DNA of 64,000 nucleotides, taken from Vibrio rhizosphaerae (GTDB lineage Bacteria; Pseudomonadota; Gammaproteobacteria; Enterobacterales; Vibrionaceae). The stretch covers positions 62,001 to 126,000 of the forward strand of contig NZ_AP024904.1 in the NCBI RefSeq assembly GCF_024347095.1, read 5' to 3'. Every line of letters starts with the position of its first letter. The first letter of the stretch is position 1. Shown here one piece after another: positions 1 to 64,000 of this stretch. The notes under the pieces were generated by a model. That model was not told where the DNA came from. It saw only the letters and a program-made list of their open reading frames with translations, and made no database searches. The translations under genes and the position numbers were made by a program.

Positions 1-193
1 TTAATCCAATTGTGTTCGAGGTGTTGGTCGCCAATGCCTGCGCGAGAACGTTGGGTTGGTAGCCCAATGATTTCATCGCATCAAGGACGCGTGTCCGGGT
101 TTTCTCTTTGACCTGCGGGCTGCCGTTGATCACGCGGGAGACGGTTGCTTTTGATACTCCGGCTGCTTTACAGACATCAATGATGGTCGCCAT
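1..193 (-). CDS. LacI-family transcriptional regulator, N-terminal part (cut by window edge)
   Basis: The 64 visible residues begin MATIIDVCKAAGVSKATVSRVING and continue to a SLGYQPNVLAQALA segment. This is the canonical LacI-type DNA-binding head: a helix-turn-helix (residues 3-24) followed by the hinge helix that enters the minor groove. The effector-binding domain lies outside the window, so the ligand cannot be named. LacI proteins usually bind a palindromic operator and are released by a sugar. The ATG at 193 is the only sensible start because the family motif begins at residue 2. No sugar gene is adjacent inside the window; the FIST receptor downstream is unlikely to be its target. Confidence 0.9.
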   Translation of the reverse strand, partial: MATIIDVCKAAGVSKATVSRVINGSPQVKEKTRTRVLDAMKSLGYQPNVLAQALATNTSNTIGL

Positions 194-286
194 CTATTCC
201 CTCAATGGATCACTTGCATGTATAAGGCGCGATTTTACCGAATTCACGCCAGCGGGGGAATGATATTTTTGTGTGTCCATGAAGCA

Positions 287-320
287 GACACCATTTCTCT
301 TTCATCAAAGAAATGGTGTC
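287..320 (-). terminator. Hairpin downstream of the FIST-MCP gene
   Basis: A perfect 12-bp inverted repeat, GACACCATTTCT (287-298) and AGAAATGGTGTC (309-320), with a 10-nt loop, starts 14 bp beyond the stop codon of the minus-strand chemoreceptor gene. It also separates that gene from the LacI gene. The T-rich stretch on the minus strand is not immediately adjacent, so termination is inferred from stem strength and position. Confidence 0.55.
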
Positions 321-333
321 GTATCCGGCAGAA

Positions 334-2352
334 TTACTGAGCTTGAGATTCGGTTAACCGGGTGATGGTCAGAACATTCTGATCAATTTGTGCCAGTTCA
401 GACTGGACCTCATTGATATCATGGATGCTCTCTTCAATACTGGAAGAGGCTTCGCTGGACAAGGTTAACATCTTGCCCATTTCCTCATGCAAACCCAGTG
501 AAGAGTGATTGACGTGCTCCATCAGTGCGACGGTGGTTTCAATGACATCTTTGATGGCATCAATTGAAGAATAGAGATTATTCACTGTTTCGCCGGTAGA
601 ACTGAGACTTTCCTGAGTATTTTTGGATAAGTTTCTGACTTCATCGGCAACCACGGCAAACCCGCGTCCTTGTTCCCCCGCCCGGGCTGCTTCAATAGCC
701 GCATTGAGTGCCAGCAGGTTGGTTCTCTCGGCTATCCCATCAATCACATCCAGAATATCCTGAATTTTGTTTGAATTGGTTTTTAAGGTTTCAACATACT
801 GCTGGAGCTCCTGACTATGCTCCGTCTGTTTTTTCACTTCACCGGATAGCCCGGCAAACTGAGTCTGAACTTTTTGCAGGACGTCTGAGGTATCCTTGGC
901 GTAGGATGCGACGCTCTGTAAGCTTTGGAGCATGCGACCTAATAATTCTTTATAGCGGAACAAGTCGCGGATGGTGGACTGCTGCAGTGAGGCGACTTTC
1001 TTCAAGCTGTGCAATTCATTTTGTAAGAAGTAGGCTTTGAAATGACTGTAGTAAATCGGGAAATTATTGGTGTATTCATCGTGAAATGACTCACCTTCAT
1101 GCACTTGATAAAGATAAAGCGCTGTCAGGGTCTCATTTTGATGGAGTCCCAAAAATTCACCGAAGGTACTGAACCCGGCAACCGCAGGGATATGATCAAA
1201 ATTATGCACGGCTGAGAGCGAGGGGCCATTATGCAAGCGACGCAGGATACAGTCGTTTGCCAGCATCGCAATAGGCTCTCGCGGTTTACCGCGCTGAAAT
1301 GCGGCATAATCGCGCTGGATTGAACCGGAGAAGTCTTTTGCCTTCATCAGATAGAGTTTGTCACCGAATGAAAAGTCGCAGAAGAAATGAATGGTTTCGT
1401 CTTCATAGTTAATATTGGCAATGGAGCGAATGTATGTTTCATTGCCAATTTTCACTCCGAAACTATAGTGTTCGAGCTGTGATTCCAGTTCGGCCGGGGG
1501 ACAGCGAAAGTGTTGGCATAACATCGATAGTGGTGACTGGAGTGTCATGTTCGTTTCATCGAGGAATGTTTTGACCGTGCGCGTTGCTGCATTGGTTTCG
1601 GCAATCGTAAAGTGGGTTGAGGTCGCTTCAAAGTTGTGGGTTTTTAAAATGCCATATCGAATTGCCGGGGCCAGTTTCACAAAGACCAGACAGGCTTTGT
1701 TGGTCAGGATTTTTCCGTCTAAGGCAACATCGGCCTGACCAAAATCCAGTTTGCCACCGGCTGAGCTGCCAATGAAATAACAGGGGAAGCAATCAGATTG
1801 GTAGAGGGCTTGTACAAAGAAATTTTCAGAAGAAGACAGGCCATCGAAGAATGTCAGTGCGACGGTATCGAGGTAACTGACGGGGAAATCAAGGGTCACT
1901 TTTTTGATTTCATCCTGAATGCGTTTGATTCGGTCTTGGCGGCTGAGTTTGATTTGACCACTTTTGATATCTTCACAATGGAGCCCGACCTGTGCAATGG
2001 ATATCGCTGCAAATGCCTGTTCGCTAAAGCTTTGGATGACAATGTTGTCCCAGCTTTCCGGGGCAGCATGATAGAGCCCCTTTTTACCCCGGCCTCCCAA
2101 CTCACCGGCACTCATCACCGAGACGATATGTTTTGCGAAAGGCATCGCCTCTTTTAACTTTCTTGAAATGGCTTCAAAAGGAAGGTGTGGAGACACATAA
2201 GCGAGAACAAGCGTAGTTGTACTGCCATGAAAACTCATTTCTTTTAATTGATTGACACCAATCTCATGGCTGGTGATTGCCTTAACCTTGACTGGAGGTT
2301 CATGATGTAAGGATGGTTTTTTGGAGGCATTTCGCCAGGATAGGTTAAACAT
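334..2352 (-). CDS. Soluble FIST-domain methyl-accepting chemotaxis protein
   Basis: This 672-residue protein pairs a FIST sensory module (FIST_N about residues 25-220, FIST_C about 230-370) with a C-terminal MCP signalling domain. The conserved hairpin tip that contacts CheA/CheW is at residues 542-575 ([20 protein letters not shown] followed by [14 protein letters not shown]). I see no membrane segment or HAMP domain, so it should act in the cytoplasm. FIST domains are thought to sense small molecules such as amino acids; the ligand here is unknown. A GGAG ribosome site lies a few bases before the ATG. The gene stands alone, as most chemoreceptor genes do. Confidence 0.9.
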
Positions 2353-2401
2353 AAAGCCACTCCGCCTGTTAGGATTCCGGAAAAGTCTACATAATTATTA
2401 T

Positions 2402-2424
2402 GTGCATATCTTGAGTGCATATCT
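2402..2424. repeat. Short direct repeat upstream of the FIST-MCP gene
   Basis: GTGCATATCT occurs twice (2402-2411 and 2415-2424), 13 bp apart, about 50 bp upstream of the chemoreceptor start. It could be a regulator-binding site or chance. The rest of 2353-2588 is AT-rich and shows no gene. Confidence 0.3.
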
Positions 2425-2588
2425 GTTAATTGGATTTATTTTTATCGTACGTAAACAGCCGAAATATTATAAACAGGATGCATAAAAAACAATACAAATA
2501 GTATGGATAAGATCTCGATATGAAAACAAGTACATTATGACTGATTTCGAGAGGTAAGAGGACTGGTTAAATAGGTTTGGCAATTAGT

Positions 2589-2631
2589 TTGATTATCAAA
2601 TATTATGAATTAAGTAAATTTTGATAATCAA
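2589..2631. promoter_or_regulatory. Paired palindromic operators in front of the CDF exporter, probably bound by the MarR protein
   Basis: TTGATTATCAA (2589-2599) and TTGATAATCAA (2621-2631) are near-identical 11-bp palindromes 32 bp apart. With their flanks they also form a 12-bp inverted repeat (2589-2600 with 2620-2631). The second palindrome runs into the AAGG ribosome site of the exporter ATG at 2640, so a bound protein should block expression. The MarR gene that follows the exporter is the obvious candidate regulator. Confidence 0.65.
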
Positions 2632-2639
2632 GGTATATT

Positions 2640-3557
2640 ATGCGTGCACCCCACTGTTCTCATATCGATGTATTTTCTCGCTTCAATCCAAACAATGAGC
2701 GGAAAACCTACTACGTTTTACTGCTAACCGCTGTCACCATGGTTATCGAGATTATCGCCGGGAGCGTCTATGGTTCGATGGCACTACTGGTAGATGGCTG
2801 GCATATGGGGACACATGCGGCCGCTTTTTGTATCACCCTGTTTACTTATCGTTATGCCCGTCAGCATAAAGACAGTCGTAAATATAGCTATGGAACCGGG
2901 AAAGTGAGTGTGCTCGGCGGTTATTCCAGCGCTGTTGGACTGGGATTAGTCGCAATCGTGATGTTGTTCGAATCACTGTATCGCTTTATTGATCCCGTTC
3001 AAATCCATTTTACCGAAGCAATGATCGTGGCTTCTATTGGTTTGCTGGTGAATGTGGTCAGTGTTTTTCTGTTACATGACCATGACCATGACCATGACCA
3101 TGACCATGACCATGACCATGACCATGACCATCATAGCCATCATGATCACAACCTGAATGCAGCCTATATGCATGTTTTGGCTGACGCACTGACTTCAATT
3201 CTTGCGATCGCTGCGTTGTTGATTGGTAAATTTTTGGGATGGGTTTGGTTGGATCCGGTAATGGGAATGGTCGGTGCCGTTGTGATTACTCGCTGGGCGA
3301 TCCGCTTAATGAAACAGACTGCCCCCGTTTTATTAGATGAAAGTATTGATCGTCACTATGCAGCGCAAGTGTTGCAGAAGTTGGAGGCACTGGATGCGGA
3401 TGTCACGGATATGCATATCTGGCGAGTCAGTGCTGATCATTTTGCTGCATCAATATGCTTGAATGTGCGTGATATGCAAAGTCCGGGTTTTTTTAAACGT
3501 CAACTGGCAGAGTTTGGTAAAATTCACCACCTGACGATTGAAGTCAATCATATCTGA
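2640..3557 (+). CDS. Cation diffusion facilitator metal exporter, DmeF-like
   Basis: A 305-residue CDF-family inner-membrane antiporter that would expel a divalent metal in exchange for protons. The first metal-site motif is VDGWHMGTH (D52, H55, H59), and its partner HVLADALTS lies in the fifth membrane segment. A histidine-aspartate loop at about residues 146-170 sits between membrane segments four and five. The N-terminal NERKTYYVLLLTAVTMVIEI and the DGWHMGTHAAA pattern resemble DmeF (Co/Ni efflux) more than ZitB or FieF, but the metal cannot be settled from sequence. The downstream MarR gene is probably co-transcribed, and the operator pair overlaps the ribosome site. Confidence 0.88.
   Translation: MRAPHCSHIDVFSRFNPNNERKTYYVLLLTAVTMVIEIIAGSVYGSMALLVDGWHMGTHAAAFCITLFTYRYARQHKDSRKYSYGTGKVSVLGGYSSAVGLGLVAIVMLFESLYRFIDPVQIHFTEAMIVASIGLLVNVVSVFLLHDHDHDHDHDHDHDHDHDHHSHHDHNLNAAYMHVLADALTSILAIAALLIGKFLGWVWLDPVMGMVGAVVITRWAIRLMKQTAPVLLDESIDRHYAAQVLQKLEALDADVTDMHIWRVSADHFAASICLNVRDMQSPGFFKRQLAEFGKIHHLTIEVNHI
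3075..3128 (+). repeat. Nine perfect CATGAC hexamers inside the CDF gene
   Basis: Nine uninterrupted CATGAC units encode alternating His-Asp in the cytosolic loop of the metal exporter. Because the unit is 6 bp, slippage would lengthen or shorten the loop by His-Asp pairs without breaking the frame. Confidence 0.95.
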
Positions 3558-3586
3558 TTGTGATGTTGACCATATGTGAGGTAAAA

Positions 3587-4003
3587 ATGTCATCGCTGAA
3601 CGAGCTGAATAATCTTTTGACGGAGTTTTACGACAAGATGTCATCTTGGGAACTTTCGGTTGTCAAAGGCACGGGTTATTCTCTGGCGCAAATTCATACG
3701 CTGGAAGTGTTGGGTAGCCACGGCGCAATGAAAATGAAAGATCTGGCAAATCGGCTTGGGATCACGACAGGAACCTTAACGGTTCAGATCGACAAATTGG
3801 TTAAACTCGGTCTGGTTGCCCGGCACTTCTACGAAACGGATCGCCGTTCGATTCTGGTTGATTTGACTGAATCCGGCCAACAGATTTTTCGTCAGCATAA
3901 TCAGTTGCATCTTTCTCTGACTGAAGAATTGACTAAAAATTTGGATTCAGAAACCCGATATGCACTGACCTCAATCCTGAAACAAATCAATCAAGAGTTC
4001 TGA
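3587..4003 (+). CDS. MarR-family transcriptional regulator
   Basis: This 138-residue winged-helix protein has the MarR core MKMKDLANRLGITTGTLTVQIDKLVKLGLV (recognition helix), followed by the wing ARHFYETDRRSILVDLTESG. The start at 3587 is preferred over an upstream GTG at 3560 because GTGAGG stands five bases before this ATG. It follows the CDF exporter by 29 bp, so the two probably form one transcript. MarR proteins bind short palindromes as dimers, and two TTGATnATCAA sites lie before the exporter. The inferred role is a metal- or ligand-responsive repressor of the exporter and of itself. Confidence 0.85.
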   Translation: MSSLNELNNLLTEFYDKMSSWELSVVKGTGYSLAQIHTLEVLGSHGAMKMKDLANRLGITTGTLTVQIDKLVKLGLVARHFYETDRRSILVDLTESGQQIFRQHNQLHLSLTEELTKNLDSETRYALTSILKQINQEF

Positions 4004-4015
4004 TTGACTTCCAAT

Positions 4016-4047
4016 GTTCACTTCTCTTTTGAGGAGAGAAGCTGAAC
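4016..4047 (+). terminator. Hairpin after the MarR gene
   Basis: CTTCTCT (4021-4027) pairs with AGAGAAG (4035-4041), extended by GTTCA/TGAAC across a one-base bulge, 13 bp after the MarR stop. There is no strong U tract directly after, so this is a probable but not certain terminator. Confidence 0.5.
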
Positions 4048-4775
4048 GGATTGCATCACGCGATCCTTATTTCTTTACGTACTTTGTTATTCCTTTCTTT
4101 TTTATCCAGCGAGCTGGTATGACGAGTTCATGATGAACTGATATGACCAGTCTATAGATTGAGTGAATATAATTTAAGCATTTTAAATATACCGATGATT
4201 AAATATCCGAAATATCATGGATGAAAATAAGGATGTTGCATATTTTTATCTGAGTGAAATAAAAAAATATTTATCTGAATTGGATTAAAAATGGAATCAA
4301 TGTCATGTTTTTATGATCTTATTATATGTGAAATCACTTATTTTTTTTATTTAATTCAACAAAATTATTGGTGTTTTTATCGAAAAACCGACTATTGTAC
4401 ATTTTTTTTGTCAAAATGAAAATTTTTTTGTGAAAATTCTATGTAAATTATCGGTGTTTATCATAAATGTAATCTGTTTGACATGTGAGAATGGGGCGTT
4501 TTGTGATCTTGTGCGGTAAACGAAAATTTATTAAATAATAAAAATGTTTTTAGATATGCTGCACTAGATTATTTTGTCAATATAAGAGAAAATTATTTCA
4601 CCAATCAGGCAATATATTGCTTGAGCTAGGCAAGATATTGCCCAGTCGAATAAAAAATAACCGGCAAGAATAAATAAAATAGATAGATTCTAAGTAGTTG
4701 CCGACAAAATTTGGTTGTTTTTCAACCGGTTTTGTATTGATTTACACTTTTATCAGCTAACAACAGAGGCATAAT
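4048..4775. other. Long AT-rich intergenic region upstream of the T6SS locus
   Basis: About 730 bp without a credible gene. It holds homopolymeric A/T runs, a TTGACA-like -35 element at 4478 without a good -10, an inverted repeat at 4608-4642, and a small GGTTG/CAACC hairpin near 4710-4730. It is the only large space in front of PAAR, so the T6SS promoter and silencer sites (for example H-NS-type binding to AT-rich DNA) probably lie here. Confidence 0.6.
4608..4642. promoter_or_regulatory. Inverted repeat upstream of the PAAR gene
   Basis: GGCAATATATTGC (4608-4620) and GCAAGATATTGCC (4630-4642) are complementary at 12 of 13 positions across a 9-nt spacer. It lies about 135 bp before the PAAR ATG. 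It could be a regulator site for the T6SS promoter or an RNA hairpin in the leader. Confidence 0.45.
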
Positions 4776-5060
4776 ATGGGAAACGGAATCGTTGTAGGTA
4801 ATACAGGTTCTGATCATGATGGCTTTCCTCCTACTCCTGTCACTGCAGGGTCAGGGACCGTTAAATACGATGGTATTCCTGCGGCTCGGCAAGGTGATCC
4901 TCTTGCACCACATGATAAGCCGAAACATCCACCTCATGGACGCTCTATTGCAGCAGGTTCAGGAACGGTAATGGTTGATGGAAAGCCCGCAGCCCGTGCT
5001 GGTGACCCGATCAGTTGTGGCGGTGCTTTACAAGGTGGTAGCAGTGTTAATATCGGCTAA
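4776..5060 (+). CDS. PAAR-domain T6SS spike tip protein
   Basis: A compact 94-residue protein made almost entirely of a PAAR fold. Two glycine-rich repeats end in KYDGIPAARQGDP and MVDGKPAARAGDPISCGG, the hallmark that caps the VgrG spike and carries effectors. There is no C-terminal toxin extension, so it is a bare tip. It is the first gene of the T6SS locus, in the position of VCA0105 in V. cholerae. The following signal-peptide protein overlaps its 3' end in another frame. Confidence 0.93.
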   Translation: MGNGIVVGNTGSDHDGFPPTPVTAGSGTVKYDGIPAARQGDPLAPHDKPKHPPHGRSIAAGSGTVMVDGKPAARAGDPISCGGALQGGSSVNIG

Positions 5061-6228
5061 AAACAAAGCATTTTTGCTCAGTGCTATTGTATGCGGCTCT
5101 TGTAGCAGTGTTGTCATGGCAGATGATGTTGTGAATCCTGAGGCCGCGGTAACAATTGATGAAAACCCATATGGCACAACGATTACAACTGGCAAAAGTG
5201 CCACAGCGAATAGAGAAGATATTGCTGATGGAAACTTGAATCGTGTCTCGATTCAGATGCCAGAATCAGATCAGCAGGCAGATAATCAGCAAAAGTATGA
5301 TTACGATATTAAATTTTTGACGCCTGCTCAGGCTTATGAGAAAGGGCGTTTGCTGCGCGCACAGTTTAAAAATGAAGAAGCAAGACATTATCTGCAATAT
5401 GCTGCCGACAAAGGCGATGCGGATGCTGCTTATTTATATGCGATAGAGTTGTCGGAATATAACCCGACTATCCGCACCCCACGGCTTGTCAGAGAGTATG
5501 TCGAGCAGGCGGCTAATCTGGGTAATCTCCACGCGATGAATTACTTGTCTCAACGTGGAACTTGGTTGCGTACGACGATTCGGCAGTCATGGCAAAAACG
5601 CTATCATGATGGCTTAGTCAGGCTCGCAGCAACGCAACCCGCAAAGGCTGCTTACTATCTGTCTCTTTATTATGAAAAAACGGATCCCGAACAGTCTGAG
5701 TACTACTTAAAACGAGCGATGGATTATAGCTATCCGCTGGCATGGATGGATAATTCCAGACGTTCACTCAATGATATCAATCAGTTATATACCGAGACGC
5801 GTTTTTCGACTGGTATTTACACCAACTATCGTCATGCAGCAGAACATCATTTTATTCCGGCGATGAAAGCATGTGTTGAACTCTATGAAGGTCGCGGTGA
5901 TTTTAAGAAAGCTTTTGAATGGCGTCAGCGGGCACTGGATGCCGGTGACCTGACATCTCTGGCGGTTGTGGCGAAAATATATGCAGGTGAAGCCCCATCT
6001 TATCGGTTTGTGGATGAAGACTTAATTAAAGCCCGTGCTTATTCTGAACTCTATCTGGATTATGCCGGTAGTGATCGTCTGACAAGTTTACATAAATCAA
6101 TGGAACAGTTTTTTGTTGATATTACCAATGAGATGACGCCTCCGGATATTGAGCGTTCTCAAAGTATTACAGACACTTATAAAGAAAAGGTAACCTTTTA
6201 TAATCACGACACTTATTGGGATTTATAA
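5044..6228 (+). CDS. Exported Sel1-repeat protein at the head of the T6SS locus
   Basis: About 394 residues. The frame is open further upstream inside the PAAR gene, but a GTG at 5044 with AAGGTGG just before it gives a natural type I signal peptide: a short N-region with two lysines, a hydrophobic core, and a VMA cleavage site before DD. The mature protein carries Sel1/TPR-like helical repeats (for example residues around ARHYLQYAADKGDADAAYLY and AFEWRQRALDAGDLTSLAVV), a protein-interaction scaffold. Its place between PAAR and TssB matches VCA0106. Its role in secretion is unknown; periplasmic assembly or regulation is inferred only from location. Confidence 0.78.
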   Translation: MLISAKNKAFLLSAIVCGSCSSVVMADDVVNPEAAVTIDENPYGTTITTGKSATANREDIADGNLNRVSIQMPESDQQADNQQKYDYDIKFLTPAQAYEKGRLLRAQFKNEEARHYLQYAADKGDADAAYLYAIELSEYNPTIRTPRLVREYVEQAANLGNLHAMNYLSQRGTWLRTTIRQSWQKRYHDGLVRLAATQPAKAAYYLSLYYEKTDPEQSEYYLKRAMDYSYPLAWMDNSRRSLNDINQLYTETRFSTGIYTNYRHAAEHHFIPAMKACVELYEGRGDFKKAFEWRQRALDAGDLTSLAVVAKIYAGEAPSYRFVDEDLIKARAYSELYLDYAGSDRLTSLHKSMEQFFVDITNEMTPPDIERSQSITDTYKEKVTFYNHDTYWDL

Positions 6229-6480
6229 ATAAGACAGCGTGTTTTTTATTTATTCCCACGAATAAAATAGGGGAATTGAATAATTGGTTGAATTTAAGTG
6301 TAATCTTATCGGTTTGAAAACATTATTAAATAAGTGGTTTTTTCATTTATTTAATTGATGCGAATGTTATTCGTGTTCTCATATCTGAGTCAGAATATTA
6401 TTTTCTGCTTAGATACCATTTTGCTGGTGAAATGAATATACGCAAGCAACGACAATTGGCATAGGTATTGGAGACTTGAT

Positions 6481-6993
6481 ATGTCTAAAGAAGGTAGTGT
6501 CGCTCCGAAAGAGCGCATTAATATTAAATATGTTCCTGCAACCGGGGATCAACAGGCCGAAATTGAATTACCACTCAAAACATTAGTGATTGGTGATTTC
6601 AAGGGTCATACGGAAGAAACACCGGTTGAGGATCGTCAATCTGTTTCAGTTGACAAGAACAACTTCGAATCAGTGATGCGTGAGAGTAACCTCTCAATCA
6701 GCGCAACTGTAAAAAATAAATTAAGTGATGATCCTGATGCTGAGTTACCCGTCGAACTGAGCTTCAAGTCGTTGCAAGATTTTGCTCCTGATTCAGTTGC
6801 GGCTCAGGTTCCGGAATTGAATAAGCTGATCGAACTCCGTGAAGCCTTGGTTGCTTTGAAAGGTCCTTTAGGAAATATCCCTGCATTCAGAGAGCGCTTA
6901 CAAGCACTGATTGCATCTGAAGAATCGCGTGAAAAGCTCCTTGCTGAACTGGATATTGTCGGCGGGTCTGAAGAGAAAGAACCTCAAGAGTAA
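6481..6993 (+). CDS. tssB: T6SS sheath small subunit TssB (VipA)
   Basis: At 170 residues this matches the usual length of TssB, which intertwines with TssC to build the contractile sheath. It shows the family opening APKERINIKYVP and the segment ELPLKTLVIGDF, then the Q-rich and acidic C-terminal tail. The ATG is preceded by GGAG. A 252-bp gap upstream suggests a promoter of its own. TssC follows after 55 bp, consistent with the two being made together in equal amounts. Confidence 0.97.
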   Translation: MSKEGSVAPKERINIKYVPATGDQQAEIELPLKTLVIGDFKGHTEETPVEDRQSVSVDKNNFESVMRESNLSISATVKNKLSDDPDAELPVELSFKSLQDFAPDSVAAQVPELNKLIELREALVALKGPLGNIPAFRERLQALIASEESREKLLAELDIVGGSEEKEPQE

Positions 6994-7048
6994 CGATAGA
7001 CGCAATACTTTTGGTGTTTTTTAACTTATTGTCATAGGAACTTGATTA

Positions 7049-8524
7049 ATGTCTGCTACAGAAGAAACGGTACTAGAAAGTCCCCAGGCTGGTGAACTCA
7101 GCCTGTTAGATGAAATTATGGCTCAAACACGTCTTGCGCCGAATGAAGAAGGTTATGATATCGCGAAAAAAGGTGTTGCCGCGTTTATCGAAAACCTGAT
7201 TGGTTCGAGCCAGGAATCAGAACCGGTCAACAAATCACTGGTTGATCAAATGCTGGTTGAGCTGGATAAAAAAATCAGTGCGCAAATGGATGAGATCCTG
7301 CACCATGAAAAATTCCAACAAATGGAATCTGCATGGCGTGGACTGAAGCTGTTCATCGACCGTACCGATTTCAGAGAAAACAACAAAGTTGATATCATCC
7401 ACGTCACTAAAGAAGAGCTGCTGGAAGATTTTGAGTTTGCACCAGAAATCTCTCAATCAGGCTTGTATAAGCAGGTTTATTCTTCCGGTTACGGCCAATT
7501 TGGTGGTGAACCGACAGGTGCGATGATCGGTAACTATGCGTTTACGCCATCAACGCCAGATATGAAACTACTGCAATACATGGGTGCGCTTGGCGCAATG
7601 GCTCATGCACCGTTCATTTCAAGTGTTGGTCCTGAATTCTTTGGTATTGACTCTTTTGAAGAACTTCCTAATATCAAAGACGTGAAATCGATCTTCGAAA
7701 GTCCGAAGTATACCAAGTGGCGTTCTCTGCGTGAGTCTGAAGATGCACGCTATCTGGGTCTGACTGCTCCACGTTTCTTGCTGCGTGTGCCTTATGATCC
7801 AATCGAAAACCCAATCAAAACGTTTAACTACCAAGAAAGTGTCCGTGAATCTCATGAACATTATCTGTGGGGTAACACCGCCTTTGCATTTGCAACGCGT
7901 CTGACTGACAGCTTTGCGAAATACAGATGGTGTCCGAACATCATTGGTCCTCAAAGTGGTGGTGCGGTTGAAGATCTGCCTGTTCACGTTTTTGAAACCA
8001 TGGGTGCTTTACAAGCGAAGATTCCAACAGAAGTGCTGATCACTGACCGTAAAGAATTTGAACTTGCTGAAGAAGGTTTCATTGCCCTGACCATGCGTAA
8101 AGGCAGCGACAACGCAGCATTCTTCTCTGCCAACTCGATTCAGAAGCCAAAAGTCTTCCCGAATACGAAAGAAGGTAAAGAAGCAGAAACTAACTACAAG
8201 TTGGGTACGCAGCTCCCTTACATGATGATCATCAACCGTTTGGCGCACTACATCAAAGTATTGCAACGCGAACAGATTGGTTCATGGAAAGAGAGACAGG
8301 ATCTTGAGCGTGAGCTGAATGGTTGGATCAAGCAATATGTTGCGGATCAGGAAAACCCACCAGCAGACGTTCGTAGCCGTCGCCCACTTCGTGCTGCACG
8401 CATCGAAGTATCTGATGTGGAAGGCAACCCGGGTTGGTACCAAGTATCTCTGGCGGTTCGTCCACACTTCAAGTACATGGGTGCGAACTTCGAACTGTCA
8501 CTTGTTGGCCGTTTAGATCAGTAA
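7049..8524 (+). CDS. tssC: T6SS sheath large subunit TssC (VipB)
   Basis: A 491-residue TssC with strongly conserved sheath features: FQQMESAWRGLKLFIDRTDF near residue 90, the SSVGPEFFGIDSFEEL segment, RFLLRVPYDP, and the C-terminal PGWYQVSLAVRPHFKYMGAN that forms the sheath core. It heterodimerises with TssB, contracts to drive the Hcp tube outward, and is disassembled by ClpV. The TssE gene starts one base after its stop codon. Confidence 0.98.
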   Translation: MSATEETVLESPQAGELSLLDEIMAQTRLAPNEEGYDIAKKGVAAFIENLIGSSQESEPVNKSLVDQMLVELDKKISAQMDEILHHEKFQQMESAWRGLKLFIDRTDFRENNKVDIIHVTKEELLEDFEFAPEISQSGLYKQVYSSGYGQFGGEPTGAMIGNYAFTPSTPDMKLLQYMGALGAMAHAPFISSVGPEFFGIDSFEELPNIKDVKSIFESPKYTKWRSLRESEDARYLGLTAPRFLLRVPYDPIENPIKTFNYQESVRESHEHYLWGNTAFAFATRLTDSFAKYRWCPNIIGPQSGGAVEDLPVHVFETMGALQAKIPTEVLITDRKEFELAEEGFIALTMRKGSDNAAFFSANSIQKPKVFPNTKEGKEAETNYKLGTQLPYMMIINRLAHYIKVLQREQIGSWKERQDLERELNGWIKQYVADQENPPADVRSRRPLRAARIEVSDVEGNPGWYQVSLAVRPHFKYMGANFELSLVGRLDQ

Positions 8525-8525
8525 T

Positions 8526-8963
8526 ATGTCTTATATTGCGCCTGAAGAGGTTGCATTTGGCGTCGGCTTCTTTGAACGCTTAGAAGCCGGCGAAAGACCT
8601 CGGTCGATGACCCAAGGACCAGATGCAAACGATGTGCTTAATTCGATCAAGCGGAACGTTTCCAATGTTCTGAATACCCGGCTGGGAGAAGCGCAGAGCG
8701 CACCTGAGCTGGGGCTCGTTGACTTTAACGATGCAACACTGGAAACCCTTGATTTAGCTGTCAGAATCCGCATGGCGATTAAGGACTGTCTGAGAAAATA
8801 TGAGCCACGGTTGAAAGAGATTGTGGTGACGTCAGAAAGAGACGATTTGAACCCATTATCATTGAGATTTCGGATCACGGCTGAGGTGAACAGTAGTGCT
8901 GTTCATGAAACGGTCAAACTGAATCTGTTATTGGATCAGAATCGTCAATATCGAGTGTATTGA
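8526..8963 (+). CDS. tssE: T6SS baseplate protein TssE (gp25-like)
   Basis: A 145-residue gp25/lysozyme-like baseplate protein that starts sheath polymerisation. It shows SIKRNVSNVLNTRLGEAQSAPELGLVDFND and the later NPLSLRFRITAEV strand typical of TssE. Only one base separates it from tssC and three from tssF, indicating a tightly coupled operon. Confidence 0.95.
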   Translation: MSYIAPEEVAFGVGFFERLEAGERPRSMTQGPDANDVLNSIKRNVSNVLNTRLGEAQSAPELGLVDFNDATLETLDLAVRIRMAIKDCLRKYEPRLKEIVVTSERDDLNPLSLRFRITAEVNSSAVHETVKLNLLLDQNRQYRVY

Positions 8964-8966
8964 TGC

Positions 8967-10739
8967 ATGGCACAAGATAAGTACTTTCGAGAAGAACTTT
9001 CATTTCTGAAAGAGCAGGGGAAGCGTTTCACTGAAATTCATCCCCAGCTTTCTCGTTTTCTTCACGGTCAGGTGACCGACCCGGATGTTGAACGTCTGTT
9101 GGAAGGCTTTGCATTCCTGACAGCACGCTTGCGTGAAAAAGTTGAAGATGAATTTCCTGAGTTAACGCATTCGATTATTAATATGCTATGGCCGAACTAC
9201 CTTCGGCCTGTTCCTAGCATGAGTATTGTTGCGTTTCAGCCGGAATCGAAAGTCAGTGAAAAGCAGATTGTCCGCGCCGGTATCCAACTGGATAGTTCCG
9301 AGAAAGTGCTGGGCACGGTATGTCATTTCCGAACCTGTCGTGACGTCGCGGTTTACCCGTTAGTGATCGAGGACATTACCTCTCACCATACGCGGGAATC
9401 GAGTACCGTTGATATCAATCTGGCAATGAAAGGTGAGATGTCAGTTGGCGAAGCGCTGGTCGATAGCCTGCGTTTTTATCTCGGCGGCGAAATTTATAGC
9501 GCGCAGATGCTCTACCTGTGGCTTCATCATCATCTGGATAAAATGGTGATTGACGTCAATGGGACTGAATTTAGTATTCCGCGCAATGCATTGCAGTCGG
9601 TCGGATTTGCCGGTGAAGACGCACTCTTGCCATACCCGAAGAATGTTTATGAAGGGTATCGGATTCTGCAAGAATATCTGTCATTCCCAGAGGCTTTCCA
9701 CTTCTTTGACATTGGTGAACTGGATAAAGTATTGCCGAAATCTGTCCGCGGCAAAATGACACTTCGCATTCATTTTTCAAAAACGCTGCCGACCGATGTT
9801 CGGATTAATCAGAGTAGCTTCCAGCTCTACTGTGTGCCGATTATTAACCTGTTCGAACATGATGCTGATCCGATTGACTTGACCGGTAAGCAGTCTGAAT
9901 ACCGCGTGATCCCGTCGAGTCGTTATCCGTCCCATTATGAAGTGTTCAGTATTGATGGGGTATTCGGCTGGCAGGATAAAACACAAGATAGTCAACGGAT
10001 TCGCGGTGAAAAACGCGTTTATCACCCGTTTGAAAGTTTTCAGCATCAGGTAGAAAGAGCCAGACAGCGTGAGGTGCTTTACTACCGTTCACGCGTCAAA
10101 GACAGCCAGCGTAATGATGGCTTCGATACCTTTATTTCGTTTATCCGCGGGGATGAAACGTTATCGGTCAATGTCGATGAAGCGATTTCGATCCAGCTCA
10201 CTTGTACCAATCGGCTGTTACCGATTGAGCTCGGCGTCGGGGATATTTGTCAATCGACGGACACCTCGCCCGATTATGTGACCTTCAAGAATATTACGGC
10301 CCCGACTCAGCCGTTACGTCCGGTTTTGGATGGCAGCCTGCTGTGGGGGTTGATTTCAAATTTATCTTTGAACTACCTGTCGTTGCTTTCAAAAGATGCA
10401 CTGAGCAGTGTACTCAGAACTTATGACTTCCGGGCACTGGTAGACCGTCAGGCCGAGCGTGTGGCGAAAAAACGTCTGGAAGGCATTATCAAAATCGAAT
10501 CGAAGCCCATAGATAAATTATTAAGAGGGCTTCCGGTACGTGGTCTGCAATCCGAGATTCATATTGATCAGAGCTGTTTTGGCTCCGAAGGTGATCTTTA
10601 TCTGTTCGGTCGGGTGTTGAGCCACTTTTTTGCTTTGTATGCCAACATCAATTCATTTCATGAACTGATTTTGGTCAACGTCAGTAATAACGAGAAATAC
10701 TCATGGGGAACCCGGACAGGGATGCAGCCGCTGATCTAG
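8967..10739 (+). CDS. tssF: T6SS baseplate protein TssF
   Basis: At 590 residues this is full-length TssF (VasA), the gp6-like wedge subunit that complexes with TssG and TssK. The family N-terminus YFREELSFLKEQGKRFTEIH is followed by FAFLTARLREKVEDEFPELT and MLWPNYLRPVPSMSI. The C-terminal LYLFGRVLSHFFALYANINSF is also characteristic. Its last 37 bp overlap tssG in another frame. Confidence 0.97.
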   Translation: MAQDKYFREELSFLKEQGKRFTEIHPQLSRFLHGQVTDPDVERLLEGFAFLTARLREKVEDEFPELTHSIINMLWPNYLRPVPSMSIVAFQPESKVSEKQIVRAGIQLDSSEKVLGTVCHFRTCRDVAVYPLVIEDITSHHTRESSTVDINLAMKGEMSVGEALVDSLRFYLGGEIYSAQMLYLWLHHHLDKMVIDVNGTEFSIPRNALQSVGFAGEDALLPYPKNVYEGYRILQEYLSFPEAFHFFDIGELDKVLPKSVRGKMTLRIHFSKTLPTDVRINQSSFQLYCVPIINLFEHDADPIDLTGKQSEYRVIPSSRYPSHYEVFSIDGVFGWQDKTQDSQRIRGEKRVYHPFESFQHQVERARQREVLYYRSRVKDSQRNDGFDTFISFIRGDETLSVNVDEAISIQLTCTNRLLPIELGVGDICQSTDTSPDYVTFKNITAPTQPLRPVLDGSLLWGLISNLSLNYLSLLSKDALSSVLRTYDFRALVDRQAERVAKKRLEGIIKIESKPIDKLLRGLPVRGLQSEIHIDQSCFGSEGDLYLFGRVLSHFFALYANINSFHELILVNVSNNEKYSWGTRTGMQPLI

Positions 10740-11719
10740 ATTCAGCTCAAAAAGAACAAGCGCTCATACCAATACCGGATAAGGTGAGGTCGTACAATTT
10801 CTTCCAGTTGGTGGAATTGCTACAAAAACTTCAGCACTCAAATCCGGAAGATGAAGATTGGGAAAGAGTTTGTCGCCTGATATTCAGTGCGAATCCCAGT
10901 TTGGGGTTCTCGCCTGCTGACGTGACAGATTTGACCCAGTTCGATGACGAGCATTTGATTTTACAAACTAATTTTTTTGGGTTGACCGGATCACAGTCTC
11001 CGTTGCCGGGTTTCATTCTTGAACAGTTGGTGACCGAAGAACCGGGTGGATTCAAACGTCCTTTTTTGGATTTTTTCAATAACCGCCTGATCAATCTGGT
11101 TTATCGGATCTGGCGCAAATATCGTTATTACGTTCGTTTTCAGGATGACGCACAGGATCTGTTTTCACAGCAATTATTTGCATTAGTCGGACTGGCTGAT
11201 CCTGATTTGAGAGGTGATACACCGATCAACTGGTGCAAGATGCTGGCCTATGCCGGTGTGTTAGCCGGACGAAGTCGGTCTCCGCAAGTGGTTGCCGGGA
11301 TTATTGCCCACTGTTTTGATTTGGAAGATGTCAGTATCCGACAGTGGGAAAAGCGCAGAGTGATGATTGACCCGTCTCAGCAATTCAGTCTGGGTCAGCA
11401 GAATGGCAACTTAGGGATGAACACTGTCATCGGTGAGTCGGTGATGGATTGCAACGGTAAGTTTGTGATTTGTATTAAAGGGTTGTCACGCCAGCGGTTT
11501 GCAGACTTTCTGCCGATCGGTAAGGAGTTTCAACCGCTGTGTAAATTGGTGGAATTCGTGTTGCGTGAGCAGATGGCTTATGACCTTGAGCTCTGCATGG
11601 ATGAGAAAGAAGTTCCCGTCCTGCGACTGGACTCTCAGGATAGTGTGGCTTTGGGCTGGTATTCGTTTCTTGGCTCCGGTGAGCGTGAGAAAAACGTGTT
11701 AATTCAGGTGAGGCAATAA
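10703..11719 (+). CDS. tssG: T6SS baseplate protein TssG
   Basis: A 338-residue TssG (VasB), gp53-like, partner of TssF in the baseplate wedge. The recognisable run YNFFQLVELLQKL is followed by FFGLTGSQSPLPGFILEQL and FLDFFNNRLINLVYRIWRKY. The start lies inside tssF (37-bp overlap); about 33 residues precede the conserved core, so a slightly later start is possible. The stop codon TAA shares its last base with the ATG of tagH. Confidence 0.95.
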   Translation: MGNPDRDAAADLDSAQKEQALIPIPDKVRSYNFFQLVELLQKLQHSNPEDEDWERVCRLIFSANPSLGFSPADVTDLTQFDDEHLILQTNFFGLTGSQSPLPGFILEQLVTEEPGGFKRPFLDFFNNRLINLVYRIWRKYRYYVRFQDDAQDLFSQQLFALVGLADPDLRGDTPINWCKMLAYAGVLAGRSRSPQVVAGIIAHCFDLEDVSIRQWEKRRVMIDPSQQFSLGQQNGNLGMNTVIGESVMDCNGKFVICIKGLSRQRFADFLPIGKEFQPLCKLVEFVLREQMAYDLELCMDEKEVPVLRLDSQDSVALGWYSFLGSGEREKNVLIQVRQ

Positions 11720-13320
11720 TGATGGTTCAGAGTAAGCAGCCTTCCCTCAATATCATTGTTACCAATGTTCAGGTGTTGGAGTCCGGTTTGACCTCGCGGA
11801 CGACTTGGACGCCTGCGGGGGGAACAATCGGAACGGCGGCAGATAGTTTCTGGCTTCTCACAGACAAGAATGGGGCGATTTCCCCCAATCATTGTGAAAT
11901 CCAGGTCGTCGACGGTGCTTTTTGTGTCCGTGATAACTGCGGTGAAACTTATGTGAATGGTTCATCGATGCCACTGGGCCGCAACAAATTAGCCCGGCTG
12001 GAAAACAAAGATGAAATTCAAGTGGGGCCCTATTCCCTGCGAGTCCATCTCGGCAACAACGGTGAAGATGATATTGCATCAAGCAACGTGCTGGAGCAGT
12101 TATTTGACGATGACCGGCACAGCCTTTTAGCCGACGATGACGGAGAAGCCGCAACTTTACACCGGAGCGATGAAGTCGATCACAGTGTGATTGATCCGCT
12201 CATGGCACTGGATGAACTGTCGCCCCAGAACAAAGACGACAGCAATGTGCTGATCGACGGGGACGAAGAAGAAGCCCGCGCAGAAGAGGAAGCTCAGGAG
12301 CAACCTTTACTGGCGGCGGAAGAATACTACCAGCGTCCATTACAGGAGACGCAGCAAGAAAATGGTGAATACGATATGACCGCCTCGATTAGTCTGAAGA
12401 AAATTTTCAGATTCGGGGCGCTTAAATTGGGCAGAAAGTCCAAATCAGATGTCGCGCAGGCCGCGCCTGCCAATACGCGCAGTAGCAGTACCGTGAATCA
12501 CAGTACCGTAAATCACAGTACCACGCGTAGTAACAATACCGATGCGCCAGACAATCAATCTGTGCACAACCGATCTGTGAGTCATGGATCAGTCGATTAT
12601 CAATCAGAGAACAACGAATCAGAGGGCTATGGGATGGATGAGAACGTACTCGATCTACTCGAAGAAGAAGTCGCAAAAAGCATGTCATCGACATCAGAAC
12701 AGTCTGTTGGCACAAATCATCATGGAAAACATCTGCTGACTGGCCCGATGTTGGATGGTCTGGGAGTCGATCTGACCGATAGTCATGATATGGAGAAAAT
12801 GCACTTCCTTTCCGAAGAGCTGGGCCTGTCGCTTCAGGCATGTGTCAAAGGATTACTGGATCTGCACAAGCAGGTGAATCATGGCCGTTTCGATATGATG
12901 AACCGCAATCTTCAGCCGATTGAAGATAACCCGCTACGGTTGGGCTTGTCTTATGAAGAGACCATGAAAACCATGTATGACTCGCAAAAGAGTCTGGTTC
13001 ACCTGTCAGCGCCAGCCGCGATTACCGAGAGCCTGAAAAGCATTCAGGATCATAATGAAGCGGTTCAGTATGCGACGACAGAAGCGCTGAGCCAGATTCT
13101 GGCGGCATTCTCACCTCAGGTCCTCCTGCGTCGTTTTAATAATTATAAGCGCCCGAATGAACAGCGTAGTGACTCCGAAGATGCGTGGGCGTGGAATATG
13201 TACAGCAGCTACTATCAGGAACTGACCTCGAACCGTCAAAAAGGGTTTGAAAAGCTGTTCTGGGAAATCTTCGAACAGGCTTACGACAAGAAAATCCGTG
13301 AGAAGCAACTGGAGTTCTGA
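11719..13320 (+). CDS. tagH: T6SS-associated FHA-domain protein TagH
   Basis: A 533-residue protein with an N-terminal FHA domain (about residues 28-110; GTIGTAADSFWLL, NHCEIQ, NGSSMPLG), which binds phosphothreonine, and a C-terminal TagH domain (about 340-533; NPLRLGLSYEETMKTMY, FEKLFWEIFEQAYDKKIREK). Between them is an acidic, then Ser/Asn/His-rich low-complexity linker with a VNHST repeat (about 255-300). FHA proteins act in post-translational control of T6SS in other species; no PpkA/PppA kinase-phosphatase pair is visible here. Start codon overlaps the tssG stop by one base; ATG at 11722 is an alternative. Confidence 0.93.
   Translation: MMVQSKQPSLNIIVTNVQVLESGLTSRTTWTPAGGTIGTAADSFWLLTDKNGAISPNHCEIQVVDGAFCVRDNCGETYVNGSSMPLGRNKLARLENKDEIQVGPYSLRVHLGNNGEDDIASSNVLEQLFDDDRHSLLADDDGEAATLHRSDEVDHSVIDPLMALDELSPQNKDDSNVLIDGDEEEARAEEEAQEQPLLAAEEYYQRPLQETQQENGEYDMTASISLKKIFRFGALKLGRKSKSDVAQAAPANTRSSSTVNHSTVNHSTTRSNNTDAPDNQSVHNRSVSHGSVDYQSENNESEGYGMDENVLDLLEEEVAKSMSSTSEQSVGTNHHGKHLLTGPMLDGLGVDLTDSHDMEKMHFLSEELGLSLQACVKGLLDLHKQVNHGRFDMMNRNLQPIEDNPLRLGLSYEETMKTMYDSQKSLVHLSAPAAITESLKSIQDHNEAVQYATTEALSQILAAFSPQVLLRRFNNYKRPNEQRSDSEDAWAWNMYSSYYQELTSNRQKGFEKLFWEIFEQAYDKKIREKQLEF
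12489..12533 (+). repeat. Short tandem repeat in the TagH linker
   Basis: A degenerate 15-bp unit of the form AGTACCGTGAATCAC occurs about three times in a row, encoding repeated Ser-Thr-Val-Asn-His. The repeat keeps the reading frame and sits in a low-complexity linker between the FHA and C-terminal domains. Confidence 0.7.
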
Positions 13321-13322
13321 TT

Positions 13323-13817
13323 GTGAAAAAGTTTGCTTGTGTTTTATTCGCTTTGCTCATGCTCACTGCGTGCAGCAGTGGGAGCAGTAGCCCCCCGGCG
13401 GATGAATATAATCCGGCAGAAGCTCCGACAACAGTGACATTCAGTATGGTGACCGATGCGGGTGTCAACCCCAATATTTGGGGAGAAGCATCACCGGTTG
13501 AGGTGCAGGTCTTTGAGCTGGAGGACGATTCCATGTTCATGTCAGCTGACTATGACACCATCAAAGCCAGCTATAAAAAGGCACTGCGCAGTAACTTTGT
13601 CAGAGATTACGATTACATGCTGATGCCCGGCCAGTTTAAGTTTGTCAACGCATTCAAAGTGTCTCCGGAGACGCATTATATCGGCGTGATGGCGCATTTT
13701 GCCGAACCTGAGCTGAGTGAATGGAAGAAAGCGGTCAAAGTCCTGAATAAAGGCCGGGAGTATCACATGCTGATGCTGTTCAAAGACTACGATGTTAAAT
13801 TAGAAAAAGTGGAATAA
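13323..13817 (+). CDS. tssJ: T6SS outer-membrane lipoprotein TssJ
   Basis: A 164-residue lipoprotein with a lipobox LTAC (cysteine at residue 18), followed by serines and a transthyretin-like fold: PTTVTFSMVTDAGVNPNIWGEASPVEVQVFEL. TssJ anchors the TssL-TssM membrane complex to the outer membrane by binding the TssM periplasmic end. It starts two bases after the tagH stop and is followed after five bases by tssK. Confidence 0.96.
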   Translation: MKKFACVLFALLMLTACSSGSSSPPADEYNPAEAPTTVTFSMVTDAGVNPNIWGEASPVEVQVFELEDDSMFMSADYDTIKASYKKALRSNFVRDYDYMLMPGQFKFVNAFKVSPETHYIGVMAHFAEPELSEWKKAVKVLNKGREYHMLMLFKDYDVKLEKVE

Positions 13818-13822
13818 TCGAG

Positions 13823-15157
13823 ATGTTTGCACGTAACCGTGTTATCTGGAACGAAGGATTGTTTATCAAACCTCAGCATTTCCAACAACAACAACGATAT
13901 ACAGAATACTATGTTGATGCACGGATGAATTCTGTCAGTGGCTATCTGTACGGCATCTCTGAGCTGGCATTAAATCCGGAATATCTGGCATTCGGCCGGA
14001 TTGCAATTGAACGTTTATCGGGCGTTATGCCTGACGGGACGGTCTTTAATGTACCGCAGGAAGATTCCCTGCCGGATCCGCTGGAGATCGAAGACGCATC
14101 ACTGGCAGGGCAGCTGGTCTATCTGGCATTGCCATTGCGGACGGAGTCGCTGCTCGAGGTCAGTTGGCCGGAAGAGCGGGGCACCGGGCGTTATGAAAGC
14201 CGCCGGATGGATGTCCGCGATGTGCAGAGCCGACAAGGCGACACCACGACGATTGATGTCTCTCCGGTGCGCATGCATCTGATGCTGGAGAAAGAAGATC
14301 GCAGCTCTTATGCCTCATTCGCCATTGCCCGGATTCTGGAAAAGCGCCCGGACGGCAGTCTGGTGCTGGATCCTGAATTTATCCCCTGTCATCTCAACTC
14401 TGCTGTCAACGTGACGCTGCACCGGGTTGTGACTGAAATTGCCGGCTTGATGAATGAACGGGCCAAAAGCATTGCGGAGCGGATTAGCTCTCCCGGTCAG
14501 GGTGCCGTTGCGGATGTGTCTGACTTTATGCTGTTACAGGCCCTGAACCGTTTGCAGCCGTTGATTGAACATTTATCCAAGCTTCGGACCTTGCATCCAG
14601 AGCGGTTGTTTGAATGTCTGGCCTCAATTTGTGGTGAGCTGGCAACCTTTACGGATGAAAGTCGTCTGCCACCGACCATTCCTGTGTATAACCACGACAT
14701 GCCAACCGACTGCTTTATGACGCTGATTCGTCATATGAGACAGAGTCTGAGTGTGGTGCTTGAGCCTCGTGCGGTCTCTATCCAACTGGATAAACGGAAG
14801 TACGGCCTCATGGTGGCGCCAATCCACGACACGAACCTCATGGAAGATGCCGACTTTATTATTGCGGTGAAAGCGAGAATGCCGTTGGACGAGTTGCGTC
14901 GTGTATTTGTCCAGCAGACTAAAGTCGCTTCCGTTGAGAAGATCAGAGAGCTGATCTCTCTCCAACTGCCGGGTATTCCTCTGACGCCGCTGCCTGTTGC
15001 GCCGCGTCAGCTCCCTTACCATGCGGGTTATACCTATTATCAGCTTGATAAATCCAGTGCAGCCTGGTCAATGATCAAACAAGCCAGCGGCTTTGCTTTC
15101 CATGTGGCAGCGGCATTTGAAGACCTTGACTTACAATTCTGGGCGATAAGGAGTTAA
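13823..15157 (+). CDS. tssK: T6SS baseplate protein TssK
   Basis: A 444-residue TssK, the trimeric adaptor that joins the baseplate to the TssJLM membrane complex. The N-terminus RNRVIWNEGLFIKPQHFQQQ is the family signature, and the C-terminal PYHAGYTYYQLDKSSAAWSM matches the receptor-binding-like head. Two bases separate it from tssL. Confidence 0.97.
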   Translation: MFARNRVIWNEGLFIKPQHFQQQQRYTEYYVDARMNSVSGYLYGISELALNPEYLAFGRIAIERLSGVMPDGTVFNVPQEDSLPDPLEIEDASLAGQLVYLALPLRTESLLEVSWPEERGTGRYESRRMDVRDVQSRQGDTTTIDVSPVRMHLMLEKEDRSSYASFAIARILEKRPDGSLVLDPEFIPCHLNSAVNVTLHRVVTEIAGLMNERAKSIAERISSPGQGAVADVSDFMLLQALNRLQPLIEHLSKLRTLHPERLFECLASICGELATFTDESRLPPTIPVYNHDMPTDCFMTLIRHMRQSLSVVLEPRAVSIQLDKRKYGLMVAPIHDTNLMEDADFIIAVKARMPLDELRRVFVQQTKVASVEKIRELISLQLPGIPLTPLPVAPRQLPYHAGYTYYQLDKSSAAWSMIKQASGFAFHVAAAFEDLDLQFWAIRS

Positions 15158-15159
15158 TT

Positions 15160-15933
15160 GTGGTGCAGAATACGGGTGAACACATTGACAACCTACTGTT
15201 TGATAATGTGGAAAATATCAACCGGGACCAAGATTATTGGTTCCAGTTACGGGGGGATAACCCCAATGTCCTGATTGATGCAGCGACCCCGTTATTTGGT
15301 CTGTCACTCCGGGTCCGGAGCATGACCAGTTGTCCGAACATTGAACAGATCTATCATCAGACGGTTGAAGAGATCAAAGCGATTGAGATCGAACTGACCG
15401 AAAAAGGGTTTGATAACGCGGTATTGATGGCTTATCGATACATCTTGTGTACCTTTTTGGATGAAGCTGTCATGGGGACCGAATGGGGCTCTTCCAGCAT
15501 CTGGGCATCCCACTCCATGCTATCCCGGTTTCATAATGAAACTTGGGGTGGCGAAAAGGTTTATACCATTCTGGCGCGTCTGGAAGGTGAACCGCAACGC
15601 TACAAATTGCTGCTGGAATTTATCTATCACTGTCTGATCCTCGGCTTCGAAGGCAAGTATCGCGTGATGGAAAATGGTCACAACGAGCGCGAAAGAGTGA
15701 TCAGTCACTTATACGATATGCTGGCAGCGCTTGAAGAGAAAAAAATTCCACCGCTTAACCAAGCGAATCAACATATCGTCGATGCCAAGTACCGCCTCAA
15801 TCGTCAACTACCGGTTTGGTCGGTTTTTCTTGGATTCTTCCTGCTTTGGAGCGGGATCTTTCTGGGTTACACATGGTTATTGCATGAGAAATCTGCTGAC
15901 GTTGTGAACCAGTTAAGTCAACTTCTTAATTAA
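15160..15933 (+). CDS. tssL: T6SS inner-membrane protein TssL (DotU/IcmH type)
   Basis: A 257-residue TssL with a cytoplasmic helical hook domain (CTFLDEAVMGTEWGSSSIWASHSML, then FHNETWGGEKVY) and a single C-terminal membrane anchor, VWSVFLGFFLLWSGIFLGYT. There is no peptidoglycan-binding OmpA extension, as in V. cholerae. It joins TssM and TssJ in the trans-envelope complex. The start is GTG at 15160, three bases after the tssK stop; a second GTG follows directly. Confidence 0.95.
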   Translation: MVQNTGEHIDNLLFDNVENINRDQDYWFQLRGDNPNVLIDAATPLFGLSLRVRSMTSCPNIEQIYHQTVEEIKAIEIELTEKGFDNAVLMAYRYILCTFLDEAVMGTEWGSSSIWASHSMLSRFHNETWGGEKVYTILARLEGEPQRYKLLLEFIYHCLILGFEGKYRVMENGHNERERVISHLYDMLAALEEKKIPPLNQANQHIVDAKYRLNRQLPVWSVFLGFFLLWSGIFLGYTWLLHEKSADVVNQLSQLLN

Positions 15934-15954
15934 TCTTTAGGCTAGGTGATCGCT

Positions 15955-18651
15955 GTGATCCGAATTGAATTACCCACTCTTATTTCAAAATTAAATCAAC
16001 AAAGTAAGCTGGCGCTTGAGCAGGCAGCTTCTTTATGTATTGAACGTCAACATCCGGAAGTGACTTTAGAGCACTACCTTGATGTATTACTGGAAAATCC
16101 ACTGTCAGATATCCGTGTCATCCTCAAGCAGGCCAACATTGATTTTGAGAGTGTCAAACAGGCGATCGCCAGCTCGTACACACGCGAGCATGTACTGGAT
16201 ACCTATCCGGCATTTTCTCCGTTATTGGTTGAATTGCTTCAGGAAGCGTGGCTGTTGTCGACGACTGAACTGGACCAACACGAACTCCGTTCTGGCGCGA
16301 TCTTCTTGGCGGCGTTAACTCGCGTAGACCGCTATTTACCGGTGCGCTTGATTTCGCTGTTAGAAAGCATCAACCGGGAAACTCTGAAGAAAAACTTCGC
16401 TGCGGTTGTTGCAGATTCTTCAGAAACCGCAGTTGAAAAAACCGCAGAGAAGCGGGGCGCTAAATCACCATTGACAGAAGCAACCACACCGCTGCAAAAA
16501 TATTGTTCAAATGTCAGTGAACAAGCCCGTCGTGGTGAACTTGACCCCGTATTATGCCGTGAAAATGAAATCAATCTGATGATCGACATTCTGTGCCGTC
16601 GTCGTAAAAACAACCCGATTGTGGTCGGTGATGCCGGTGTGGGTAAAAGTGCCATGATTGAGGGCCTTGCGCTGCGTATCGAAGCGGGCAACGTGCCTGA
16701 CCAACTGAAAAATGTCGATATCATGGCGCTTGACTTAGGTCTGCTTCAGGCCGGAGCCTCAGTGAAAGGGGAATTCGAGAAGCGTCTCAAAGGTGTGATC
16801 GATGCGATTAAATCATCGCCGTCACCGATTATCCTGTTCATTGACGAAGCACATACCTTGATCGGTGCGGGGAATCAGGAAGGCGGCGCTGATGCGGCCA
16901 ACTTGCTTAAACCGGCACTGGCGCGTGGCGAACTGAGTACCGTCGCAGCGACAACCTGGAAAGAGTACAAAAAATACTTTGAAAAAGATCCGGCACTGAC
17001 CCGTCGTTTCCAACTGGTCAAACTGGAAGAGCCGAGCATCAATCAGGCGGTTGATATCCTGCGTGGTCTCAATAGTGTCTATGAGAAAGCACACCATGTG
17101 CTGATCACGGATGAAGCTCTGAAAGCGGCCGCAGAACTGTCGGCGCGTTATATTTCAGGTCGTCAGCTCCCGGATAAAGCGATTGACGTATTAGATACCG
17201 CTTGTGCCCGGATTGCGATTCATCTGACCACGCCACCCAAGCGTCTTGCGCAATTAGAAACCAACTGCTATCAGCGTCAGCTCGAAATCGACATGTTGGA
17301 AAGAGCGCAGTTCCTCGGTAGTGAAAATGATGTCAAACGTCTCGATGAGCTGCGCGCTCAGGAAGAGGCCGACGAGGCAGAAAAATTAACTCTGCTTGAA
17401 AGCTGGGAAAGTCAGAAAGAACTGGTTGAAACCATCATTGAACTGCGTTCACAGCTGATCGCCCTGTCGTTACAACAAGCTGAAGCCGTTGCTCAGCCGG
17501 TTGAAGCGGCTTCATTTGAAGTTTTAGATGAATTGGTTGAAGGCCAAGACGTTACCGTCGAGCAATCTCCGCAAGAACTGATGGAAACGCTGAAAATCGA
17601 GCTGAAAGAAAAATATGCAGCCCTTGAAGCCATTCCGCATCGTGAGCGTCTGATTTACCCACAAGTCGATGCGGACCAGATTGCAGAAGTCATTGCGGAC
17701 TGGACGGGTGTGCCTGTAGATCAGATGAACACTGATGAACTGCACAAAATTACCCACCTGACGTCTATTTTAGGCGAAGCCATCAAAGGTCAGGATACTG
17801 CGATTGAACGGGTGCACCGCCACCTGTTGACAGCGCGTGCTGACCTGCGTCGTCCCGGCCGTCCGAAAGGCGCGTTCCTGTTGGTAGGGCCAAGTGGGGT
17901 CGGTAAAACGGAAACCGTGATTCAGTTGGCCGAACAACTATACGGCGGTCAACAATTCCTGACGACTATCAATATGTCTGAATATCAGGAGAAACATACG
18001 GTTTCGCGTCTGATCGGCTCACCTCCGGGTTACGTCGGTTACGGTGAAGGCGGTGTGTTGACCGAAGCGATTCGTAAAATGCCGTATTCAGTTGTGTTGC
18101 TGGACGAGGTTGAAAAAGCCCATCCTGAAGTGCTGAATATCTTCTATCAAGCATTTGATAAAGGTGAGCTGGCTGATGGGGAAGGTCGGGTGATCGACTG
18201 TAAGAACGTGGTGTTCTTCCTGACGTCGAACCTCGGTTATCAGACCATTGTGGACTATGCAGATGAGCCGAAAATCATTGCTGATCGGTTGTATCCGGAA
18301 TTGGCTGAATTCTTTAAACCGGCGTTGCTGGCACGGATGGAAGTGATTCCTTACTTACCGCTGAACAAAGAAGTCTTGGCTGAAATCGTACAGGCAAAAC
18401 TGGCTCGTCTGGAAAAACTGTTCCAAGAGCGTTACAGCGCTGAAGTTGAGATTGCCGATTCACTGATCGAGGAAATCCTGACCCGGGCGACCCGTTCAGA
18501 GAATGGTGCGCGGATGCTGGAAGCGATTATCGAAGGGCAACTGTTACCACCAGTCTCGCTGGCACTACTGAACAAACTTGCACAGCGCGAACCGATTAAC
18601 CGCGTCTATCTGGCTGCGGTGGATGGTGAATTCATCGGTGAGGTCGAATAA
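15955..18651 (+). CDS. clpV: T6SS sheath-recycling ATPase ClpV (TssH)
   Basis: An 898-residue AAA+ ATPase that dismantles contracted TssB-TssC sheaths. It has the N-domain ([14 protein letters not shown]..., helices that bind TssC), a first ATPase module (Walker [10 protein letters not shown], Walker [12 protein letters not shown]), a coiled middle domain (about residues 400-510), and a second module ([20 protein letters not shown]). The GTG at 15955 is chosen over one at 15946 because AGGTGA sits five bases before it and the family begins MIRIELPTL. VasH follows after two bases. Confidence 0.97.
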
Positions 18652-18653
18652 CG

Positions 18654-20189
18654 ATGAACCGCTGGTTAACTTACGCGACCGATCTTGTCGGTATCAGAAA
18701 GCCGCAGCAACTTGCGACGCTTTTTATCGACACGGTTTCACGTGAGTTGGATCTTGATACTTGCTTATTGCTTGTCCCCAGCGCTGATGGGCGGACACTA
18801 GTCCCCCATCGGTCCGATCTGGAGATGGTCTGGTCGGTGACGGATTTTGATTGTCCGTTTGCCCACGTGCTCCAATCCTCAAAACCGATGGCGTTGTCAT
18901 TAGACAGTCTGGTGTTTTGGCAGTCGAACCGGGCTTTTGTCCAGTTGACTGAGTCGGTCGGTTTGTTTGACGTTGTCCGCATCGTCCCGCTGCCCCTCAA
19001 TCAGGATGTCGTCAAGACCGTGCTGTTTATGGTGGGTGAAGCGGATCATCTGCAGCAGATTTTTTCTGATGACGATTTTTGTCGTTATGTGGATGTGTTC
19101 AGCCAACAGTGGGCTTTGCTGACCGATATTGAACGGGAAGAGCAGAATCAGCGCGATCTGCGCGAATCACTGTTTGATGTTGAACGTGCCCGCCAACAGC
19201 AACGTCTGACCGATACATTGTCTCAGACACTGGTCGGGCAGAGTCAGCCAATGGTCAAACTCAGAGAGCAGATTGTCAGTGCGGCCGGCTCTCAGTTATC
19301 GGTCATGATTCAGGGTGATACGGGAACCGGGAAAGAGCTGGTGGCGCAGGCCGTACATGACCTGTCTGAACGGGCTAATCAGCCGTTTATCGCAATCAAC
19401 TGTGCTGCGATTCCGGAAAATTTACTGGAGAGTGAGTTATTCGGCTATAGCAAAGGGGCTTTTTCCGGCGCTGAAGCCGATAAACAGGGGCTGATCGCAC
19501 AGGCCAATGGCGGCACCTTATTCCTCGATGAAATCGGCGATATGCCTTTGGTGCTGCAAGCCAAGCTGCTGCGGGTGCTTGAAACGCGTACCTTCCGTCC
19601 GGTTGGTGGTAAAGAAGAGCAGACATCTGATTTTCGTTTGGTGTCTGCAACGCACGTTAATCTCTTGGGTCAGGTTCGTCAGAAAGCATTTCGTCAAGAT
19701 CTCTATTACCGACTGTTTCAATATCCGATTACGGTGCCGTGTCTGACCGAACGCATCGATGATATTGCGTTATTGAGTCAGCATTTTGTTCAGTTATTTA
19801 ACGATTCACACGGGACCCAGATCCGTGGATTGAATTATAAAGCGATTGATTGCCTGAAACAGCACAGCTTTAACGGCAACGTGCGGGAACTGAAGCATTT
19901 AATCGAGTTTGGATGTGCACAAACGCAAGACGGTCATGAAGTTCAGGTGAGTAGTTTTATTCACCGGATTCTGCCTCGCGAAGAGGTCAATCTGTTTCAG
20001 GTTGAAGAGCCGGAGTCGTGCACTGTGATTAAAGATCTCAAACAGGCGATTCAGGATTTTGAGTCAAAAATCATCAGAGAGCGCCTGCGATTGTTTTCCG
20101 GTGACCGTGCCAAAGCAGCTGAAAGCTTGGGGATACCCAAACGGACACTGGCTTACAAATGCCAGAAACTGGAGATTAAAGCGCCATGA
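18654..20189 (+). CDS. vasH: Sigma-54-dependent activator VasH
   Basis: A 511-residue enhancer-binding protein: an N-terminal GAF-like sensor region (about 1-180), a central AAA+ domain (Walker A GDTGTGKE, Walker B GGTLFLDEIGD, second region of homology NGNVRELKHLIE), and a C-terminal Fis-type helix-turn-helix (AAESLGIPKRTLAYKCQKL). The sigma-54 contact loop reads GAFSGA instead of the usual GAFTGA, a conservative change. In V. cholerae VasH activates hcp-vgrG operons with sigma-54; those operons are not in this window. Its stop overlaps the start of the next gene by 4 bp. Confidence 0.95.
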   Translation: MNRWLTYATDLVGIRKPQQLATLFIDTVSRELDLDTCLLLVPSADGRTLVPHRSDLEMVWSVTDFDCPFAHVLQSSKPMALSLDSLVFWQSNRAFVQLTESVGLFDVVRIVPLPLNQDVVKTVLFMVGEADHLQQIFSDDDFCRYVDVFSQQWALLTDIEREEQNQRDLRESLFDVERARQQQRLTDTLSQTLVGQSQPMVKLREQIVSAAGSQLSVMIQGDTGTGKELVAQAVHDLSERANQPFIAINCAAIPENLLESELFGYSKGAFSGAEADKQGLIAQANGGTLFLDEIGDMPLVLQAKLLRVLETRTFRPVGGKEEQTSDFRLVSATHVNLLGQVRQKAFRQDLYYRLFQYPITVPCLTERIDDIALLSQHFVQLFNDSHGTQIRGLNYKAIDCLKQHSFNGNVRELKHLIEFGCAQTQDGHEVQVSSFIHRILPREEVNLFQVEEPESCTVIKDLKQAIQDFESKIIRERLRLFSGDRAKAAESLGIPKRTLAYKCQKLEIKAP

Positions 20190-20878
20190 AATTAGGAATT
20201 TCTCGCTCAGTTATGCGTCTGGCGACACTGATATTCTTTCCTGCGGTTGCAGCGACTGCTGCAACCGATCCTCAAATGCCGAAACTGCCGGTTTTATCTA
20301 AATCCGAGCAGTTAGTTGAACAGGCAAATCAGTGTCGCAGTGTTGCAGAGCGTCTGGAAAGATTACGTTGTTTTGACCGGGTGTTCGAAACCCCGCTGCA
20401 TCTGAAGCCTATCGAAGAGCAAAAAGTCGGTGCATCTGAGTCGTGGTTACATGCGATGGATTCACTGGCGAAACTCGGCGATGGCAAAATGATGCATCTG
20501 ACCGAACAAGGGGATGATGCATGGCTGATTCTGTTGGCATCCAATCCTGCGTCCCGGTTTGCGGATGACAAAAAACCGGTGTTAATGATGAGTTGTATTC
20601 ACCGGATCAGCCGGGTTGAACTGGCTATGCCGAGTGAGATTCCTGATGCAAGGGCTAAAGTCACCATCCAGCGGGAAACACAATACTGGCGTAGTGATGA
20701 TGCCGGCTTGTTACTCTCCTCGGGACGCGGTATGCCGGCCATTACTCTGATGAAGATTATGTCCGGGCAGGACAATACGGTGTTGCGTTCTAATTCAAAG
20801 GTGGTTGATGGCCTGACTTTTGACACCTCGGGTTTGAGCGAAGCACTCAAGCCGTTAAGAACACGTTGTGATTGGTAG
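20186..20878 (+). CDS. vasI: T6SS-associated protein TagO/VasI
   Basis: A 230-residue exported protein, with a hydrophobic leader ending ATAAT and a conserved pair of cysteines in QCRSVAERLERLRCFDRVFE. The domain is that of VasI (VCA0118)/TagO. The exact molecular role in T6SS is not well established. It overlaps vasH by 4 bp (ATGA arrangement) and precedes tssA. Confidence 0.88.
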   Translation: MKLGISRSVMRLATLIFFPAVAATAATDPQMPKLPVLSKSEQLVEQANQCRSVAERLERLRCFDRVFETPLHLKPIEEQKVGASESWLHAMDSLAKLGDGKMMHLTEQGDDAWLILLASNPASRFADDKKPVLMMSCIHRISRVELAMPSEIPDARAKVTIQRETQYWRSDDAGLLLSSGRGMPAITLMKIMSGQDNTVLRSNSKVVDGLTFDTSGLSEALKPLRTRCDW

Positions 20879-20886
20879 CAGAAATT

Positions 20887-22290
20887 ATGGAACTATCTGA
20901 ATATCGCCCGTGCATTACCACACCGATTGCGGGAGAAAATCCGGTCGGTGATCGTCTGATTGACGATTCATTATTTGATTTTGTTGAAGATCAGATGATG
21001 AAGGTCGGTTCACTGTCCCATGCCAGTGTGCAGTGGGAAGAAGTTGAGCACAGTGTTTTAAAACTACTCAAAGAAAAATCAAAAGATATCAAACTGTTGG
21101 TTTATCTCTTACAGTGCTTACATCATCAGGTGACACCGGCCCGGTTCAACTTATCCTTGTTTATCTGGGCGGATTTTGTCTCGCTGTTTTGGGAAGAAAG
21201 TTATCCGGCACCGGGGCCGCGAGGTGCACTGCCGCGCCGTAAGTTTTTTGGACAGATCATCCAACGCTTTGGGATTGTGATCGACAAACTGGATTTCAAC
21301 CGTTTTTCCGGCGAGTTAATGAGCGATCTGGAAAGCGCGCTGGAGAGTCTCAATCAGGCGGTGGAAAGCAAAGGCTTGGTGACGGAAGACTTTTCAGGAT
21401 ATCTCAACACCGTTCGCTCAAAAATGCGCTTGGCAGAAGAGCGTCAGCGTGCAGAACAGAAAGCCCAGAAACCGAAAGCGCAGCCACAGCAGGAAGCGAG
21501 CAGCCCCGCGAGTACCTTGTCGGTTGACAGTTCCAGTGATAAAGCGGCCAGACAGACCCTGTTAAAAGTATCTGAATTTCTGGCAGAGCAAGAGCAAGGC
21601 ATTGGTCTGGCAATTCGTTTGCGCCGTCATGCGGTATGGTCTGGGATTCTCTCTGAACCGGATCACAATACCGACGGGGAAACCATGTTGCGGCCAATGC
21701 AGCAAGACCGCGTCAAAGACTATCAGGATCTGATGCGCAGTCCCGATTTGTCTTTATGGCGCAAGATTGAACAGAGTCTGACGATGGCGCCTTATTGGTT
21801 TGAAGGGCAGATGATGAGTTATCAAATTGCTCAGGCACTCGATAAAAAGGACTGGTGTCGGGCAATCCGGGAGGAAGCGGGATATTTTCTTGAGCGCTTG
21901 CCCAAATTAAAAGAACTGAAATTTAAAGGCGGACAACCGTTTGTTCCAGAAGAAGTCAATGCATGGTTGGGAGAACAAGAGCAGGCGACCACGCAAGCCT
22001 CGGTGGTCGGCAGCTGGCAGGAAAAGCGTAAAGAAGCATTTATGTTGGCAAAAGAAGCCGGCATTGCGGTCGCTCTCTCCATGATTAATGGCGGCCTTGA
22101 AAAGGCGGTCGAACCCAGAGATAAATTTTATTGGCGGATGATGTCTGCTGATTTGCTCAATGAACATGGCTTTTCCGCCATGGCCGAAGAGCAATATCAG
22201 ACCTTGTACCGTCAGGCGGGTTCAGCAAGTGTTTCAGAGTGGGAACCCTCACTCATGCAACGATTAGAAAAATATTCAACGTCAGAGTAA
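20887..22290 (+). CDS. tssA: T6SS cap/priming protein TssA (VasJ)
   Basis: About 467 residues starting MELSEYRPCITTPIAGENPVGDRLI, the N-terminal ImpA/TssA domain that contacts the baseplate. A proline/alanine/glutamine-rich linker (about 190-220) leads to a VasJ-type C-terminal domain (RMMSADLLNEHGFSAMAEEQYQTLYRQ). TssA proteins organise tube and sheath assembly. The ATG at 20887 is preferred over an upstream TTG at 20872 that would overlap vasI and add residues outside the family. Confidence 0.9.
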   Translation: MELSEYRPCITTPIAGENPVGDRLIDDSLFDFVEDQMMKVGSLSHASVQWEEVEHSVLKLLKEKSKDIKLLVYLLQCLHHQVTPARFNLSLFIWADFVSLFWEESYPAPGPRGALPRRKFFGQIIQRFGIVIDKLDFNRFSGELMSDLESALESLNQAVESKGLVTEDFSGYLNTVRSKMRLAEERQRAEQKAQKPKAQPQQEASSPASTLSVDSSSDKAARQTLLKVSEFLAEQEQGIGLAIRLRRHAVWSGILSEPDHNTDGETMLRPMQQDRVKDYQDLMRSPDLSLWRKIEQSLTMAPYWFEGQMMSYQIAQALDKKDWCRAIREEAGYFLERLPKLKELKFKGGQPFVPEEVNAWLGEQEQATTQASVVGSWQEKRKEAFMLAKEAGIAVALSMINGGLEKAVEPRDKFYWRMMSADLLNEHGFSAMAEEQYQTLYRQAGSASVSEWEPSLMQRLEKYSTSE

Positions 22291-22306
22291 GCGAAGGATA
22301 TCGTCC

Positions 22307-25300
22307 ATGTTGAAAAAGATTTTCGGGCTGCTAAAAAAATTAATGCCGAGTATGGTAGCACTGGTACCGGCATTGCTGTTGATTAGCTTTATTTTAATTA
22401 ATATTGCCATTTGGTGGGCCGGCCCGTGGCTCACAATTTATGACACCAAACCACTGGCGACGATCACGGCGCGTTTCTTTGCCAGCCTGCTGGTCTTCTT
22501 GCTGGCCGTCGCAATTTGGGGGTTCTGGCAGTGGCGGAAATTACAAAGCTACGAGGCTGAACAGCAAAAAGAAGAGATCTTCCGTCAGGATCCGATCAAG
22601 TTAATGGAAGAACGCCAGGAAGTTGAGCTAAATCAGGTGATTACCAATATGCGTAAGAGCCTGAAGAATAAGCGCGATTTTCTTTACTCTTCGCCTTGGT
22701 ATCTGGTTCTGGGCCTCGAAAATGCGGGCAAAACCAGTCTGATTAACCGCTCCGGACAGAATTTTACCCTGTCTTCAGTGATGCGTGCTTCCGGTCAGCG
22801 CAGTGAGAATCAATATTCATTTGACTGGTGGATCGGCGACAAAGCCGTGGTGATTGACCCCGATGGTGAGCTGCTGACGCAAGGCAATCGCGATGAAGAC
22901 AATGACGGTGAGATGGAACGCCGTTTATGGAAGCACTTTGTTGAATGGCTCGAGCGTACCCGTAGTCGTCGTCCGCTCAACGGGATTGTGCTGGCGCTGG
23001 ACGTGTCACATCTGGCAACCGCCAAAGCCTCTGAACGAAAAGCTTATGCCAGTATTTTGCGTGCCCGCCTGCGCGAGCTGATGGAAACCATGTCCATCCA
23101 ACTACCGGTTTATATTGCACTGACCAAGCTGGATCTGCTTTATGGCTTTGAACCTTTTTTCAGACACTATTCCAAAGCAGAACGGGAAGAAGCGTTAGGG
23201 TTTACCTTCCAGCTGAATCCGAATGATGATCAGGACGCTTGGCTCAAAGAGTTTGAAGGTGATTATCTACAGTTCATGTCAACGATTAACGACATGTTGC
23301 CGAAAGCGGTCTCTGTACCGATGGAAGCGGAAGAACGGCACGGTGTGTATAGCTTCAGCCGCCAGATTTCCGGGCTGAAAGATATCCTGACCCAGTTCTT
23401 CCGCGAAACCTTGGGCAATGACCAGTATTCTCTGTCTGCTGTGGTTCGCGGGGCTTACTTTACCTCGGTGTACCAGCAAGGTGTGCCGACCAATGCATTT
23501 GATGATGCGGCGTCACGTCGTTATGGCTTAGACCATGCGATCAACCGGGCACAGATTGCAAAAAATTCGACGGTCTATTTTGCCTCGCAGTTATTTAGCA
23601 ACATTATCTATGCCGAGTCCGGTCTGGCATCAGACAACCGTCGGGTTGCCAAACGCAAACGGCGTCTGATGATGTTGTCGGGGGTCACCTGTGCCATCGC
23701 TTCGCTGCTACTGTTTGGGGCGTGGCAACGTTACTACGCAGTTAACGTGGCCCATGCGGATGCGGTACTGACCAAAGTAAACGAGTTTAAAAACGAGCTG
23801 CCGAAAAATATCTATCAGGCCTCGCAACGCGATATGCTCGACTCGCTCAACAAAATTCGTCAGGCCACACTGGAATTCGGTTTCTTCCGTAATAAGTCGA
23901 AATATTTTTCAGATATGGGTCTGTATCAAGGTCACACCATCGGGCCGATGGTGGAGAAAACTTATCTGAATCTGCTTGAAACCCGTTTTCTGCCGATCCT
24001 GCTTTCTGATGTCGTCGTGCGCATGAACGAAGCAAAAACAGAAGTTGAAAAGCTGGATGCGCTGCGGGTCTACCGGATGATGACCGACAAAGAAGGGCGT
24101 TATAAAGACATCGTGCTGGATTACTTCGGTAAATACTGGCAGAAAGAGTTCCCGGCACGTCGTGCAGTGCAAGAAGAGCTGATGGGACACTTGGACTATG
24201 CGATGGATCATACCGACCTAACCACGGCGCGGAAAAATGGTGATCCGAATGCCGAGCAAATTATGGGGGCATACGATCAGACCATTACTAAAGTTCAGAC
24301 CGAACTCAATGCAATGCCGAACAAACAGCGGGTCTATCGTAACCTGAAATTGAATGCACCGACGGTTCTTGGTCCGTCCTTGAACCTGCGTAATCTGGTC
24401 GGGCCGGTGTTTGACCTCGTCTTCGATGAGCGCGTCATGAACGGCGACGGGCTATACATTCCACAGATGCTGACCAAACGCGGCTTTGAAGACTACTTCA
24501 TTCCACAGGTTGAATCAGTATCGAAACTGGCGTTGATCGATGGCTGGGTTCTGGGACAAAACCGTTCTGCTGAGTTCAGTGAAGCGGACAAACAAGATCT
24601 GCGGGATAAAATCCGGGGACTGTATGTCGCCGACTATACCAAGACTTGGCGTGCTGCACTGGCAGAAGTGGATATCAAATATTTCAAAGATATCAACGAT
24701 GCGGTGACCGTACTGGATAATATCACCAGTAGTGTCGAGCCGATCCAGCGCCTGTTGAGAACGCTGGAAGCCAACACCAAAATGATTGCGGGCATTCCGG
24801 ATGATTCTTCAGCGCAAAGTGAGCTGCTGAAATCACCGAAATACCGGGTTGCTTCAATGATTGATACCCCGTTTGCTGATTTGAACGGCATGTTGGACGC
24901 AGTCGGTGACAAGCCTGCTTATATCACCGAAGTGATGGGCGCCATTGATGAGCTGAAGCTGTATCTGAAAGGGATTCAGGCCTCACCGGATATGGGAATG
25001 GCAGCGCTGAATGCGACCAAGGCGAGAATGAAACTGGTGAACGGTGATCCGATCTATACCCTCAGACGGGTGGCATCGGGACTACCGGCGCCACTGGATC
25101 GCATTCTGACCAAACTGGCCGATGAAAGCTGGTATGTGATCAAGCAAGAAGCGGTTAAATATCTGGAAGTGCGCTGGCATGATGACGTTTATCGCGTCTT
25201 CCGTGAAAAACTGGCGGATCGCTATCCGTTCAATCCGAACTCAAACAAAGATGCATCATTGACTGACTTTGAAGAGTTCTTCGCACCGAACGGTATCTTA

Positions 25301-25855
25301 GATAGCTTCTATCAGAATCAGCTGAAGATCTTCATTGATGAGAAAGTCGGCTTGTCTGATGCGGACAGTGGCCAGAGTGTGGTGAAATCTGAAGTATTGG
25401 AGCAGATTGAGCGGGCACGCCAAATTCAGGATGCATTTTTCAACCGTAAAGGTGTTCTGGATGTGAGCTTCTCGATTGAGCCGATTCGCCTGACAGGTAA
25501 CAAACGTCGCAGTGTACTCAATGTTGACGGACAGTTCTTGTCATACAGTCATGGTTCAAGAGAAAACGTCGAACTGATTTGGCCGAATACGCTGCGTGAT
25601 TCTGCAATTTCGAAAATCACACTGATTCCGACCAAGTCGAATCTGTCGCCACGGAGTATTATTATTCAGGGGCCATGGGCATTCTTCCGCTTACTGGATG
25701 CGGGTGATGTACTGGCCGCGAGCACAACCTCGGTTGACTATAAGTTTACGGTTGATGGCGGTGACATGGTGTATCGCATTAACTCTGAAGCTGATGTCAA
25801 TCCGTTTACCCAGCGTTTGTTTAAATCATTCAAACTCTCAGGTAACCTGTATTAA
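22307..25855 (+). CDS. tssM: T6SS inner-membrane core protein TssM (IcmF/VasK)
   Basis: A 1182-residue TssM. Two membrane segments lie near the N-terminus (about 15-35 and 50-70) and a third at about 450-465 (LMMLSGVTCAIASLLLFGAW). Between them is a cytoplasmic NTPase-like domain with the P-loop GLENAGKTSL (about 142-151). The long periplasmic part ends in the IcmF C-terminal domain that binds TssJ. It forms the channel of the membrane complex with TssL and TssJ. A very stable hairpin follows its stop. Confidence 0.97.
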   Translation: MLKKIFGLLKKLMPSMVALVPALLLISFILINIAIWWAGPWLTIYDTKPLATITARFFASLLVFLLAVAIWGFWQWRKLQSYEAEQQKEEIFRQDPIKLMEERQEVELNQVITNMRKSLKNKRDFLYSSPWYLVLGLENAGKTSLINRSGQNFTLSSVMRASGQRSENQYSFDWWIGDKAVVIDPDGELLTQGNRDEDNDGEMERRLWKHFVEWLERTRSRRPLNGIVLALDVSHLATAKASERKAYASILRARLRELMETMSIQLPVYIALTKLDLLYGFEPFFRHYSKAEREEALGFTFQLNPNDDQDAWLKEFEGDYLQFMSTINDMLPKAVSVPMEAEERHGVYSFSRQISGLKDILTQFFRETLGNDQYSLSAVVRGAYFTSVYQQGVPTNAFDDAASRRYGLDHAINRAQIAKNSTVYFASQLFSNIIYAESGLASDNRRVAKRKRRLMMLSGVTCAIASLLLFGAWQRYYAVNVAHADAVLTKVNEFKNELPKNIYQASQRDMLDSLNKIRQATLEFGFFRNKSKYFSDMGLYQGHTIGPMVEKTYLNLLETRFLPILLSDVVVRMNEAKTEVEKLDALRVYRMMTDKEGRYKDIVLDYFGKYWQKEFPARRAVQEELMGHLDYAMDHTDLTTARKNGDPNAEQIMGAYDQTITKVQTELNAMPNKQRVYRNLKLNAPTVLGPSLNLRNLVGPVFDLVFDERVMNGDGLYIPQMLTKRGFEDYFIPQVESVSKLALIDGWVLGQNRSAEFSEADKQDLRDKIRGLYVADYTKTWRAALAEVDIKYFKDINDAVTVLDNITSSVEPIQRLLRTLEANTKMIAGIPDDSSAQSELLKSPKYRVASMIDTPFADLNGMLDAVGDKPAYITEVMGAIDELKLYLKGIQASPDMGMAALNATKARMKLVNGDPIYTLRRVASGLPAPLDRILTKLADESWYVIKQEAVKYLEVRWHDDVYRVFREKLADRYPFNPNSNKDASLTDFEEFFAPNGILDSFYQNQLKIFIDEKVGLSDADSGQSVVKSEVLEQIERARQIQDAFFNRKGVLDVSFSIEPIRLTGNKRRSVLNVDGQFLSYSHGSRENVELIWPNTLRDSAISKITLIPTKSNLSPRSIIIQGPWAFFRLLDAGDVLAASTTSVDYKFTVDGGDMVYRINSEADVNPFTQRLFKSFKLSGNLY

Positions 25856-25870
25856 TACTCAACAAATTGC

Positions 25871-25890
25871 GGAGTGCCTTCGGGCACTCC
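25871..25890 (+). other. UUCG-tetraloop hairpin between tssM and vasL
   Basis: GGAGTGCC (25871-25878), TTCG, GGCACTCC (25883-25890): a perfect 8-bp stem closed by the extra-stable C(UUCG)G loop. No U tract follows, so it is more likely an RNA-stability or partial attenuation element than a full terminator. Confidence 0.75.
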
Positions 25891-25917
25891 CTGCATTGAT
25901 TAGGGCAATTTAACGCC

Positions 25918-26628
25918 ATGTCTCCACGACTATTGATTGAAAACACACCCTTCACACTGACAGCCGAACAAGAAGAACTTCATAATCACACCCTGTATCA
26001 GGCGGTTAAGAAAGAGATCTATCGCGAGCGTTCTCCTTTCGCAGGCGGCACCGACTGGGAGCTGGTCAAACAGAATAGTGAACAGTTAGCGCAGATCACC
26101 GGCCTTGATCTGGCAATGTGCGTCTATTACAGCATTGCTTGTCTCAAGCTGGACGGCTTGCGCGGTTATACCAACGGGCTGGAGCTGATGTATGGTTGTC
26201 TGGTCAGTCTGAAAGACGAGATCAAAGAAACCGATAAGTATATCGAGCGTTTATTCCATTGGGCGAATGCACAAGCGTTGATTGAGCTGCAAAACCTCCG
26301 CGCCAGTTATGAAATGCTGCGTGAGCTTTACCGTTGTGAACAGTTGTGTGATCGCATCAGCTACTTACTCCAAGCGGAAAGACCGGGTGTGAAAGCTGAT
26401 TTTGAGTCGATTGGATATCTGATTTTTGAACAGATTGATCGACTGGAAACCTGTTATCAGGTCGCGTTAAAGCGGCGTGAGTTCACCGAAACCGGTCGCC
26501 CTGCGGCGGTGGTTCAGGTCTCTCAACCGGGCACGCGCTGGTGGAAGTTGCTGCTGATGTTCGTGTTGGGCGGTGCGATTGCCGGCAGTGGTGTGTACTG
26601 GTGGTTGTTGCAGACACTTGGCAGTTGA
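25918..26628 (+). CDS. vasL: VasL, TssA-like membrane-anchored T6SS protein
   Basis: A 236-residue protein with a TssA/ImpA-type N-terminal domain (LDLAMCVYYSIACLKLDGLRG) and one C-terminal membrane helix (WWKLLLMFVLGGAIAGSGVYWWLL). This matches VasL (VCA0121), a TssA-related protein thought to help limit or stabilise sheath length at the membrane. It is the last structural gene; a clear terminator follows 34 bp after the stop. In V. cholerae the next genes include vgrG-3; here they are replaced by a repeat array. Confidence 0.88.
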   Translation: MSPRLLIENTPFTLTAEQEELHNHTLYQAVKKEIYRERSPFAGGTDWELVKQNSEQLAQITGLDLAMCVYYSIACLKLDGLRGYTNGLELMYGCLVSLKDEIKETDKYIERLFHWANAQALIELQNLRASYEMLRELYRCEQLCDRISYLLQAERPGVKADFESIGYLIFEQIDRLETCYQVALKRREFTETGRPAAVVQVSQPGTRWWKLLLMFVLGGAIAGSGVYWWLLQTLGS

Positions 26629-26661
26629 ATGACTTTTCAACGGCATAGGTTAGAACGATTG

Positions 26662-26688
26662 AAAGCCCCTGATGAAAGGGGCTTTTTT
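26662..26688 (+). terminator. Rho-independent terminator of the T6SS operon
   Basis: AAAGCCCC (26662-26669) pairs with GGGGCTTT (26678-26685) over an 8-nt loop and runs into a T tract. This is a textbook intrinsic terminator. Confidence 0.93.
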
Positions 26689-26739
26689 CGTTTTACAGTG
26701 TAAATAGTAGGGGATTTGTTGTATTGCTGTAGGTTGTTG

Positions 26740-27192
26740 TAGCCTCCGGCGTTGCAGTTTGACGCACAATTGCGTTCCTCAATTTCAGAGGTATCGGTGC
26801 CCTGTGCGCCAGTTACTCTTGCAAAGATGCAAGCGTAACCAGAAGATCTTTTTTGTTTGGCGGCGTCACACGCTTTCCAGAACCGGCTTTTACGGGCGTC
26901 CTGCCCGGAAAAGCCTAACCATTCTTCCATGAATGGTTTTCTTGGTTGAGTGGTTGATTTGAGTTGGGTGAAATCTCTTTAAGGCGAAGCCAACTTGATC
27001 GATGCTCTCAGGGTGAAAAATCATGGAAGATTTTTCAGGATTGCCTGAGCAGGATGCGAATCAATCCGACCCTGATTACGCGTGATGGACTCAACCCCGA
27101 GGCCTTTTGGGGTACTTTTTCGGCCGTGAAAAAGTACCTGGGGCGCAGTCGGAGATGGTAATGAGATCGAAGAAAGTCATTGCGTCCCAAAC
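26740..27192 (+). repeat. Structured 450-bp repeat, copy A (type 1)
   Basis: First of three near-tandem copies. From TAGCCTCCGGC to GCGTCCCAAAC it contains seven inverted repeats in series: H1 26760-26768 with 26803-26811; H2 26812-26822 with 26829-26839; H3 26885-26891 with 26909-26915; H4 26917-26924 with 26931-26938; H5 27015-27022 with 27029-27036; H6 27111-27121 with 27128-27138; H7 27140-27147 with 27181-27188. Short ORFs across it on the minus strand look spurious: they do not keep a shared end between copies. I do not recognise the family. Confidence 0.93.
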
Positions 27193-27215
27193 TCAGCATC
27201 CCCCTTTTACTTTTC

Positions 27216-27668
27216 CAGCCTTCGGCGTTGCAGTTTGACGCACAATCAGTGTCAGTGATTTCAGAGGCATAGGTGTTCTGTGCGCCAGTTACTCTTGCCA
27301 AGATGCAAGCGTAACCAGAAGATCTTTTTTTGTTTGGCTTGGTCACGCGTTGTCCAGAACCAGCTTTTACGGGCGTCCTGCCCGGAAAAGCCTAACCATT
27401 CTTCCTTGAATGGTTTTCTTGGTTGAGTGGTTGATTTGAGTTGGGTGAAATCTCTTTAAGGCGAAGCCAACTTGATCGATGCTCTCAGGGTGAAAAATCA
27501 TGGACGATTTTTCAGGATTGCTTGAGCAGGATGCGAATCAATCCGACCCTGATGACGCGCGCTGAACTTAAACCTAGGCCTTTTGGGGTACATTTTCGGC
27601 CTTGAAAAAGTACCTGGGGCGCAGTCGGAGGTGGTAATGAGATCGGAGAAAGTCATTGCGCACCAAAC
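27216..27668 (+). repeat. Structured 450-bp repeat, copy B (type 1)
   Basis: Same layout as copy A, 23 bp further on, also 453 bp. H5 is identical in its arms to copy A; H6 reads GGTACATTTTC/GAAAAAGTACC with one mismatch. The tail is of the GCGCACCAAAC form rather than GCGTCCCAAAC. The 25-bp spacer to copy C (27669-27693) is identical to the spacer between copies E and F. Confidence 0.93.
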
Positions 27669-27693
27669 ACCTGCATCACAAGTTTTATCTTCC

Positions 27694-28142
27694 TAGCCTC
27701 CGGCTCCCAAATTTGACGCACAATCAGCGTCAGTGATTTCAGAGGCATTGGTGCTCTGTGCGCCAGTTCATCTTTCAGAGATGAAAGACGAACCAGAAAA
27801 TCTTTTTTTGTTTGGCTTGGTCGCACGATTTCCAGAATCGGCTTTTACGGGCGTCCTGCCCGGAAAAGCCTAACCATTCTTCCATGAATGGTTTTCTTGG
27901 TTGAGTGGTTGATTTGAATAAAGTGAAACATTGAATCAACGAAGCTCAACTGATCGATGTGCTCAGGGTAAAATTCATGGATGAATTTTAAGCTTTTCGT
28001 GAGCAGGAGCGAATAAAAGCGACCCTGATTACGCGCACCGAACTCAAAAAGATGCTTTTGGTTCCTTTTGACATCCATCAAAAGGAACTGGGGCGCAGTC
28101 AGAGATGTCGATGAAATCGAAGAAAGTCATTGCGTCCCAAAC
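27694..28142 (+). repeat. Structured 450-bp repeat, copy C (type 2)
   Basis: 449 bp. It has the same hairpin order but different sequence in three stems, each kept paired: H2 GTTCATCTTTC/GAAAGACGAAC (27766-27776, 27783-27793, one mismatch), H5 TAAAATTC/GAATTTTA (27969-27976, 27983-27990), H6 GTTCCTTTTGA/TCAAAAGGAAC (28061-28071, 28078-28088). The region between H4 and H5 is also of a second sequence type. About 215 bp of AT-rich DNA without other features separates it from the effector gene. Confidence 0.93.
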
Positions 28143-28357
28143 CACAGCATTACCATTCCACATACTAAAATACAGTTTAATTACCTCAACCGAGCCTCCC
28201 TGTTACTCCCATTCCAAAAATAACCACTTCCCATCAAAACCCCAAATTTAAACATGTTTTATAAATCCATTTGAGTATAATTGTGGGTTCATATGAAAAT
28301 AACTTTATCAATAAGCATTCACCAATAAAAACAATCACGGCTCAGCCAACAACGTCA

Positions 28358-29923
28358 ATGAACTATCAAACCACTCAAATCTACAACCTGATGATGTACG
28401 AATTTGCTCAAGTTGAAGGGGATTTTGCATCTTTAAGTGAGTCAGATGTGAAATCTGTCATACCAGCTGGAATGCGCTTTGCTGATTTTCTCGAACAACT
28501 TCACTACGGTCATCAGGTGTTACTGACGGATGTGCCATCGATTCCGTTGCTGATCCGGGATCGGGATGAATGGGGCAATCTATACTGGCGAGTGAATCTT
28601 GCGGTTGAGCCTCATCTCGATTTGCTGGCTAACAAGGCTTATACCGCCAGAGTTGAATGGGTCAATCATGGCATTGGTTCAACTTATTCCGGCAGCGTTA
28701 ACGCTTCTGTTTATACTGAGCCTTATGTCGAACGCGAACCTGTGAAGTTGAGTTTACAAGAGCGATTGATCAGGCAGCGTCAGGAGCGACTACGGGAGCT
28801 GGATAAAATCCCACTGCCTTCATCCGCATGGCAGAACGCATTTAACAAACCGCCAGTCAAACCTTCCCGTTTCGCCAAATCTGCGCGAGTGCCGAGCGGT
28901 ACGTGTGACATCGGTACACAAAGAGAGTCGCTTTCTGCGCTGGGGGATTATGCAGCTTATACACTGGCCGTCGGGCAAGGGGTAAGTGCAGCATCTGGAG
29001 AAGCTTTTTTAACGCGTATTGGCGGCGCAGCGCTGGCAGAACTGCCGGGAATGGCGATGAAGATCGTCGGGCGAGCTGGCATTCTTGCTGCATTTGTGCC
29101 GAACAAATTAGCGGACAGTACGCTCTACAGCGCTGCTGATATGAGTAATAAAGACACGGTTGAAACCAATATTCGCTTGGGGTTCAATACGGAAGGTCGG
29201 ATTTACGGCTATCACGTTAATGGGACGAATATCCCTAAGCGTGAGGTAAAACGGGTCGGTGAGCGGTTTGCTGTTGAGTTAGAGCCGGATATCATCATTG
29301 AATGGGTGCCGATCAGCGGCGATTTTGGCGGTAAACCGATCCTTGTCAATCCTATCCCGGAGATGGAAAAGTTCGATATCTGGATCCATCCGCAAGCGGA
29401 TCAAGGCCAAGAATTTGATAACACCTACATCACCCCAATTGCTGATGCAGATCTGCAAGACTATATTCTGACCTTTCCGGTAGAGACTGGGTTACCGCCG
29501 TTGTATGTGGTGTATAATTTGACACCTAAAACGCGATTACCACGAACGAATGGACGGTGGATTCAAGGTGTGCCCGGTAATGGGCTATGGCAGTCTGATT
29601 TAGATGTAGTCAACAGAGTAACCAACGGTGAGGCAATCCCCTTTAAAAATGGGAGACCGATTTTTGATAAATGGTCAAAAGGTCGTCTTATCTTTGAAAA
29701 TGGCGTGTTAGACGGGACGAAAGACGATTTCACTAGAGTTTATGATGAAATAGCAAACGCTAAAAATCTTTCTAGTAGTCATGCAGCAAAAACCCTTTTG
29801 AGAGATAAAGGATTAACACCTCACCATCATACTTTAACTGAAATACAGCTTATTCCGACGGACTTACATAGTAATATTCCACATATTGGTTCAGCATCAG
29901 ACATGAGGTCACATAACAAATGA
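28358..29923 (+). CDS. Antibacterial effector: S-type pyocin domain with C-terminal HNH/EndoVII-type nuclease
   Basis: 521 residues from the ATG at 28358; the frame is open from a TTG at 28271 (550 residues), and neither start has a clear ribosome site. The N-terminal part is of unknown fold. A middle S-type pyocin domain (about residues 255-390) includes NIRLGFNTEGRIYGYHVNG and DIWIHPQADQGQEFDNTYITP. The C-terminal 90 residues end in TPHHHTLTEIQLIPTDLH, then NIPHIG, the histidine-rich pattern of HNH/EndoVII-superfamily toxins that cut DNA. Position right after the T6SS locus makes it a likely T6SS cargo; a bacteriocin role is an alternative. The next gene overlaps by 4 bp. Confidence 0.82.
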   Translation: MNYQTTQIYNLMMYEFAQVEGDFASLSESDVKSVIPAGMRFADFLEQLHYGHQVLLTDVPSIPLLIRDRDEWGNLYWRVNLAVEPHLDLLANKAYTARVEWVNHGIGSTYSGSVNASVYTEPYVEREPVKLSLQERLIRQRQERLRELDKIPLPSSAWQNAFNKPPVKPSRFAKSARVPSGTCDIGTQRESLSALGDYAAYTLAVGQGVSAASGEAFLTRIGGAALAELPGMAMKIVGRAGILAAFVPNKLADSTLYSAADMSNKDTVETNIRLGFNTEGRIYGYHVNGTNIPKREVKRVGERFAVELEPDIIIEWVPISGDFGGKPILVNPIPEMEKFDIWIHPQADQGQEFDNTYITPIADADLQDYILTFPVETGLPPLYVVYNLTPKTRLPRTNGRWIQGVPGNGLWQSDLDVVNRVTNGEAIPFKNGRPIFDKWSKGRLIFENGVLDGTKDDFTRVYDEIANAKNLSSSHAAKTLLRDKGLTPHHHTLTEIQLIPTDLHSNIPHIGSASDMRSHNK

Positions 29924-30408
29924 TCAACATAGAGAAAAAACTTGAAGAACTCAATGTGATACTAGCTATTGAAGAGGTAAATACCGCGCTTCCACCTATG
30001 CCATCTAGTGCGAGCCATATTGTTCGCCACTACAAGAGATCAGTTCTTTTTTCTGAAAATGTCATTTTTAAACCGCAGTACAAAACGAGTTTAGAAGGCA
30101 GGAATGGAGATCTGTCATTAGAGGTTCTGTGGGGAATAGAGGATAGTCCTTTTAACATCGAGAAAGCCAACCAAAGTTTGAAAAATTTAGAAGCAGAGAG
30201 TGACCTTTACTCAATTGGCGGTAGTTCAGGAAGTAATCATATTTGTGTATCAACGGATGACAATGCTATTTATTTGTTCACGAATGGTATTGATATGACA
30301 AGGTTTAAATTATTTGATCATGCTGATGATTTTTTTAATGCCCTGACAATTGAAAAAAGCAGTGGTTCGGACAACTCTCAAGCGGTATCTGTTCAATTGG
30401 ATTTCTAG
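29920..30408 (+). CDS. Putative immunity protein, SUKH-like
   Basis: A 162-residue cytosolic protein whose ATG overlaps the effector stop (ATGA), the usual toxin-immunity arrangement. It has no signal peptide, as expected for protection from a DNA-cutting toxin. The C-terminal half (IGGSSGSNHICVSTDDNAIYLF ... FDHADDFFNAL) resembles the SUKH/SMI1-KNR4 pattern, in which a glycine-rich turn precedes two strands and a final SFxxF-like helix. The family assignment is tentative; the immunity role rests on context. Confidence 0.68.
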   Translation: MINIEKKLEELNVILAIEEVNTALPPMPSSASHIVRHYKRSVLFSENVIFKPQYKTSLEGRNGDLSLEVLWGIEDSPFNIEKANQSLKNLEAESDLYSIGGSSGSNHICVSTDDNAIYLFTNGIDMTRFKLFDHADDFFNALTIEKSSGSDNSQAVSVQLDF

Positions 30409-30613
30409 ACTTAGTCAGCTTGCGGAGGCTGTTCATTCTTGGTGTCATAGCTCGAAGCCGAAGCCTGAGAAAATCATTGGGGAAAGAAATAAAAAAGAAC
30501 CGCGTCGCATTTTACCTTTGAGTCGTGCTAAAACGATGATAAACGGTGTTTTTTGCTGAGTGCTTCTTTTATGCTAGCGCTATTCATCCACAACGAGTTT
30601 CAATACTGCGATT

Positions 30614-31492
30614 ATGAAAACATCCCTCGACCATCTGCCCGAATATAAACAGCGTGAGCTGGCGGACATCTCAACGATTCTGCGCGATACACTGGAAGAT
30701 TACCTGCAAGGCAAACAGGGCAGTAAGCGTGAGTTTCGCATTCTGAAAATTATTCTGTTCGGCAGCCATGCTAAAGGCAGTTGGGTCAAGGATCCGGTCA
30801 ATGGTTATATTAGTGATTACGATATTCTGGTGATCGTTAATAAAGCGGCTTTGGTGGAGGATTATGTAGTCTGGCAGCGTGCCGAAGAGCGAATTGATCG
30901 TAAAGTGAAATCGGCCCCGTTAGGTTTGATTGTCCACGATTTAAAGGAAGTGAACGAGCGCTTGCAACAGGGTCACTATTTCTTTAAAGATATTCGCGAA
31001 GAGGGCATTGAACTATTTGCCGCGACGCCGAAACCACTGGCAATGCCGGGGGATTTGACTGAGGAAGAGCTGCGAGAGATAGCCCGTAAGCATTATGAAC
31101 AGTGGATAGAGAATGCCGCTGATAGTATTAAAGTTTTCCATTATACTTTTCATGAATCCATGCTTAATGCAGCAGCATTCAACCTGCATCAGGCAACGGA
31201 GCGTCTTTTTGCCTGTACATTGCTGACTTGTACTAACTATCTCCCGAAATCCCACAATATCGAGAAACTTGGCAACCTGTGCGCGCAGATTGATCCGGCC
31301 TTTGCTGAGATTTTCCCGATGGACAACAAATTTCACCGCCGTAGTTTCCGGCGTCTGCAACGGGCGTATATTGATGCGCGTTATTCAGCGCACTACGAAA
31401 TCACTGAAGAAGAGTTGAATTATTTGGTGGCAGAGGTGCAGCGGTTGCAGGCGTTAACCGAACAGGTTTGTCGGGGGAGGATAGGGGATTGA
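30614..31492 (+). CDS. HEPN domain fused to minimal nucleotidyltransferase, copy 1
   Basis: A 292-residue fusion. The N-terminal MNT part has GS at 50-51 and D68-x-D70 (ILFGSHAKGSW ... ISDYDILVIV), the metal and nucleotide site. The C-terminal HEPN part has R256-x3-H260 (DARYSAHY), close to the RNase motif of HEPN proteins. As two-gene modules, HEPN toxins are neutralised by MNT partners that transfer AMP; here both are in one chain, so a self-controlled RNase or a non-toxin role is possible. Copy 2 at 36219 is 97% identical outside residues 165-190. Confidence 0.85.
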   Translation: MKTSLDHLPEYKQRELADISTILRDTLEDYLQGKQGSKREFRILKIILFGSHAKGSWVKDPVNGYISDYDILVIVNKAALVEDYVVWQRAEERIDRKVKSAPLGLIVHDLKEVNERLQQGHYFFKDIREEGIELFAATPKPLAMPGDLTEEELREIARKHYEQWIENAADSIKVFHYTFHESMLNAAAFNLHQATERLFACTLLTCTNYLPKSHNIEKLGNLCAQIDPAFAEIFPMDNKFHRRSFRRLQRAYIDARYSAHYEITEEELNYLVAEVQRLQALTEQVCRGRIGD

Positions 31493-31512
31493 GTGTTGTA
31501 TTTTGGTTCTCT

Positions 31513-31697
31513 TAGCCTCCGGCTCTCAAATTTGACGCACAATCAGTGTCAGTGATTTCAGAGGCATTGGTGTTCTGTGCGCCAGTTCATCTTTCAGAGA
31601 TGAAAGACGAACCAGAAAATCTTTTTTGTTTGGCGGCGTCACACGCTTTCCAGAACCGGCTTTTACGGGCGTCCTGCCCGGAAAAGCCTAACCATTC
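31513..31697 (+). repeat. Structured repeat, copy D (5' fragment)
   Basis: The first 185 bp of the 450-bp element, directly after the HEPN-MNT gene, with the GTTCA form of H2. It stops exactly after the left arm of H4 (AACCATTC) and runs into unrelated DNA. Confidence 0.88.
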
Positions 31698-31791
31698 GCT
31701 CTCGTTGGCCGCGGGACGTCCAAAACGCTGCACTCATCTGGTTTCCTCTGTACGGGGGTAGGTTCTCCAGAGATTATGTTTTAATTTGATG

Positions 31792-31807
31792 CTGTATATA
31801 AATACAG
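31792..31807. promoter_or_regulatory. LexA (SOS) box
   Basis: CTGTATATAAATACAG fits the LexA consensus CTGT-N8-ACAG with the favoured alternating AT centre, 49 bp before the ATG of the alpha/beta hydrolase. It predicts induction by DNA damage of whatever is transcribed to the right. Confidence 0.7.
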
Positions 31808-31856
31808 TAATTTTATGATATTATCGAAGGCTAACAATTAATCACTGGGTAGTAAA

Positions 31857-32615
31857 ATGAAAGAGTTTAAACTGGATAATAATGTGATTCTTCGGTATCA
31901 GGATCTTTCTGGAGACGATGTTCCGATTGTATTTATTCATGGACTTGGTTGCGCTTCATCATTTGACTATCCACAAGTAGCATCAGTGAGAAGCTTATCT
32001 AATCATCGACGCATTCTCGTTGACTTAATCGGGTCGGGTTACAGTGATAAACCAGAGTTATTTGATTACACGATAGCCAATCATGCTGATTGTATAAAAA
32101 AATTATTAAATCATTTACGTCTCGATAATGTTGTCATTTATGGTCACAGCATGGGGGGCGCAGTATCTATCGTGTTAGCTAATCTGCTAAAAGATAAAGT
32201 GAATACCCTTATCCTGAGTGAAGCTAATCTTGATGCTGGTGGCGGTTTTTTCAGTAAAAAGATTGCAAGTTTTACTGAAAATGATTTTAAAAATTTCGGA
32301 TATGCGAATCTTATTAAAGAGAGTGTAGCAAGTGGTAATACTGAATGGGCTGCTGGATTGTCAAATAGTTCACCAATTGCGATTTACAGAAATGCAATAT
32401 CTTTGATAAATGGTCAAGTGCCAAGCTGGAGACAATTATATTACTCACTTGACTTAGCTAAAACATATATTTTTGGAAGTCATAGTCTGCCAGATTCAGA
32501 CTATGATGAATTGAATAAAAATAATATTAATGTAGTTGTAGTATCGAATGCCGGACACTCAATGGCATGGGAGAATCCGCAAGAGCTAGCATCAGTCATC
32601 GCTAGTTCGATTTAA
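31857..32615 (+). CDS. Alpha/beta-fold hydrolase
   Basis: A 252-residue single-domain hydrolase. It shows the oxyanion loop HGLG (28-31), the nucleophile elbow GHSMGG with Ser98, and the catalytic histidine H234 (NAGHSMAWENP). The substrate cannot be told. It is distinctly AT-rich compared with the T6SS genes, suggesting recent acquisition. It stands alone between a truncated structured repeat and a toxin-antitoxin pair, under a LexA box. Confidence 0.82.
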   Translation: MKEFKLDNNVILRYQDLSGDDVPIVFIHGLGCASSFDYPQVASVRSLSNHRRILVDLIGSGYSDKPELFDYTIANHADCIKKLLNHLRLDNVVIYGHSMGGAVSIVLANLLKDKVNTLILSEANLDAGGGFFSKKIASFTENDFKNFGYANLIKESVASGNTEWAAGLSNSSPIAIYRNAISLINGQVPSWRQLYYSLDLAKTYIFGSHSLPDSDYDELNKNNINVVVVSNAGHSMAWENPQELASVIASSI

Positions 32616-32826
32616 ACAAAAATAACAAACGTATCAATTGTACTAACTCATACACATTCTGACAGTTTAATCGTACACCTACACTCAAAATCTCTGGCTC
32701 ACTTTTGGACATTAATCCGTTAGAGTAGCTCGCCTAGAATCTTATCGAAGTGAACAGCGCTCATACAACCTCAGATCGCATGGATATTATTTATTTAGAT
32801 ACTTGCATTTCATGTATTCTAAGGAG

Positions 32827-34086
32827 TTAGCGATCATCTTGCGGCTTTAAATGTTCCATTCCATTGAATATGTAGTCATTCAATATCACACGTTTGAAAA
32901 GTAACTTTCGAGTAACTTCAGGGACATCTACTTCGTTACACACGGATTCAAACTCTTGGATAATCGTATTAATTTGCAACCTAATAATTTCTTCTGCTTT
33001 TTCAGCCTTAATATTGAAGCTTGGTGCTGCTTTCATACAAAGTGATAACAGAGACAAATTAAAATTTTCGAAGAGCTTCATTCCATGACTCGCCTCTCCA
33101 CCTGTACGGTTTTGTGGACAAATATCATAAGCAGGTGACAGGGATATTTTATCCCCTTCTACAAAGAAAGCGTGATTGCGAGCATGGTCATCCGTATTGC
33201 CGATCAGTACATTAAATACCATCCGTGCAAATAGCTCTTGGCTATCAGAGGCAAAATCGTTGCAATACTGCTTCATAATATTCACTAGGTCTACGTAAGA
33301 TGCCTCTCTAGCCCATGCTTCATCTAAGCCTAAAACTGTCAGCCCTGACACCATTGAGCGACGACACCATGCCCCCCCAACTAACTCTCTATCAAATCGT
33401 TTTACAAGAAGAACATCTTTTCCTAATACTTTTTCGAAAATAACTTCGGCAACATTGAGTCCTGCTAACTTGGCTAGCCTCATGGCTACGTATTCTGATT
33501 GTACAACTTCGTAAGTATCATTTGATGCTGAAAACTTAGCAATATACTTAGCTTTACCAGTGATCATCGCTTTCGGACGAGCACCACCGAGCGATGTACC
33601 ATGCATAAGTGCTCTATCCAAATCCGGCGAGATTTCCTTACCTTGACTGACGATTTCAGACGCTTGGTATAATTCTTCAAGAGTGGCCGCATCAGTAGAA
33701 CGATCAACATACTCAGTGGCCGATTCTTGAAAGTCGAGAGAACCGATCCGGTCTGAAGCGGAATGCATCAAATACGTCATTTCGTCTAACTCAGCATCGT
33801 AGTCTTTGCCCATCAACCGAGAATTAATGACCCTGCGCCCCCAAGCATCAGGAGCTGCATCACGCAAGCACGAGAATATAGGCATACCTTGAACTGGCTC
33901 CTTAGTACCAGCAGAAAGCGGTAATTCATTTGAGTAAATTGGCTCTGCATCTGGACGCTTCAAGTAAGACTGACCGTACGTAAAATATTGGCCGGTTTCA
34001 TCAATAGTGAGTCTACCGGCTACCACAGGCTCTGATTGTCCTCTAAGCCATTTCCAAACGAAGCATTGGTTACTAGAAGTCGTCAT
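32827..34086 (-). CDS. hipA: HipA-type kinase toxin
   Basis: A 419-residue HipA: N-terminal subdomain (about 10-110), a glycine-rich loop GTSLGGARPKA (163-173), catalytic loop NTDDHARN (297-304), and metal-binding DIC at 321-323 in place of DFG. HipA kinases phosphorylate a tRNA synthetase and stop translation. The gene overlaps the upstream hipB by 14 bp, the standard antitoxin-first order. All active-site residues appear intact. Confidence 0.9.
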   Translation of the reverse strand: MTTSSNQCFVWKWLRGQSEPVVAGRLTIDETGQYFTYGQSYLKRPDAEPIYSNELPLSAGTKEPVQGMPIFSCLRDAAPDAWGRRVINSRLMGKDYDAELDEMTYLMHSASDRIGSLDFQESATEYVDRSTDAATLEELYQASEIVSQGKEISPDLDRALMHGTSLGGARPKAMITGKAKYIAKFSASNDTYEVVQSEYVAMRLAKLAGLNVAEVIFEKVLGKDVLLVKRFDRELVGGAWCRRSMVSGLTVLGLDEAWAREASYVDLVNIMKQYCNDFASDSQELFARMVFNVLIGNTDDHARNHAFFVEGDKISLSPAYDICPQNRTGGEASHGMKLFENFNLSLLSLCMKAAPSFNIKAEKAEEIIRLQINTIIQEFESVCNEVDVPEVTRKLLFKRVILNDYIFNGMEHLKPQDDR

Positions 34087-34408
34087 CTAAAATTACCTTT
34101 TTCCTTCTCACTCGATTAGGCAGCAATGCCTCAAATTTCGCATTTGTTTTACGTTTAATAGCAAACTGGTTTTCATCGGGTTCAAATAAGGAAACGCCTA
34201 ACACCCAAGCAGTTTCGAAGTAGAGTCCGATACTTACAGACGGATCACCCTTAAGAATCTTTATCATCGTGGGCTTAGATACCCCAACTCGTGAACACAG
34301 CTCTTCTACAGTGATTTTCTTTTCCTTACGCTGGATTGTAAGCATAGTGGCGAAATGAGTTAGTGCAGCACTAGCAACAGTGCTAACCTGAGTATTTCCC
34401 CTTCCCAT
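34073..34408 (-). CDS. hipB: HipB-type antitoxin with XRE helix-turn-helix
   Basis: A 111-residue protein with an HTH (ITVEELCSRVGVSKPTMIKILKG) and a basic C-terminal tail. It should neutralise the overlapping HipA and repress the operon. Four copies of an 18-bp palindrome lie directly upstream, the first starting one base outside the ATG. Confidence 0.85.
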   Translation of the reverse strand: MGRGNTQVSTVASAALTHFATMLTIQRKEKKITVEELCSRVGVSKPTMIKILKGDPSVSIGLYFETAWVLGVSLFEPDENQFAIKRKTNAKFEALLPNRVRRKKVILDDDF

Positions 34409-34545
34409 AGTAAATTACTCTTTACCATAAATTATATAAGGTAAAGAGTAATTTACCAATCTCTGAATGTCAAAGCGATAGGCCAGAAATAAAGGTAGTA
34501 AAATATATTTTACTATAAACCAGTTAAGGTAAATTATATTTTACC
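34409..34545. promoter_or_regulatory. Four-operator array controlling hipBA
   Basis: Four 18-bp boxes fit RGTAAA-N6-TTTACY: 34409-34426 AGTAAATTACTCTTTACC, 34440-34457 GGTAAAGAGTAATTTACC, 34497-34514 AGTAAAATATATTTTACT (perfect palindrome), 34528-34545 GGTAAATTATATTTTACC. Within each pair the boxes start 31 bp apart, about three helical turns. The first two also mirror one another over 17 bp. Cooperative binding by HipB is the natural reading. Confidence 0.85.
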
Positions 34546-34801
34546 GTTCAAATGGTCATTGAAATGACAGTAAATGAACAACAGAGATCCAGTCTGAACT
34601 CTCTATTGAGTAATTGCTTTAACACACTTCGGGGCAATAATTAGTTGGGATACACGAAGATTGTTCATTTCAAAAGCTACACAGATGTTACATGAGGTTT
34701 TTATTTTGCTTTTACTTTATGTATAACTTATTGAAAGTAATGGGTTAAAGTGTTTTATTGCAACCCCTTAACAGGACGTTCGTTAGCTTGCTTAAAATAT
34801 G
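34546..34801. other. Intergenic region between the two TA modules
   Basis: 256 bp with no supported gene. It contains A/T runs and CGTTAGC and GTTAGC near 34790-34805, which resemble integron core sites but are not part of a complete attC. Confidence 0.5.
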
Positions 34802-35296
34802 TTAGCTCAGGCTGGCTCGAAGATCAGCAATCGTGATAAATAGTCGGTTTTCTGTATCTTTAAATGCGGTAAACCCATATTGTTCATAAAAGTGTTTTGC
34901 GCCGTCTTTTGCATCAACGATAACAACAGGAAACGCGACAGTATCACTGGCAGTCAGTAGTTTGCGAAGAGCGTCGATCAATAACCATTCGCCAAAACCT
35001 TTCCCTTGAAAATTGGCATCAACAGCTAAACGAGCAATGAGTCCGCCAGACGTTGATGAGTGGTGCTTTTTCTGTAGTTTATCTGGTAAAGCATTTAGAT
35101 CAATTGGCGTCATGGTTAAAGTGTAAAATCCAATAATTCTGGATTCATCGTTATCATCTTCCAGAATAAAAGTTCTGGTGTTATCTTTCTTTGCTTGCTG
35201 ACTCGCCATAACTTTCAGATAGTTATTCAGAGCACTGATACCGCAGTCGAATCGGTTTCTGTTATGTTTAGACTTATCAAGGAGTACCGTATTCAT
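34802..35296 (-). CDS. GNAT acetyltransferase toxin (TacT/AtaT-like)
   Basis: A 164-residue GNAT protein with the acetyl-CoA loop at RLAVDANFQGKGFGEWLL (the QGKGFG P-loop) and the late VVDAKDGAKHFYEQYGFTAF with the catalytic tyrosine region. Together with a DUF1778 antitoxin it forms the family that acetylates aminoacyl-tRNA and blocks translation. It overlaps the antitoxin gene by 4 bp. Confidence 0.9.
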   Translation of the reverse strand: MNTVLLDKSKHNRNRFDCGISALNNYLKVMASQQAKKDNTRTFILEDDNDESRIIGFYTLTMTPIDLNALPDKLQKKHHSSTSGGLIARLAVDANFQGKGFGEWLLIDALRKLLTASDTVAFPVVIVDAKDGAKHFYEQYGFTAFKDTENRLFITIADLRASLS

Positions 35297-35565
35297 TGTT
35301 GAGTCTTATCTTCATAACGTTGAGCCGCAGTTTTCAGTTTTGCATTTGATGTAGCCGGACGGTCGAGTGCATCCATCAATAACATAGCGTCAGCTTGGCT
35401 AAGCTTTAGTGTTTCTTCGCGTTCGATAACTTGCATTGCTTTTTCAGTAGCGGCGCTGAGAACGAATGAATTAATACTCGGCATACCGGCAATAGCAGCA
35501 GCTTTAGCCAGTAAGTCTTGTGTTTCAACATCGACTCGGGCAGTGATGCGAGGTAGTGTTGCCAT
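35293..35565 (-). CDS. DUF1778 ribbon-helix-helix antitoxin (TacA-like)
   Basis: A 90-residue antitoxin: an N-terminal RHH DNA-binding segment (LPRITARVDVETQDLLAKAA) and a C-terminal tail that wraps the GNAT toxin (LKTAAQRYEDKTQQ). The ATG at 35565 is used because GGGAGA precedes it; an upstream ATG at 35595 lies inside the operator and lacks a ribosome site. It is expected to repress its own promoter through the two TGTGYCA palindromes. Confidence 0.88.
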   Translation of the reverse strand: MATLPRITARVDVETQDLLAKAAAIAGMPSINSFVLSAATEKAMQVIEREETLKLSQADAMLLMDALDRPATSNAKLKTAAQRYEDKTQQ

Positions 35566-35579
35566 AAATAATCTCCCTT

Positions 35580-35650
35580 TGTGCCAAAATGGCACATCGA
35601 ATTATGGTATCAAATAGCGAGAAAAGCAACCTGTGTGTCACTTTGGCACA
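35580..35650. promoter_or_regulatory. Two operators for the RHH antitoxin
   Basis: TGTGCCAAAATGGCACA (35580-35596, perfect palindrome) and TGTGTCACTTTGGCACA (35634-35650, one half-site change) are 54 bp apart, starting 15 bp upstream of the antitoxin ATG. The form TGTGYCA-N3-TGGCACA fits a dimeric RHH repressor. Confidence 0.75.
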
Positions 35651-35680
35651 TAAACCTAACAAATCACATCAATTGACAGG

Positions 35681-35827
35681 TATTTTGTAACTGAACTCAG
35701 CATTAGCTGCTGCTTGTTGTTTGAGATTTATCATGTTGAAGAAATACAACATGGTGGTGCTATCTATGATGTTGATAATATGAGCGTTGTGGCTCCCAAA
35801 ATCATAAGAGAACCACTATGGAGATAA
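35681..35827 (+). pseudogene. C-terminal remnant of a colicin/pyocin-type HNH DNase
   Basis: The open stretch ending at the TAA 35825-35827 reads FEIYHVEEIQHGGAIYDVDN then MSVVAPKIIREPLWR. This follows the colicin E9/pyocin S HNH pattern of ELHHxxPIxxGGxVYDMDN, then IxVxTPKxHIxIH. The paired histidine is Tyr-His here and the final catalytic histidines of the PKRHIDIH segment are lost. No start codon or receptor/translocation domains are present. It directly precedes the matching immunity remnant, as in intact bacteriocin operons. Confidence 0.72.
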
Positions 35828-35830
35828 GCA

Positions 35831-36097
35831 ATGATACCGTTTAAGAACAGCCTCTCAGAGTATACAGAACGCGCATTTACTCAATTTGTTGAACTTATTT
35901 GTGATAATGAATGACCTGAGTCGGAAGAAGATAAACTGGTTCGTCATTGTTGATTGTTCGATGAAGTAATACTTCACTTGATCCAATTAACTACAGAACA
36001 GGCGTGCAAGACGGCGATATCTCAGAATTCTGAGTATGGCATTGTGTGTCATGCCTCGAAGCTGGAAGCGGAGACAAATCATAGAGGCAAGAAATAA
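35831..36097 (+). pseudogene. Broken colicin/pyocin immunity gene (Im family)
   Basis: The 89-codon frame has an intact GGAG ribosome site and start, then KNSLSEYTERAFTQFVELIC, an in-frame TGA after DNE, PESEEDKLVRHC, a second TGA, and ends SEYGIVCHASKLEAETN, HRGKK. Against colicin E9 immunity ([50 protein letters not shown]) the order and spacing agree. The two internal stops make it a pseudogene, and the central specificity region is not recognisable. Confidence 0.75.
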
Positions 36098-37302
36098 AAA
36101 AGAACCGCGTCGCATTTTACCTTTGAGTCGTGCTAAAACGATGATAAACGGTGTTTTTTGCTGAGTGCTTCTTTTATGCTAGCGCTATTCATCCACAACG
36201 AGCCTCAATATTGCGATTATGAAAACATCCCTCGACCATCTGCCTGAATATAAACAGCGTGAGCTGGCGGACATCTCAATGATTCTGCGCGATACACTGG
36301 AAGATTATCTGCAAAGTAAGCAGGGCAGTAAGCGTGAGTTCCGCATTCTGAAAATTATTCTGTTCGGCAGCCATGCCAAAGGCAGTTGGGTCAAGGATCC
36401 GGTCAATGGTTATATCAGCGATTACGATATTCTGGTGATCGTTAATAAAGCCGCCTTGGTGGAGGATTATGTGGTCTGGCAGCCGGCTGAAGAGCAAATT
36501 GATCGTAAAGTGAAATCGGCCCCGTTGGGTTTGATTATCCACGATTTAAAGGAAGTGAACGAACGCTTGCAACAGGGTCACTATTTCTTTAAAGATATTC
36601 GCGAAGAGGGCATTGAACTGTTTGCCGCGACGCCGAAACCGTTGGCAATGCCGGGGGATTTGACTGAGGAAGAGCTGCGAGAGATAGCCCGTAAGCATTA
36701 TGAGCAGTGGTTCAGTAGCGCTTCCCATTCACTGAAGAAATTTTATTTTTCCTTGAAGGAGCTGACTTTGAATGAAGCTTCTTTCGATCTTCATCAGGCA
36801 ACAGAACGTCTTTTGGCCTGTACACTACTCACTTGTACCAACTACTTGCCGAAGTCTCACAATATCGAGAAACTCGGTAATCTGTGCGCACAGATTGATC
36901 CGGCCTTTGCTGAGATTTTCCCGATGGACAACAAATTTCACCGCCGTAGTTTCCGGCGTCTGCAACGGGCGTATATTGATGCGCGTTATTCAGCGCACTA
37001 CGAAATCACCGAAGAAGAGTTGAATTATTTGGTGGCAGAGGTGCAGCGGTTGCAGGCGTTAACCGAACAGGTTTGTCGGGGGAGGATGGGGGATTGAGTG
37101 TTGTATTTTGGTTCTCTTAGCCATCGGCTCTCAGGTTTGACGCACAATCAGCGTCAGTGATTTCAGAGGCATTGGTGTTCTGTGCGCCAGTTACTCTTGC
37201 CAAGATGCAAGAGTAACCAGAAAATCTTTTTTGTTTGGCTTGGTCACACGCGTTCCAGAACCGGCTTTTACGGGCGTCCTGCCCGGAAAAGCCTAACCAT
37301 TC
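36089..37302 (+). repeat. Duplicated block, right copy
   Basis: Matches 30484-31697. It covers 130 bp of upstream DNA, the second HEPN-MNT gene and the first 185 bp of structured repeat E. The two copies bracket a 4.4-kb segment with the hydrolase, HipBA, GNAT pair and bacteriocin remnant, and as direct repeats could recombine to delete it. Confidence 0.9.
36219..37097 (+). CDS. HEPN domain fused to minimal nucleotidyltransferase, copy 2
   Basis: 292 residues with the same MNT site (GS 50-51, D68, D70) and R256-x3-H260 as copy 1. Seven scattered differences occur outside residues 165-190, but inside that window only 9 of 26 residues agree (FSSASHSLKKFYFSLKELTL against IENAADSIKVFHYTFHESML). 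This patch is the linker and first helices of the HEPN domain. The pattern suggests gene conversion from a third homologue or selection for a different partner specificity. Confidence 0.85.
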   Translation: MKTSLDHLPEYKQRELADISMILRDTLEDYLQSKQGSKREFRILKIILFGSHAKGSWVKDPVNGYISDYDILVIVNKAALVEDYVVWQPAEEQIDRKVKSAPLGLIIHDLKEVNERLQQGHYFFKDIREEGIELFAATPKPLAMPGDLTEEELREIARKHYEQWFSSASHSLKKFYFSLKELTLNEASFDLHQATERLLACTLLTCTNYLPKSHNIEKLGNLCAQIDPAFAEIFPMDNKFHRRSFRRLQRAYIDARYSAHYEITEEELNYLVAEVQRLQALTEQVCRGRMGD

Positions 37303-37565
37303 ATCCTTGAATGGTTTTCTTGGTTGGGTGGTTGATTTGAATAAAGTGAAACATTGAATCAACGAAGCTCAACTGATCGATGTGCTCAGGGTAAAATTCA
37401 TGGATGAATTTTAAGCTTTTCGTGAGCAGGAGCGAATAAAAGCGACCCTGATTACGCGCACCGAACTCAAAAAGATGCTTTTGGTTCCTTTTGACATCCA
37501 TCAAAAGGAACTGGGGCGCAGTCGGAGGTGGTAATGAGATCGGAGAAAGTCATTGCGCACCAAAC
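37118..37565 (+). repeat. Structured 450-bp repeat, copy E (mosaic)
   Basis: 448 bp. H2 is of the GTTAC type and fully paired (GTTACTCTTGC/GCAAGAGTAAC), while H5 and H6 are of type 2 (TAAAATTC and GTTCCTTTTGA arms). Its last 60 bp match copy B rather than C. It is therefore a mosaic of the other copies. Confidence 0.93.
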
Positions 37566-37590
37566 ACCTGCATCACAAGTTTTATCTTCC

Positions 37591-37716
37591 TAGCCTCCGG
37601 CTCTCAGATTTGACGCACAATTGCGTTCCTCAATTTCAGAAACTATGGTGCCCAGTGCGCCAGTTACTCTTGCCAAGATGCAAGAGTAACCAGAAAATCT
37701 TTTTTGTTGGGCTTTG
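37591..37716 (+). repeat. Structured repeat, copy F (5' fragment)
   Basis: About 126 bp covering H1 and H2, separated from copy E by the same 25-bp spacer found between B and C. It fades just before GGGCGTTAGC at 37717-37726, where the methyltransferase segment begins. Confidence 0.85.
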
Positions 37717-37719
37717 GGC

Positions 37720-38474
37720 GTTAGCTTCTTAACTCACATGACTTGTTCGTTGAGTTAACCAAGCGGACCAAAATAAGCTGGAAAAAAACTGCTCAGCTTC
37801 AATGAACCCCGATTCTTCAAGAAGCTTGACTGCTGCTTCATTTGACATAATAGGATCTGCGCCTTTAAGTATTTTCGCCTGCTTACTTTCAACTTCTTCC
37901 GGTGAAGCTCCATTTATTCGCCAAAGCTCTCCCCAAGCTTTTAAAAATTGGGGCTTGCTTGCATATGGAAAACGATTTCCAGCCATAATAAAAGGGGCTT
38001 TTGGCTTAAGTTTTGCTGCTATATCACTGAGAATCTTTTTCTTTTCATTTATACCGTTTAGGTGGTGTATTACTCCGATTAACATAGCCGCATCAAATTT
38101 TTCAATGGTTTCTAGTTCTCTTAAATAGCCCAAATGAAATCTCGTTCTGCTAGTTAGCCCCGCTTTTTCTACTGCATCTATAGAAAGTTGTAACATTGAT
38201 TCAGAAGGATCTACTGCAGTAAACTTCCATTTTGCCCCTAATTTAGATGCGGCTATAATTTCTTGGGCAGTACCTCCTGCACCAACGACGAGAATATTTG
38301 CATCGTTTTCAGCGCCGATAATTGCAGAGAGTAGGCACGCGGACAGGTCGTGACATGCGTCATAACCCGCCAATCCTATTCGGCTTTGAACTGCGTATTC
38401 ACTTGCTCGCTCGTTATCAAATTTTCTTGCTGACTCGGTCATATGATGAACATCCTTGGTTTAATGAAGCTAAC
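37720..38474. repeat. Inverted GTTAGCTTC/GAAGCTAAC ends around the methyltransferase gene
   Basis: GTTAGCTTC (37720-37728) and GAAGCTAAC (38466-38474) are exact inverted repeats that bracket the gene with almost no spare DNA. They resemble the GTTRRRY / RYYYAAC core sites at the edges of integron cassettes, but the rest of an attC hairpin is not visible to the right. Confidence 0.5.
37729..38442 (-). CDS. Class I SAM-dependent methyltransferase
   Basis: A 237-residue methyltransferase with the SAM loop ILVVGAGGTAQE (about 49-60), acidic ribose contact AVDPSE, and motif FDAAMLIGVIHHL. The fold is of the UbiE/small-molecule type; the substrate is unknown. It has no operon partner and is read against the direction of the neighbouring repeats. 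Flanking inverted GTTAGCTTC ends suggest that it came as a cassette. Confidence 0.82.
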   Translation of the reverse strand: MTESARKFDNERASEYAVQSRIGLAGYDACHDLSACLLSAIIGAENDANILVVGAGGTAQEIIAASKLGAKWKFTAVDPSESMLQLSIDAVEKAGLTSRTRFHLGYLRELETIEKFDAAMLIGVIHHLNGINEKKKILSDIAAKLKPKAPFIMAGNRFPYASKPQFLKAWGELWRINGASPEEVESKQAKILKGADPIMSNEAAVKLLEESGFIEAEQFFSSLFWSAWLTQRTSHVS

Positions 38475-38672
38475 GTCTAATTTAATGGTACATAAACACC
38501 ACGATTACAAAAAATAAGCGACTTACAACACCAAGAGTACCAGATGTTATATTCATCCATTGAAATTTCTTTCAAACCCTCCCCGTATCAAAGAAGAATT
38601 TACAATCTTTCAGGCCAATTTGGGCCTTAATCTTCATCCATACCTTGTTGAAGGTATAAGGGAGTCCATATA

Positions 38673-39719
38673 TTAAACAGCAACATGGCCTAATTGACCC
38701 AAATAGTTAATTCGGCTCGATATCCATTCAGCTATTTTCTCTACGTGTTCTTGCGGCATAAAACTATGACGGTAGATATCAAGAATGGCATCTTGCTTGG
38801 CACACAAATCTTTAATCATTTTGGTCGCCAGCTTAGGGTTGAGGCCAATATTTTGTGCGAAGATGAGAAAGTCATAGCCGGTGTAGGTACAATGTGACTG
38901 ATAGCCACTGGTATTGCCATTATCGCCTTCTTCACTAGCGAGCAGAGGTAATGCTAATGGGTTCTCGTTTGCGATGTAGCCTGGATAAGGTGCTATAGAT
39001 ACGTAATCATAGATTGGCGCTAGCCGAATGGCCTCTTGTTCCGGTAGCAGCACACCCATATTTCTAAGGTGCAGGTCATTATTCCCGAGAAAGTAGGCTA
39101 CGAGTATTCGGTTAAATAACTCTTTCTTAAAGTTTAAGCTGCTGTCTACTTTATTCATTAAGAACTTACAGGCTTGCTCGTAGCTAACGTATCTCTCAGT
39201 ATCGCCTTTTGTCTTCCCGTACTTGTCACGCACGTCCATTGCGGCATCCAATTGCTCTTGATGAATCGCTTCTTCACCTGCTTTTAAGCGGTCATAGCGC
39301 CTAATAATAAATGCGAGTTCACCTGCTTCATTCTGATCATGAAATCGAACTAATCCAAATGGAGGAGTGTCGAAACCGAGGAATTTCATGACTAACATTG
39401 TCGCGTGCTCGTTTTCGGCAAGATGAGGAAATTCTTCTGGTGAGGGCTTGAGAATAAATAGCGCTTTATCCGCTACTACCCCTAGCTGATTATCTTCATT
39501 GATCGCAAGAGAAAGCTTTGGCTGATAACCGGAAATACTCATGCCTTTTTGTTTCTTTGGCAACTCATTAACAAACTCAGCACGCGAAAAAGGTAATTGA
39601 ATCTGGAATCTATTCGAACCTAGTAGGGTTTTGATTTCCCCTTTTTTGTACTCGACTTGTTCTCTATTTTGTTCATTGAGCTCATCGAGGCTAATAAGGC
39701 TTCTATTGCTCGGATACAT
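38673..39719 (-). CDS. hipT: HipT-type kinase toxin of a three-gene HipBST module
   Basis: A 348-residue HipA-like kinase that lacks the N-terminal subdomain. It carries the SIS motif (S61-I62-S63-G64) in the glycine-rich loop, catalytic NNDLHLRN (213-220) and metal-binding D238 in IYDYVS. In E. coli O127 HipT phosphorylates TrpS and the SIS serines are autophosphorylation sites. The missing N-terminal subdomain is encoded separately just upstream as HipS, overlapping by 17 bp. Confidence 0.87.
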   Translation of the reverse strand: MYPSNRSLISLDELNEQNREQVEYKKGEIKTLLGSNRFQIQLPFSRAEFVNELPKKQKGMSISGYQPKLSLAINEDNQLGVVADKALFILKPSPEEFPHLAENEHATMLVMKFLGFDTPPFGLVRFHDQNEAGELAFIIRRYDRLKAGEEAIHQEQLDAAMDVRDKYGKTKGDTERYVSYEQACKFLMNKVDSSLNFKKELFNRILVAYFLGNNDLHLRNMGVLLPEQEAIRLAPIYDYVSIAPYPGYIANENPLALPLLASEEGDNGNTSGYQSHCTYTGYDFLIFAQNIGLNPKLATKMIKDLCAKQDAILDIYRHSFMPQEHVEKIAEWISSRINYLGQLGHVAV

Positions 39720-40029
39720 GGTCTTCTAATCTCAACAGTTGGACAGCACCAAGTAAATTTTTGCCGTTGGACAAAAGCATACCTAGCGGATCGTTCTCAT
39801 CAATTTTTTGTAGTTCTGAGTAGCGCTTCTTCAGCCATCCTTCGGGTGCAAGACTCTGGAAAAAAGGGTGTAGCGCTTTACTCTCAAATGGCCCATCTTC
39901 TAGGGGCATACTCAGCGATAAGCTACGACCTTTGTAGCTAGGTTCGTATTCGAATGTAAAGCCTTGTTCATTTTGAGACAAAACACCGCAAAACTTTCCG
40001 TACAAAAGAACTTTTACTTTTCGATCCAT
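39703..40029 (-). CDS. hipS: HipS-type protein (separate HipA N-terminal subdomain)
   Basis: 108 residues equal to the N-subdomain 1 of HipA: VKVLLYGKFCGVLSQNEQG, LSLSMPLEDGPF and FFQSLAPEGWLKKRY. In the HipBST system this small protein, not HipB, is the antitoxin that neutralises HipT. It overlaps hipB by 16 bp and hipT by 17 bp, so translation is coupled. Confidence 0.85.
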   Translation of the reverse strand: MDRKVKVLLYGKFCGVLSQNEQGFTFEYEPSYKGRSLSLSMPLEDGPFESKALHPFFQSLAPEGWLKKRYSELQKIDENDPLGMLLSNGKNLLGAVQLLRLEDHVSEQ

Positions 40030-40334
40030 ATTTTCATTCCGAGTTCGTTAGCAACGGTTAAAAAGTTCTCTAGTGAAGTCTTACTTGGGTCTTTAAGCAT
40101 TCGTTTTATCGTTGATCTAGAAATATCCGTCTGCAATTCAAGGTCTTCTAATGAGATAGCTTTCTTTCGTGACTGCATATCATCAATCAGAGTGTCCGTC
40201 TCGTAAATTGAGTAACTTGAAATAGGGCGGTTGCTTGAGGCTTCAACATTGCTAAGCATTGCTTCGAAAACTTCGTGAATTTCGGACTCAAGTTTACTTG
40301 TAAGATTTCGAAGTTGTAGCACTTTAGGATTCAT
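40014..40334 (-). CDS. hipB: HipB-type DNA-binding protein of the HipBST module
   Basis: 106 residues. The C-terminal half is an XRE helix-turn-helix (ISLEDLELQTDISRSTIKRMLKD) and the N-terminal half is a helical extension. It is the first gene of the overlapping hipB-hipS-hipT operon and should autoregulate it through the inverted sites upstream. It is not similar to the HipB at 34073. Confidence 0.83.
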   Translation of the reverse strand: MNPKVLQLRNLTSKLESEIHEVFEAMLSNVEASSNRPISSYSIYETDTLIDDMQSRKKAISLEDLELQTDISRSTIKRMLKDPSKTSLENFLTVANELGMKIWIEK

Positions 40335-40352
40335 ATTGTTGCCTCTGATGTA

Positions 40353-40473
40353 TCAAATATGAGCCGTATATCGATTTTGTGTAAATATAAGCTCAAAAAT
40401 AGGCCTTGTAAACCATTGATATGTCATTTTTGACCTTTATACAGTTTTTGGGATTGTAATGGCTCATATTTGA
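40353..40473. promoter_or_regulatory. Widely spaced inverted operator pair upstream of hipBST
   Basis: TCAAATATGAGCC (40353-40365) and GGCTCATATTTGA (40461-40473) are perfect 13-bp inverted repeats with a 95-bp gap. The first lies 18 bp upstream of the hipB start. A looping repressor site is likely. The rest of 40335-40535 holds no gene. Confidence 0.6.
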
Positions 40474-40535
40474 ACTTCTAATGCGATTCAATTTGAAAAA
40501 TTGGAAATTTTATCATCGAGGTATGTGCGTCTACC

Positions 40536-40603
40536 CTGAAAAAGCATCCGGGGGCGCTTTCAGAGATGCCATTGAAGTTGGGGAAAGTCATTGCGTCCCA
40601 AAC
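40536..40603 (+). repeat. Structured repeat, copy G (3' fragment)
   Basis: Only the end of the element: the right arm region of H6 (CTGAAAAAGCATCC), the GGGGGCGC arm of H7, and the conserved end GAAAGTCATTGCGTCCCAAAC. It marks the border between the TA island and the lactate genes. Confidence 0.75.
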
Positions 40604-40656
40604 AACAGACTCACCGTTTATTTCCCCAACCCCGACATCATTCGCCCCCAGAAAAT

Positions 40657-41316
40657 CTACTCATCCACCACCACAATCACGATGAGCTCCCTTGGCCCGT
40701 GTGCGCCATAAGCCAGTGTCTGCTGGATATCCGCGGTTTTTGATGGGCCGGAGACTAAAACCACGTTGGTTGGCATCTGTTGGTGCCACTGCTGCGCGAT
40801 CATCAGCTCCGAGAAACTGTTAAACAGCGTTGATTGACGGATCACGGCTACGTGGCATGGTGGCACCAGTGATAACGTGCGTGGCTGATGGTTATCCGGC
40901 CAGAGCACCAGCGCACCGGTATCGGCAATTCCGGCTCGTGCATCGGTCAGCCCGACATCAATGGTGGTGAATAAATCATCTTTCCACTGTTCGATGGTTT
41001 GCTGATATTCGGTGATCAGGATGGTTGCCAGCCCTTGGTAAAAATCCTGATGCCATTGTCCGCCGGTGCCGATCGCCGCATGTTGCCAGCCACGTTCTGC
41101 GCATAATTGCTCAAGAGTTGCCGTCAGTTGCTGCCGCTCGATAGGGAATACCTGCGCATGGTTGGACTCTAATGCGCTCTGGAAATGGGTCAGCTTTTCC
41201 TCGCGACTGAAGTCGTTGGGATGGAAATGCCGGGCAAGTTCTGCCGAGCCATTTTCCAGCGGTGCGGGCTGGGCGGCCTTGAGCCGGTTGAAAATCTGCT
41301 GTCTGGCGTTGTTCAT
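40657..41316 (-). CDS. lutC: Lactate utilization protein LutC
   Basis: A 219-residue LUD-domain protein, third component of the LutABC L-lactate oxidation complex. Typical segments are GIADTGALVLWPDNHQPRTLSLVPPCHVAV and VLVSGPSKTADIQQTLAYGAHGPRELIVI. Its start overlaps the lutB stop by 4 bp. Confidence 0.93.
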   Translation of the reverse strand: MNNARQQIFNRLKAAQPAPLENGSAELARHFHPNDFSREEKLTHFQSALESNHAQVFPIERQQLTATLEQLCAERGWQHAAIGTGGQWHQDFYQGLATILITEYQQTIEQWKDDLFTTIDVGLTDARAGIADTGALVLWPDNHQPRTLSLVPPCHVAVIRQSTLFNSFSELMIAQQWHQQMPTNVVLVSGPSKTADIQQTLAYGAHGPRELIVIVVVDE

Positions 41317-42758
41317 GACGACTTACCTCCTTTCTGTGGCTGGTTGGCTCGTTCCTTCATCAATTGATGTAAGGTTTTGGCAGCCGGTTTCGGCGCGGTC
41401 CGGCATTGCGTCCACGGACCCAGTTTGGCCGGGATCAAATGGCGCATCTGTCCGGCAAGGCGAGTGCCGATTCGGTAAATGGTCGGGTGGGTCGCCGAAT
41501 ACGCAAAACTGCGCATTGCCAGTTTTTCGGTGGGTTTGTACGCCGACTTCTGGCCGCGCATGGCTTCAAGGCCGGGTTTCGGCGCGTGTTTTGCTTCACG
41601 ACGCAGGCGCAATAACATGTCGGGAATCGGAATCCGAACCGGGCAGACTTCGCCACAAGCACCGCACAAACTGGAGGCGGTGACCAGATCTTGGGTTGCT
41701 TCGAGCCCCATCAGATGCGGGGAAATAATTTTGCCAATCGGACCGGGATAAACCGTGCCGTAGGCATGGCCGCCAATGCGGGTGTAAACCGGACAGTGGT
41801 TCATACAGGCACCGCAGCGGATGCATTGCAGCGTTTTGCGTAGCTCTTCATCCCGATAGGCTTGGCTGCGCCCGTTGTCGAGCAGCACCAGATGGACTTC
41901 TTGCGGACCGTCTTTCTCACCGGCCTGACGGGGGGAGGTGATCATGTTGAAATAGGTCGTAATCGCCTGACCGGTAGCCGAGCGGGTCAGGGCACTGAAT
42001 AACGGTGGCACGTCGGTGAGAAATTCCACCACTTTTTCGATCCCGGTGATGGCGATATGGACGTTCGGCACGGTAGTGGACATTCGGCCGTTACCCTCAT
42101 TTTCCACCAGACACAGAGTGCCGGTTTCAGCGACCGCAAAATTGACACCGGATAAACCGATATCTGCAGTGCGGAACTTTTCCCGCAGCTCGGTACGCCC
42201 GGTCTGAATTAAGCGATCCACATCGAGAGTCGGCTGAAAACCGGAGAGGTTATCGCGGAACGTGTCACTGACTTCCTGCTTATTCTTGTGAATCGCGGGC
42301 ATGATGATATGTGAGGGCTTGTCACCATCGAGCTGAATGATGTACTCACCCATATCACTTTCCAGACAGGTCACGCCGTGCTTGGCCATTTCATGATTGA
42401 GTTCAATCTCTTCACTGACCATCGATTTACCCTTGACCATCAGTGACGCCTGATGCTGCGCAGCAATCCCGGCGATAATGGTATTGGCCTGTGCCGCATT
42501 GTCGGCCCAATGCACCTGAATACCGTTGTTCTGACAATTGGCTTCCAGTTGTTCCAAGAGTTGCGGCAGTTTACTCAGGCAGCGCTGACGAATCGCTTCC
42601 GCCAGATCCCGGGTCTGTTTTTCTTCCTGCGGGTCGGCAAAGGCGGCTTTGCGTTTATCTTTGAGGTAGTCCATCGCACCGCGAAAATTGGCGCGTAGCT
42701 GTGGGTCACCCAGTGCCGTTTTGGCCTGTGCATGAAATTGTTGCGGAGAGTCACTCAT
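41313..42758 (-). CDS. lutB: Lactate utilization iron-sulfur protein LutB
   Basis: A 481-residue protein with a LUD domain (about 70-290; GVNFAVAETGTLCLVENEGN) and two 4Fe-4S motifs (CIRCGACMNHCPVY and CGACGEVCPVRIP, about 313-375). It passes electrons from lactate oxidation toward the quinone pool. It overlaps lutA and lutC by 4 bp each. Confidence 0.95.
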   Translation of the reverse strand: MSDSPQQFHAQAKTALGDPQLRANFRGAMDYLKDKRKAAFADPQEEKQTRDLAEAIRQRCLSKLPQLLEQLEANCQNNGIQVHWADNAAQANTIIAGIAAQHQASLMVKGKSMVSEEIELNHEMAKHGVTCLESDMGEYIIQLDGDKPSHIIMPAIHKNKQEVSDTFRDNLSGFQPTLDVDRLIQTGRTELREKFRTADIGLSGVNFAVAETGTLCLVENEGNGRMSTTVPNVHIAITGIEKVVEFLTDVPPLFSALTRSATGQAITTYFNMITSPRQAGEKDGPQEVHLVLLDNGRSQAYRDEELRKTLQCIRCGACMNHCPVYTRIGGHAYGTVYPGPIGKIISPHLMGLEATQDLVTASSLCGACGEVCPVRIPIPDMLLRLRREAKHAPKPGLEAMRGQKSAYKPTEKLAMRSFAYSATHPTIYRIGTRLAGQMRHLIPAKLGPWTQCRTAPKPAAKTLHQLMKERANQPQKGGKSS

Positions 42759-43543
42759 GAGGATTGCTCCTGTGTCGGCTCAGTGGTGGTTCTTTCCAGT
42801 AAGAAGCTCGCCAGATGACGCCCCTGTAGCGTGGCCGGATCGCCTTGCTGATGCTGAAAATCCAGTGCGCCATTGATATTGAGCAGACAGCCCCAGTCGG
42901 CACTGACCAGATGATCGGCTTGGGTGGCTTTGATGTGACGGGTTTTATCTTCCACCATCGCTTGAGAAATGTTCGGATGACGCACAGAGAATGTCCCGCC
43001 GAAGCCACAACATTCGCTTTCGTAGTCTTGGATTTTCAGCTCAACATGCTCAAGCTGGTTGAGCAGTTGGGTGGCGGTGACATGGACATTCATCTCTCGC
43101 CGGGCGGCACAGGAGGTGTGCATCACCACGGAGGTTGCCGGGCCGTGATCCTGCAACTTGACGCGACAGACATGCACCAGAAACTCGGTGAATTCAAACA
43201 CCCGGTCACAAAAGCGATTGACCATACTTTCCTGTTCGCTGCCTGCAAACAGGCGACGATAATGGTGATGCATCATGCCTCCGCAAGAGCCGGAGAGCAC
43301 AATCACCGGATAAGGTTCGGGAAACAGTGCGATTTGACTCAGCGCTACGGATTGCGCTTCATCATCATAGCCGGAAGAATAGGCCGGTTGGCCACAACAG
43401 GTCTGTTTTGCAACATAAATCACCTCGATGTTTTGCTGCTTAAGCAGGGTGATGGCATCGAGGCCCGCATTGGGGTCGAACAGATCCACCAGACAAGTCG
43501 CGTAGAAATAGACTTTGTCTGGTTTCGCTGGGTAAATTCTCAT
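42755..43543 (-). CDS. lutA: Lactate utilization Fe-S protein LutA
   Basis: About 262 residues with two cysteine-rich CCG domains (TCCGQPAYSSGY and ECCGFGGTFSVRHP), as in heterodisulfide-reductase-like subunits. The ATG at 43543 is chosen because GGAG stands 8 bases before it; an upstream ATG adds seven residues that do not fit the family start MRIYPAKPDKVYFYATCLVD. First gene of lutABC, 134 bp after the permease gene. Confidence 0.94.
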   Translation of the reverse strand: MRIYPAKPDKVYFYATCLVDLFDPNAGLDAITLLKQQNIEVIYVAKQTCCGQPAYSSGYDDEAQSVALSQIALFPEPYPVIVLSGSCGGMMHHHYRRLFAGSEQESMVNRFCDRVFEFTEFLVHVCRVKLQDHGPATSVVMHTSCAARREMNVHVTATQLLNQLEHVELKIQDYESECCGFGGTFSVRHPNISQAMVEDKTRHIKATQADHLVSADWGCLLNINGALDFQHQQGDPATLQGRHLASFLLERTTTEPTQEQSS

Positions 43544-43574
43544 AAGGTTCTCCAGTGAATGCATGAGTAAATAA

Positions 43575-43637
43575 GGCCATCACCCTCAAAGAAACACGAC
43601 GTTGGGGGAGTGTCGGTTGGGAAGAAGAGTGATGGCC
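43575..43637 (-). promoter_or_regulatory. Inverted repeat between lldP and lutA
   Basis: GGCCATCA (43575-43582) with CTC, and GAG with TGATGGCC (43627-43637), form an 11-bp stem with a two-base bulge around a 39-nt loop. It could be a partial terminator, an RNA-processing site or an operator lowering lutABC relative to the permease. Confidence 0.4.
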
Positions 43638-43676
43638 AATGGGTAATTTTTATCGTTAACTGTCCGTCAGTTTGTT

Positions 43677-45368
43677 CTATTTCATCAGCGCGTCTGTGGC
43701 ATGAAAGCCATAAATCACCAGCAATCCGATCAATCCGGTTACGACGAGATAATAGGCCGTTGGGATAATGGTCTTGCGCAAGGTTGCGCCTTCTCTGCCC
43801 AACAGGCCGACAGTCGCTGATGCTGCCACGACGTTGTGAATTGCAATCATGTTGCCCGCAGCCGCCCCGACGGCCTGCAAAGCAATCACAATCACGCTTG
43901 AAACCGAGAGTGTGTGCGCCACTTCAAACTGAAACTGACTGAACATCATATTTGAGACGGTATTTGAACCGGCGATAAAAGCACCGAGCGCGCCGACTGT
44001 GGCACTTAAAGCCGGAAACGCATTGCCGACCAGCCCGGCAGCGAAATCAGCGGTCGTGACCGGCATACTCGCAAGGTCAGCACCGTTGACGCCGGAGTTG
44101 ATAAAGATCCGCACCATCGGGATGGTAAAGACCAGTACAAATCCGGCTCCGACCAGTGTTTTACTTGATTCACCGAGTGCGCGGATCATCGGGGCCGGAT
44201 GTCTGGCCTGAATCAAAACGGCAAGCAGTGCCACGAATACCAGAATGCCTCCGGGTAAATACAAAGGCTGGAATGCGGTGCTGACACCGGCTTCGCCGAG
44301 AATATTGCTAAACGAGAGATTGAGGCTCTGTAATAGCGCTTTAAAGGCAGGGCTGACCCGGCTGGCGACCAGAATTACCGCAAGCAACAGGTAAGGTGTC
44401 CATGCCAGAGTGAGGCTCATCGGATTCGAGCGGATGCTGTTCAGATCCATTTTCAGCGAGCCGAGCCATTCGCCAGGCCATTCTTGCTCAGGGCGGAAAT
44501 CCCAGACTGTGCGCGGCACGAGGAAGCCTTTTTTCGCCGCAGTGACCACCACCGCGAGTCCGACTAACCCACCGATCAGCGAGGGGAATTCAGGGCCGAG
44601 CAGTGCACCGGTCAGCGCGTAAGGGACAGTGAAAGCCAGTCCGGCAAACAGGGCGAATGGCAGAATGTCTAATCCTTCCGTCCAGCTTTTATTTTTGCCA
44701 AAAAAGCGCGTCAACATCATTGCCATCAGTACCGGCATCAGGGTGCCGACTGTGGCATGGATCAGTGCCACACTGGTGGTAATCTGCTGTAGATAGCTCT
44801 CCCAGCTGGAACCGTGCGCTGTCAGAAGCTGGCTGATATTGTGGCTGTCGAGCCCTTTACTGACACCGACCAGAATCGGGGTGCCGACCGCACCGAAAGA
44901 CACGGGGGTCGATTGAATCATCATCCCCATCAGCACCGCTGCCAATGCCGGAAAACCAATCGCAACCAGCAGTGGTGCGGCAATGGCCGCAGGTGTGCCG
45001 AAGCCCGATGCCCCTTCAATAAATGACCCGAAGCACCAGGCAATAATAATGGTCTGAATGCGTCGATCCGGAGAGATATCGGTAAAACCGTTTCGGATGA
45101 CGGTAATGGCACCGCTGTGTTTGAGAGTGTTGAGCAGAAAAATTGCGCCGAAGACAATCCAGAGTACCGAAACGGTTATACCCAGCCCCTGTAGTACCGA
45201 GGCTAAGACGCGATTGGCAGACATGTCCCAGACGAATAAGGCAATGACAACGGTCAGGCCGAATGCTATCGGCATCGCTTTTTTGGCGGGCCAGTTCAGG
45301 CCGACCAACAAAATTGCGGCGACCACAATCGGAGAAAAAGCAAGTAAGGCGAATAATGTTTCACTCAT
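43677..45368 (-). CDS. lldP: L-lactate permease
   Basis: A 563-residue LctP-family permease with about 12-14 membrane segments. Family motifs include [37 protein letters not shown] and [20 protein letters not shown]. The ATG at 45368 begins [14 protein letters not shown]; an upstream in-frame ATG would add 18 residues without membrane character. It leads the lldP-lutABC group and is divergent from the LysR gene. Confidence 0.95.
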
Positions 45369-45572
45369 GGAGGCGACTTCCTTATGCGTAGAATAGAGCC
45401 ATGGGGCGTGGTGACGTTTCATACGTTGAAACCAAGAGCCACATGGGTAGGGGGTTCTACAATTTGTTTTTATTTATGATGTTATTGTTAATTCAGTGTG
45501 AATTTAACGCTTTCTTTTTTTGGGATATACGGAAATAATGAAAATGATTGATTCCTAAAATGACATAATCAA

Positions 45573-46475
45573 ATGAGAGCTGATGATCTGATTTTATTTT
45601 CTTCCGTGGTTGAACTGGGTAGTTTTAGTCTGGTGGCTGAGAAAAATAACCTTACTAATTCAGTGGTTAGCAAACGTATTGCGCGTCTGGAAAAAGAAAT
45701 CGGGGCACAGCTGTTGTACCGGACGACCCGTAAACTGACCCTGACAGAAGCGGGAAAAGCCTTGCTTCAGGGTGCAAAAAATGTGAAGCAAGCCACTCAG
45801 GAAGCGTTGGATGCCGTGGCGGGGTACGGCGAAAATCTCAGCGGGCATATCCGCATGTCGGTGCCGACGATTTCCGGTGAGTTGCTGTTAGCCGAGGCCG
45901 TTGCTGAGTTCTGTCAGATGCATCCGGGACTGACCGTGGATATGTCGCTGGATAATCGCTTCGTGGATCCGATTGGCGAAGGCTATGACTTGGTGATTCG
46001 GACCGGATTACTGGAGGACTCGAGTCTGATTGCACGGCACATTATCGATTCGCAATGGGTGGTATGTGCCACGAGCAGTTATATTGCCCGCGCCGGGATA
46101 CCGTATCAGCCAGAAGACTTGGTCAATCACAATTGTCTTCAGTATGTCTATCAGACCACCGGTGCCAGTGACTGGGAATTTAAAGGGCCGGATGGCAACT
46201 ATTTATTAAAAGTCTCGGGGAGTTTTTCCAGTGATAATGCCGTGGCTCTGAGAAAGGCGGCACTGAGCGGCTATGGTATTGCCTATCTGCCGCGCTGTCT
46301 GGTTTACCCTGATCTGCAGGACGGGTCATTGATTGATCTCTTCCCGCGGCAAGTCGGCAAAAGGCTGGGGGTTTATGCCATCTATCCGTTCACCCGCCAG
46401 CCGCCGAATAAAATTCGGTTGTTGATCGAGCATATCCGCGACAGTTATCTCAAGATTGACTACTATTTTTATTAA
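45573..46475 (+). CDS. LysR-family regulator, probably of lactate genes
   Basis: A 300-residue LysR protein with a winged HTH (FSLVAEKNNLTNSVVSKRIARLE) and a substrate-binding domain (about 90-295). It is divergent from lldP with a 204-bp shared region, the classic LysR arrangement, so control of lldP-lutABC is inferred. The usual lactate regulators LldR (GntR) and LutR are not seen here. Confidence 0.9.
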   Translation: MRADDLILFSSVVELGSFSLVAEKNNLTNSVVSKRIARLEKEIGAQLLYRTTRKLTLTEAGKALLQGAKNVKQATQEALDAVAGYGENLSGHIRMSVPTISGELLLAEAVAEFCQMHPGLTVDMSLDNRFVDPIGEGYDLVIRTGLLEDSSLIARHIIDSQWVVCATSSYIARAGIPYQPEDLVNHNCLQYVYQTTGASDWEFKGPDGNYLLKVSGSFSSDNAVALRKAALSGYGIAYLPRCLVYPDLQDGSLIDLFPRQVGKRLGVYAIYPFTRQPPNKIRLLIEHIRDSYLKIDYYFY

Positions 46476-46637
46476 ATCACGATTAGGTATTCAATTACGA
46501 TTGATGATGAAATGACGATCAGGGATGTGTGCTTTCAGTACAGCAAGCCATGGATATTTGACTTGCTATGTGAATGATTCCTGCGAATATTATAGCTTTG
46601 GTGGATTTTTTATTTGGTAATAAACAATAGGAATCAT

Positions 46638-47264
46638 ATGACGGTTGACAATGGATTGTTGAAGAATCGGTTTATTTTTTTACTCGCATTTCTCAGCGGC
46701 TTTTGCATTATGTCGGTCGAGCTGATGGGAGGGCGGATTCTGGCCCCTTATTTTGGCAGTAGCATCTATGTGTGGGGCAGTATTATCACCATTTTCATGG
46801 TGGCTTTGTCGGCGGGCTATCTGTTGGGCGGACAATGGTCGATGCATGCGCCTTCTTTACGCAAATTCAGTTTACTTTATCTGTGCGGTGCGGTGACTTT
46901 GTTGCCGCTGGTGTTCTGGGGCGATACCGTCATGGAACAGGTGTTCATCCGGATCATGGATCCACGGTATGGTTCTCTGGTGGCTGCAATGCTGCTGTTT
47001 TTCCTGCCGACGTTGATTTTAGGTATGATCTCGCCTTATTCGATCCGCTTGCTGATCAGTGATTCCGGGCGTAGCGGGCAAGTTGCCGGTAAGCTCTATT
47101 TTGTCTCGACCTTGGGCAGCGCACTGGGGACGCTCTTGACGTCGTTCTATCTGGTGCTGTGGTTTGAAGTGAATACGATCCTACTGAGTTTGATTGGGAT
47201 TTTGTGTGCCGGCGGCGTGATTGCCTTTTATGTCCGGTTTCCCCGGGTGGTTGCAGAGGCTTAA
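46638..47264 (+). CDS. Membrane protein, N-terminal half of a spermidine-synthase-like transporter fusion
   Basis: 208 residues with about six membrane segments. The motif GFCIMSVELMGGRILAPYFGSSIYVWGS is the signature of the membrane part of fused MFS/polyamine-synthase proteins. The ATG at 46638 with AGGA upstream is preferred to one at 46614. The catalytic half follows as a separate gene after four bases, so a normally fused protein is split here. Confidence 0.75.
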   Translation: MTVDNGLLKNRFIFLLAFLSGFCIMSVELMGGRILAPYFGSSIYVWGSIITIFMVALSAGYLLGGQWSMHAPSLRKFSLLYLCGAVTLLPLVFWGDTVMEQVFIRIMDPRYGSLVAAMLLFFLPTLILGMISPYSIRLLISDSGRSGQVAGKLYFVSTLGSALGTLLTSFYLVLWFEVNTILLSLIGILCAGGVIAFYVRFPRVVAEA

Positions 47265-47268
47265 AGTG

Positions 47269-48177
47269 ATGTTGAAAAAGATATTATCGGTGCATATCTG
47301 GATGCCCGTTGTGATGTTGTTGATTGGTTTTTCCGCCCAGAGTGAAGTGATCTATACCCAGAAGTCGCTTTATCGGGATATTGCGGTGGTCGAGAAAAAC
47401 GGTTTGCGCTGCTTGGTGTTTGCGCTGGTGAAAGGTGATAGTGTCCAGACGTGCCAGTATCAGGACGAGCATGACCAGCGGTTGGTCTATTCGTACAGTC
47501 AGATGGTGATGGGAGGATTGTTACTCAATCCTCAGCCAACACGGATCCTGTTGATTGGACTGGGCGGCGCCTCGATTCCGAATGTCTTAACGCAGCTCTA
47601 CCCGGATGCTGAAATGGATATTGTGGAATTGGATCCGGGCGTGGTCAAAGTCGCACGGGATTATTTTCACTTCAAAGAAACCCCGCATACATCGGTGGCT
47701 GTCGCGGATGGGCGTGTTTTTGTCAAACGTGCGCTGCTGCGGAAGAAAAAATATGACTTCATCATTCTCGATGCGTTTACCGGTGATTACATTCCGGAGC
47801 ATTTAATGACCCGGGAGTATCTACAGGAAGTGCAACGACTGATGACCGAAGATGGTGTACTGGTGGCAAATACCTGGTCGTCGAGCCGGCTGTATGCGCA
47901 TGAATCCGAGACATATCGGCAGGTGTTCGGTCCGTTTTTCAATTTCAAAATCAAACAGGAACAAAATTACGGTAACCGGATCATCATTGTCGGTAATGGC
48001 AAACAGGCGCTGCCTTCCCGGCAAGTGATGCAGCAACGGGCGAAATCATTGGCCAAGCCGTTGGCACCGTATAATGTACTGATTGATCGCTATCCGGCAC
48101 TGATGTCCACCAAAGCGGACTGGGATCGCACTGCCCGTCCTTTAACCGATCAGTATTCACCGGCCAATCTGTTGTGA
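47269..48177 (+). CDS. Spermidine-synthase-like (PABS) methyltransferase-fold protein
   Basis: 302 residues, with an N-terminal membrane anchor (HIWMPVVMLLIGFSAQS) and a PABS Rossmann domain: LLIGLGGASIPNVLTQLYP, the acidic DIVELDPGVVKVA, and FIILDAFTGDYIPEHL. Polyamine synthases bind decarboxylated SAM; whether this one does so is open. A longer frame starts inside the upstream gene, but the ATG right after its stop is the natural start. Confidence 0.8.
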   Translation: MLKKILSVHIWMPVVMLLIGFSAQSEVIYTQKSLYRDIAVVEKNGLRCLVFALVKGDSVQTCQYQDEHDQRLVYSYSQMVMGGLLLNPQPTRILLIGLGGASIPNVLTQLYPDAEMDIVELDPGVVKVARDYFHFKETPHTSVAVADGRVFVKRALLRKKKYDFIILDAFTGDYIPEHLMTREYLQEVQRLMTEDGVLVANTWSSSRLYAHESETYRQVFGPFFNFKIKQEQNYGNRIIIVGNGKQALPSRQVMQQRAKSLAKPLAPYNVLIDRYPALMSTKADWDRTARPLTDQYSPANLL

Positions 48178-48199
48178 TGTCTTGCCATGCTTGATGTAA

Positions 48200-48235
48200 A
48201 ACAGGCAGTCTGTACAGACTGCCTGTTCGTTTTTG
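48200..48235. terminator. Bidirectional terminator between the PABS and AEC genes
   Basis: AACAGGCAGTC (48200-48210) pairs perfectly with GACTGCCTGTT (48217-48227) over TGTACA; T-rich sequence follows on the plus strand and A-rich sequence precedes it. It sits between two convergent genes. Confidence 0.9.
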
Positions 48236-48243
48236 GCTTGATG

Positions 48244-49200
48244 CTAAATCAATCCCAGTGATGACAGCACAAAAACCCCGAGAGTGGTGGTGAACAGCGA
48301 CAACAAGGTTGTCAGCACAATGATATTGGCGGCGAGTGTTGCGTTGCCACCCATGGCGCGCGCCATCACATAGCTTGCCGCCGCCGCCGGGGCGGAGCTG
48401 CATAAATAGATAATTCCCAGTTCTGCGCCCCGGAACCCACAGACCCACGCGCCGAAGGTGATCAGAATCGGACAGGCAAGGAGTTTGAATGCCGTTGCTG
48501 ACCATGCCGGCGCTTTATCATGATTGAGTTGACGAATATCCAGTGAGCCGCCACCGCAAATCAGAGCTAATGGCAGGGTCATATCGGCGAAATATTGTCC
48601 GGCTGTCCCGGCGATATCCGGCAGGGTCAGATTGAGACGGGAGAAAGCGAGCCCTGATAAGATAGCGATAATCAGCGGATTTTTCGTCAGGGTTTTGATC
48701 ACGATGACCAGTGCTTTCATCCCGGATTGTTTGCCCTTCGGGGTAAGCGTGAACACCGCCTGTACATTAAACAGCAGCGTCAGCGCTGCCACGTAAAGAG
48801 CGGCCTGTGCCAAGCCGTCAGACCCATATGCGTTGGTAATTAAAGCCAGCCCGATAATCGCACTATTACCGCGAAACGCGCCTTGAATGATGACGCCTTG
48901 ATCCGCTGCGCGCTTGAAATAATATTTGACCACCAGTGTGATCAACAGAAAAAAGGCAAAATTAGAGGCAACCCCATACTGCACCAATGAGCCACCACGC
49001 GTGATGTCATGTGGTGAGTTGGCAATACTCAGAAAGAGCAGTGCCGGGAGCGTGATCTTAAATACCAGACGCGATGCCACCTCGATAAAATGATCATCAA
49101 TGAGCTGACTGCGACGGAAATAGATTCCTAAAAAGAGCATCAGGCAGATCGGGCCGGTCACTGACAGAGAAAATTGCAGTTGTTGTAGTAGTAAATCCAT
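48244..49200 (-). CDS. AEC-family (auxin efflux carrier-like) transporter
   Basis: A 318-residue, ten-helix permease of the AEC family: SVTGPICLMLFLGIYFRRSQLI at the start, FRGNSAIIGLALITNAYG, and the paired final helices with SSAPAAAASYVMARAMGGN. Members often export or import small carboxylates such as malate or malonate; the substrate here is unknown. Convergent with the PABS gene. Confidence 0.87.
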   Translation of the reverse strand: MDLLLQQLQFSLSVTGPICLMLFLGIYFRRSQLIDDHFIEVASRLVFKITLPALLFLSIANSPHDITRGGSLVQYGVASNFAFFLLITLVVKYYFKRAADQGVIIQGAFRGNSAIIGLALITNAYGSDGLAQAALYVAALTLLFNVQAVFTLTPKGKQSGMKALVIVIKTLTKNPLIIAILSGLAFSRLNLTLPDIAGTAGQYFADMTLPLALICGGGSLDIRQLNHDKAPAWSATAFKLLACPILITFGAWVCGFRGAELGIIYLCSSAPAAAASYVMARAMGGNATLAANIIVLTTLLSLFTTTLGVFVLSSLGLI

Positions 49201-49487
49201 AACGCTCCTGATTGAAAAATAAAGCTATGATTCATGCTCTCTGGCATGATGACCACCGAATGGCCGGCCGATGAACGAAATTGGTATCATTTTTACTGGG
49301 ACAACCGCTTTTATTGACTCGCGTAACAGAACCAAGATATGGGTTATGTCATTAATTGTTATGTCGCTTATTGCTTACTTGATTCAATAATGACTCACAA
49401 CGGTTTGTCATGGATGGGCGTCTCATTTTGACCTTTTCCATCCGCGTTGTTGAAGTTTTAAAAAAGCCCAAATCAAAAGGAAGTCTA

Positions 49488-50873
49488 ATGAATAAAAACG
49501 ATAATGTCCCTCTCCCCGCGAATACGAGAGAATGGTTTTTTAACCGTAATAGTATCATCATCCTCGCGGATATCCTGCTGTTTCTGCTGCTTTATTTTAA
49601 CCTGCCGTTCCAGCCTGATGTGGTGTTGGGGATTAGTCTGCTCGCATTCATTGCGGTGTTATGGTTAACCGAAGCATTGCACGTTACCGTGACTGCCATT
49701 CTGGTGCCGGTGATCTCGGTGTTGTTTGGTGTATTTGATACCACCACCGCGCTGAGCTATTTTTCCAATCCGATTATTTATCTGTTTCTGGGGGGCTTTG
49801 CGTTAGCCGCAGCCATGCACCGGCAGGGATTGGATAAAGTGGTCGCCGATAAGGTGCTCTTGATGGCGAGAGGCCGAATGAGTGTCGCGGTTTTCATGCT
49901 GTTTATCGTCACTGCGGTCATTTCGATGTGGATTAGCAATACTGCAACCACCGCGATGATGCTGCCACTGGTACTGGGTATTCTGAGTAAAGTTGATGCA
50001 GACAAAGGCCATAAAACTTATGTGTTCGTGCTGTTAGGGATTGCGTATAGCGCCAGTATCGGTGGGATTGCGACTGTAGTCGGCAGCCCGCCGAATGCGA
50101 TAGCCGCTGCTCAGGTGGGGTTAACATTTATTGACTGGATGAAGTTTGGTTTGCCCACGTCGATTGCAATGCTGCCGGTGATGATTGTGATTCTCTATTT
50201 GTTGCTCAAACCGGATTTGTCCGGCCATTTTGAATTGAACCACGAACCGGTTGACTGGGATAAAGGCAAGGTGGTGACGCTCGGAATCTTTGCGCTGGTG
50301 GTGTTCTTCTGGGTGTTCAGTAAACCGATCAACGCGATGCTGGGTGGATTTAAATCGTTTGATACCATCATTGCACTCAGTGCGATTATTCTGGTGAGTT
50401 TCGCTCGGGTCGTCCATTGGAAAGATATTGAAAAAACCGCAGACTGGGGGGTGTTGTTACTGTTCGGCGGCGGTATCTGTCTCAGTAATGTTCTCAAGCA
50501 GACCGGCACCAGCGTATTTATTGCGCACGAGCTGAGCAGTCTGATTTCGAACCTCGGACTGCTATGGATCGTGGTGATTATCGCAACATTTGTAGTGTTC
50601 CTGACCGAGTTCGCCAGTAATACCGCCAGTGCCGCATTGCTGATCCCGGTGTTTGCCAGCGTCGCGGAAGCGTTCGGTGTTTCACCGGTTCTGCTCTCGG
50701 TGTTAATTGCGGTCGCGGCATCCTGTGCATTTATGTTACCGGTGGCAACTCCGCCCAACGCGATTGTGTTTGCCTCGGGTCATATTCAGCAGTCGGAGAT
50801 GATGCGAGCCGGTATCTACTTAAATATCGCCTGTATTATTCTGCTCACGTTGATCGCGGTGTTCTTCTGGTAA
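49488..50873 (+). CDS. DASS-family (SLC13/INDY-type) sodium-dicarboxylate symporter
   Basis: 461 residues with the two SNT signature motifs that bind sodium and carboxylate: [13 protein letters not shown] and [13 protein letters not shown], plus [16 protein letters not shown] and [15 protein letters not shown]. This resembles the V. cholerae INDY protein in length and motifs. The ATG at 49488 has AGGAAG upstream; the longer frame from 49410 adds a non-family leader. A C4-dicarboxylate substrate is likely. Confidence 0.9.
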
Positions 50874-50919
50874 GGGGCGCTATCAGACGGATTCCGGCTG
50901 ATGATTCAGGTCGGCACAG

Positions 50920-50944
50920 TCAAGGGTGCTGAATGCGCCCTTGA
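50920..50944 (+). terminator. Hairpin after the DASS gene
   Basis: TCAAGGGTGC (50920-50929) pairs with GCGCCCTTGA (50935-50944) over TGAAT with one G-T pair, followed by TTATACTT. A probable terminator. Confidence 0.65.
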
Positions 50945-51020
50945 TTATACTTCACTCTATTTCAAGTGGTTCTCACTTTAAGCGGTTCTCGTCGTTTGGT
51001 GAGAACGCCTGCGTCTCGTT

Positions 51021-51410
51021 TTAATACTGACTACCTAAGTCCTGATCACTCTGTGAGCCGGTGAGCATACGGGTTAATTCTTCGCAGCGAATGATCTGGC
51101 CGTCAGCAACGGTAAAGTGTGCCAGCACTTCAAATATCGCATATGTACCATCTGCTTTCTCTGCCGTCACCTGATGGTGAGTCAAAACCGTATTACCCTC
51201 AGAGGCCGCTGCGAGCACCGTGAGCGAGATCTGCTTTGTTTGTTGTTTGAGTAATGCCAGATGATTGATGAAGTGATTGAAATCCAAATGTTCTCCATTC
51301 ACAACCTGATGATAATGCTCAGAAAAATAGGTTCTGATGATGTGTATTTCATGCTCGGGGTGGGTCATCACGTCTGTTAATGCATGTAGCACTAGTTGGC
51401 GAGTATTCAT
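51021..51410 (-). CDS. SnoaL-like/NTF2-fold protein
   Basis: 129 residues with a SnoaL-type cone fold: YFSEHYHQVVNGEHLDFNHFINHL, then strands VLTHHQVTAEKADGTYAIFEVLAHFTVADGQI. Such proteins are small hydrolase- or isomerase-like enzymes or ligand binders; no substrate is evident. It is divergent from an AraC gene and is probably controlled by it. Confidence 0.78.
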   Translation of the reverse strand: MNTRQLVLHALTDVMTHPEHEIHIIRTYFSEHYHQVVNGEHLDFNHFINHLALLKQQTKQISLTVLAAASEGNTVLTHHQVTAEKADGTYAIFEVLAHFTVADGQIIRCEELTRMLTGSQSDQDLGSQY

Positions 51411-51481
51411 GTTTTTAACCTTTTTGTTGGGGAGTCAAAACAAGATACAGGACAGATCAATGGTATGATTATCGATACTTT

Positions 51482-51511
51482 GCCATATTATATGGCTAAT
51501 CGGCCATATGG
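51482..51511. promoter_or_regulatory. CCATAT-rich palindromes between snoaL-like and AraC genes
   Basis: GCCATATTATATGGC (51482-51496) is a perfect palindrome and CCATATGG (51504-51511) lies 7 bp further. Four CCATAT half-sites in 30 bp directly before the AraC start suggest an operator for the divergent pair. Confidence 0.55.
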
Positions 51512-52255
51512 ATGGATATCAACATGATGGATGTCGCCCCTCTCAATCACAGACAACGGCACGAAACGCCGTGGCATGCGCACCCAACCGGCCAGCTTTA
51601 CTGGTTACAGCGCGGCATGATCATCATTGAAACGGACACCGCCCAATGGCCGATCACACCCGGTTCCGTGGGGTGGATTCCCGAACACTGCTCACACAAG
51701 GCGACCATATTAGCTGCGGTGCAGGGGTTCATTCTGCATTTTGATGCGGCGGATGCGGTTGAATTCCCTCAATTACCCGGCGTGTATGGGGTCAACCCTT
51801 TTTTGAGCGCTCTGATGGACCGGGCAACGCGTTTAACGGCGGCTGATTATCCACCGGATTATTTCTCGCATTGGCTGGTGTTATTCGGCTATGAACTGAT
51901 GAGATTGCAGCGGTTGCCTGTCGGATTACCGTTACCTTCAGACCGACGGGCCAGACGCATCGCAGATCAACTGCTCAACAGTCCTTCCACCGATTTGACC
52001 CAAGCGCAACTGGCCGCCCACAGCGGCGTGAGTGTGCGCACACTGAGCCGTATTTTTATCCGAGAAACCGGGCTGACGTTTAGCCAATGGCGTCAACAGT
52101 CGAAACTGGTCATCTCGCTCAAGTGGTTGCTGGCCGGTTGCACAATCAGCGATGTCGCAGAGCGTAGCGGCTATGGCAATGTCAGCGCCTATATTGAGGT
52201 ATTCCGGCATCGTTTTGGCGAAACTCCGGGAAAATTTCAGGCAAAGTTGGGTTAG
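51512..52255 (+). CDS. AraC-family regulator with cupin sensor domain
   Basis: 247 residues: an N-terminal cupin (HPTGQLYWLQRGMIIIETD, ITPGSVGWIPEHCSHKAT) and a C-terminal double HTH (AQLAAHSGVSVRTLSRIFIRETGLTFSQWR and ISDVAERSGYGNVSAYIEVFRHRFGETP). The effector is unknown. ATG at 51524 is an alternative start. Likely target is the divergent SnoaL-like gene. Confidence 0.88.
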   Translation: MDINMMDVAPLNHRQRHETPWHAHPTGQLYWLQRGMIIIETDTAQWPITPGSVGWIPEHCSHKATILAAVQGFILHFDAADAVEFPQLPGVYGVNPFLSALMDRATRLTAADYPPDYFSHWLVLFGYELMRLQRLPVGLPLPSDRRARRIADQLLNSPSTDLTQAQLAAHSGVSVRTLSRIFIRETGLTFSQWRQQSKLVISLKWLLAGCTISDVAERSGYGNVSAYIEVFRHRFGETPGKFQAKLG

Positions 52256-52328
52256 ACAGAGGAACTAATTTTTTAAGTGGAGCCTAAAAGATAATAAATA
52301 TAATTCTGCCATTCCATCTAGTCAGCCT

Positions 52329-52991
52329 TTAGATCTCAAAGTCAGTACGTTGGCGAAGATGTCCATGAGCTGAGGGAGAAAGATCATTCCCTTTAAACTG
52401 TCTTTTCAAATTCTTAGCCGCAACTAAGGTCGAACCTGAACCAAAAAATGGGTCAACCACCATTTCTCCTTCTCTACTACTCTGAGCTATGAGCACTTCA
52501 AGAAGGTTTACTGGTTTTTCAGTTGGATATCCTCTATATACCCGCTTATGGGTTAATATATCGGGCACTCCTAAATCATTGAGTTTTCTCTTACCCTTTT
52601 CAAAAAATAATATGTACTCATGTCGAGCGCGGTAATGATAGCCCATACCAATACTAACCTTGTCCCAGATGATCGGTTTCCAAAATTTGAATCCGACTTT
52701 TTCCGCAATCGGCTTAATGGCAAACATAGTTTCTTGGTCACAGAAAAGGTAAAAATGAGAGTGGTTCTTAAGCACACGATAGATCTCACTAAGTAACTCT
52801 TCAAACCTATCGTTAGGGAATATCTCAAACCATTGGTTGCTTGACGACTTACTAACCTTAAGTCGAGTTGTTGTACCAATTTTTCTGTGTTTTTCTAAAG
52901 ATTCATAAGGGGGATCGGTTATTAATAGATCAACGCTCGCTGTATCGAGCGTTGACAACCATTTAACTGCATCATCTTGGAATAAATTCAT
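52329..52991 (-). CDS. DNA adenine or N4-cytosine methyltransferase (beta-class order)
   Basis: About 220 residues. Motif IV DPPY (LLITDPPYESLEKHR, about 24-38) comes before the SAM motif VVDPFFGSGSTLVAAKNL, the order of beta-class enzymes. The target site is not predictable by eye, and no restriction gene is evident. The ATG at 52991, 8 bases after the upstream stop, suggests coupled translation; an ATG at 53027 would overlap the upstream gene. Both genes are AT-rich relative to their neighbours, suggesting transfer. Confidence 0.85.
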   Translation of the reverse strand: MNLFQDDAVKWLSTLDTASVDLLITDPPYESLEKHRKIGTTTRLKVSKSSSNQWFEIFPNDRFEELLSEIYRVLKNHSHFYLFCDQETMFAIKPIAEKVGFKFWKPIIWDKVSIGMGYHYRARHEYILFFEKGKRKLNDLGVPDILTHKRVYRGYPTEKPVNLLEVLIAQSSREGEMVVDPFFGSGSTLVAAKNLKRQFKGNDLSPSAHGHLRQRTDFEI

Positions 52992-52998
52992 CAGATTT

Positions 52999-53280
52999 CT
53001 ATACAAGACTACTGCACGTTTTCCCATTCATATAGGTTTGAGATTGCATCCCCCTATCTAGTCGACGACAATCTATACAGTAGCTTTGGTATCCTTCAGG
53101 GTTTCGGGCGGTCACTCTAGCAGGTGTTTTACCAAAGGACGATGGATATGGATGGAAAACGTGCTCTAAGCCATTTGCATCAGAACAATGAGGACAGGAC
53201 TTAAATTTTTGGCCTGTGTGGGGATCTTTCTTATGTATCATCCCTATGTTCAAACTTTTATTACAACAACTGCACGTCAT
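52999..53280 (-). CDS. Small cysteine-rich (zinc-ribbon-like) protein paired with the methyltransferase
   Basis: 93 residues with three CxxC motifs (CSCC near the start, CPHC at about 33, CIDC at about 70) and an interposed HVFHPYPSSFGK. The pattern implies zinc binding, and the H/N/C content makes a degenerate HNH fold possible, but the catalytic histidine pair is not clear. It is translated just before the methyltransferase, so it may be a regulator, a specificity helper or a small nuclease. Confidence 0.6.
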   Translation of the reverse strand: MTCSCCNKSLNIGMIHKKDPHTGQKFKSCPHCSDANGLEHVFHPYPSSFGKTPARVTARNPEGYQSYCIDCRRLDRGMQSQTYMNGKTCSSLV

Positions 53281-53396
53281 GTAAATTTCCTCTTTAGCAT
53301 CATTAAATCATTATGATGTCAGATGCTTATAAAGAAAACAGTGAGGAAAGCAACAAAGATCGTTTTAGCTAGATAGTCTTGATAACTATCTAGTCC

Positions 53397-53615
53397 CTAC
53401 AGATACAGCACAACATGTTTCTGCTGAATTGCGCTGAGTGAATGAAACCAAGCATTGTCTTCGGGGAATCTGACCGAACTATTTTGCTCTTGCGTCAGAC
53501 ACTGGCCGTAAGCTTTGTCCCATTGAGTGAGTGCTTGAACACTATTGACCCGATGCGCACAACCACCCATCAACAGCATGATGAATAGATAAACAAGGCT
53601 ATAACGCAGCTTCAC
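53397..53615 (-). CDS. Small predicted lipoprotein
   Basis: 72 residues from a GTG at 53615 with GGAG upstream. A signal peptide with lipobox LMGGC (cysteine 19) is followed by about 50 residues with no known domain (NSVQALTQWDKAYGQCLTQE). Its start overlaps the end of the upstream small ORF by 17 bp. Confidence 0.6.
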   Translation of the reverse strand: MKLRYSLVYLFIMLLMGGCAHRVNSVQALTQWDKAYGQCLTQEQNSSVRFPEDNAWFHSLSAIQQKHVVLYL

Positions 53616-53781
53616 TGATACATCTCCAGAATTCTCCTTCTTTTCCGCCAGTATACCAACTCATGGGTTCTGCAACAGAACGGATTCTATAGCGAACGAT
53701 TTTCGGCACAGAGCCCATAGCATCGCCAAATGTTTGCCAGTCATATTGGTAAATCCAATGCACCAATACCGGGTTTGACAA
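53599..53781 (-). CDS. Short hypothetical ORF upstream of the lipoprotein, possibly a C-terminal remnant
   Basis: About 60 residues from a TTG (WIYQYDWQTFGDAMGSVPKI ... EPMSWYTGGKEGEFWRCISE). The frame stays open further upstream into the divergent AraC gene, with no good start codon. It may therefore be the tail of a larger gene cut by rearrangement. I recognise no family. Confidence 0.35.
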   Translation of the reverse strand: MSNPVLVHWIYQYDWQTFGDAMGSVPKIVRYRIRSVAEPMSWYTGGKEGEFWRCISEAAL

Positions 53782-53833
53782 CCTGCTGCCGATTGGCTTT
53801 AAATACCTGAAACGGGTGGGGATGAACGGGTGA

Positions 53834-54613
53834 GTGATGAAATTTTGTGATGAAGCGTTGGGGCCGCCAATTATTGCCTATGCCCATAATTATTCTCACG
53901 GGGACGTGGAAGCGCCTCATATTCATCAGTGTGCCCAGTTTTTACATGCTCTCAATGGGGTGATTCGTGTCGATACCCAAGCGGGCGCGTGGGTGGTGAC
54001 GGCGAATAAAGGGTTGTGGATCCCGGCAGGGGTTTCTCATAGTCTGCGAATTACCGGCGATGTGCGCGTTCGCACACTGTTTGTCGATCCGATGGCGCGG
54101 GCCGATCTGCCGAATACCTGTGTGTTATCGACGGTCTCCCCGTTGCTGACCTGCTTAATTGTTGAAGCGGTTGTTCTCCCGGATGTCCGTATGGCAGGCA
54201 CCCGGGAAGAACGTATTTTTGAATTGATTCTGGACGAATTACGTCGTTTGAATCCCATCGATTTTTATTTGCCTCATCCGAGTTCTGAAGCGTTGATCAC
54301 GCTCTGCCGCAATCTCTCGGAGCGTCTCTCCCATCCGTGGACGGCTTCTGATGCCGCCAAATCGCTCGGTCAGAGTGAGAGAACGGTATCCCGTCGCTTT
54401 CAGCAAGAGTTGGGATTAACCTTTACCGAATGGTTACGTCAGAAGCGTTTGCTCCACGCGTTAGAACTGTTAGCCAGCGGCTGTAGCGTGTTAGATACCG
54501 CTTTAGCGATTGGCTATGACAGCCCGAGTGCATTCAGCGCCATGTTTAAAAGCCGCACCGGGTTGTCACCGAGTGAATATTGCCCGCCGATCCTGCCTGT
54601 GGCGCGTGAGTGA
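53834..54613 (+). CDS. AraC-family regulator with cupin sensor domain
   Basis: 259 residues: cupin part (EAPHIHQCAQFLHALNGVIRVDT, GLWIPAGVSHSLRI) and C-terminal double HTH (ASDAAKSLGQSERTVSRRFQQELGLTFTEWL and VLDTALAIGYDSPSAFSAMFKSRTGLSP). It resembles the RclR/NimR-like group by layout only. The target is unknown; the neighbours are a convergent leuA-type gene and small ORFs. Confidence 0.88.
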   Translation: MMKFCDEALGPPIIAYAHNYSHGDVEAPHIHQCAQFLHALNGVIRVDTQAGAWVVTANKGLWIPAGVSHSLRITGDVRVRTLFVDPMARADLPNTCVLSTVSPLLTCLIVEAVVLPDVRMAGTREERIFELILDELRRLNPIDFYLPHPSSEALITLCRNLSERLSHPWTASDAAKSLGQSERTVSRRFQQELGLTFTEWLRQKRLLHALELLASGCSVLDTALAIGYDSPSAFSAMFKSRTGLSPSEYCPPILPVARE

Positions 54614-54636
54614 GCGCGCTGATGTGGATGCCTGAC

Positions 54637-56325
54637 CTAGCTCGCCTGTATGAGCTGTGCATAGGCGTTCAACAATGCCTGGAGTGAGGCTTTGGTGGCA
54701 TCTTCTTCAATGGCGACGCCAAAAATACTCACATTCGACCTTGCAGACTGCAACTGAACATAACTCGCGGCTTTACTGTGGGTTTGGGTGCCCAGCGTAT
54801 GTTCGTGGTAATCGACCACATTGGCCTGACAGTCAAATTGCTCCATTAATCCGGTTAATAAGGCCGACATCAAACCGATACCACTGCCGACACAGATGAT
54901 CTCTTGCTCGCAGTAACGGATCTGTGCCTCAATCTGTTGCCCGTCTGCGGCGGGGTGGGTGTGATAGCGTTGCAGGCTCATCACCGGCTGGTGAACTAAG
55001 CCATAAGCGGTGCGGAACAGTTGCCATAACTCGGCAATGTTCATTTCGCGCCCGGTGCTGTCGGTATGCTGTTTGACCCGTTGGCTTAAATCGACCTGAA
55101 GCATTTTGGGCAGGTGCAAGCCGTGATTTTGTTGTAGTAACCATGCTGCCCCGCTTTTTCCGGACTGGCTGTTGACCCGAATTACTTCTTCATAAGTGCA
55201 TCCCAGATCCATCGGGTCGATAGGTAAATAGGGGATATTCCAGTGGCTGGGTGAGGAGCTTTGAGCGTGGGCAAATCCCTTTTTGATTGCATCTTGGTGA
55301 GAGCCGGAAAACGCGGTAAACACCAGTCTGCCCGCGTAAGGATGGCGCGGATGCACCGGCAGCTCGTTACACTGTTCGACCAGTTCAACCGTCTGTTGAA
55401 TGTCGTCGAAGCGTAATTGTGGGTCGATCCCTTGTGAGTAGAGATTTAAAGCCAGTGTCACCAAATCAACATTGCCGGTGCGTTCCCCGTTGCCGAATAA
55501 ACAGCCTTCGACCCGTGTCGCCCCGGCGAGCATTGCCAGTTCAGCACTGGCCACCCCGGTACCGCGATCATTATGCGGATGGACACTGACAGTGACATGA
55601 TCCAGAGAATCAAAGTTGTTGATGAAGTGTTCGATTTGATCGGCAAACACATTGGGCGTGTTGCGTTCCACTGTGGTTGGCAGGTTGATAATCAATGGCC
55701 GTGACGCACACGGTTGCCATACTGCGGCCACAGCCTGACAGATTTCAAGCGCAAATTCCGGCTCGGTAAAGTTAAATGTTTCCGGTGAGTATTCCAGCGT
55801 CCAGAGCGTTTCAGGATGCTGTTGACACAAGTCCCGGATCTGCTGTGCCCCTTTAACTGCCAGTGCTAAAGTGGCTGCTTGATCTTGGTTGAACACTATC
55901 TCGCGAAAAGCGGGCGCGGTGGCGTTGTATAAGTGAACAATCGCCTTGGAAGCACCGATCAGCGATTCGATGGTTCGCTCAATCAGATCCGGTCTGGATT
56001 GGGTGATGACCTGAATGGTGACATCATCAGGAATCAAGGCGTTGTCGATCAGTTGGCGGACAAAGTCGAAATCTGTTTGAGAGGCGGAGGGAAATGCCAC
56101 TTCAATTTCTGTGAAGCCACACGCAACCAGATGGTCAAAAAACTTCAGTTTCTTTTCGATATTCATCGGGTTCGCCAGCGATTGATTACCATCTCTTAAA
56201 TCGGTCGAGCACCAACGGGGAGCTTGTATTAACTGTTTTGACGGCCATGTTCTTTGCGGAAACGGGATCACCGGTGCCGGTGTGTATTTGTCTGCGGGGG
56301 TGGCTAACATATTGAATTGATCCAT
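54637..56325 (-). CDS. leuA: 2-isopropylmalate synthase, long type
   Basis: 562 residues. Metal and substrate motifs are STDLRDGNQSL (near residue 40) and HPHNDRGTGVA (about 251), in the yeast/actinobacterial type of alpha-isopropylmalate synthase. The C-terminal part is the LeuA regulatory/dimer domain (about 430-560). It condenses acetyl-CoA with 2-ketoisovalerate, the first leucine step. No leuBCD genes are beside it, so it is probably a second enzyme in addition to the usual leu operon. Confidence 0.92.
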   Translation of the reverse strand: MDQFNMLATPADKYTPAPVIPFPQRTWPSKQLIQAPRWCSTDLRDGNQSLANPMNIEKKLKFFDHLVACGFTEIEVAFPSASQTDFDFVRQLIDNALIPDDVTIQVITQSRPDLIERTIESLIGASKAIVHLYNATAPAFREIVFNQDQAATLALAVKGAQQIRDLCQQHPETLWTLEYSPETFNFTEPEFALEICQAVAAVWQPCASRPLIINLPTTVERNTPNVFADQIEHFINNFDSLDHVTVSVHPHNDRGTGVASAELAMLAGATRVEGCLFGNGERTGNVDLVTLALNLYSQGIDPQLRFDDIQQTVELVEQCNELPVHPRHPYAGRLVFTAFSGSHQDAIKKGFAHAQSSSPSHWNIPYLPIDPMDLGCTYEEVIRVNSQSGKSGAAWLLQQNHGLHLPKMLQVDLSQRVKQHTDSTGREMNIAELWQLFRTAYGLVHQPVMSLQRYHTHPAADGQQIEAQIRYCEQEIICVGSGIGLMSALLTGLMEQFDCQANVVDYHEHTLGTQTHSKAASYVQLQSARSNVSIFGVAIEEDATKASLQALLNAYAQLIQAS

Positions 56326-56675
56326 CGGTTTGAAAAAGGAATATTCATGCTAGAAGGGTTGGCTGAGGATATCTCAATAGAAGCTGACAAAAATCGTCGG
56401 GTTTTGGACAAAACAGTCACCTCAATTTTTAATTTTCCCAGTCTTCGGCTCTGATTTTTGACGCACAATCAGGCTTATAGATTTCAGAGGCTGGCTCGAA
56501 TTACGCATATGATAAGTCTTGTCTATATAGACTTGCAGAGCCCCTAGGGTAATGCGACGGGGTTCGGTTTTGTTTTTCTATATGCTTTATCTTTTGGTAG
56601 GGTGTGTGTCCTCGTCAGGGGTTCTTTGGCTAAACTGGTCGGTGGTTTTTTATTTTGTCATATCAAGCTAGTCGT
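56326..56675. other. Intergenic region with a structured-repeat fragment (copy H)
   Basis: No gene. 56440-56491 matches the first 50 bp of the 450-bp repeat (GTCTTCGGCTC ... TTGACGCACAATC ... TTTCAGAGGC). Further right is a GTGTGTGTCCTCGT motif near 56600 that recurs at 61207-61220. Confidence 0.65.
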
Positions 56676-57092
56676 TTAGTCTTCGTTGACTCGACCTCGT
56701 AAGGCTTTCTTTTGTCCCATCTTCTTTTTAGTATTTATGCGCTTGAGTTTTGATGACCAGGTTGGCTTGGTCGCTCGCCGACGCTTTTGTACCACCATGA
56801 CGGATTGGATCAGTCCCTTGAGGCGTTCTAATGCATCAAGTCGGTTTTGTTCCTGAGTTCGATAGGTTTGTGATTTGATCACGACAACGCCATCTTTGGT
56901 AATTCTAGAATCACTGAGAGCGAGTAATCTTTCTTTGTATACTGAGGGTAAACTCGAACGTTGAATATCAAAACGTAAATGAATGGCTGAGGATACCTTC
57001 TGCACATTTTGCCCACCGTTCCCCATGGCTCGGATAGCAGTCATTTCAATTTCCCATTCTGCAAGAATGACCGTATTAGAGATAGTTAACAT
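56676..57092 (-). CDS. arfB: Peptidyl-tRNA hydrolase/ribosome rescue factor ArfB (YaeJ)
   Basis: 138 residues, the usual ArfB length. The GGQ catalytic motif is at 26-28 (RAMGNGGQNVQKVSSAIHLR), and the C-terminal tail is strongly basic (RRRATKPTWSSKLKRINTKKKMG), as needed to enter the empty mRNA channel. It frees stalled ribosomes independently of tmRNA. Confidence 0.95.
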   Translation of the reverse strand: MLTISNTVILAEWEIEMTAIRAMGNGGQNVQKVSSAIHLRFDIQRSSLPSVYKERLLALSDSRITKDGVVVIKSQTYRTQEQNRLDALERLKGLIQSVMVVQKRRRATKPTWSSKLKRINTKKKMGQKKALRGRVNED

Positions 57093-57168
57093 GCTTTAGG
57101 CTTCGCTGATGGCTATTTTATTCGCAATAATATCGTCATTTGAAACGCAACAGTAGCTTTAAATGCGC

Positions 57169-57350
57169 TTATCCGAGTATTCTCTGCTTCTTGAGTTGTT
57201 GTTTCGCGAGATTAAGCCGTTCGGCTGAAGCGACCCTGAGTCTGGGTTTCTTTTCCAGCTTGGTGCTGAGTTTGAGGTATTCCTGCTGAGGCAGAGACAA
57301 CCGTGTGAGAATATTGGGTAGGCGTTGGTTAATCTCTCCGGTAAAAATAA
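57169..57350 (-). pseudogene. ORF remnant upstream of the LplT-Aas gene
   Basis: On the minus strand an open frame reads INQRLPNILTRLSLPQQEYL, KLSTKLEKKPRLRVASAERL, NLAKQQLKKQRILG and stop. Its Lys/Arg/Leu-rich, protein-like composition suggests a genuine C-terminus, but there is no start codon or upstream part. Family not recognised; chance cannot be excluded. Confidence 0.3.
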
Positions 57351-57368
57351 TGCAAAAATTCCCTTTAC

Positions 57369-57420
57369 AATCGAACAGTGTTCAATTAAATTTTATCCAT
57401 CAATTGAACGCTGTTCAATT
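57369..57420. promoter_or_regulatory. Two TetR-type operators before the LplT-Aas gene
   Basis: AATTGAACGCTGTTCAATT (57402-57420) is a perfect 8-3-8 palindrome and AATCGAACAGTGTTCAATT (57369-57387) differs at one arm position; they start 33 bp apart. The GAAC-N3-GTTC core is typical of TetR/AcrR family operators. The repressor gene is not in the window. Confidence 0.7.
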
Positions 57421-57436
57421 AAATTGGAGAATAAGT

Positions 57437-60400
57437 ATGAATAACGCTACCACTGTCAGAGGCTTTGTCACCTTCCTATGGGTTGCCTTCATGAACGCTT
57501 TTGTCGATTTAGGCCATAAAATCGTCGTGCAGAATACCCTGTTCAAAACATTGTCAGATCACCAGCAGGTGCTGATGACTGCGATCGTCAATGCACTGAT
57601 TCTGCTCCCTTTTGTATTACTCTTTACCCCATCCGGCTACCTGTCGGATCGTTATGCAAAAACCAAAGTGATGAAAATCAGCGCCTTATGTGCGGTATTC
57701 ATCACCCTGATGATTACCCTCTGCTATTATCAGGGCTGGTTTTATGCATCCTTTGCCCTGACGTTTATTCTCGCAGTGCAGAGTGCGCTCTATTCTCCGG
57801 CAAAATATGGTTACATCCGAGAGCTGGTCGGCGCAGAAAAACTCAGCAACGGCAACGCCTGGGTTCAGGCGGTTTCAATGATTGCCATTCTTGCTGGGAG
57901 CGCCGTCTTTTCCGCACTGTTCGAACTGAAATTATCCCCTGAAACCCCGCTTCAGCCGGGGGCGATTCTTCAGGACATCGCCCCATTAGGCTGGTTACTG
58001 GTCATTGGTTCTCTGATCGAGTGTCTGCTGGCTTTCCGCTTACCGGGAAAAGATCACTTACGGGGACACACACCTCAGGATGGCGCCCGGCCTCAGATAC
58101 AAGAACCCGTATTTATCTGGAAAGATTACATTCTGGGTAAAACGTTAGGCCGGAATCTCACCCTTCTGTTTCAGAAAAAAGCGATTTGGCAATCAGTCAT
58201 CGGCTTAACCTTGTTTCTTTCGATCAGTCAGGTAATGATTGCTGCTTTCCCAGCCTACGCCAAAAGCCACCTTGCTATGGATAATACCTTTATCATTCAA
58301 AGTATTATTGCGATGGCGATTGTCGGTATGATGCTTGGTTCTTCATTTGCTTCAAAACACTCCGTCAATCACATTAATCTGGCACTGATCCCCGCTGGTG
58401 CTCTGATTATCTGTGCCGGACTATTTCTGCTGCCACAGGTCACCTCATCGGTTTTGCTTGGCGGTATTTTCCTGACTATCGGTATCGGCGGCTCATTTAT
58501 GCTGGTCCCGCTCAACGCATTAATTCAGTTCCACGCGAAAGAAGACCAGATCGGTAAAATTCTGGCCGGAAATAATTTCATTCAGAATGTCGGCATGTTG
58601 TTATGTTTGGCAGTCACGGTCGCGTTCACAACGCAGGAACTCGATGTCAGCTATATCTTGTGGGGATTATTCGGCCTTGGGGCTTTGGTTGCGTTGGCAG
58701 CCATCATTCTGCTACCGGAAGTTCTGGTCCGTTCGGTGATGACCAAATTACTCGGCCGCAAATACCGTCTGCAAGTGTTGGGGTTCAACAATCTGCCGGA
58801 AGCCGGTCAGGGAACGCTGCTGCTCGGTAATCATATCAGCTGGCTGGACTGGGCAATTGTGCAGATGGCATCCCCGAGACGTGTACACTTTGTTATGGAT
58901 CAGACTATCTACCAATGCTGGTATCTCAAATGGCTGTTCGATCTGTTTCAGGTGGTTCCGATTGCTCCCGGCAAAAGCCGTGAAGCATTAAACAAGATAA
59001 CGGACCTCCTGAATCAGGGTGAAGTGGTCTGTCTGTTTCCTGAAGGTCGTATCAGCTATCTTGGTCAACTGGGAGAATTTAAAAAAGGCTTTGAACGTGC
59101 CTGTCAGGATGCCCGTGGTGTGATTATTCCGTTCTATCTGCGCGGGATGTGGGGAAGTTTCTTCTCCCGTTCCAGCAAACGTCTGGCAAAAGTGAGAAAA
59201 ACCGGGATGAAAAGAGATGTCATTATCGCATTCGGAACCGCGATGGACATCCATTCAACCGCCACGGAAGTGAAACAGAAGGTATTTGAAATGTCCGTCG
59301 CAACCTGGAATGAATATGCCGACACGCTGGGAACGCTTCCTGAAGCCTGGATCGCAACGGCGAAAAACCATCCCGGTCAGTGGGCAGTCGCGGACAGCAA
59401 CGGTCAACCAATCACACATAGCCGCTTTCTGGTCGGCAGTCTGCTGCTCAAGCGTAAACTTCAGCATCTGCCGGGACAGAATTTAGGCTTGCTGGTCCCG
59501 ACTTCCAGTGCCGGGCTAATGAGTAATCTGGCAGCGATGATGGCGGGGAAAACCGTAGTCAATCTCAATTACACGGCTTCAGCGGAAGCGCTGCGCAGTG
59601 CAAAACACAATGCGGCAGTGGAAAGTATCGTCACTTCCAGACGCTTTCTCGCCAGACTGGAAAAACGCGGCATTGACTGCCAGACCCTCCTTGACGGCTG
59701 TCGTGTACTTTATCTGGAAGATTTCAAAGCCAGTCTCGGCCGGCCCGCACAACTGATGATGTTATTGGCGGTCAAAACACTGCCTGCCAGTTGGATTAGC
59801 CGATTACTCTGTCAGCAACAACAACGGGAAGATACCGCGGCAATCCTGTTCTCTTCGGGAAGTGAAGGCGTGCCAAAAGGCGTCATGCTCAGCCACAAAA
59901 ATATTCTGGCCAATTTACGTCAGGTTTCGGATGTGCTGAATATCCGCAGCAACGATAAAATCATGGCGACCCTGCCACTATTCCACGCATTTGGTCTGAC
60001 AGTCACCGGCATGTTACCGCTGATTGAAGGGATTCCGGTCATCTGCCACCCGGATCCGACCGATAGCCTGAATATTGCCCGTTCAGTCGCCAAATATGAA
60101 GCCACCCTGATGTGTGCAACCTCGACATTTTTAGGCATGTATCAGCGTAACCGTCGCATCAATCCCATGATGTTCAACTCACTCAGAGCTGTGGTATCCG
60201 GTGCTGAAAAATTAGACGCGAAGATCAAAGCCGCATTCCAGCAGAAATTTATGGTGCCTGTCCTCGAAGGCTACGGTACCACCGAAACCACGCCGGTTGC
60301 CAGCGTCAACCTGCCGGGGCATCTGGTTCGTCGTGAAGGCTTTATTCAGGAAGCCGCCCGTGAAGGAACCGTTGGTCTGGCACTTCCCGGAACCACATTT

Positions 60401-60925
60401 AAGATCGTGGATCCTGTGACACTGATGCCGTTACCTGCCGGTGAAGACGGACTGATCCTGATCGGTGGCGCTCAGATCATGCAGGGCTATCTCAATGACC
60501 CGGATAAAACGGCCGAAGTTGTCGTCGAACTGGACGGCCAACGTTGGTACAAAACCGGAGACAAAGGTCATCTGGATAGTGACGGCTATTTAACTATCGT
60601 TGATCGTTATTCACGCTTCGCCAAACTGGGTGGCGAGATGGTAAGTCTTGGGGCTGTTGAACAGTGTGCCCGTGAACTGCTCGATCAACCGGAATCCGGA
60701 CTGGTTGCCGTGAATCTGCCGGATGAGAAGAAAGGAGAACAGATCATTATGCTAGTTGATCTGAATTTAGAACCGGCTGAAGTGAAAAAAATCCTGATCC
60801 AGAAAGGAATGCCGTCTCTGATGCTGCCAAATAAAATCATGCAAGTCGCCAATATTCCCCTCCTGGGCAGCGGCAAGCTCGATTTCTCCGCCGCAAAAAA
60901 TCTGGCACTGGCGCAAATAGGATAA
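57437..60925 (+). CDS. aas: Fused lysophospholipid transporter / acyltransferase / acyl-ACP synthetase (LplT-Aas)
   Basis: About 1162 residues in three parts: an MFS flippase like LplT (about 1-400, twelve helices), a PlsC-type acyltransferase (HX4D as HISWLD, then FPEGRIS, about 440-620), and an AMP-forming acyl-ACP synthetase (SSGSEGVPKGVMLSH, GYGTTETTP, YKTGDKGHLDSDGYL, about 660-1150). Together these import and re-acylate lysophosphatidylethanolamine. The ATG at 57437 has GGAGA before it; a longer frame runs through the operator DNA and is rejected. Confidence 0.95.
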   Translation: MNNATTVRGFVTFLWVAFMNAFVDLGHKIVVQNTLFKTLSDHQQVLMTAIVNALILLPFVLLFTPSGYLSDRYAKTKVMKISALCAVFITLMITLCYYQGWFYASFALTFILAVQSALYSPAKYGYIRELVGAEKLSNGNAWVQAVSMIAILAGSAVFSALFELKLSPETPLQPGAILQDIAPLGWLLVIGSLIECLLAFRLPGKDHLRGHTPQDGARPQIQEPVFIWKDYILGKTLGRNLTLLFQKKAIWQSVIGLTLFLSISQVMIAAFPAYAKSHLAMDNTFIIQSIIAMAIVGMMLGSSFASKHSVNHINLALIPAGALIICAGLFLLPQVTSSVLLGGIFLTIGIGGSFMLVPLNALIQFHAKEDQIGKILAGNNFIQNVGMLLCLAVTVAFTTQELDVSYILWGLFGLGALVALAAIILLPEVLVRSVMTKLLGRKYRLQVLGFNNLPEAGQGTLLLGNHISWLDWAIVQMASPRRVHFVMDQTIYQCWYLKWLFDLFQVVPIAPGKSREALNKITDLLNQGEVVCLFPEGRISYLGQLGEFKKGFERACQDARGVIIPFYLRGMWGSFFSRSSKRLAKVRKTGMKRDVIIAFGTAMDIHSTATEVKQKVFEMSVATWNEYADTLGTLPEAWIATAKNHPGQWAVADSNGQPITHSRFLVGSLLLKRKLQHLPGQNLGLLVPTSSAGLMSNLAAMMAGKTVVNLNYTASAEALRSAKHNAAVESIVTSRRFLARLEKRGIDCQTLLDGCRVLYLEDFKASLGRPAQLMMLLAVKTLPASWISRLLCQQQQREDTAAILFSSGSEGVPKGVMLSHKNILANLRQVSDVLNIRSNDKIMATLPLFHAFGLTVTGMLPLIEGIPVICHPDPTDSLNIARSVAKYEATLMCATSTFLGMYQRNRRINPMMFNSLRAVVSGAEKLDAKIKAAFQQKFMVPVLEGYGTTETTPVASVNLPGHLVRREGFIQEAAREGTVGLALPGTTFKIVDPVTLMPLPAGEDGLILIGGAQIMQGYLNDPDKTAEVVVELDGQRWYKTGDKGHLDSDGYLTIVDRYSRFAKLGGEMVSLGAVEQCARELLDQPESGLVAVNLPDEKKGEQIIMLVDLNLEPAEVKKILIQKGMPSLMLPNKIMQVANIPLLGSGKLDFSAAKNLALAQIG

Positions 60926-60959
60926 ATAGCACAAAACGTCAAATAGATAGGTGAACATA

Positions 60960-61148
60960 ATGAAAATAAAAAAAATCAAAGAATTAGAATACATTTCAGA
61001 CATGGCTGATCTCGCTGTCCTTGCACTGTCTTCAATCTTGCTGGCTGACTATAAAGGCGTGTCTGCTTTGCAAAAAGGGATTATCGAGATCAGTAGAAAA
61101 GCAGAACAGCTGATAGAACAGGAAACTTGCATGGAACAGGAGATATAA
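60960..61148 (+). CDS. Small hypothetical protein downstream of LplT-Aas
   Basis: 62 residues (MKIKKIKELEYISDMADLAV then a helical, acidic C-terminus), start ATG at 60960 with AGGTG upstream, 34 bp after the aas stop. Predicted amphipathic helices but no known domain. Co-transcription with aas is likely. Confidence 0.5.
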   Translation: MKIKKIKELEYISDMADLAVLALSSILLADYKGVSALQKGIIEISRKAEQLIEQETCMEQEI

Positions 61149-61171
61149 CAAATATCCAGAAGAGAATAAGC

Positions 61172-61216
61172 AGGACACGCACCTCAAGGAATGGATTTAC
61201 TTCTGGTGTGTGTCCT
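61172..61216 (+). terminator. Imperfect hairpin after the small ORF
   Basis: AGGACACGCACC (61172-61183) and GGTGTGTGTCCT (61205-61216) pair at 11 of 12 positions, with one G-T wobble, around a 21-nt loop. No U tract follows; a weak terminator or a repeat remnant. Confidence 0.4.
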
Positions 61217-61348
61217 CGTAATATCAAAGTATGGGCCCCACTCATCAGAGTTATTACCTCTATAATGGAAAGAGTTCAACCCGACAGCATAGTTACTACC
61301 AAGCCACGCTCCGTCACCATTGCCACTGCGCATAGGGTTACCGCGCAT
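61184..61348 (-). pseudogene. Protein-like ORF remnant in the gap before the bgl genes
   Basis: A minus-strand frame of 54 codons reads GNGDGAWLGSNYAVGLNSFH, YRGNNSDEWGPYFDITR and ends shortly after. The Gly/Asn/Tyr/Trp-rich composition resembles the tail of a surface, fibre or formylglycine-type domain. It has no ribosome site and the upstream frame closes at 61376. I do not recognise the family. Confidence 0.3.
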
Positions 61349-61421
61349 TTCAACGACCCCACCGGTAATCTGACCCTAGGGGAGGCAGGGGGAGAAGAGG
61401 ATTGCCAAACCCGGTCTGCTG

Positions 61422-64000
<2,579 letters not shown>

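Follow-up and report, generated by a model that had tools for sequence, protein, structure and literature searches.

The window analysed here is the whole stretch of 64,000 nucleotides from Vibrio rhizosphaerae, and it contains a repeat in several full and partial copies. Three tandem units, copy A (26741-27216), copy B (27217-27694) and copy C (27695-28150), follow one another with a unit period of 474-478 nt, and a further full copy, E, lies at about 37119-37589. BLAST similarity often spans unit positions of about 18 to 452, which gives a core of ~435 bp; in copy A this core occupies 26758-27192, extends from TTTGACGCACA to about TGCGTCCCAAA, contains no recognised gene and is followed by a spacer of ~41 nt. 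Copy E is a mosaic, where hairpin H2 is of the A/B type and hairpins H5a, H5b and H6 are of the C type. Two truncated copies, one with the left part only (31514-31697, just downstream of an MNT-HEPN gene) and one with the H1-H2 part (37592-37712), and a remnant of the repeat (40534-40603) are also present. A 33-nt core occurs five times in the window, against 0.00 occurrences expected. A BLAST search of the complete genome, 4.56 Mb on two contigs, gives 76 matches to the repeat clustered at many unlinked loci, and the four full copies described in the original prediction are real. In agreement with its statement that the repeat is neither a CRISPR nor an IS element, no sign of either was met in the repeat. 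All copies in the window point the same way, as do all matches inside any one of the 13 stretches L031-L043. At L038 (about 5877-6216), a short copy was seen in which the H1-H4 part is fused directly to H6-H7, without the H5 domain.

Several genes lie between the arrays of the window. Copy C is followed on the plus strand by cargo in the form of a Pyocin_S/WHH nuclease gene (28271-29923), which resembles the T6SS effector model NF047924 at 85 bits, compared to a cut-off of 900, and then by a gene that is probably its immunity gene (29920-30408). An MNT-HEPN fusion gene of 292 aa, probable cargo, is located at 30614-31492 on the plus strand, and the first truncated copy begins at 31514; a second MNT-HEPN fusion gene (36219-37097, plus strand) lies upstream of copy E. 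A HipA-like gene and a TacA-like/GNAT pair were also found between the arrays. Among named organisms, the MNT-HEPN protein has its closest relatives in V. spartinae, Vibrio sp. MEBiC08052 and V. gazogenes, for which reason the clade is called the V. gazogenes group here. Several MNT-HEPN paralogues were also seen in Terasakiispira, Gynuella and Marinomonas.

The seven hairpins of the unit are one folding module used twice, with homologous halves placed head to head on opposite strands. The order H4-H3-H2-H1 of the left module, read on the minus strand, equals the order H5a-H5b-H6-H7 of the right module, read on the plus strand: an outer helix encloses hairpins HP1 and HP2 and is followed by HP3, which is A/T-rich, and by HP4, a G/C-rich terminal helix. 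In copy A, the left module on the minus strand consists of the outer helix AGAA/UUCU (26879-26942), HP1 (H4, 26917-26938) with the loop CANGGA(A/T)G and, in 8 of 62 sequences, a double change from C-G to U-A, HP2 (H3, 26885-26915) with the loop GCAGGACGC and a C.U mismatch on the minus strand, HP3 (H2, 26812-26839) with two main covarying alleles, and HP4 (H1, 26760-26811) with the arms TGACGCACA/TGTGCGCCA. The right module on the plus strand consists of the outer helix TCAGGG/CCCTGA (27008-27075), HP1 (H5a, 27014-27037) with the loop ATGGA, HP2 (H5b, 27038-27067) with the loop GCAGGATGC and three covarying pairs, HP3 (H6, 27111-27138) with covarying alleles, and HP4 (H7, 27139-27189) with the arms TGGGGCGCA/TGCGTCCCA. 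The module loops, CANGGA(H)G in HP1 and GCAGGA(Y)GC in HP2, are read on the minus strand in the left module and on the plus strand in the right module. The original prediction gave seven inverted repeats, which are present, but the helix count is higher because an outer helix encloses each hairpin pair and H5b is added. All the H6, H5 and H2 stems that it quoted were found in the sequence; the C-type allele of H2 is also present, but its presumed mismatch is an A.C on the plus strand, that is, a G.U pair on the minus strand.

The homology of the two halves was determined by cross-detection. A covariance model built from left halves only picks up each right half of the four full copies, on the plus strand and over its full length, at 60-62.5 bits (E about 1e-11). 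One built from right halves only scores 58-70 bits (E 1e-14 to 1e-17) with the left halves of these copies, on the minus strand. The corresponding sequence-only profiles also detect the relationship, but at 10-25 and 30-36 bits. The halves are therefore homologous, and their stems have diverged with the pairing kept.

The strand on which the module is read is reflected in its wobble pairs. A.C in the left half, which reads as G.U on the minus strand, occupies 152 cells compared to 66 for G.T, of which 63 belong to one loop-closing pair, and in the right half G.T occupies 63 cells compared to 2 for A.C. These cells are not independent, and counted by position the wobbles are 9 versus 4 in the left half and 8 versus 2 in the right half. 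In HP1-HP3 of diverged Vibrio modules, G.T reaches 76 and A.C 2, where 58 of the 76 are one pair and the rows were found by a model that rewards G.U. In other genera the stems are nearly perfect, and the values, 17 and 10, do not separate the strands clearly. The folding energy does not separate the strands, both giving about equal z values of −2.8 to −5.5.

Covariation was evaluated in three alignments. Near-full copies, defined by at least 390 aligned positions, gave 70 hits, 67 of them distinct, in the genome of the window and five relatives. Alignment A1 contains the left module of 62 of these 67 copies and A2 the right module of 52 of 61 distinct right-side stretches, both hand-picked, and A3, fitted to the model, contains diverged Vibrio modules (65 matches and 63 distinct rows, from ten of the congeneric genomes in which model R2 found the module). 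In A1, 99.7% of the cells are paired and 94 cells carry double changes, compared to 39.3 ± 3.6 after shuffling (0/500); in A2, the corresponding values are 99.3%, 149 and 55.7 ± 4.9 (0/500). A weaker signal comes from the number of pairs that show a double change, which 36 (A1) and 44 (A2) of 500 shuffles reached. When the 3' partners were slid by 1-3 columns, the pairing in A1 and A2 fell to 30-64%. The helices with double changes in these two alignments are H4, H2, H5a, H5b and H6; in H5b, for example, the compensated alleles are GGATTG/CAATCC and GCTTTT/AAAAGC. In A3, 93.4% of the cells are paired, the outer helix being the weak part (75%), double changes occur in 23 of 36 pairs, and 195 cells carry them, compared to 44.0 ± 5.3 after shuffling (0/500).

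A tree-aware null, our own implementation modelled on the principle of R-scape, was applied after rows shorter than 70% of the median length were dropped. At E < 0.05, 4 of 35 (A1), 6 of 36 (A2) and 10 of 36 (A3) structure pairs were significant. The stricter test over all pairs retained 0, 2 and 4 pairs inside the structure and 0, 8 and 2 pairs outside it, respectively; the eight outside pairs of A2 connect columns of the HP2 region, which is consistent with swaps of whole-hairpin alleles. The hairpin alleles are reassorted from copy to copy, and Fisher tests gave no significant association between them (p 0.12 and 0.41). Within the clade, many of the double changes are thus few whole-hairpin swaps that were inherited or recombined repeatedly, and A3 is therefore the stronger evidence of covariation. 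The central claim of the original prediction, that the hairpins covary between copies, is borne out by the paired columns that exceed the tree-aware null, most strongly in the diverged rows of A3. The route it suggested, a covariance model, a search of Vibrio genomes and a test of the pairs, worked, giving the cross-detection, the diverged modules and the significant pairs.

Two other interpretations of details of the repeat were considered and set aside. A frame of the type F(M)(D/E)E(F/W)LGF passes through many modules, and two antisense frames of this type, of ~100 aa, in copies A-B matched no Pfam family; since the arms covary, the frame is taken as a by-product of the conserved loops instead of a coding sequence. 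Half-copies covering unit positions 1-233 and 173-476 were considered as marks of site-specific cutting and rejected. They define no special junction, because the end at 233 is mostly the point where alleles diverge, and three of the four starts at 173/176 abut the 3' end of an MNT-HEPN gene.

The original prediction recognised no known family, which does not hold for the left half. The minus strand of H4-H3 (26872-26944 in copy A) matches the Rfam family TwoAYGGAY (RF01731, curated cut-off of 43 bits) at 44.3 bits in copy A and 45.9 bits in copy E, and copies C (40.9) and B (37.4) are below the cut-off; two of the five sites of the 33-nt core in the window reach it. In the whole genome, 7 of the 16 matches listed are above the cut-off, and these figures are an undercount because copy A, itself above the cut-off, is missing among the matches listed. 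The right half gives no match to the RF01731 model at E up to 1. The left half therefore belongs to TwoAYGGAY, and the right half is outside the model of Rfam yet homologous to the left. Two hairpins with AYGGAY-like loops are present in both modules. TwoAYGGAY resembles the left module in its two abutting GGA-loop hairpins within an outer helix on the same strand, and the C.U mismatch of HP2 has the same position here as in the majority of the HP2 hairpins that were compared from other genera. However, Rfam models 168 positions under the label Cis-reg, whereas the unit described here also includes HP3 and HP4 and forms one side of an inverted pair. In the consulted part of the 2010 discovery study, the table gives TwoAYGGAY as probably RNA and not cis-regulatory (PMC2864571), and in that of the Rfam 15 paper it is among the families with covariation-improved structure (PMC11701678). 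The literature surveyed, largely in a form other than full texts and including PMC7657543 and PMC12306157, gives no tested function for TwoAYGGAY and contains nothing that was recognised as the 435-bp element.

The module is distributed beyond the V. gazogenes group. It was detected in at least 16 of 196 congeneric genomes by model R2, compared to at least 7 of 196 by BLAST, and RF01731 matches were found in at least 24 of 369 genomes of a class sample (Gammaproteobacteria), many with several copies. Among the matches listed, 22 neighbouring RF01731 pairs are less than 600 bp apart, in 5 of 23 genomes and 3 families, and by eye 21 of them are divergent (head to head) and one is convergent; one tandem pair, in G285, is additional to these. 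The pairs are also visible in sequence stretches inspected separately. Several RF01731-positive genomes, such as G220, G381 and G486, have nothing but lone matches among the matches listed. Single or tandem modules predominate in other Vibrio, where the close pairs are 17 tandem and 3 divergent, the latter all in one genome (G156). Based on 62 of the 65 modules, three truncated ones being left out, 45 module clusters in other Vibrio lie between convergent (13), co-directional (19) or divergent (4) genes, with 9 undecided; the modules are mostly downstream of genes, and their strand is the same as that of the nearest gene 3' end in 17 cases and opposite in 22. Within a named collection, from which the own genome is possibly omitted, the only carriers of an exact 30-mer of the left module are V. 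ruber DSM 16370 and Vibrio sp. MEBiC08052. In 20 stretches of other genera, model R1 found nothing and model R2 gave 11 matches, the best at 38.3 bits. No match was obtained in phage, plasmid and E. coli collections, where the search of phages, plasmids and viral contigs can detect close relatives only. In G299 and G416 (family f107, outside Vibrio), R2 matches and MNT-HEPN genes were seen on different short contigs.

Genes of Gabija, CRISPR-Cas I-F and toxin-antitoxin systems and of colicin-like effectors surround the tandem arrays of the V. gazogenes group. PADLOC and Pfam scans gave Gabija at L031 (GajA 884 bits, GajB 677 bits), Cas3 of type I-F at L036, a HamB-like helicase at L035 (207 bits), ParE/Phd pairs at L031 and L032, colicin-type nucleases and an FRG protein at L032 and L033, and a caspase-like protein at L038. 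No enrichment is claimed, because the scanned genes were chosen by hand and are not a random sample. The type I-F Cas locus at L036 (6632-15058) was seen between two repeat arrays, with CRISPR-like repeats by eye. A common N-terminus, MNYQTTQI..., was observed in the nuclease gene at 28271-29923 and in genes at L032 (7066-8565) and L033 (8670-10232 and 11165-12751), all beside arrays; the three of them that were scanned have pyocin/colicin-type nuclease domains, which differ.

Two array loci are empty in three relatives, both by BLAST and by the two models in six stretches (best match 14.7 bits, E 0.25, chance level). The comparison of occupied and empty sites gave no target-site duplication and no clean end, the intergenic sequence being too diverged for exact ends. 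The gene at one empty site, which we take to be MarC-like, occupies in the relatives the place of the array in this genome, and elsewhere it stands beside repeats here and in G131. The movement of this gene between two loci (L037, L040, L156-L159) in this genome and G131, with repeats at both, fits gene movement by recombination between arrays, in either direction.

The structure can be read in several ways. One reading is that of a structured RNA which would bind CsrA/RsmA through its GGA loops, either as a CsrB-like sponge spread over the genome or at local sites, with the repeats kept for binding. This reading is unlikely, but its nearly invariant HP1 loop makes it the main rival: CA(N)GGA(H)G is found in 62/62 rows of A1, 52/52 of A2 and 60/65 of A3. 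CsrB carries GGA in hairpin loops by design, and the module likewise has GGA loops on covarying stems; the asymmetry of G.U-type pairs between the strands also suits an RNA. The HP2 loop GCAGGA(Y)GC is present in 60/62 (A1) and 52/52 (A2) rows and falls to 23/65 in A3, where 29/65 rows carry GTCGGGAAC instead. The strict motif ANGGA, however, occurs at least twice in 1/62, 16/52 and 31/65 rows (48/179 in total) and is absent in 3, 6 and 21 rows of A1, A2 and A3, respectively, and other genera have ACGAC loops. Unlike CsrB/RsmZ, the element consists of dozens of dispersed copies and divergent pairs with ANGGA mostly once per module; no sigma-70-like promoter was found in the array region, the module is not co-oriented with the upstream gene, and both strands fold about equally well. 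CsrA binding was proposed for TwoAYGGAY in the consulted part of a 2014 motif study (PMC4333381). An improbable reading is that the repeats are passive, an ancient intergenic element such as a terminator or boundary, which would be amplified by ordinary homologous recombination and have no mobility of its own. The region has 8 terminator-like sites, one of them before the array, compared to 2.5 ± 1.8 expected, and the placement mostly downstream of genes, the tandem arrays and the mosaic alleles agree with this reading, but conserved loops, copies at many unlinked loci and a fold far more complex than that of a terminator speak against it.

The two remaining alternatives concern a protein partner. 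MNT-HEPN might be the own partner of the element, for instance an RNase or nucleotidyltransferase acting on folded RNA or a helper of mobilisation, so that gene and repeats would form one system, which we regard as rather improbable. The genome has 18 copies of the gene (L064-L081; L074 with an internal TAG), the repeat is directly downstream in 7/7 of the genes closest to P0001 (82-100% identity), and several upstream leaders resemble by eye the inverted first 30 nt of the repeat. Among the other 11, more diverged genes, the module lies within 1.5 kb in 3, but neither model finds it in 8, although one of these, L071, retains 62 nt of it as a remnant. In other genera, a module is missing near all 18 MNT-HEPN loci, and the gene is missing from the short stretches examined around all 8 R2 loci. 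With the own genome left out, MNT-HEPN is present in 2/7 R2-positive compared to 4/361 R2-negative genomes of the class sample (Fisher p 0.0045), whereas no association is seen with RF01731 (1/23 positive genomes versus 5/345 others, p 0.32). Many arrays have other cargo, and in G272 (L127, L129) sequences that look attC-like by eye lie on both sides of relatives of the gene, which suggests integron cassettes. MNT-HEPN as the driver is thus not the main reading; because most diverged and other-genus loci are without a module and the setting elsewhere is integron-like, it is probably cargo. Movement of REP elements by a RAYT-type Y1 transposase, to which the head-to-head pairs would correspond as in REP dimers (the consulted part of PMC3733652), is the least probable reading by far and is largely refuted. 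Y1 genes (PF01797) were found at 5 places only in the genome, with identical scores and 157-aa frames, which are presumably IS200-sized; across 36 Vibrio genomes, Y1 (HUH) transposases occur in 10/16 carriers of the module and 13/20 non-carriers, six carriers having none; and the unit is a four-part module of ~140-190 nt instead of a 20-40 bp hairpin.

The REP-like reading is favoured because copy number, intergenic placement, head-to-head pairing and the occupied and empty sites fit it. The element is multi-copy, it has conserved loops on covarying stems, two of its sites are empty in relatives, and its arrays stand beside defence, toxin-antitoxin and effector genes. We infer its mobility and function: the 435-bp head-to-head pair, related to TwoAYGGAY and present in dozens of copies, may well be a REP-like, non-autonomous spreading repeat, and its folded single-stranded DNA is the predicted target of an enzyme, a statement to which we give close to an even chance. 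A transposase or recombinase acting in trans on single-stranded DNA would spread the copies; in the clade of the V. gazogenes group, the pairs would later have been amplified in tandem; and recombination between copies would shuffle the hairpin alleles and move or exchange genes between arrays, which would act as recombination sites. This reading and that of CsrA binding could both hold, if a protein-binding RNA is part of the mobile repeat. Its counterweights are that no mobilising enzyme was found and no transposition event was observed in the comparisons, that 17 of 20 close pairs in other Vibrio are tandem and non-inverted, which is against a REPIN-like element, and that MNT-HEPN is commoner in carriers of the module in the class sample.

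The repeat resembles REP, REPIN and BIME elements in being multi-copy and extragenic, with strand-specific hairpins, inverted pairs and a position mostly downstream of genes. As far as the consulted part of PMC3733652 goes, a REP is a short 20-40 bp hairpin that ends on one side in an unpaired tag, GTAG or CGTC, and CGTC REPs have no dedicated transposase; GCGTC is seen by eye near both core ends on the module strands. The module of ~140-190 nt with four helices exceeds this size, and no RAYT of the GTAG type goes with the repeat, hence it is called REP-like and not a member of the REP family. It also differs in its loops, which are conserved across genera, and in its tandem arrays of pairs among cargo. 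Compared with a MITE, the ends TTTGACGCACA and TGCGTCCCAAA are similar by eye, the compared sites have no duplication, and no transposase was identified.

These results place a motif catalogued in 2010 and held in Rfam as half of an inverted multi-copy element in several bacterial families, which shifts the focus from regulation alone to mobility, strand-specific recognition and recombination. Two points go beyond the original prediction: the repeat pairs one module with an inverted copy of it, and its family lies genome-wide in arrays among exchangeable gene blocks. Chromosomal integron cassettes contain toxin-antitoxin, acetyltransferase and defence genes, and the arrays resemble them as directly repeated folded sites beside genes of these kinds; they differ in the unit length, the make-up as inverted pairs and the varied positions of the junctions, which are not cassette-like. 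A possible but doubtful extension is that a so far unnamed class of large structured mobile repeats, built from a four-part strand-specific module that occurs singly, in tandem or paired head to head, has spread in Gammaproteobacteria, and that the arrays of the V. gazogenes group form a cassette-like platform on which defence and rival-killing islands would be assembled and reshuffled without an integron. If the arrays do carry defence and effector genes between sites, defence islands would be assembled in an integron-like manner without an integrase.

A different arrangement was observed in G047 and G057 (L224-L226), where opposed single modules bracket gene blocks of ~2-5 kb. No common gene was seen inside these blocks; the block at L226 (1581-4382) contains a Phd/ParE-like pair by eye.
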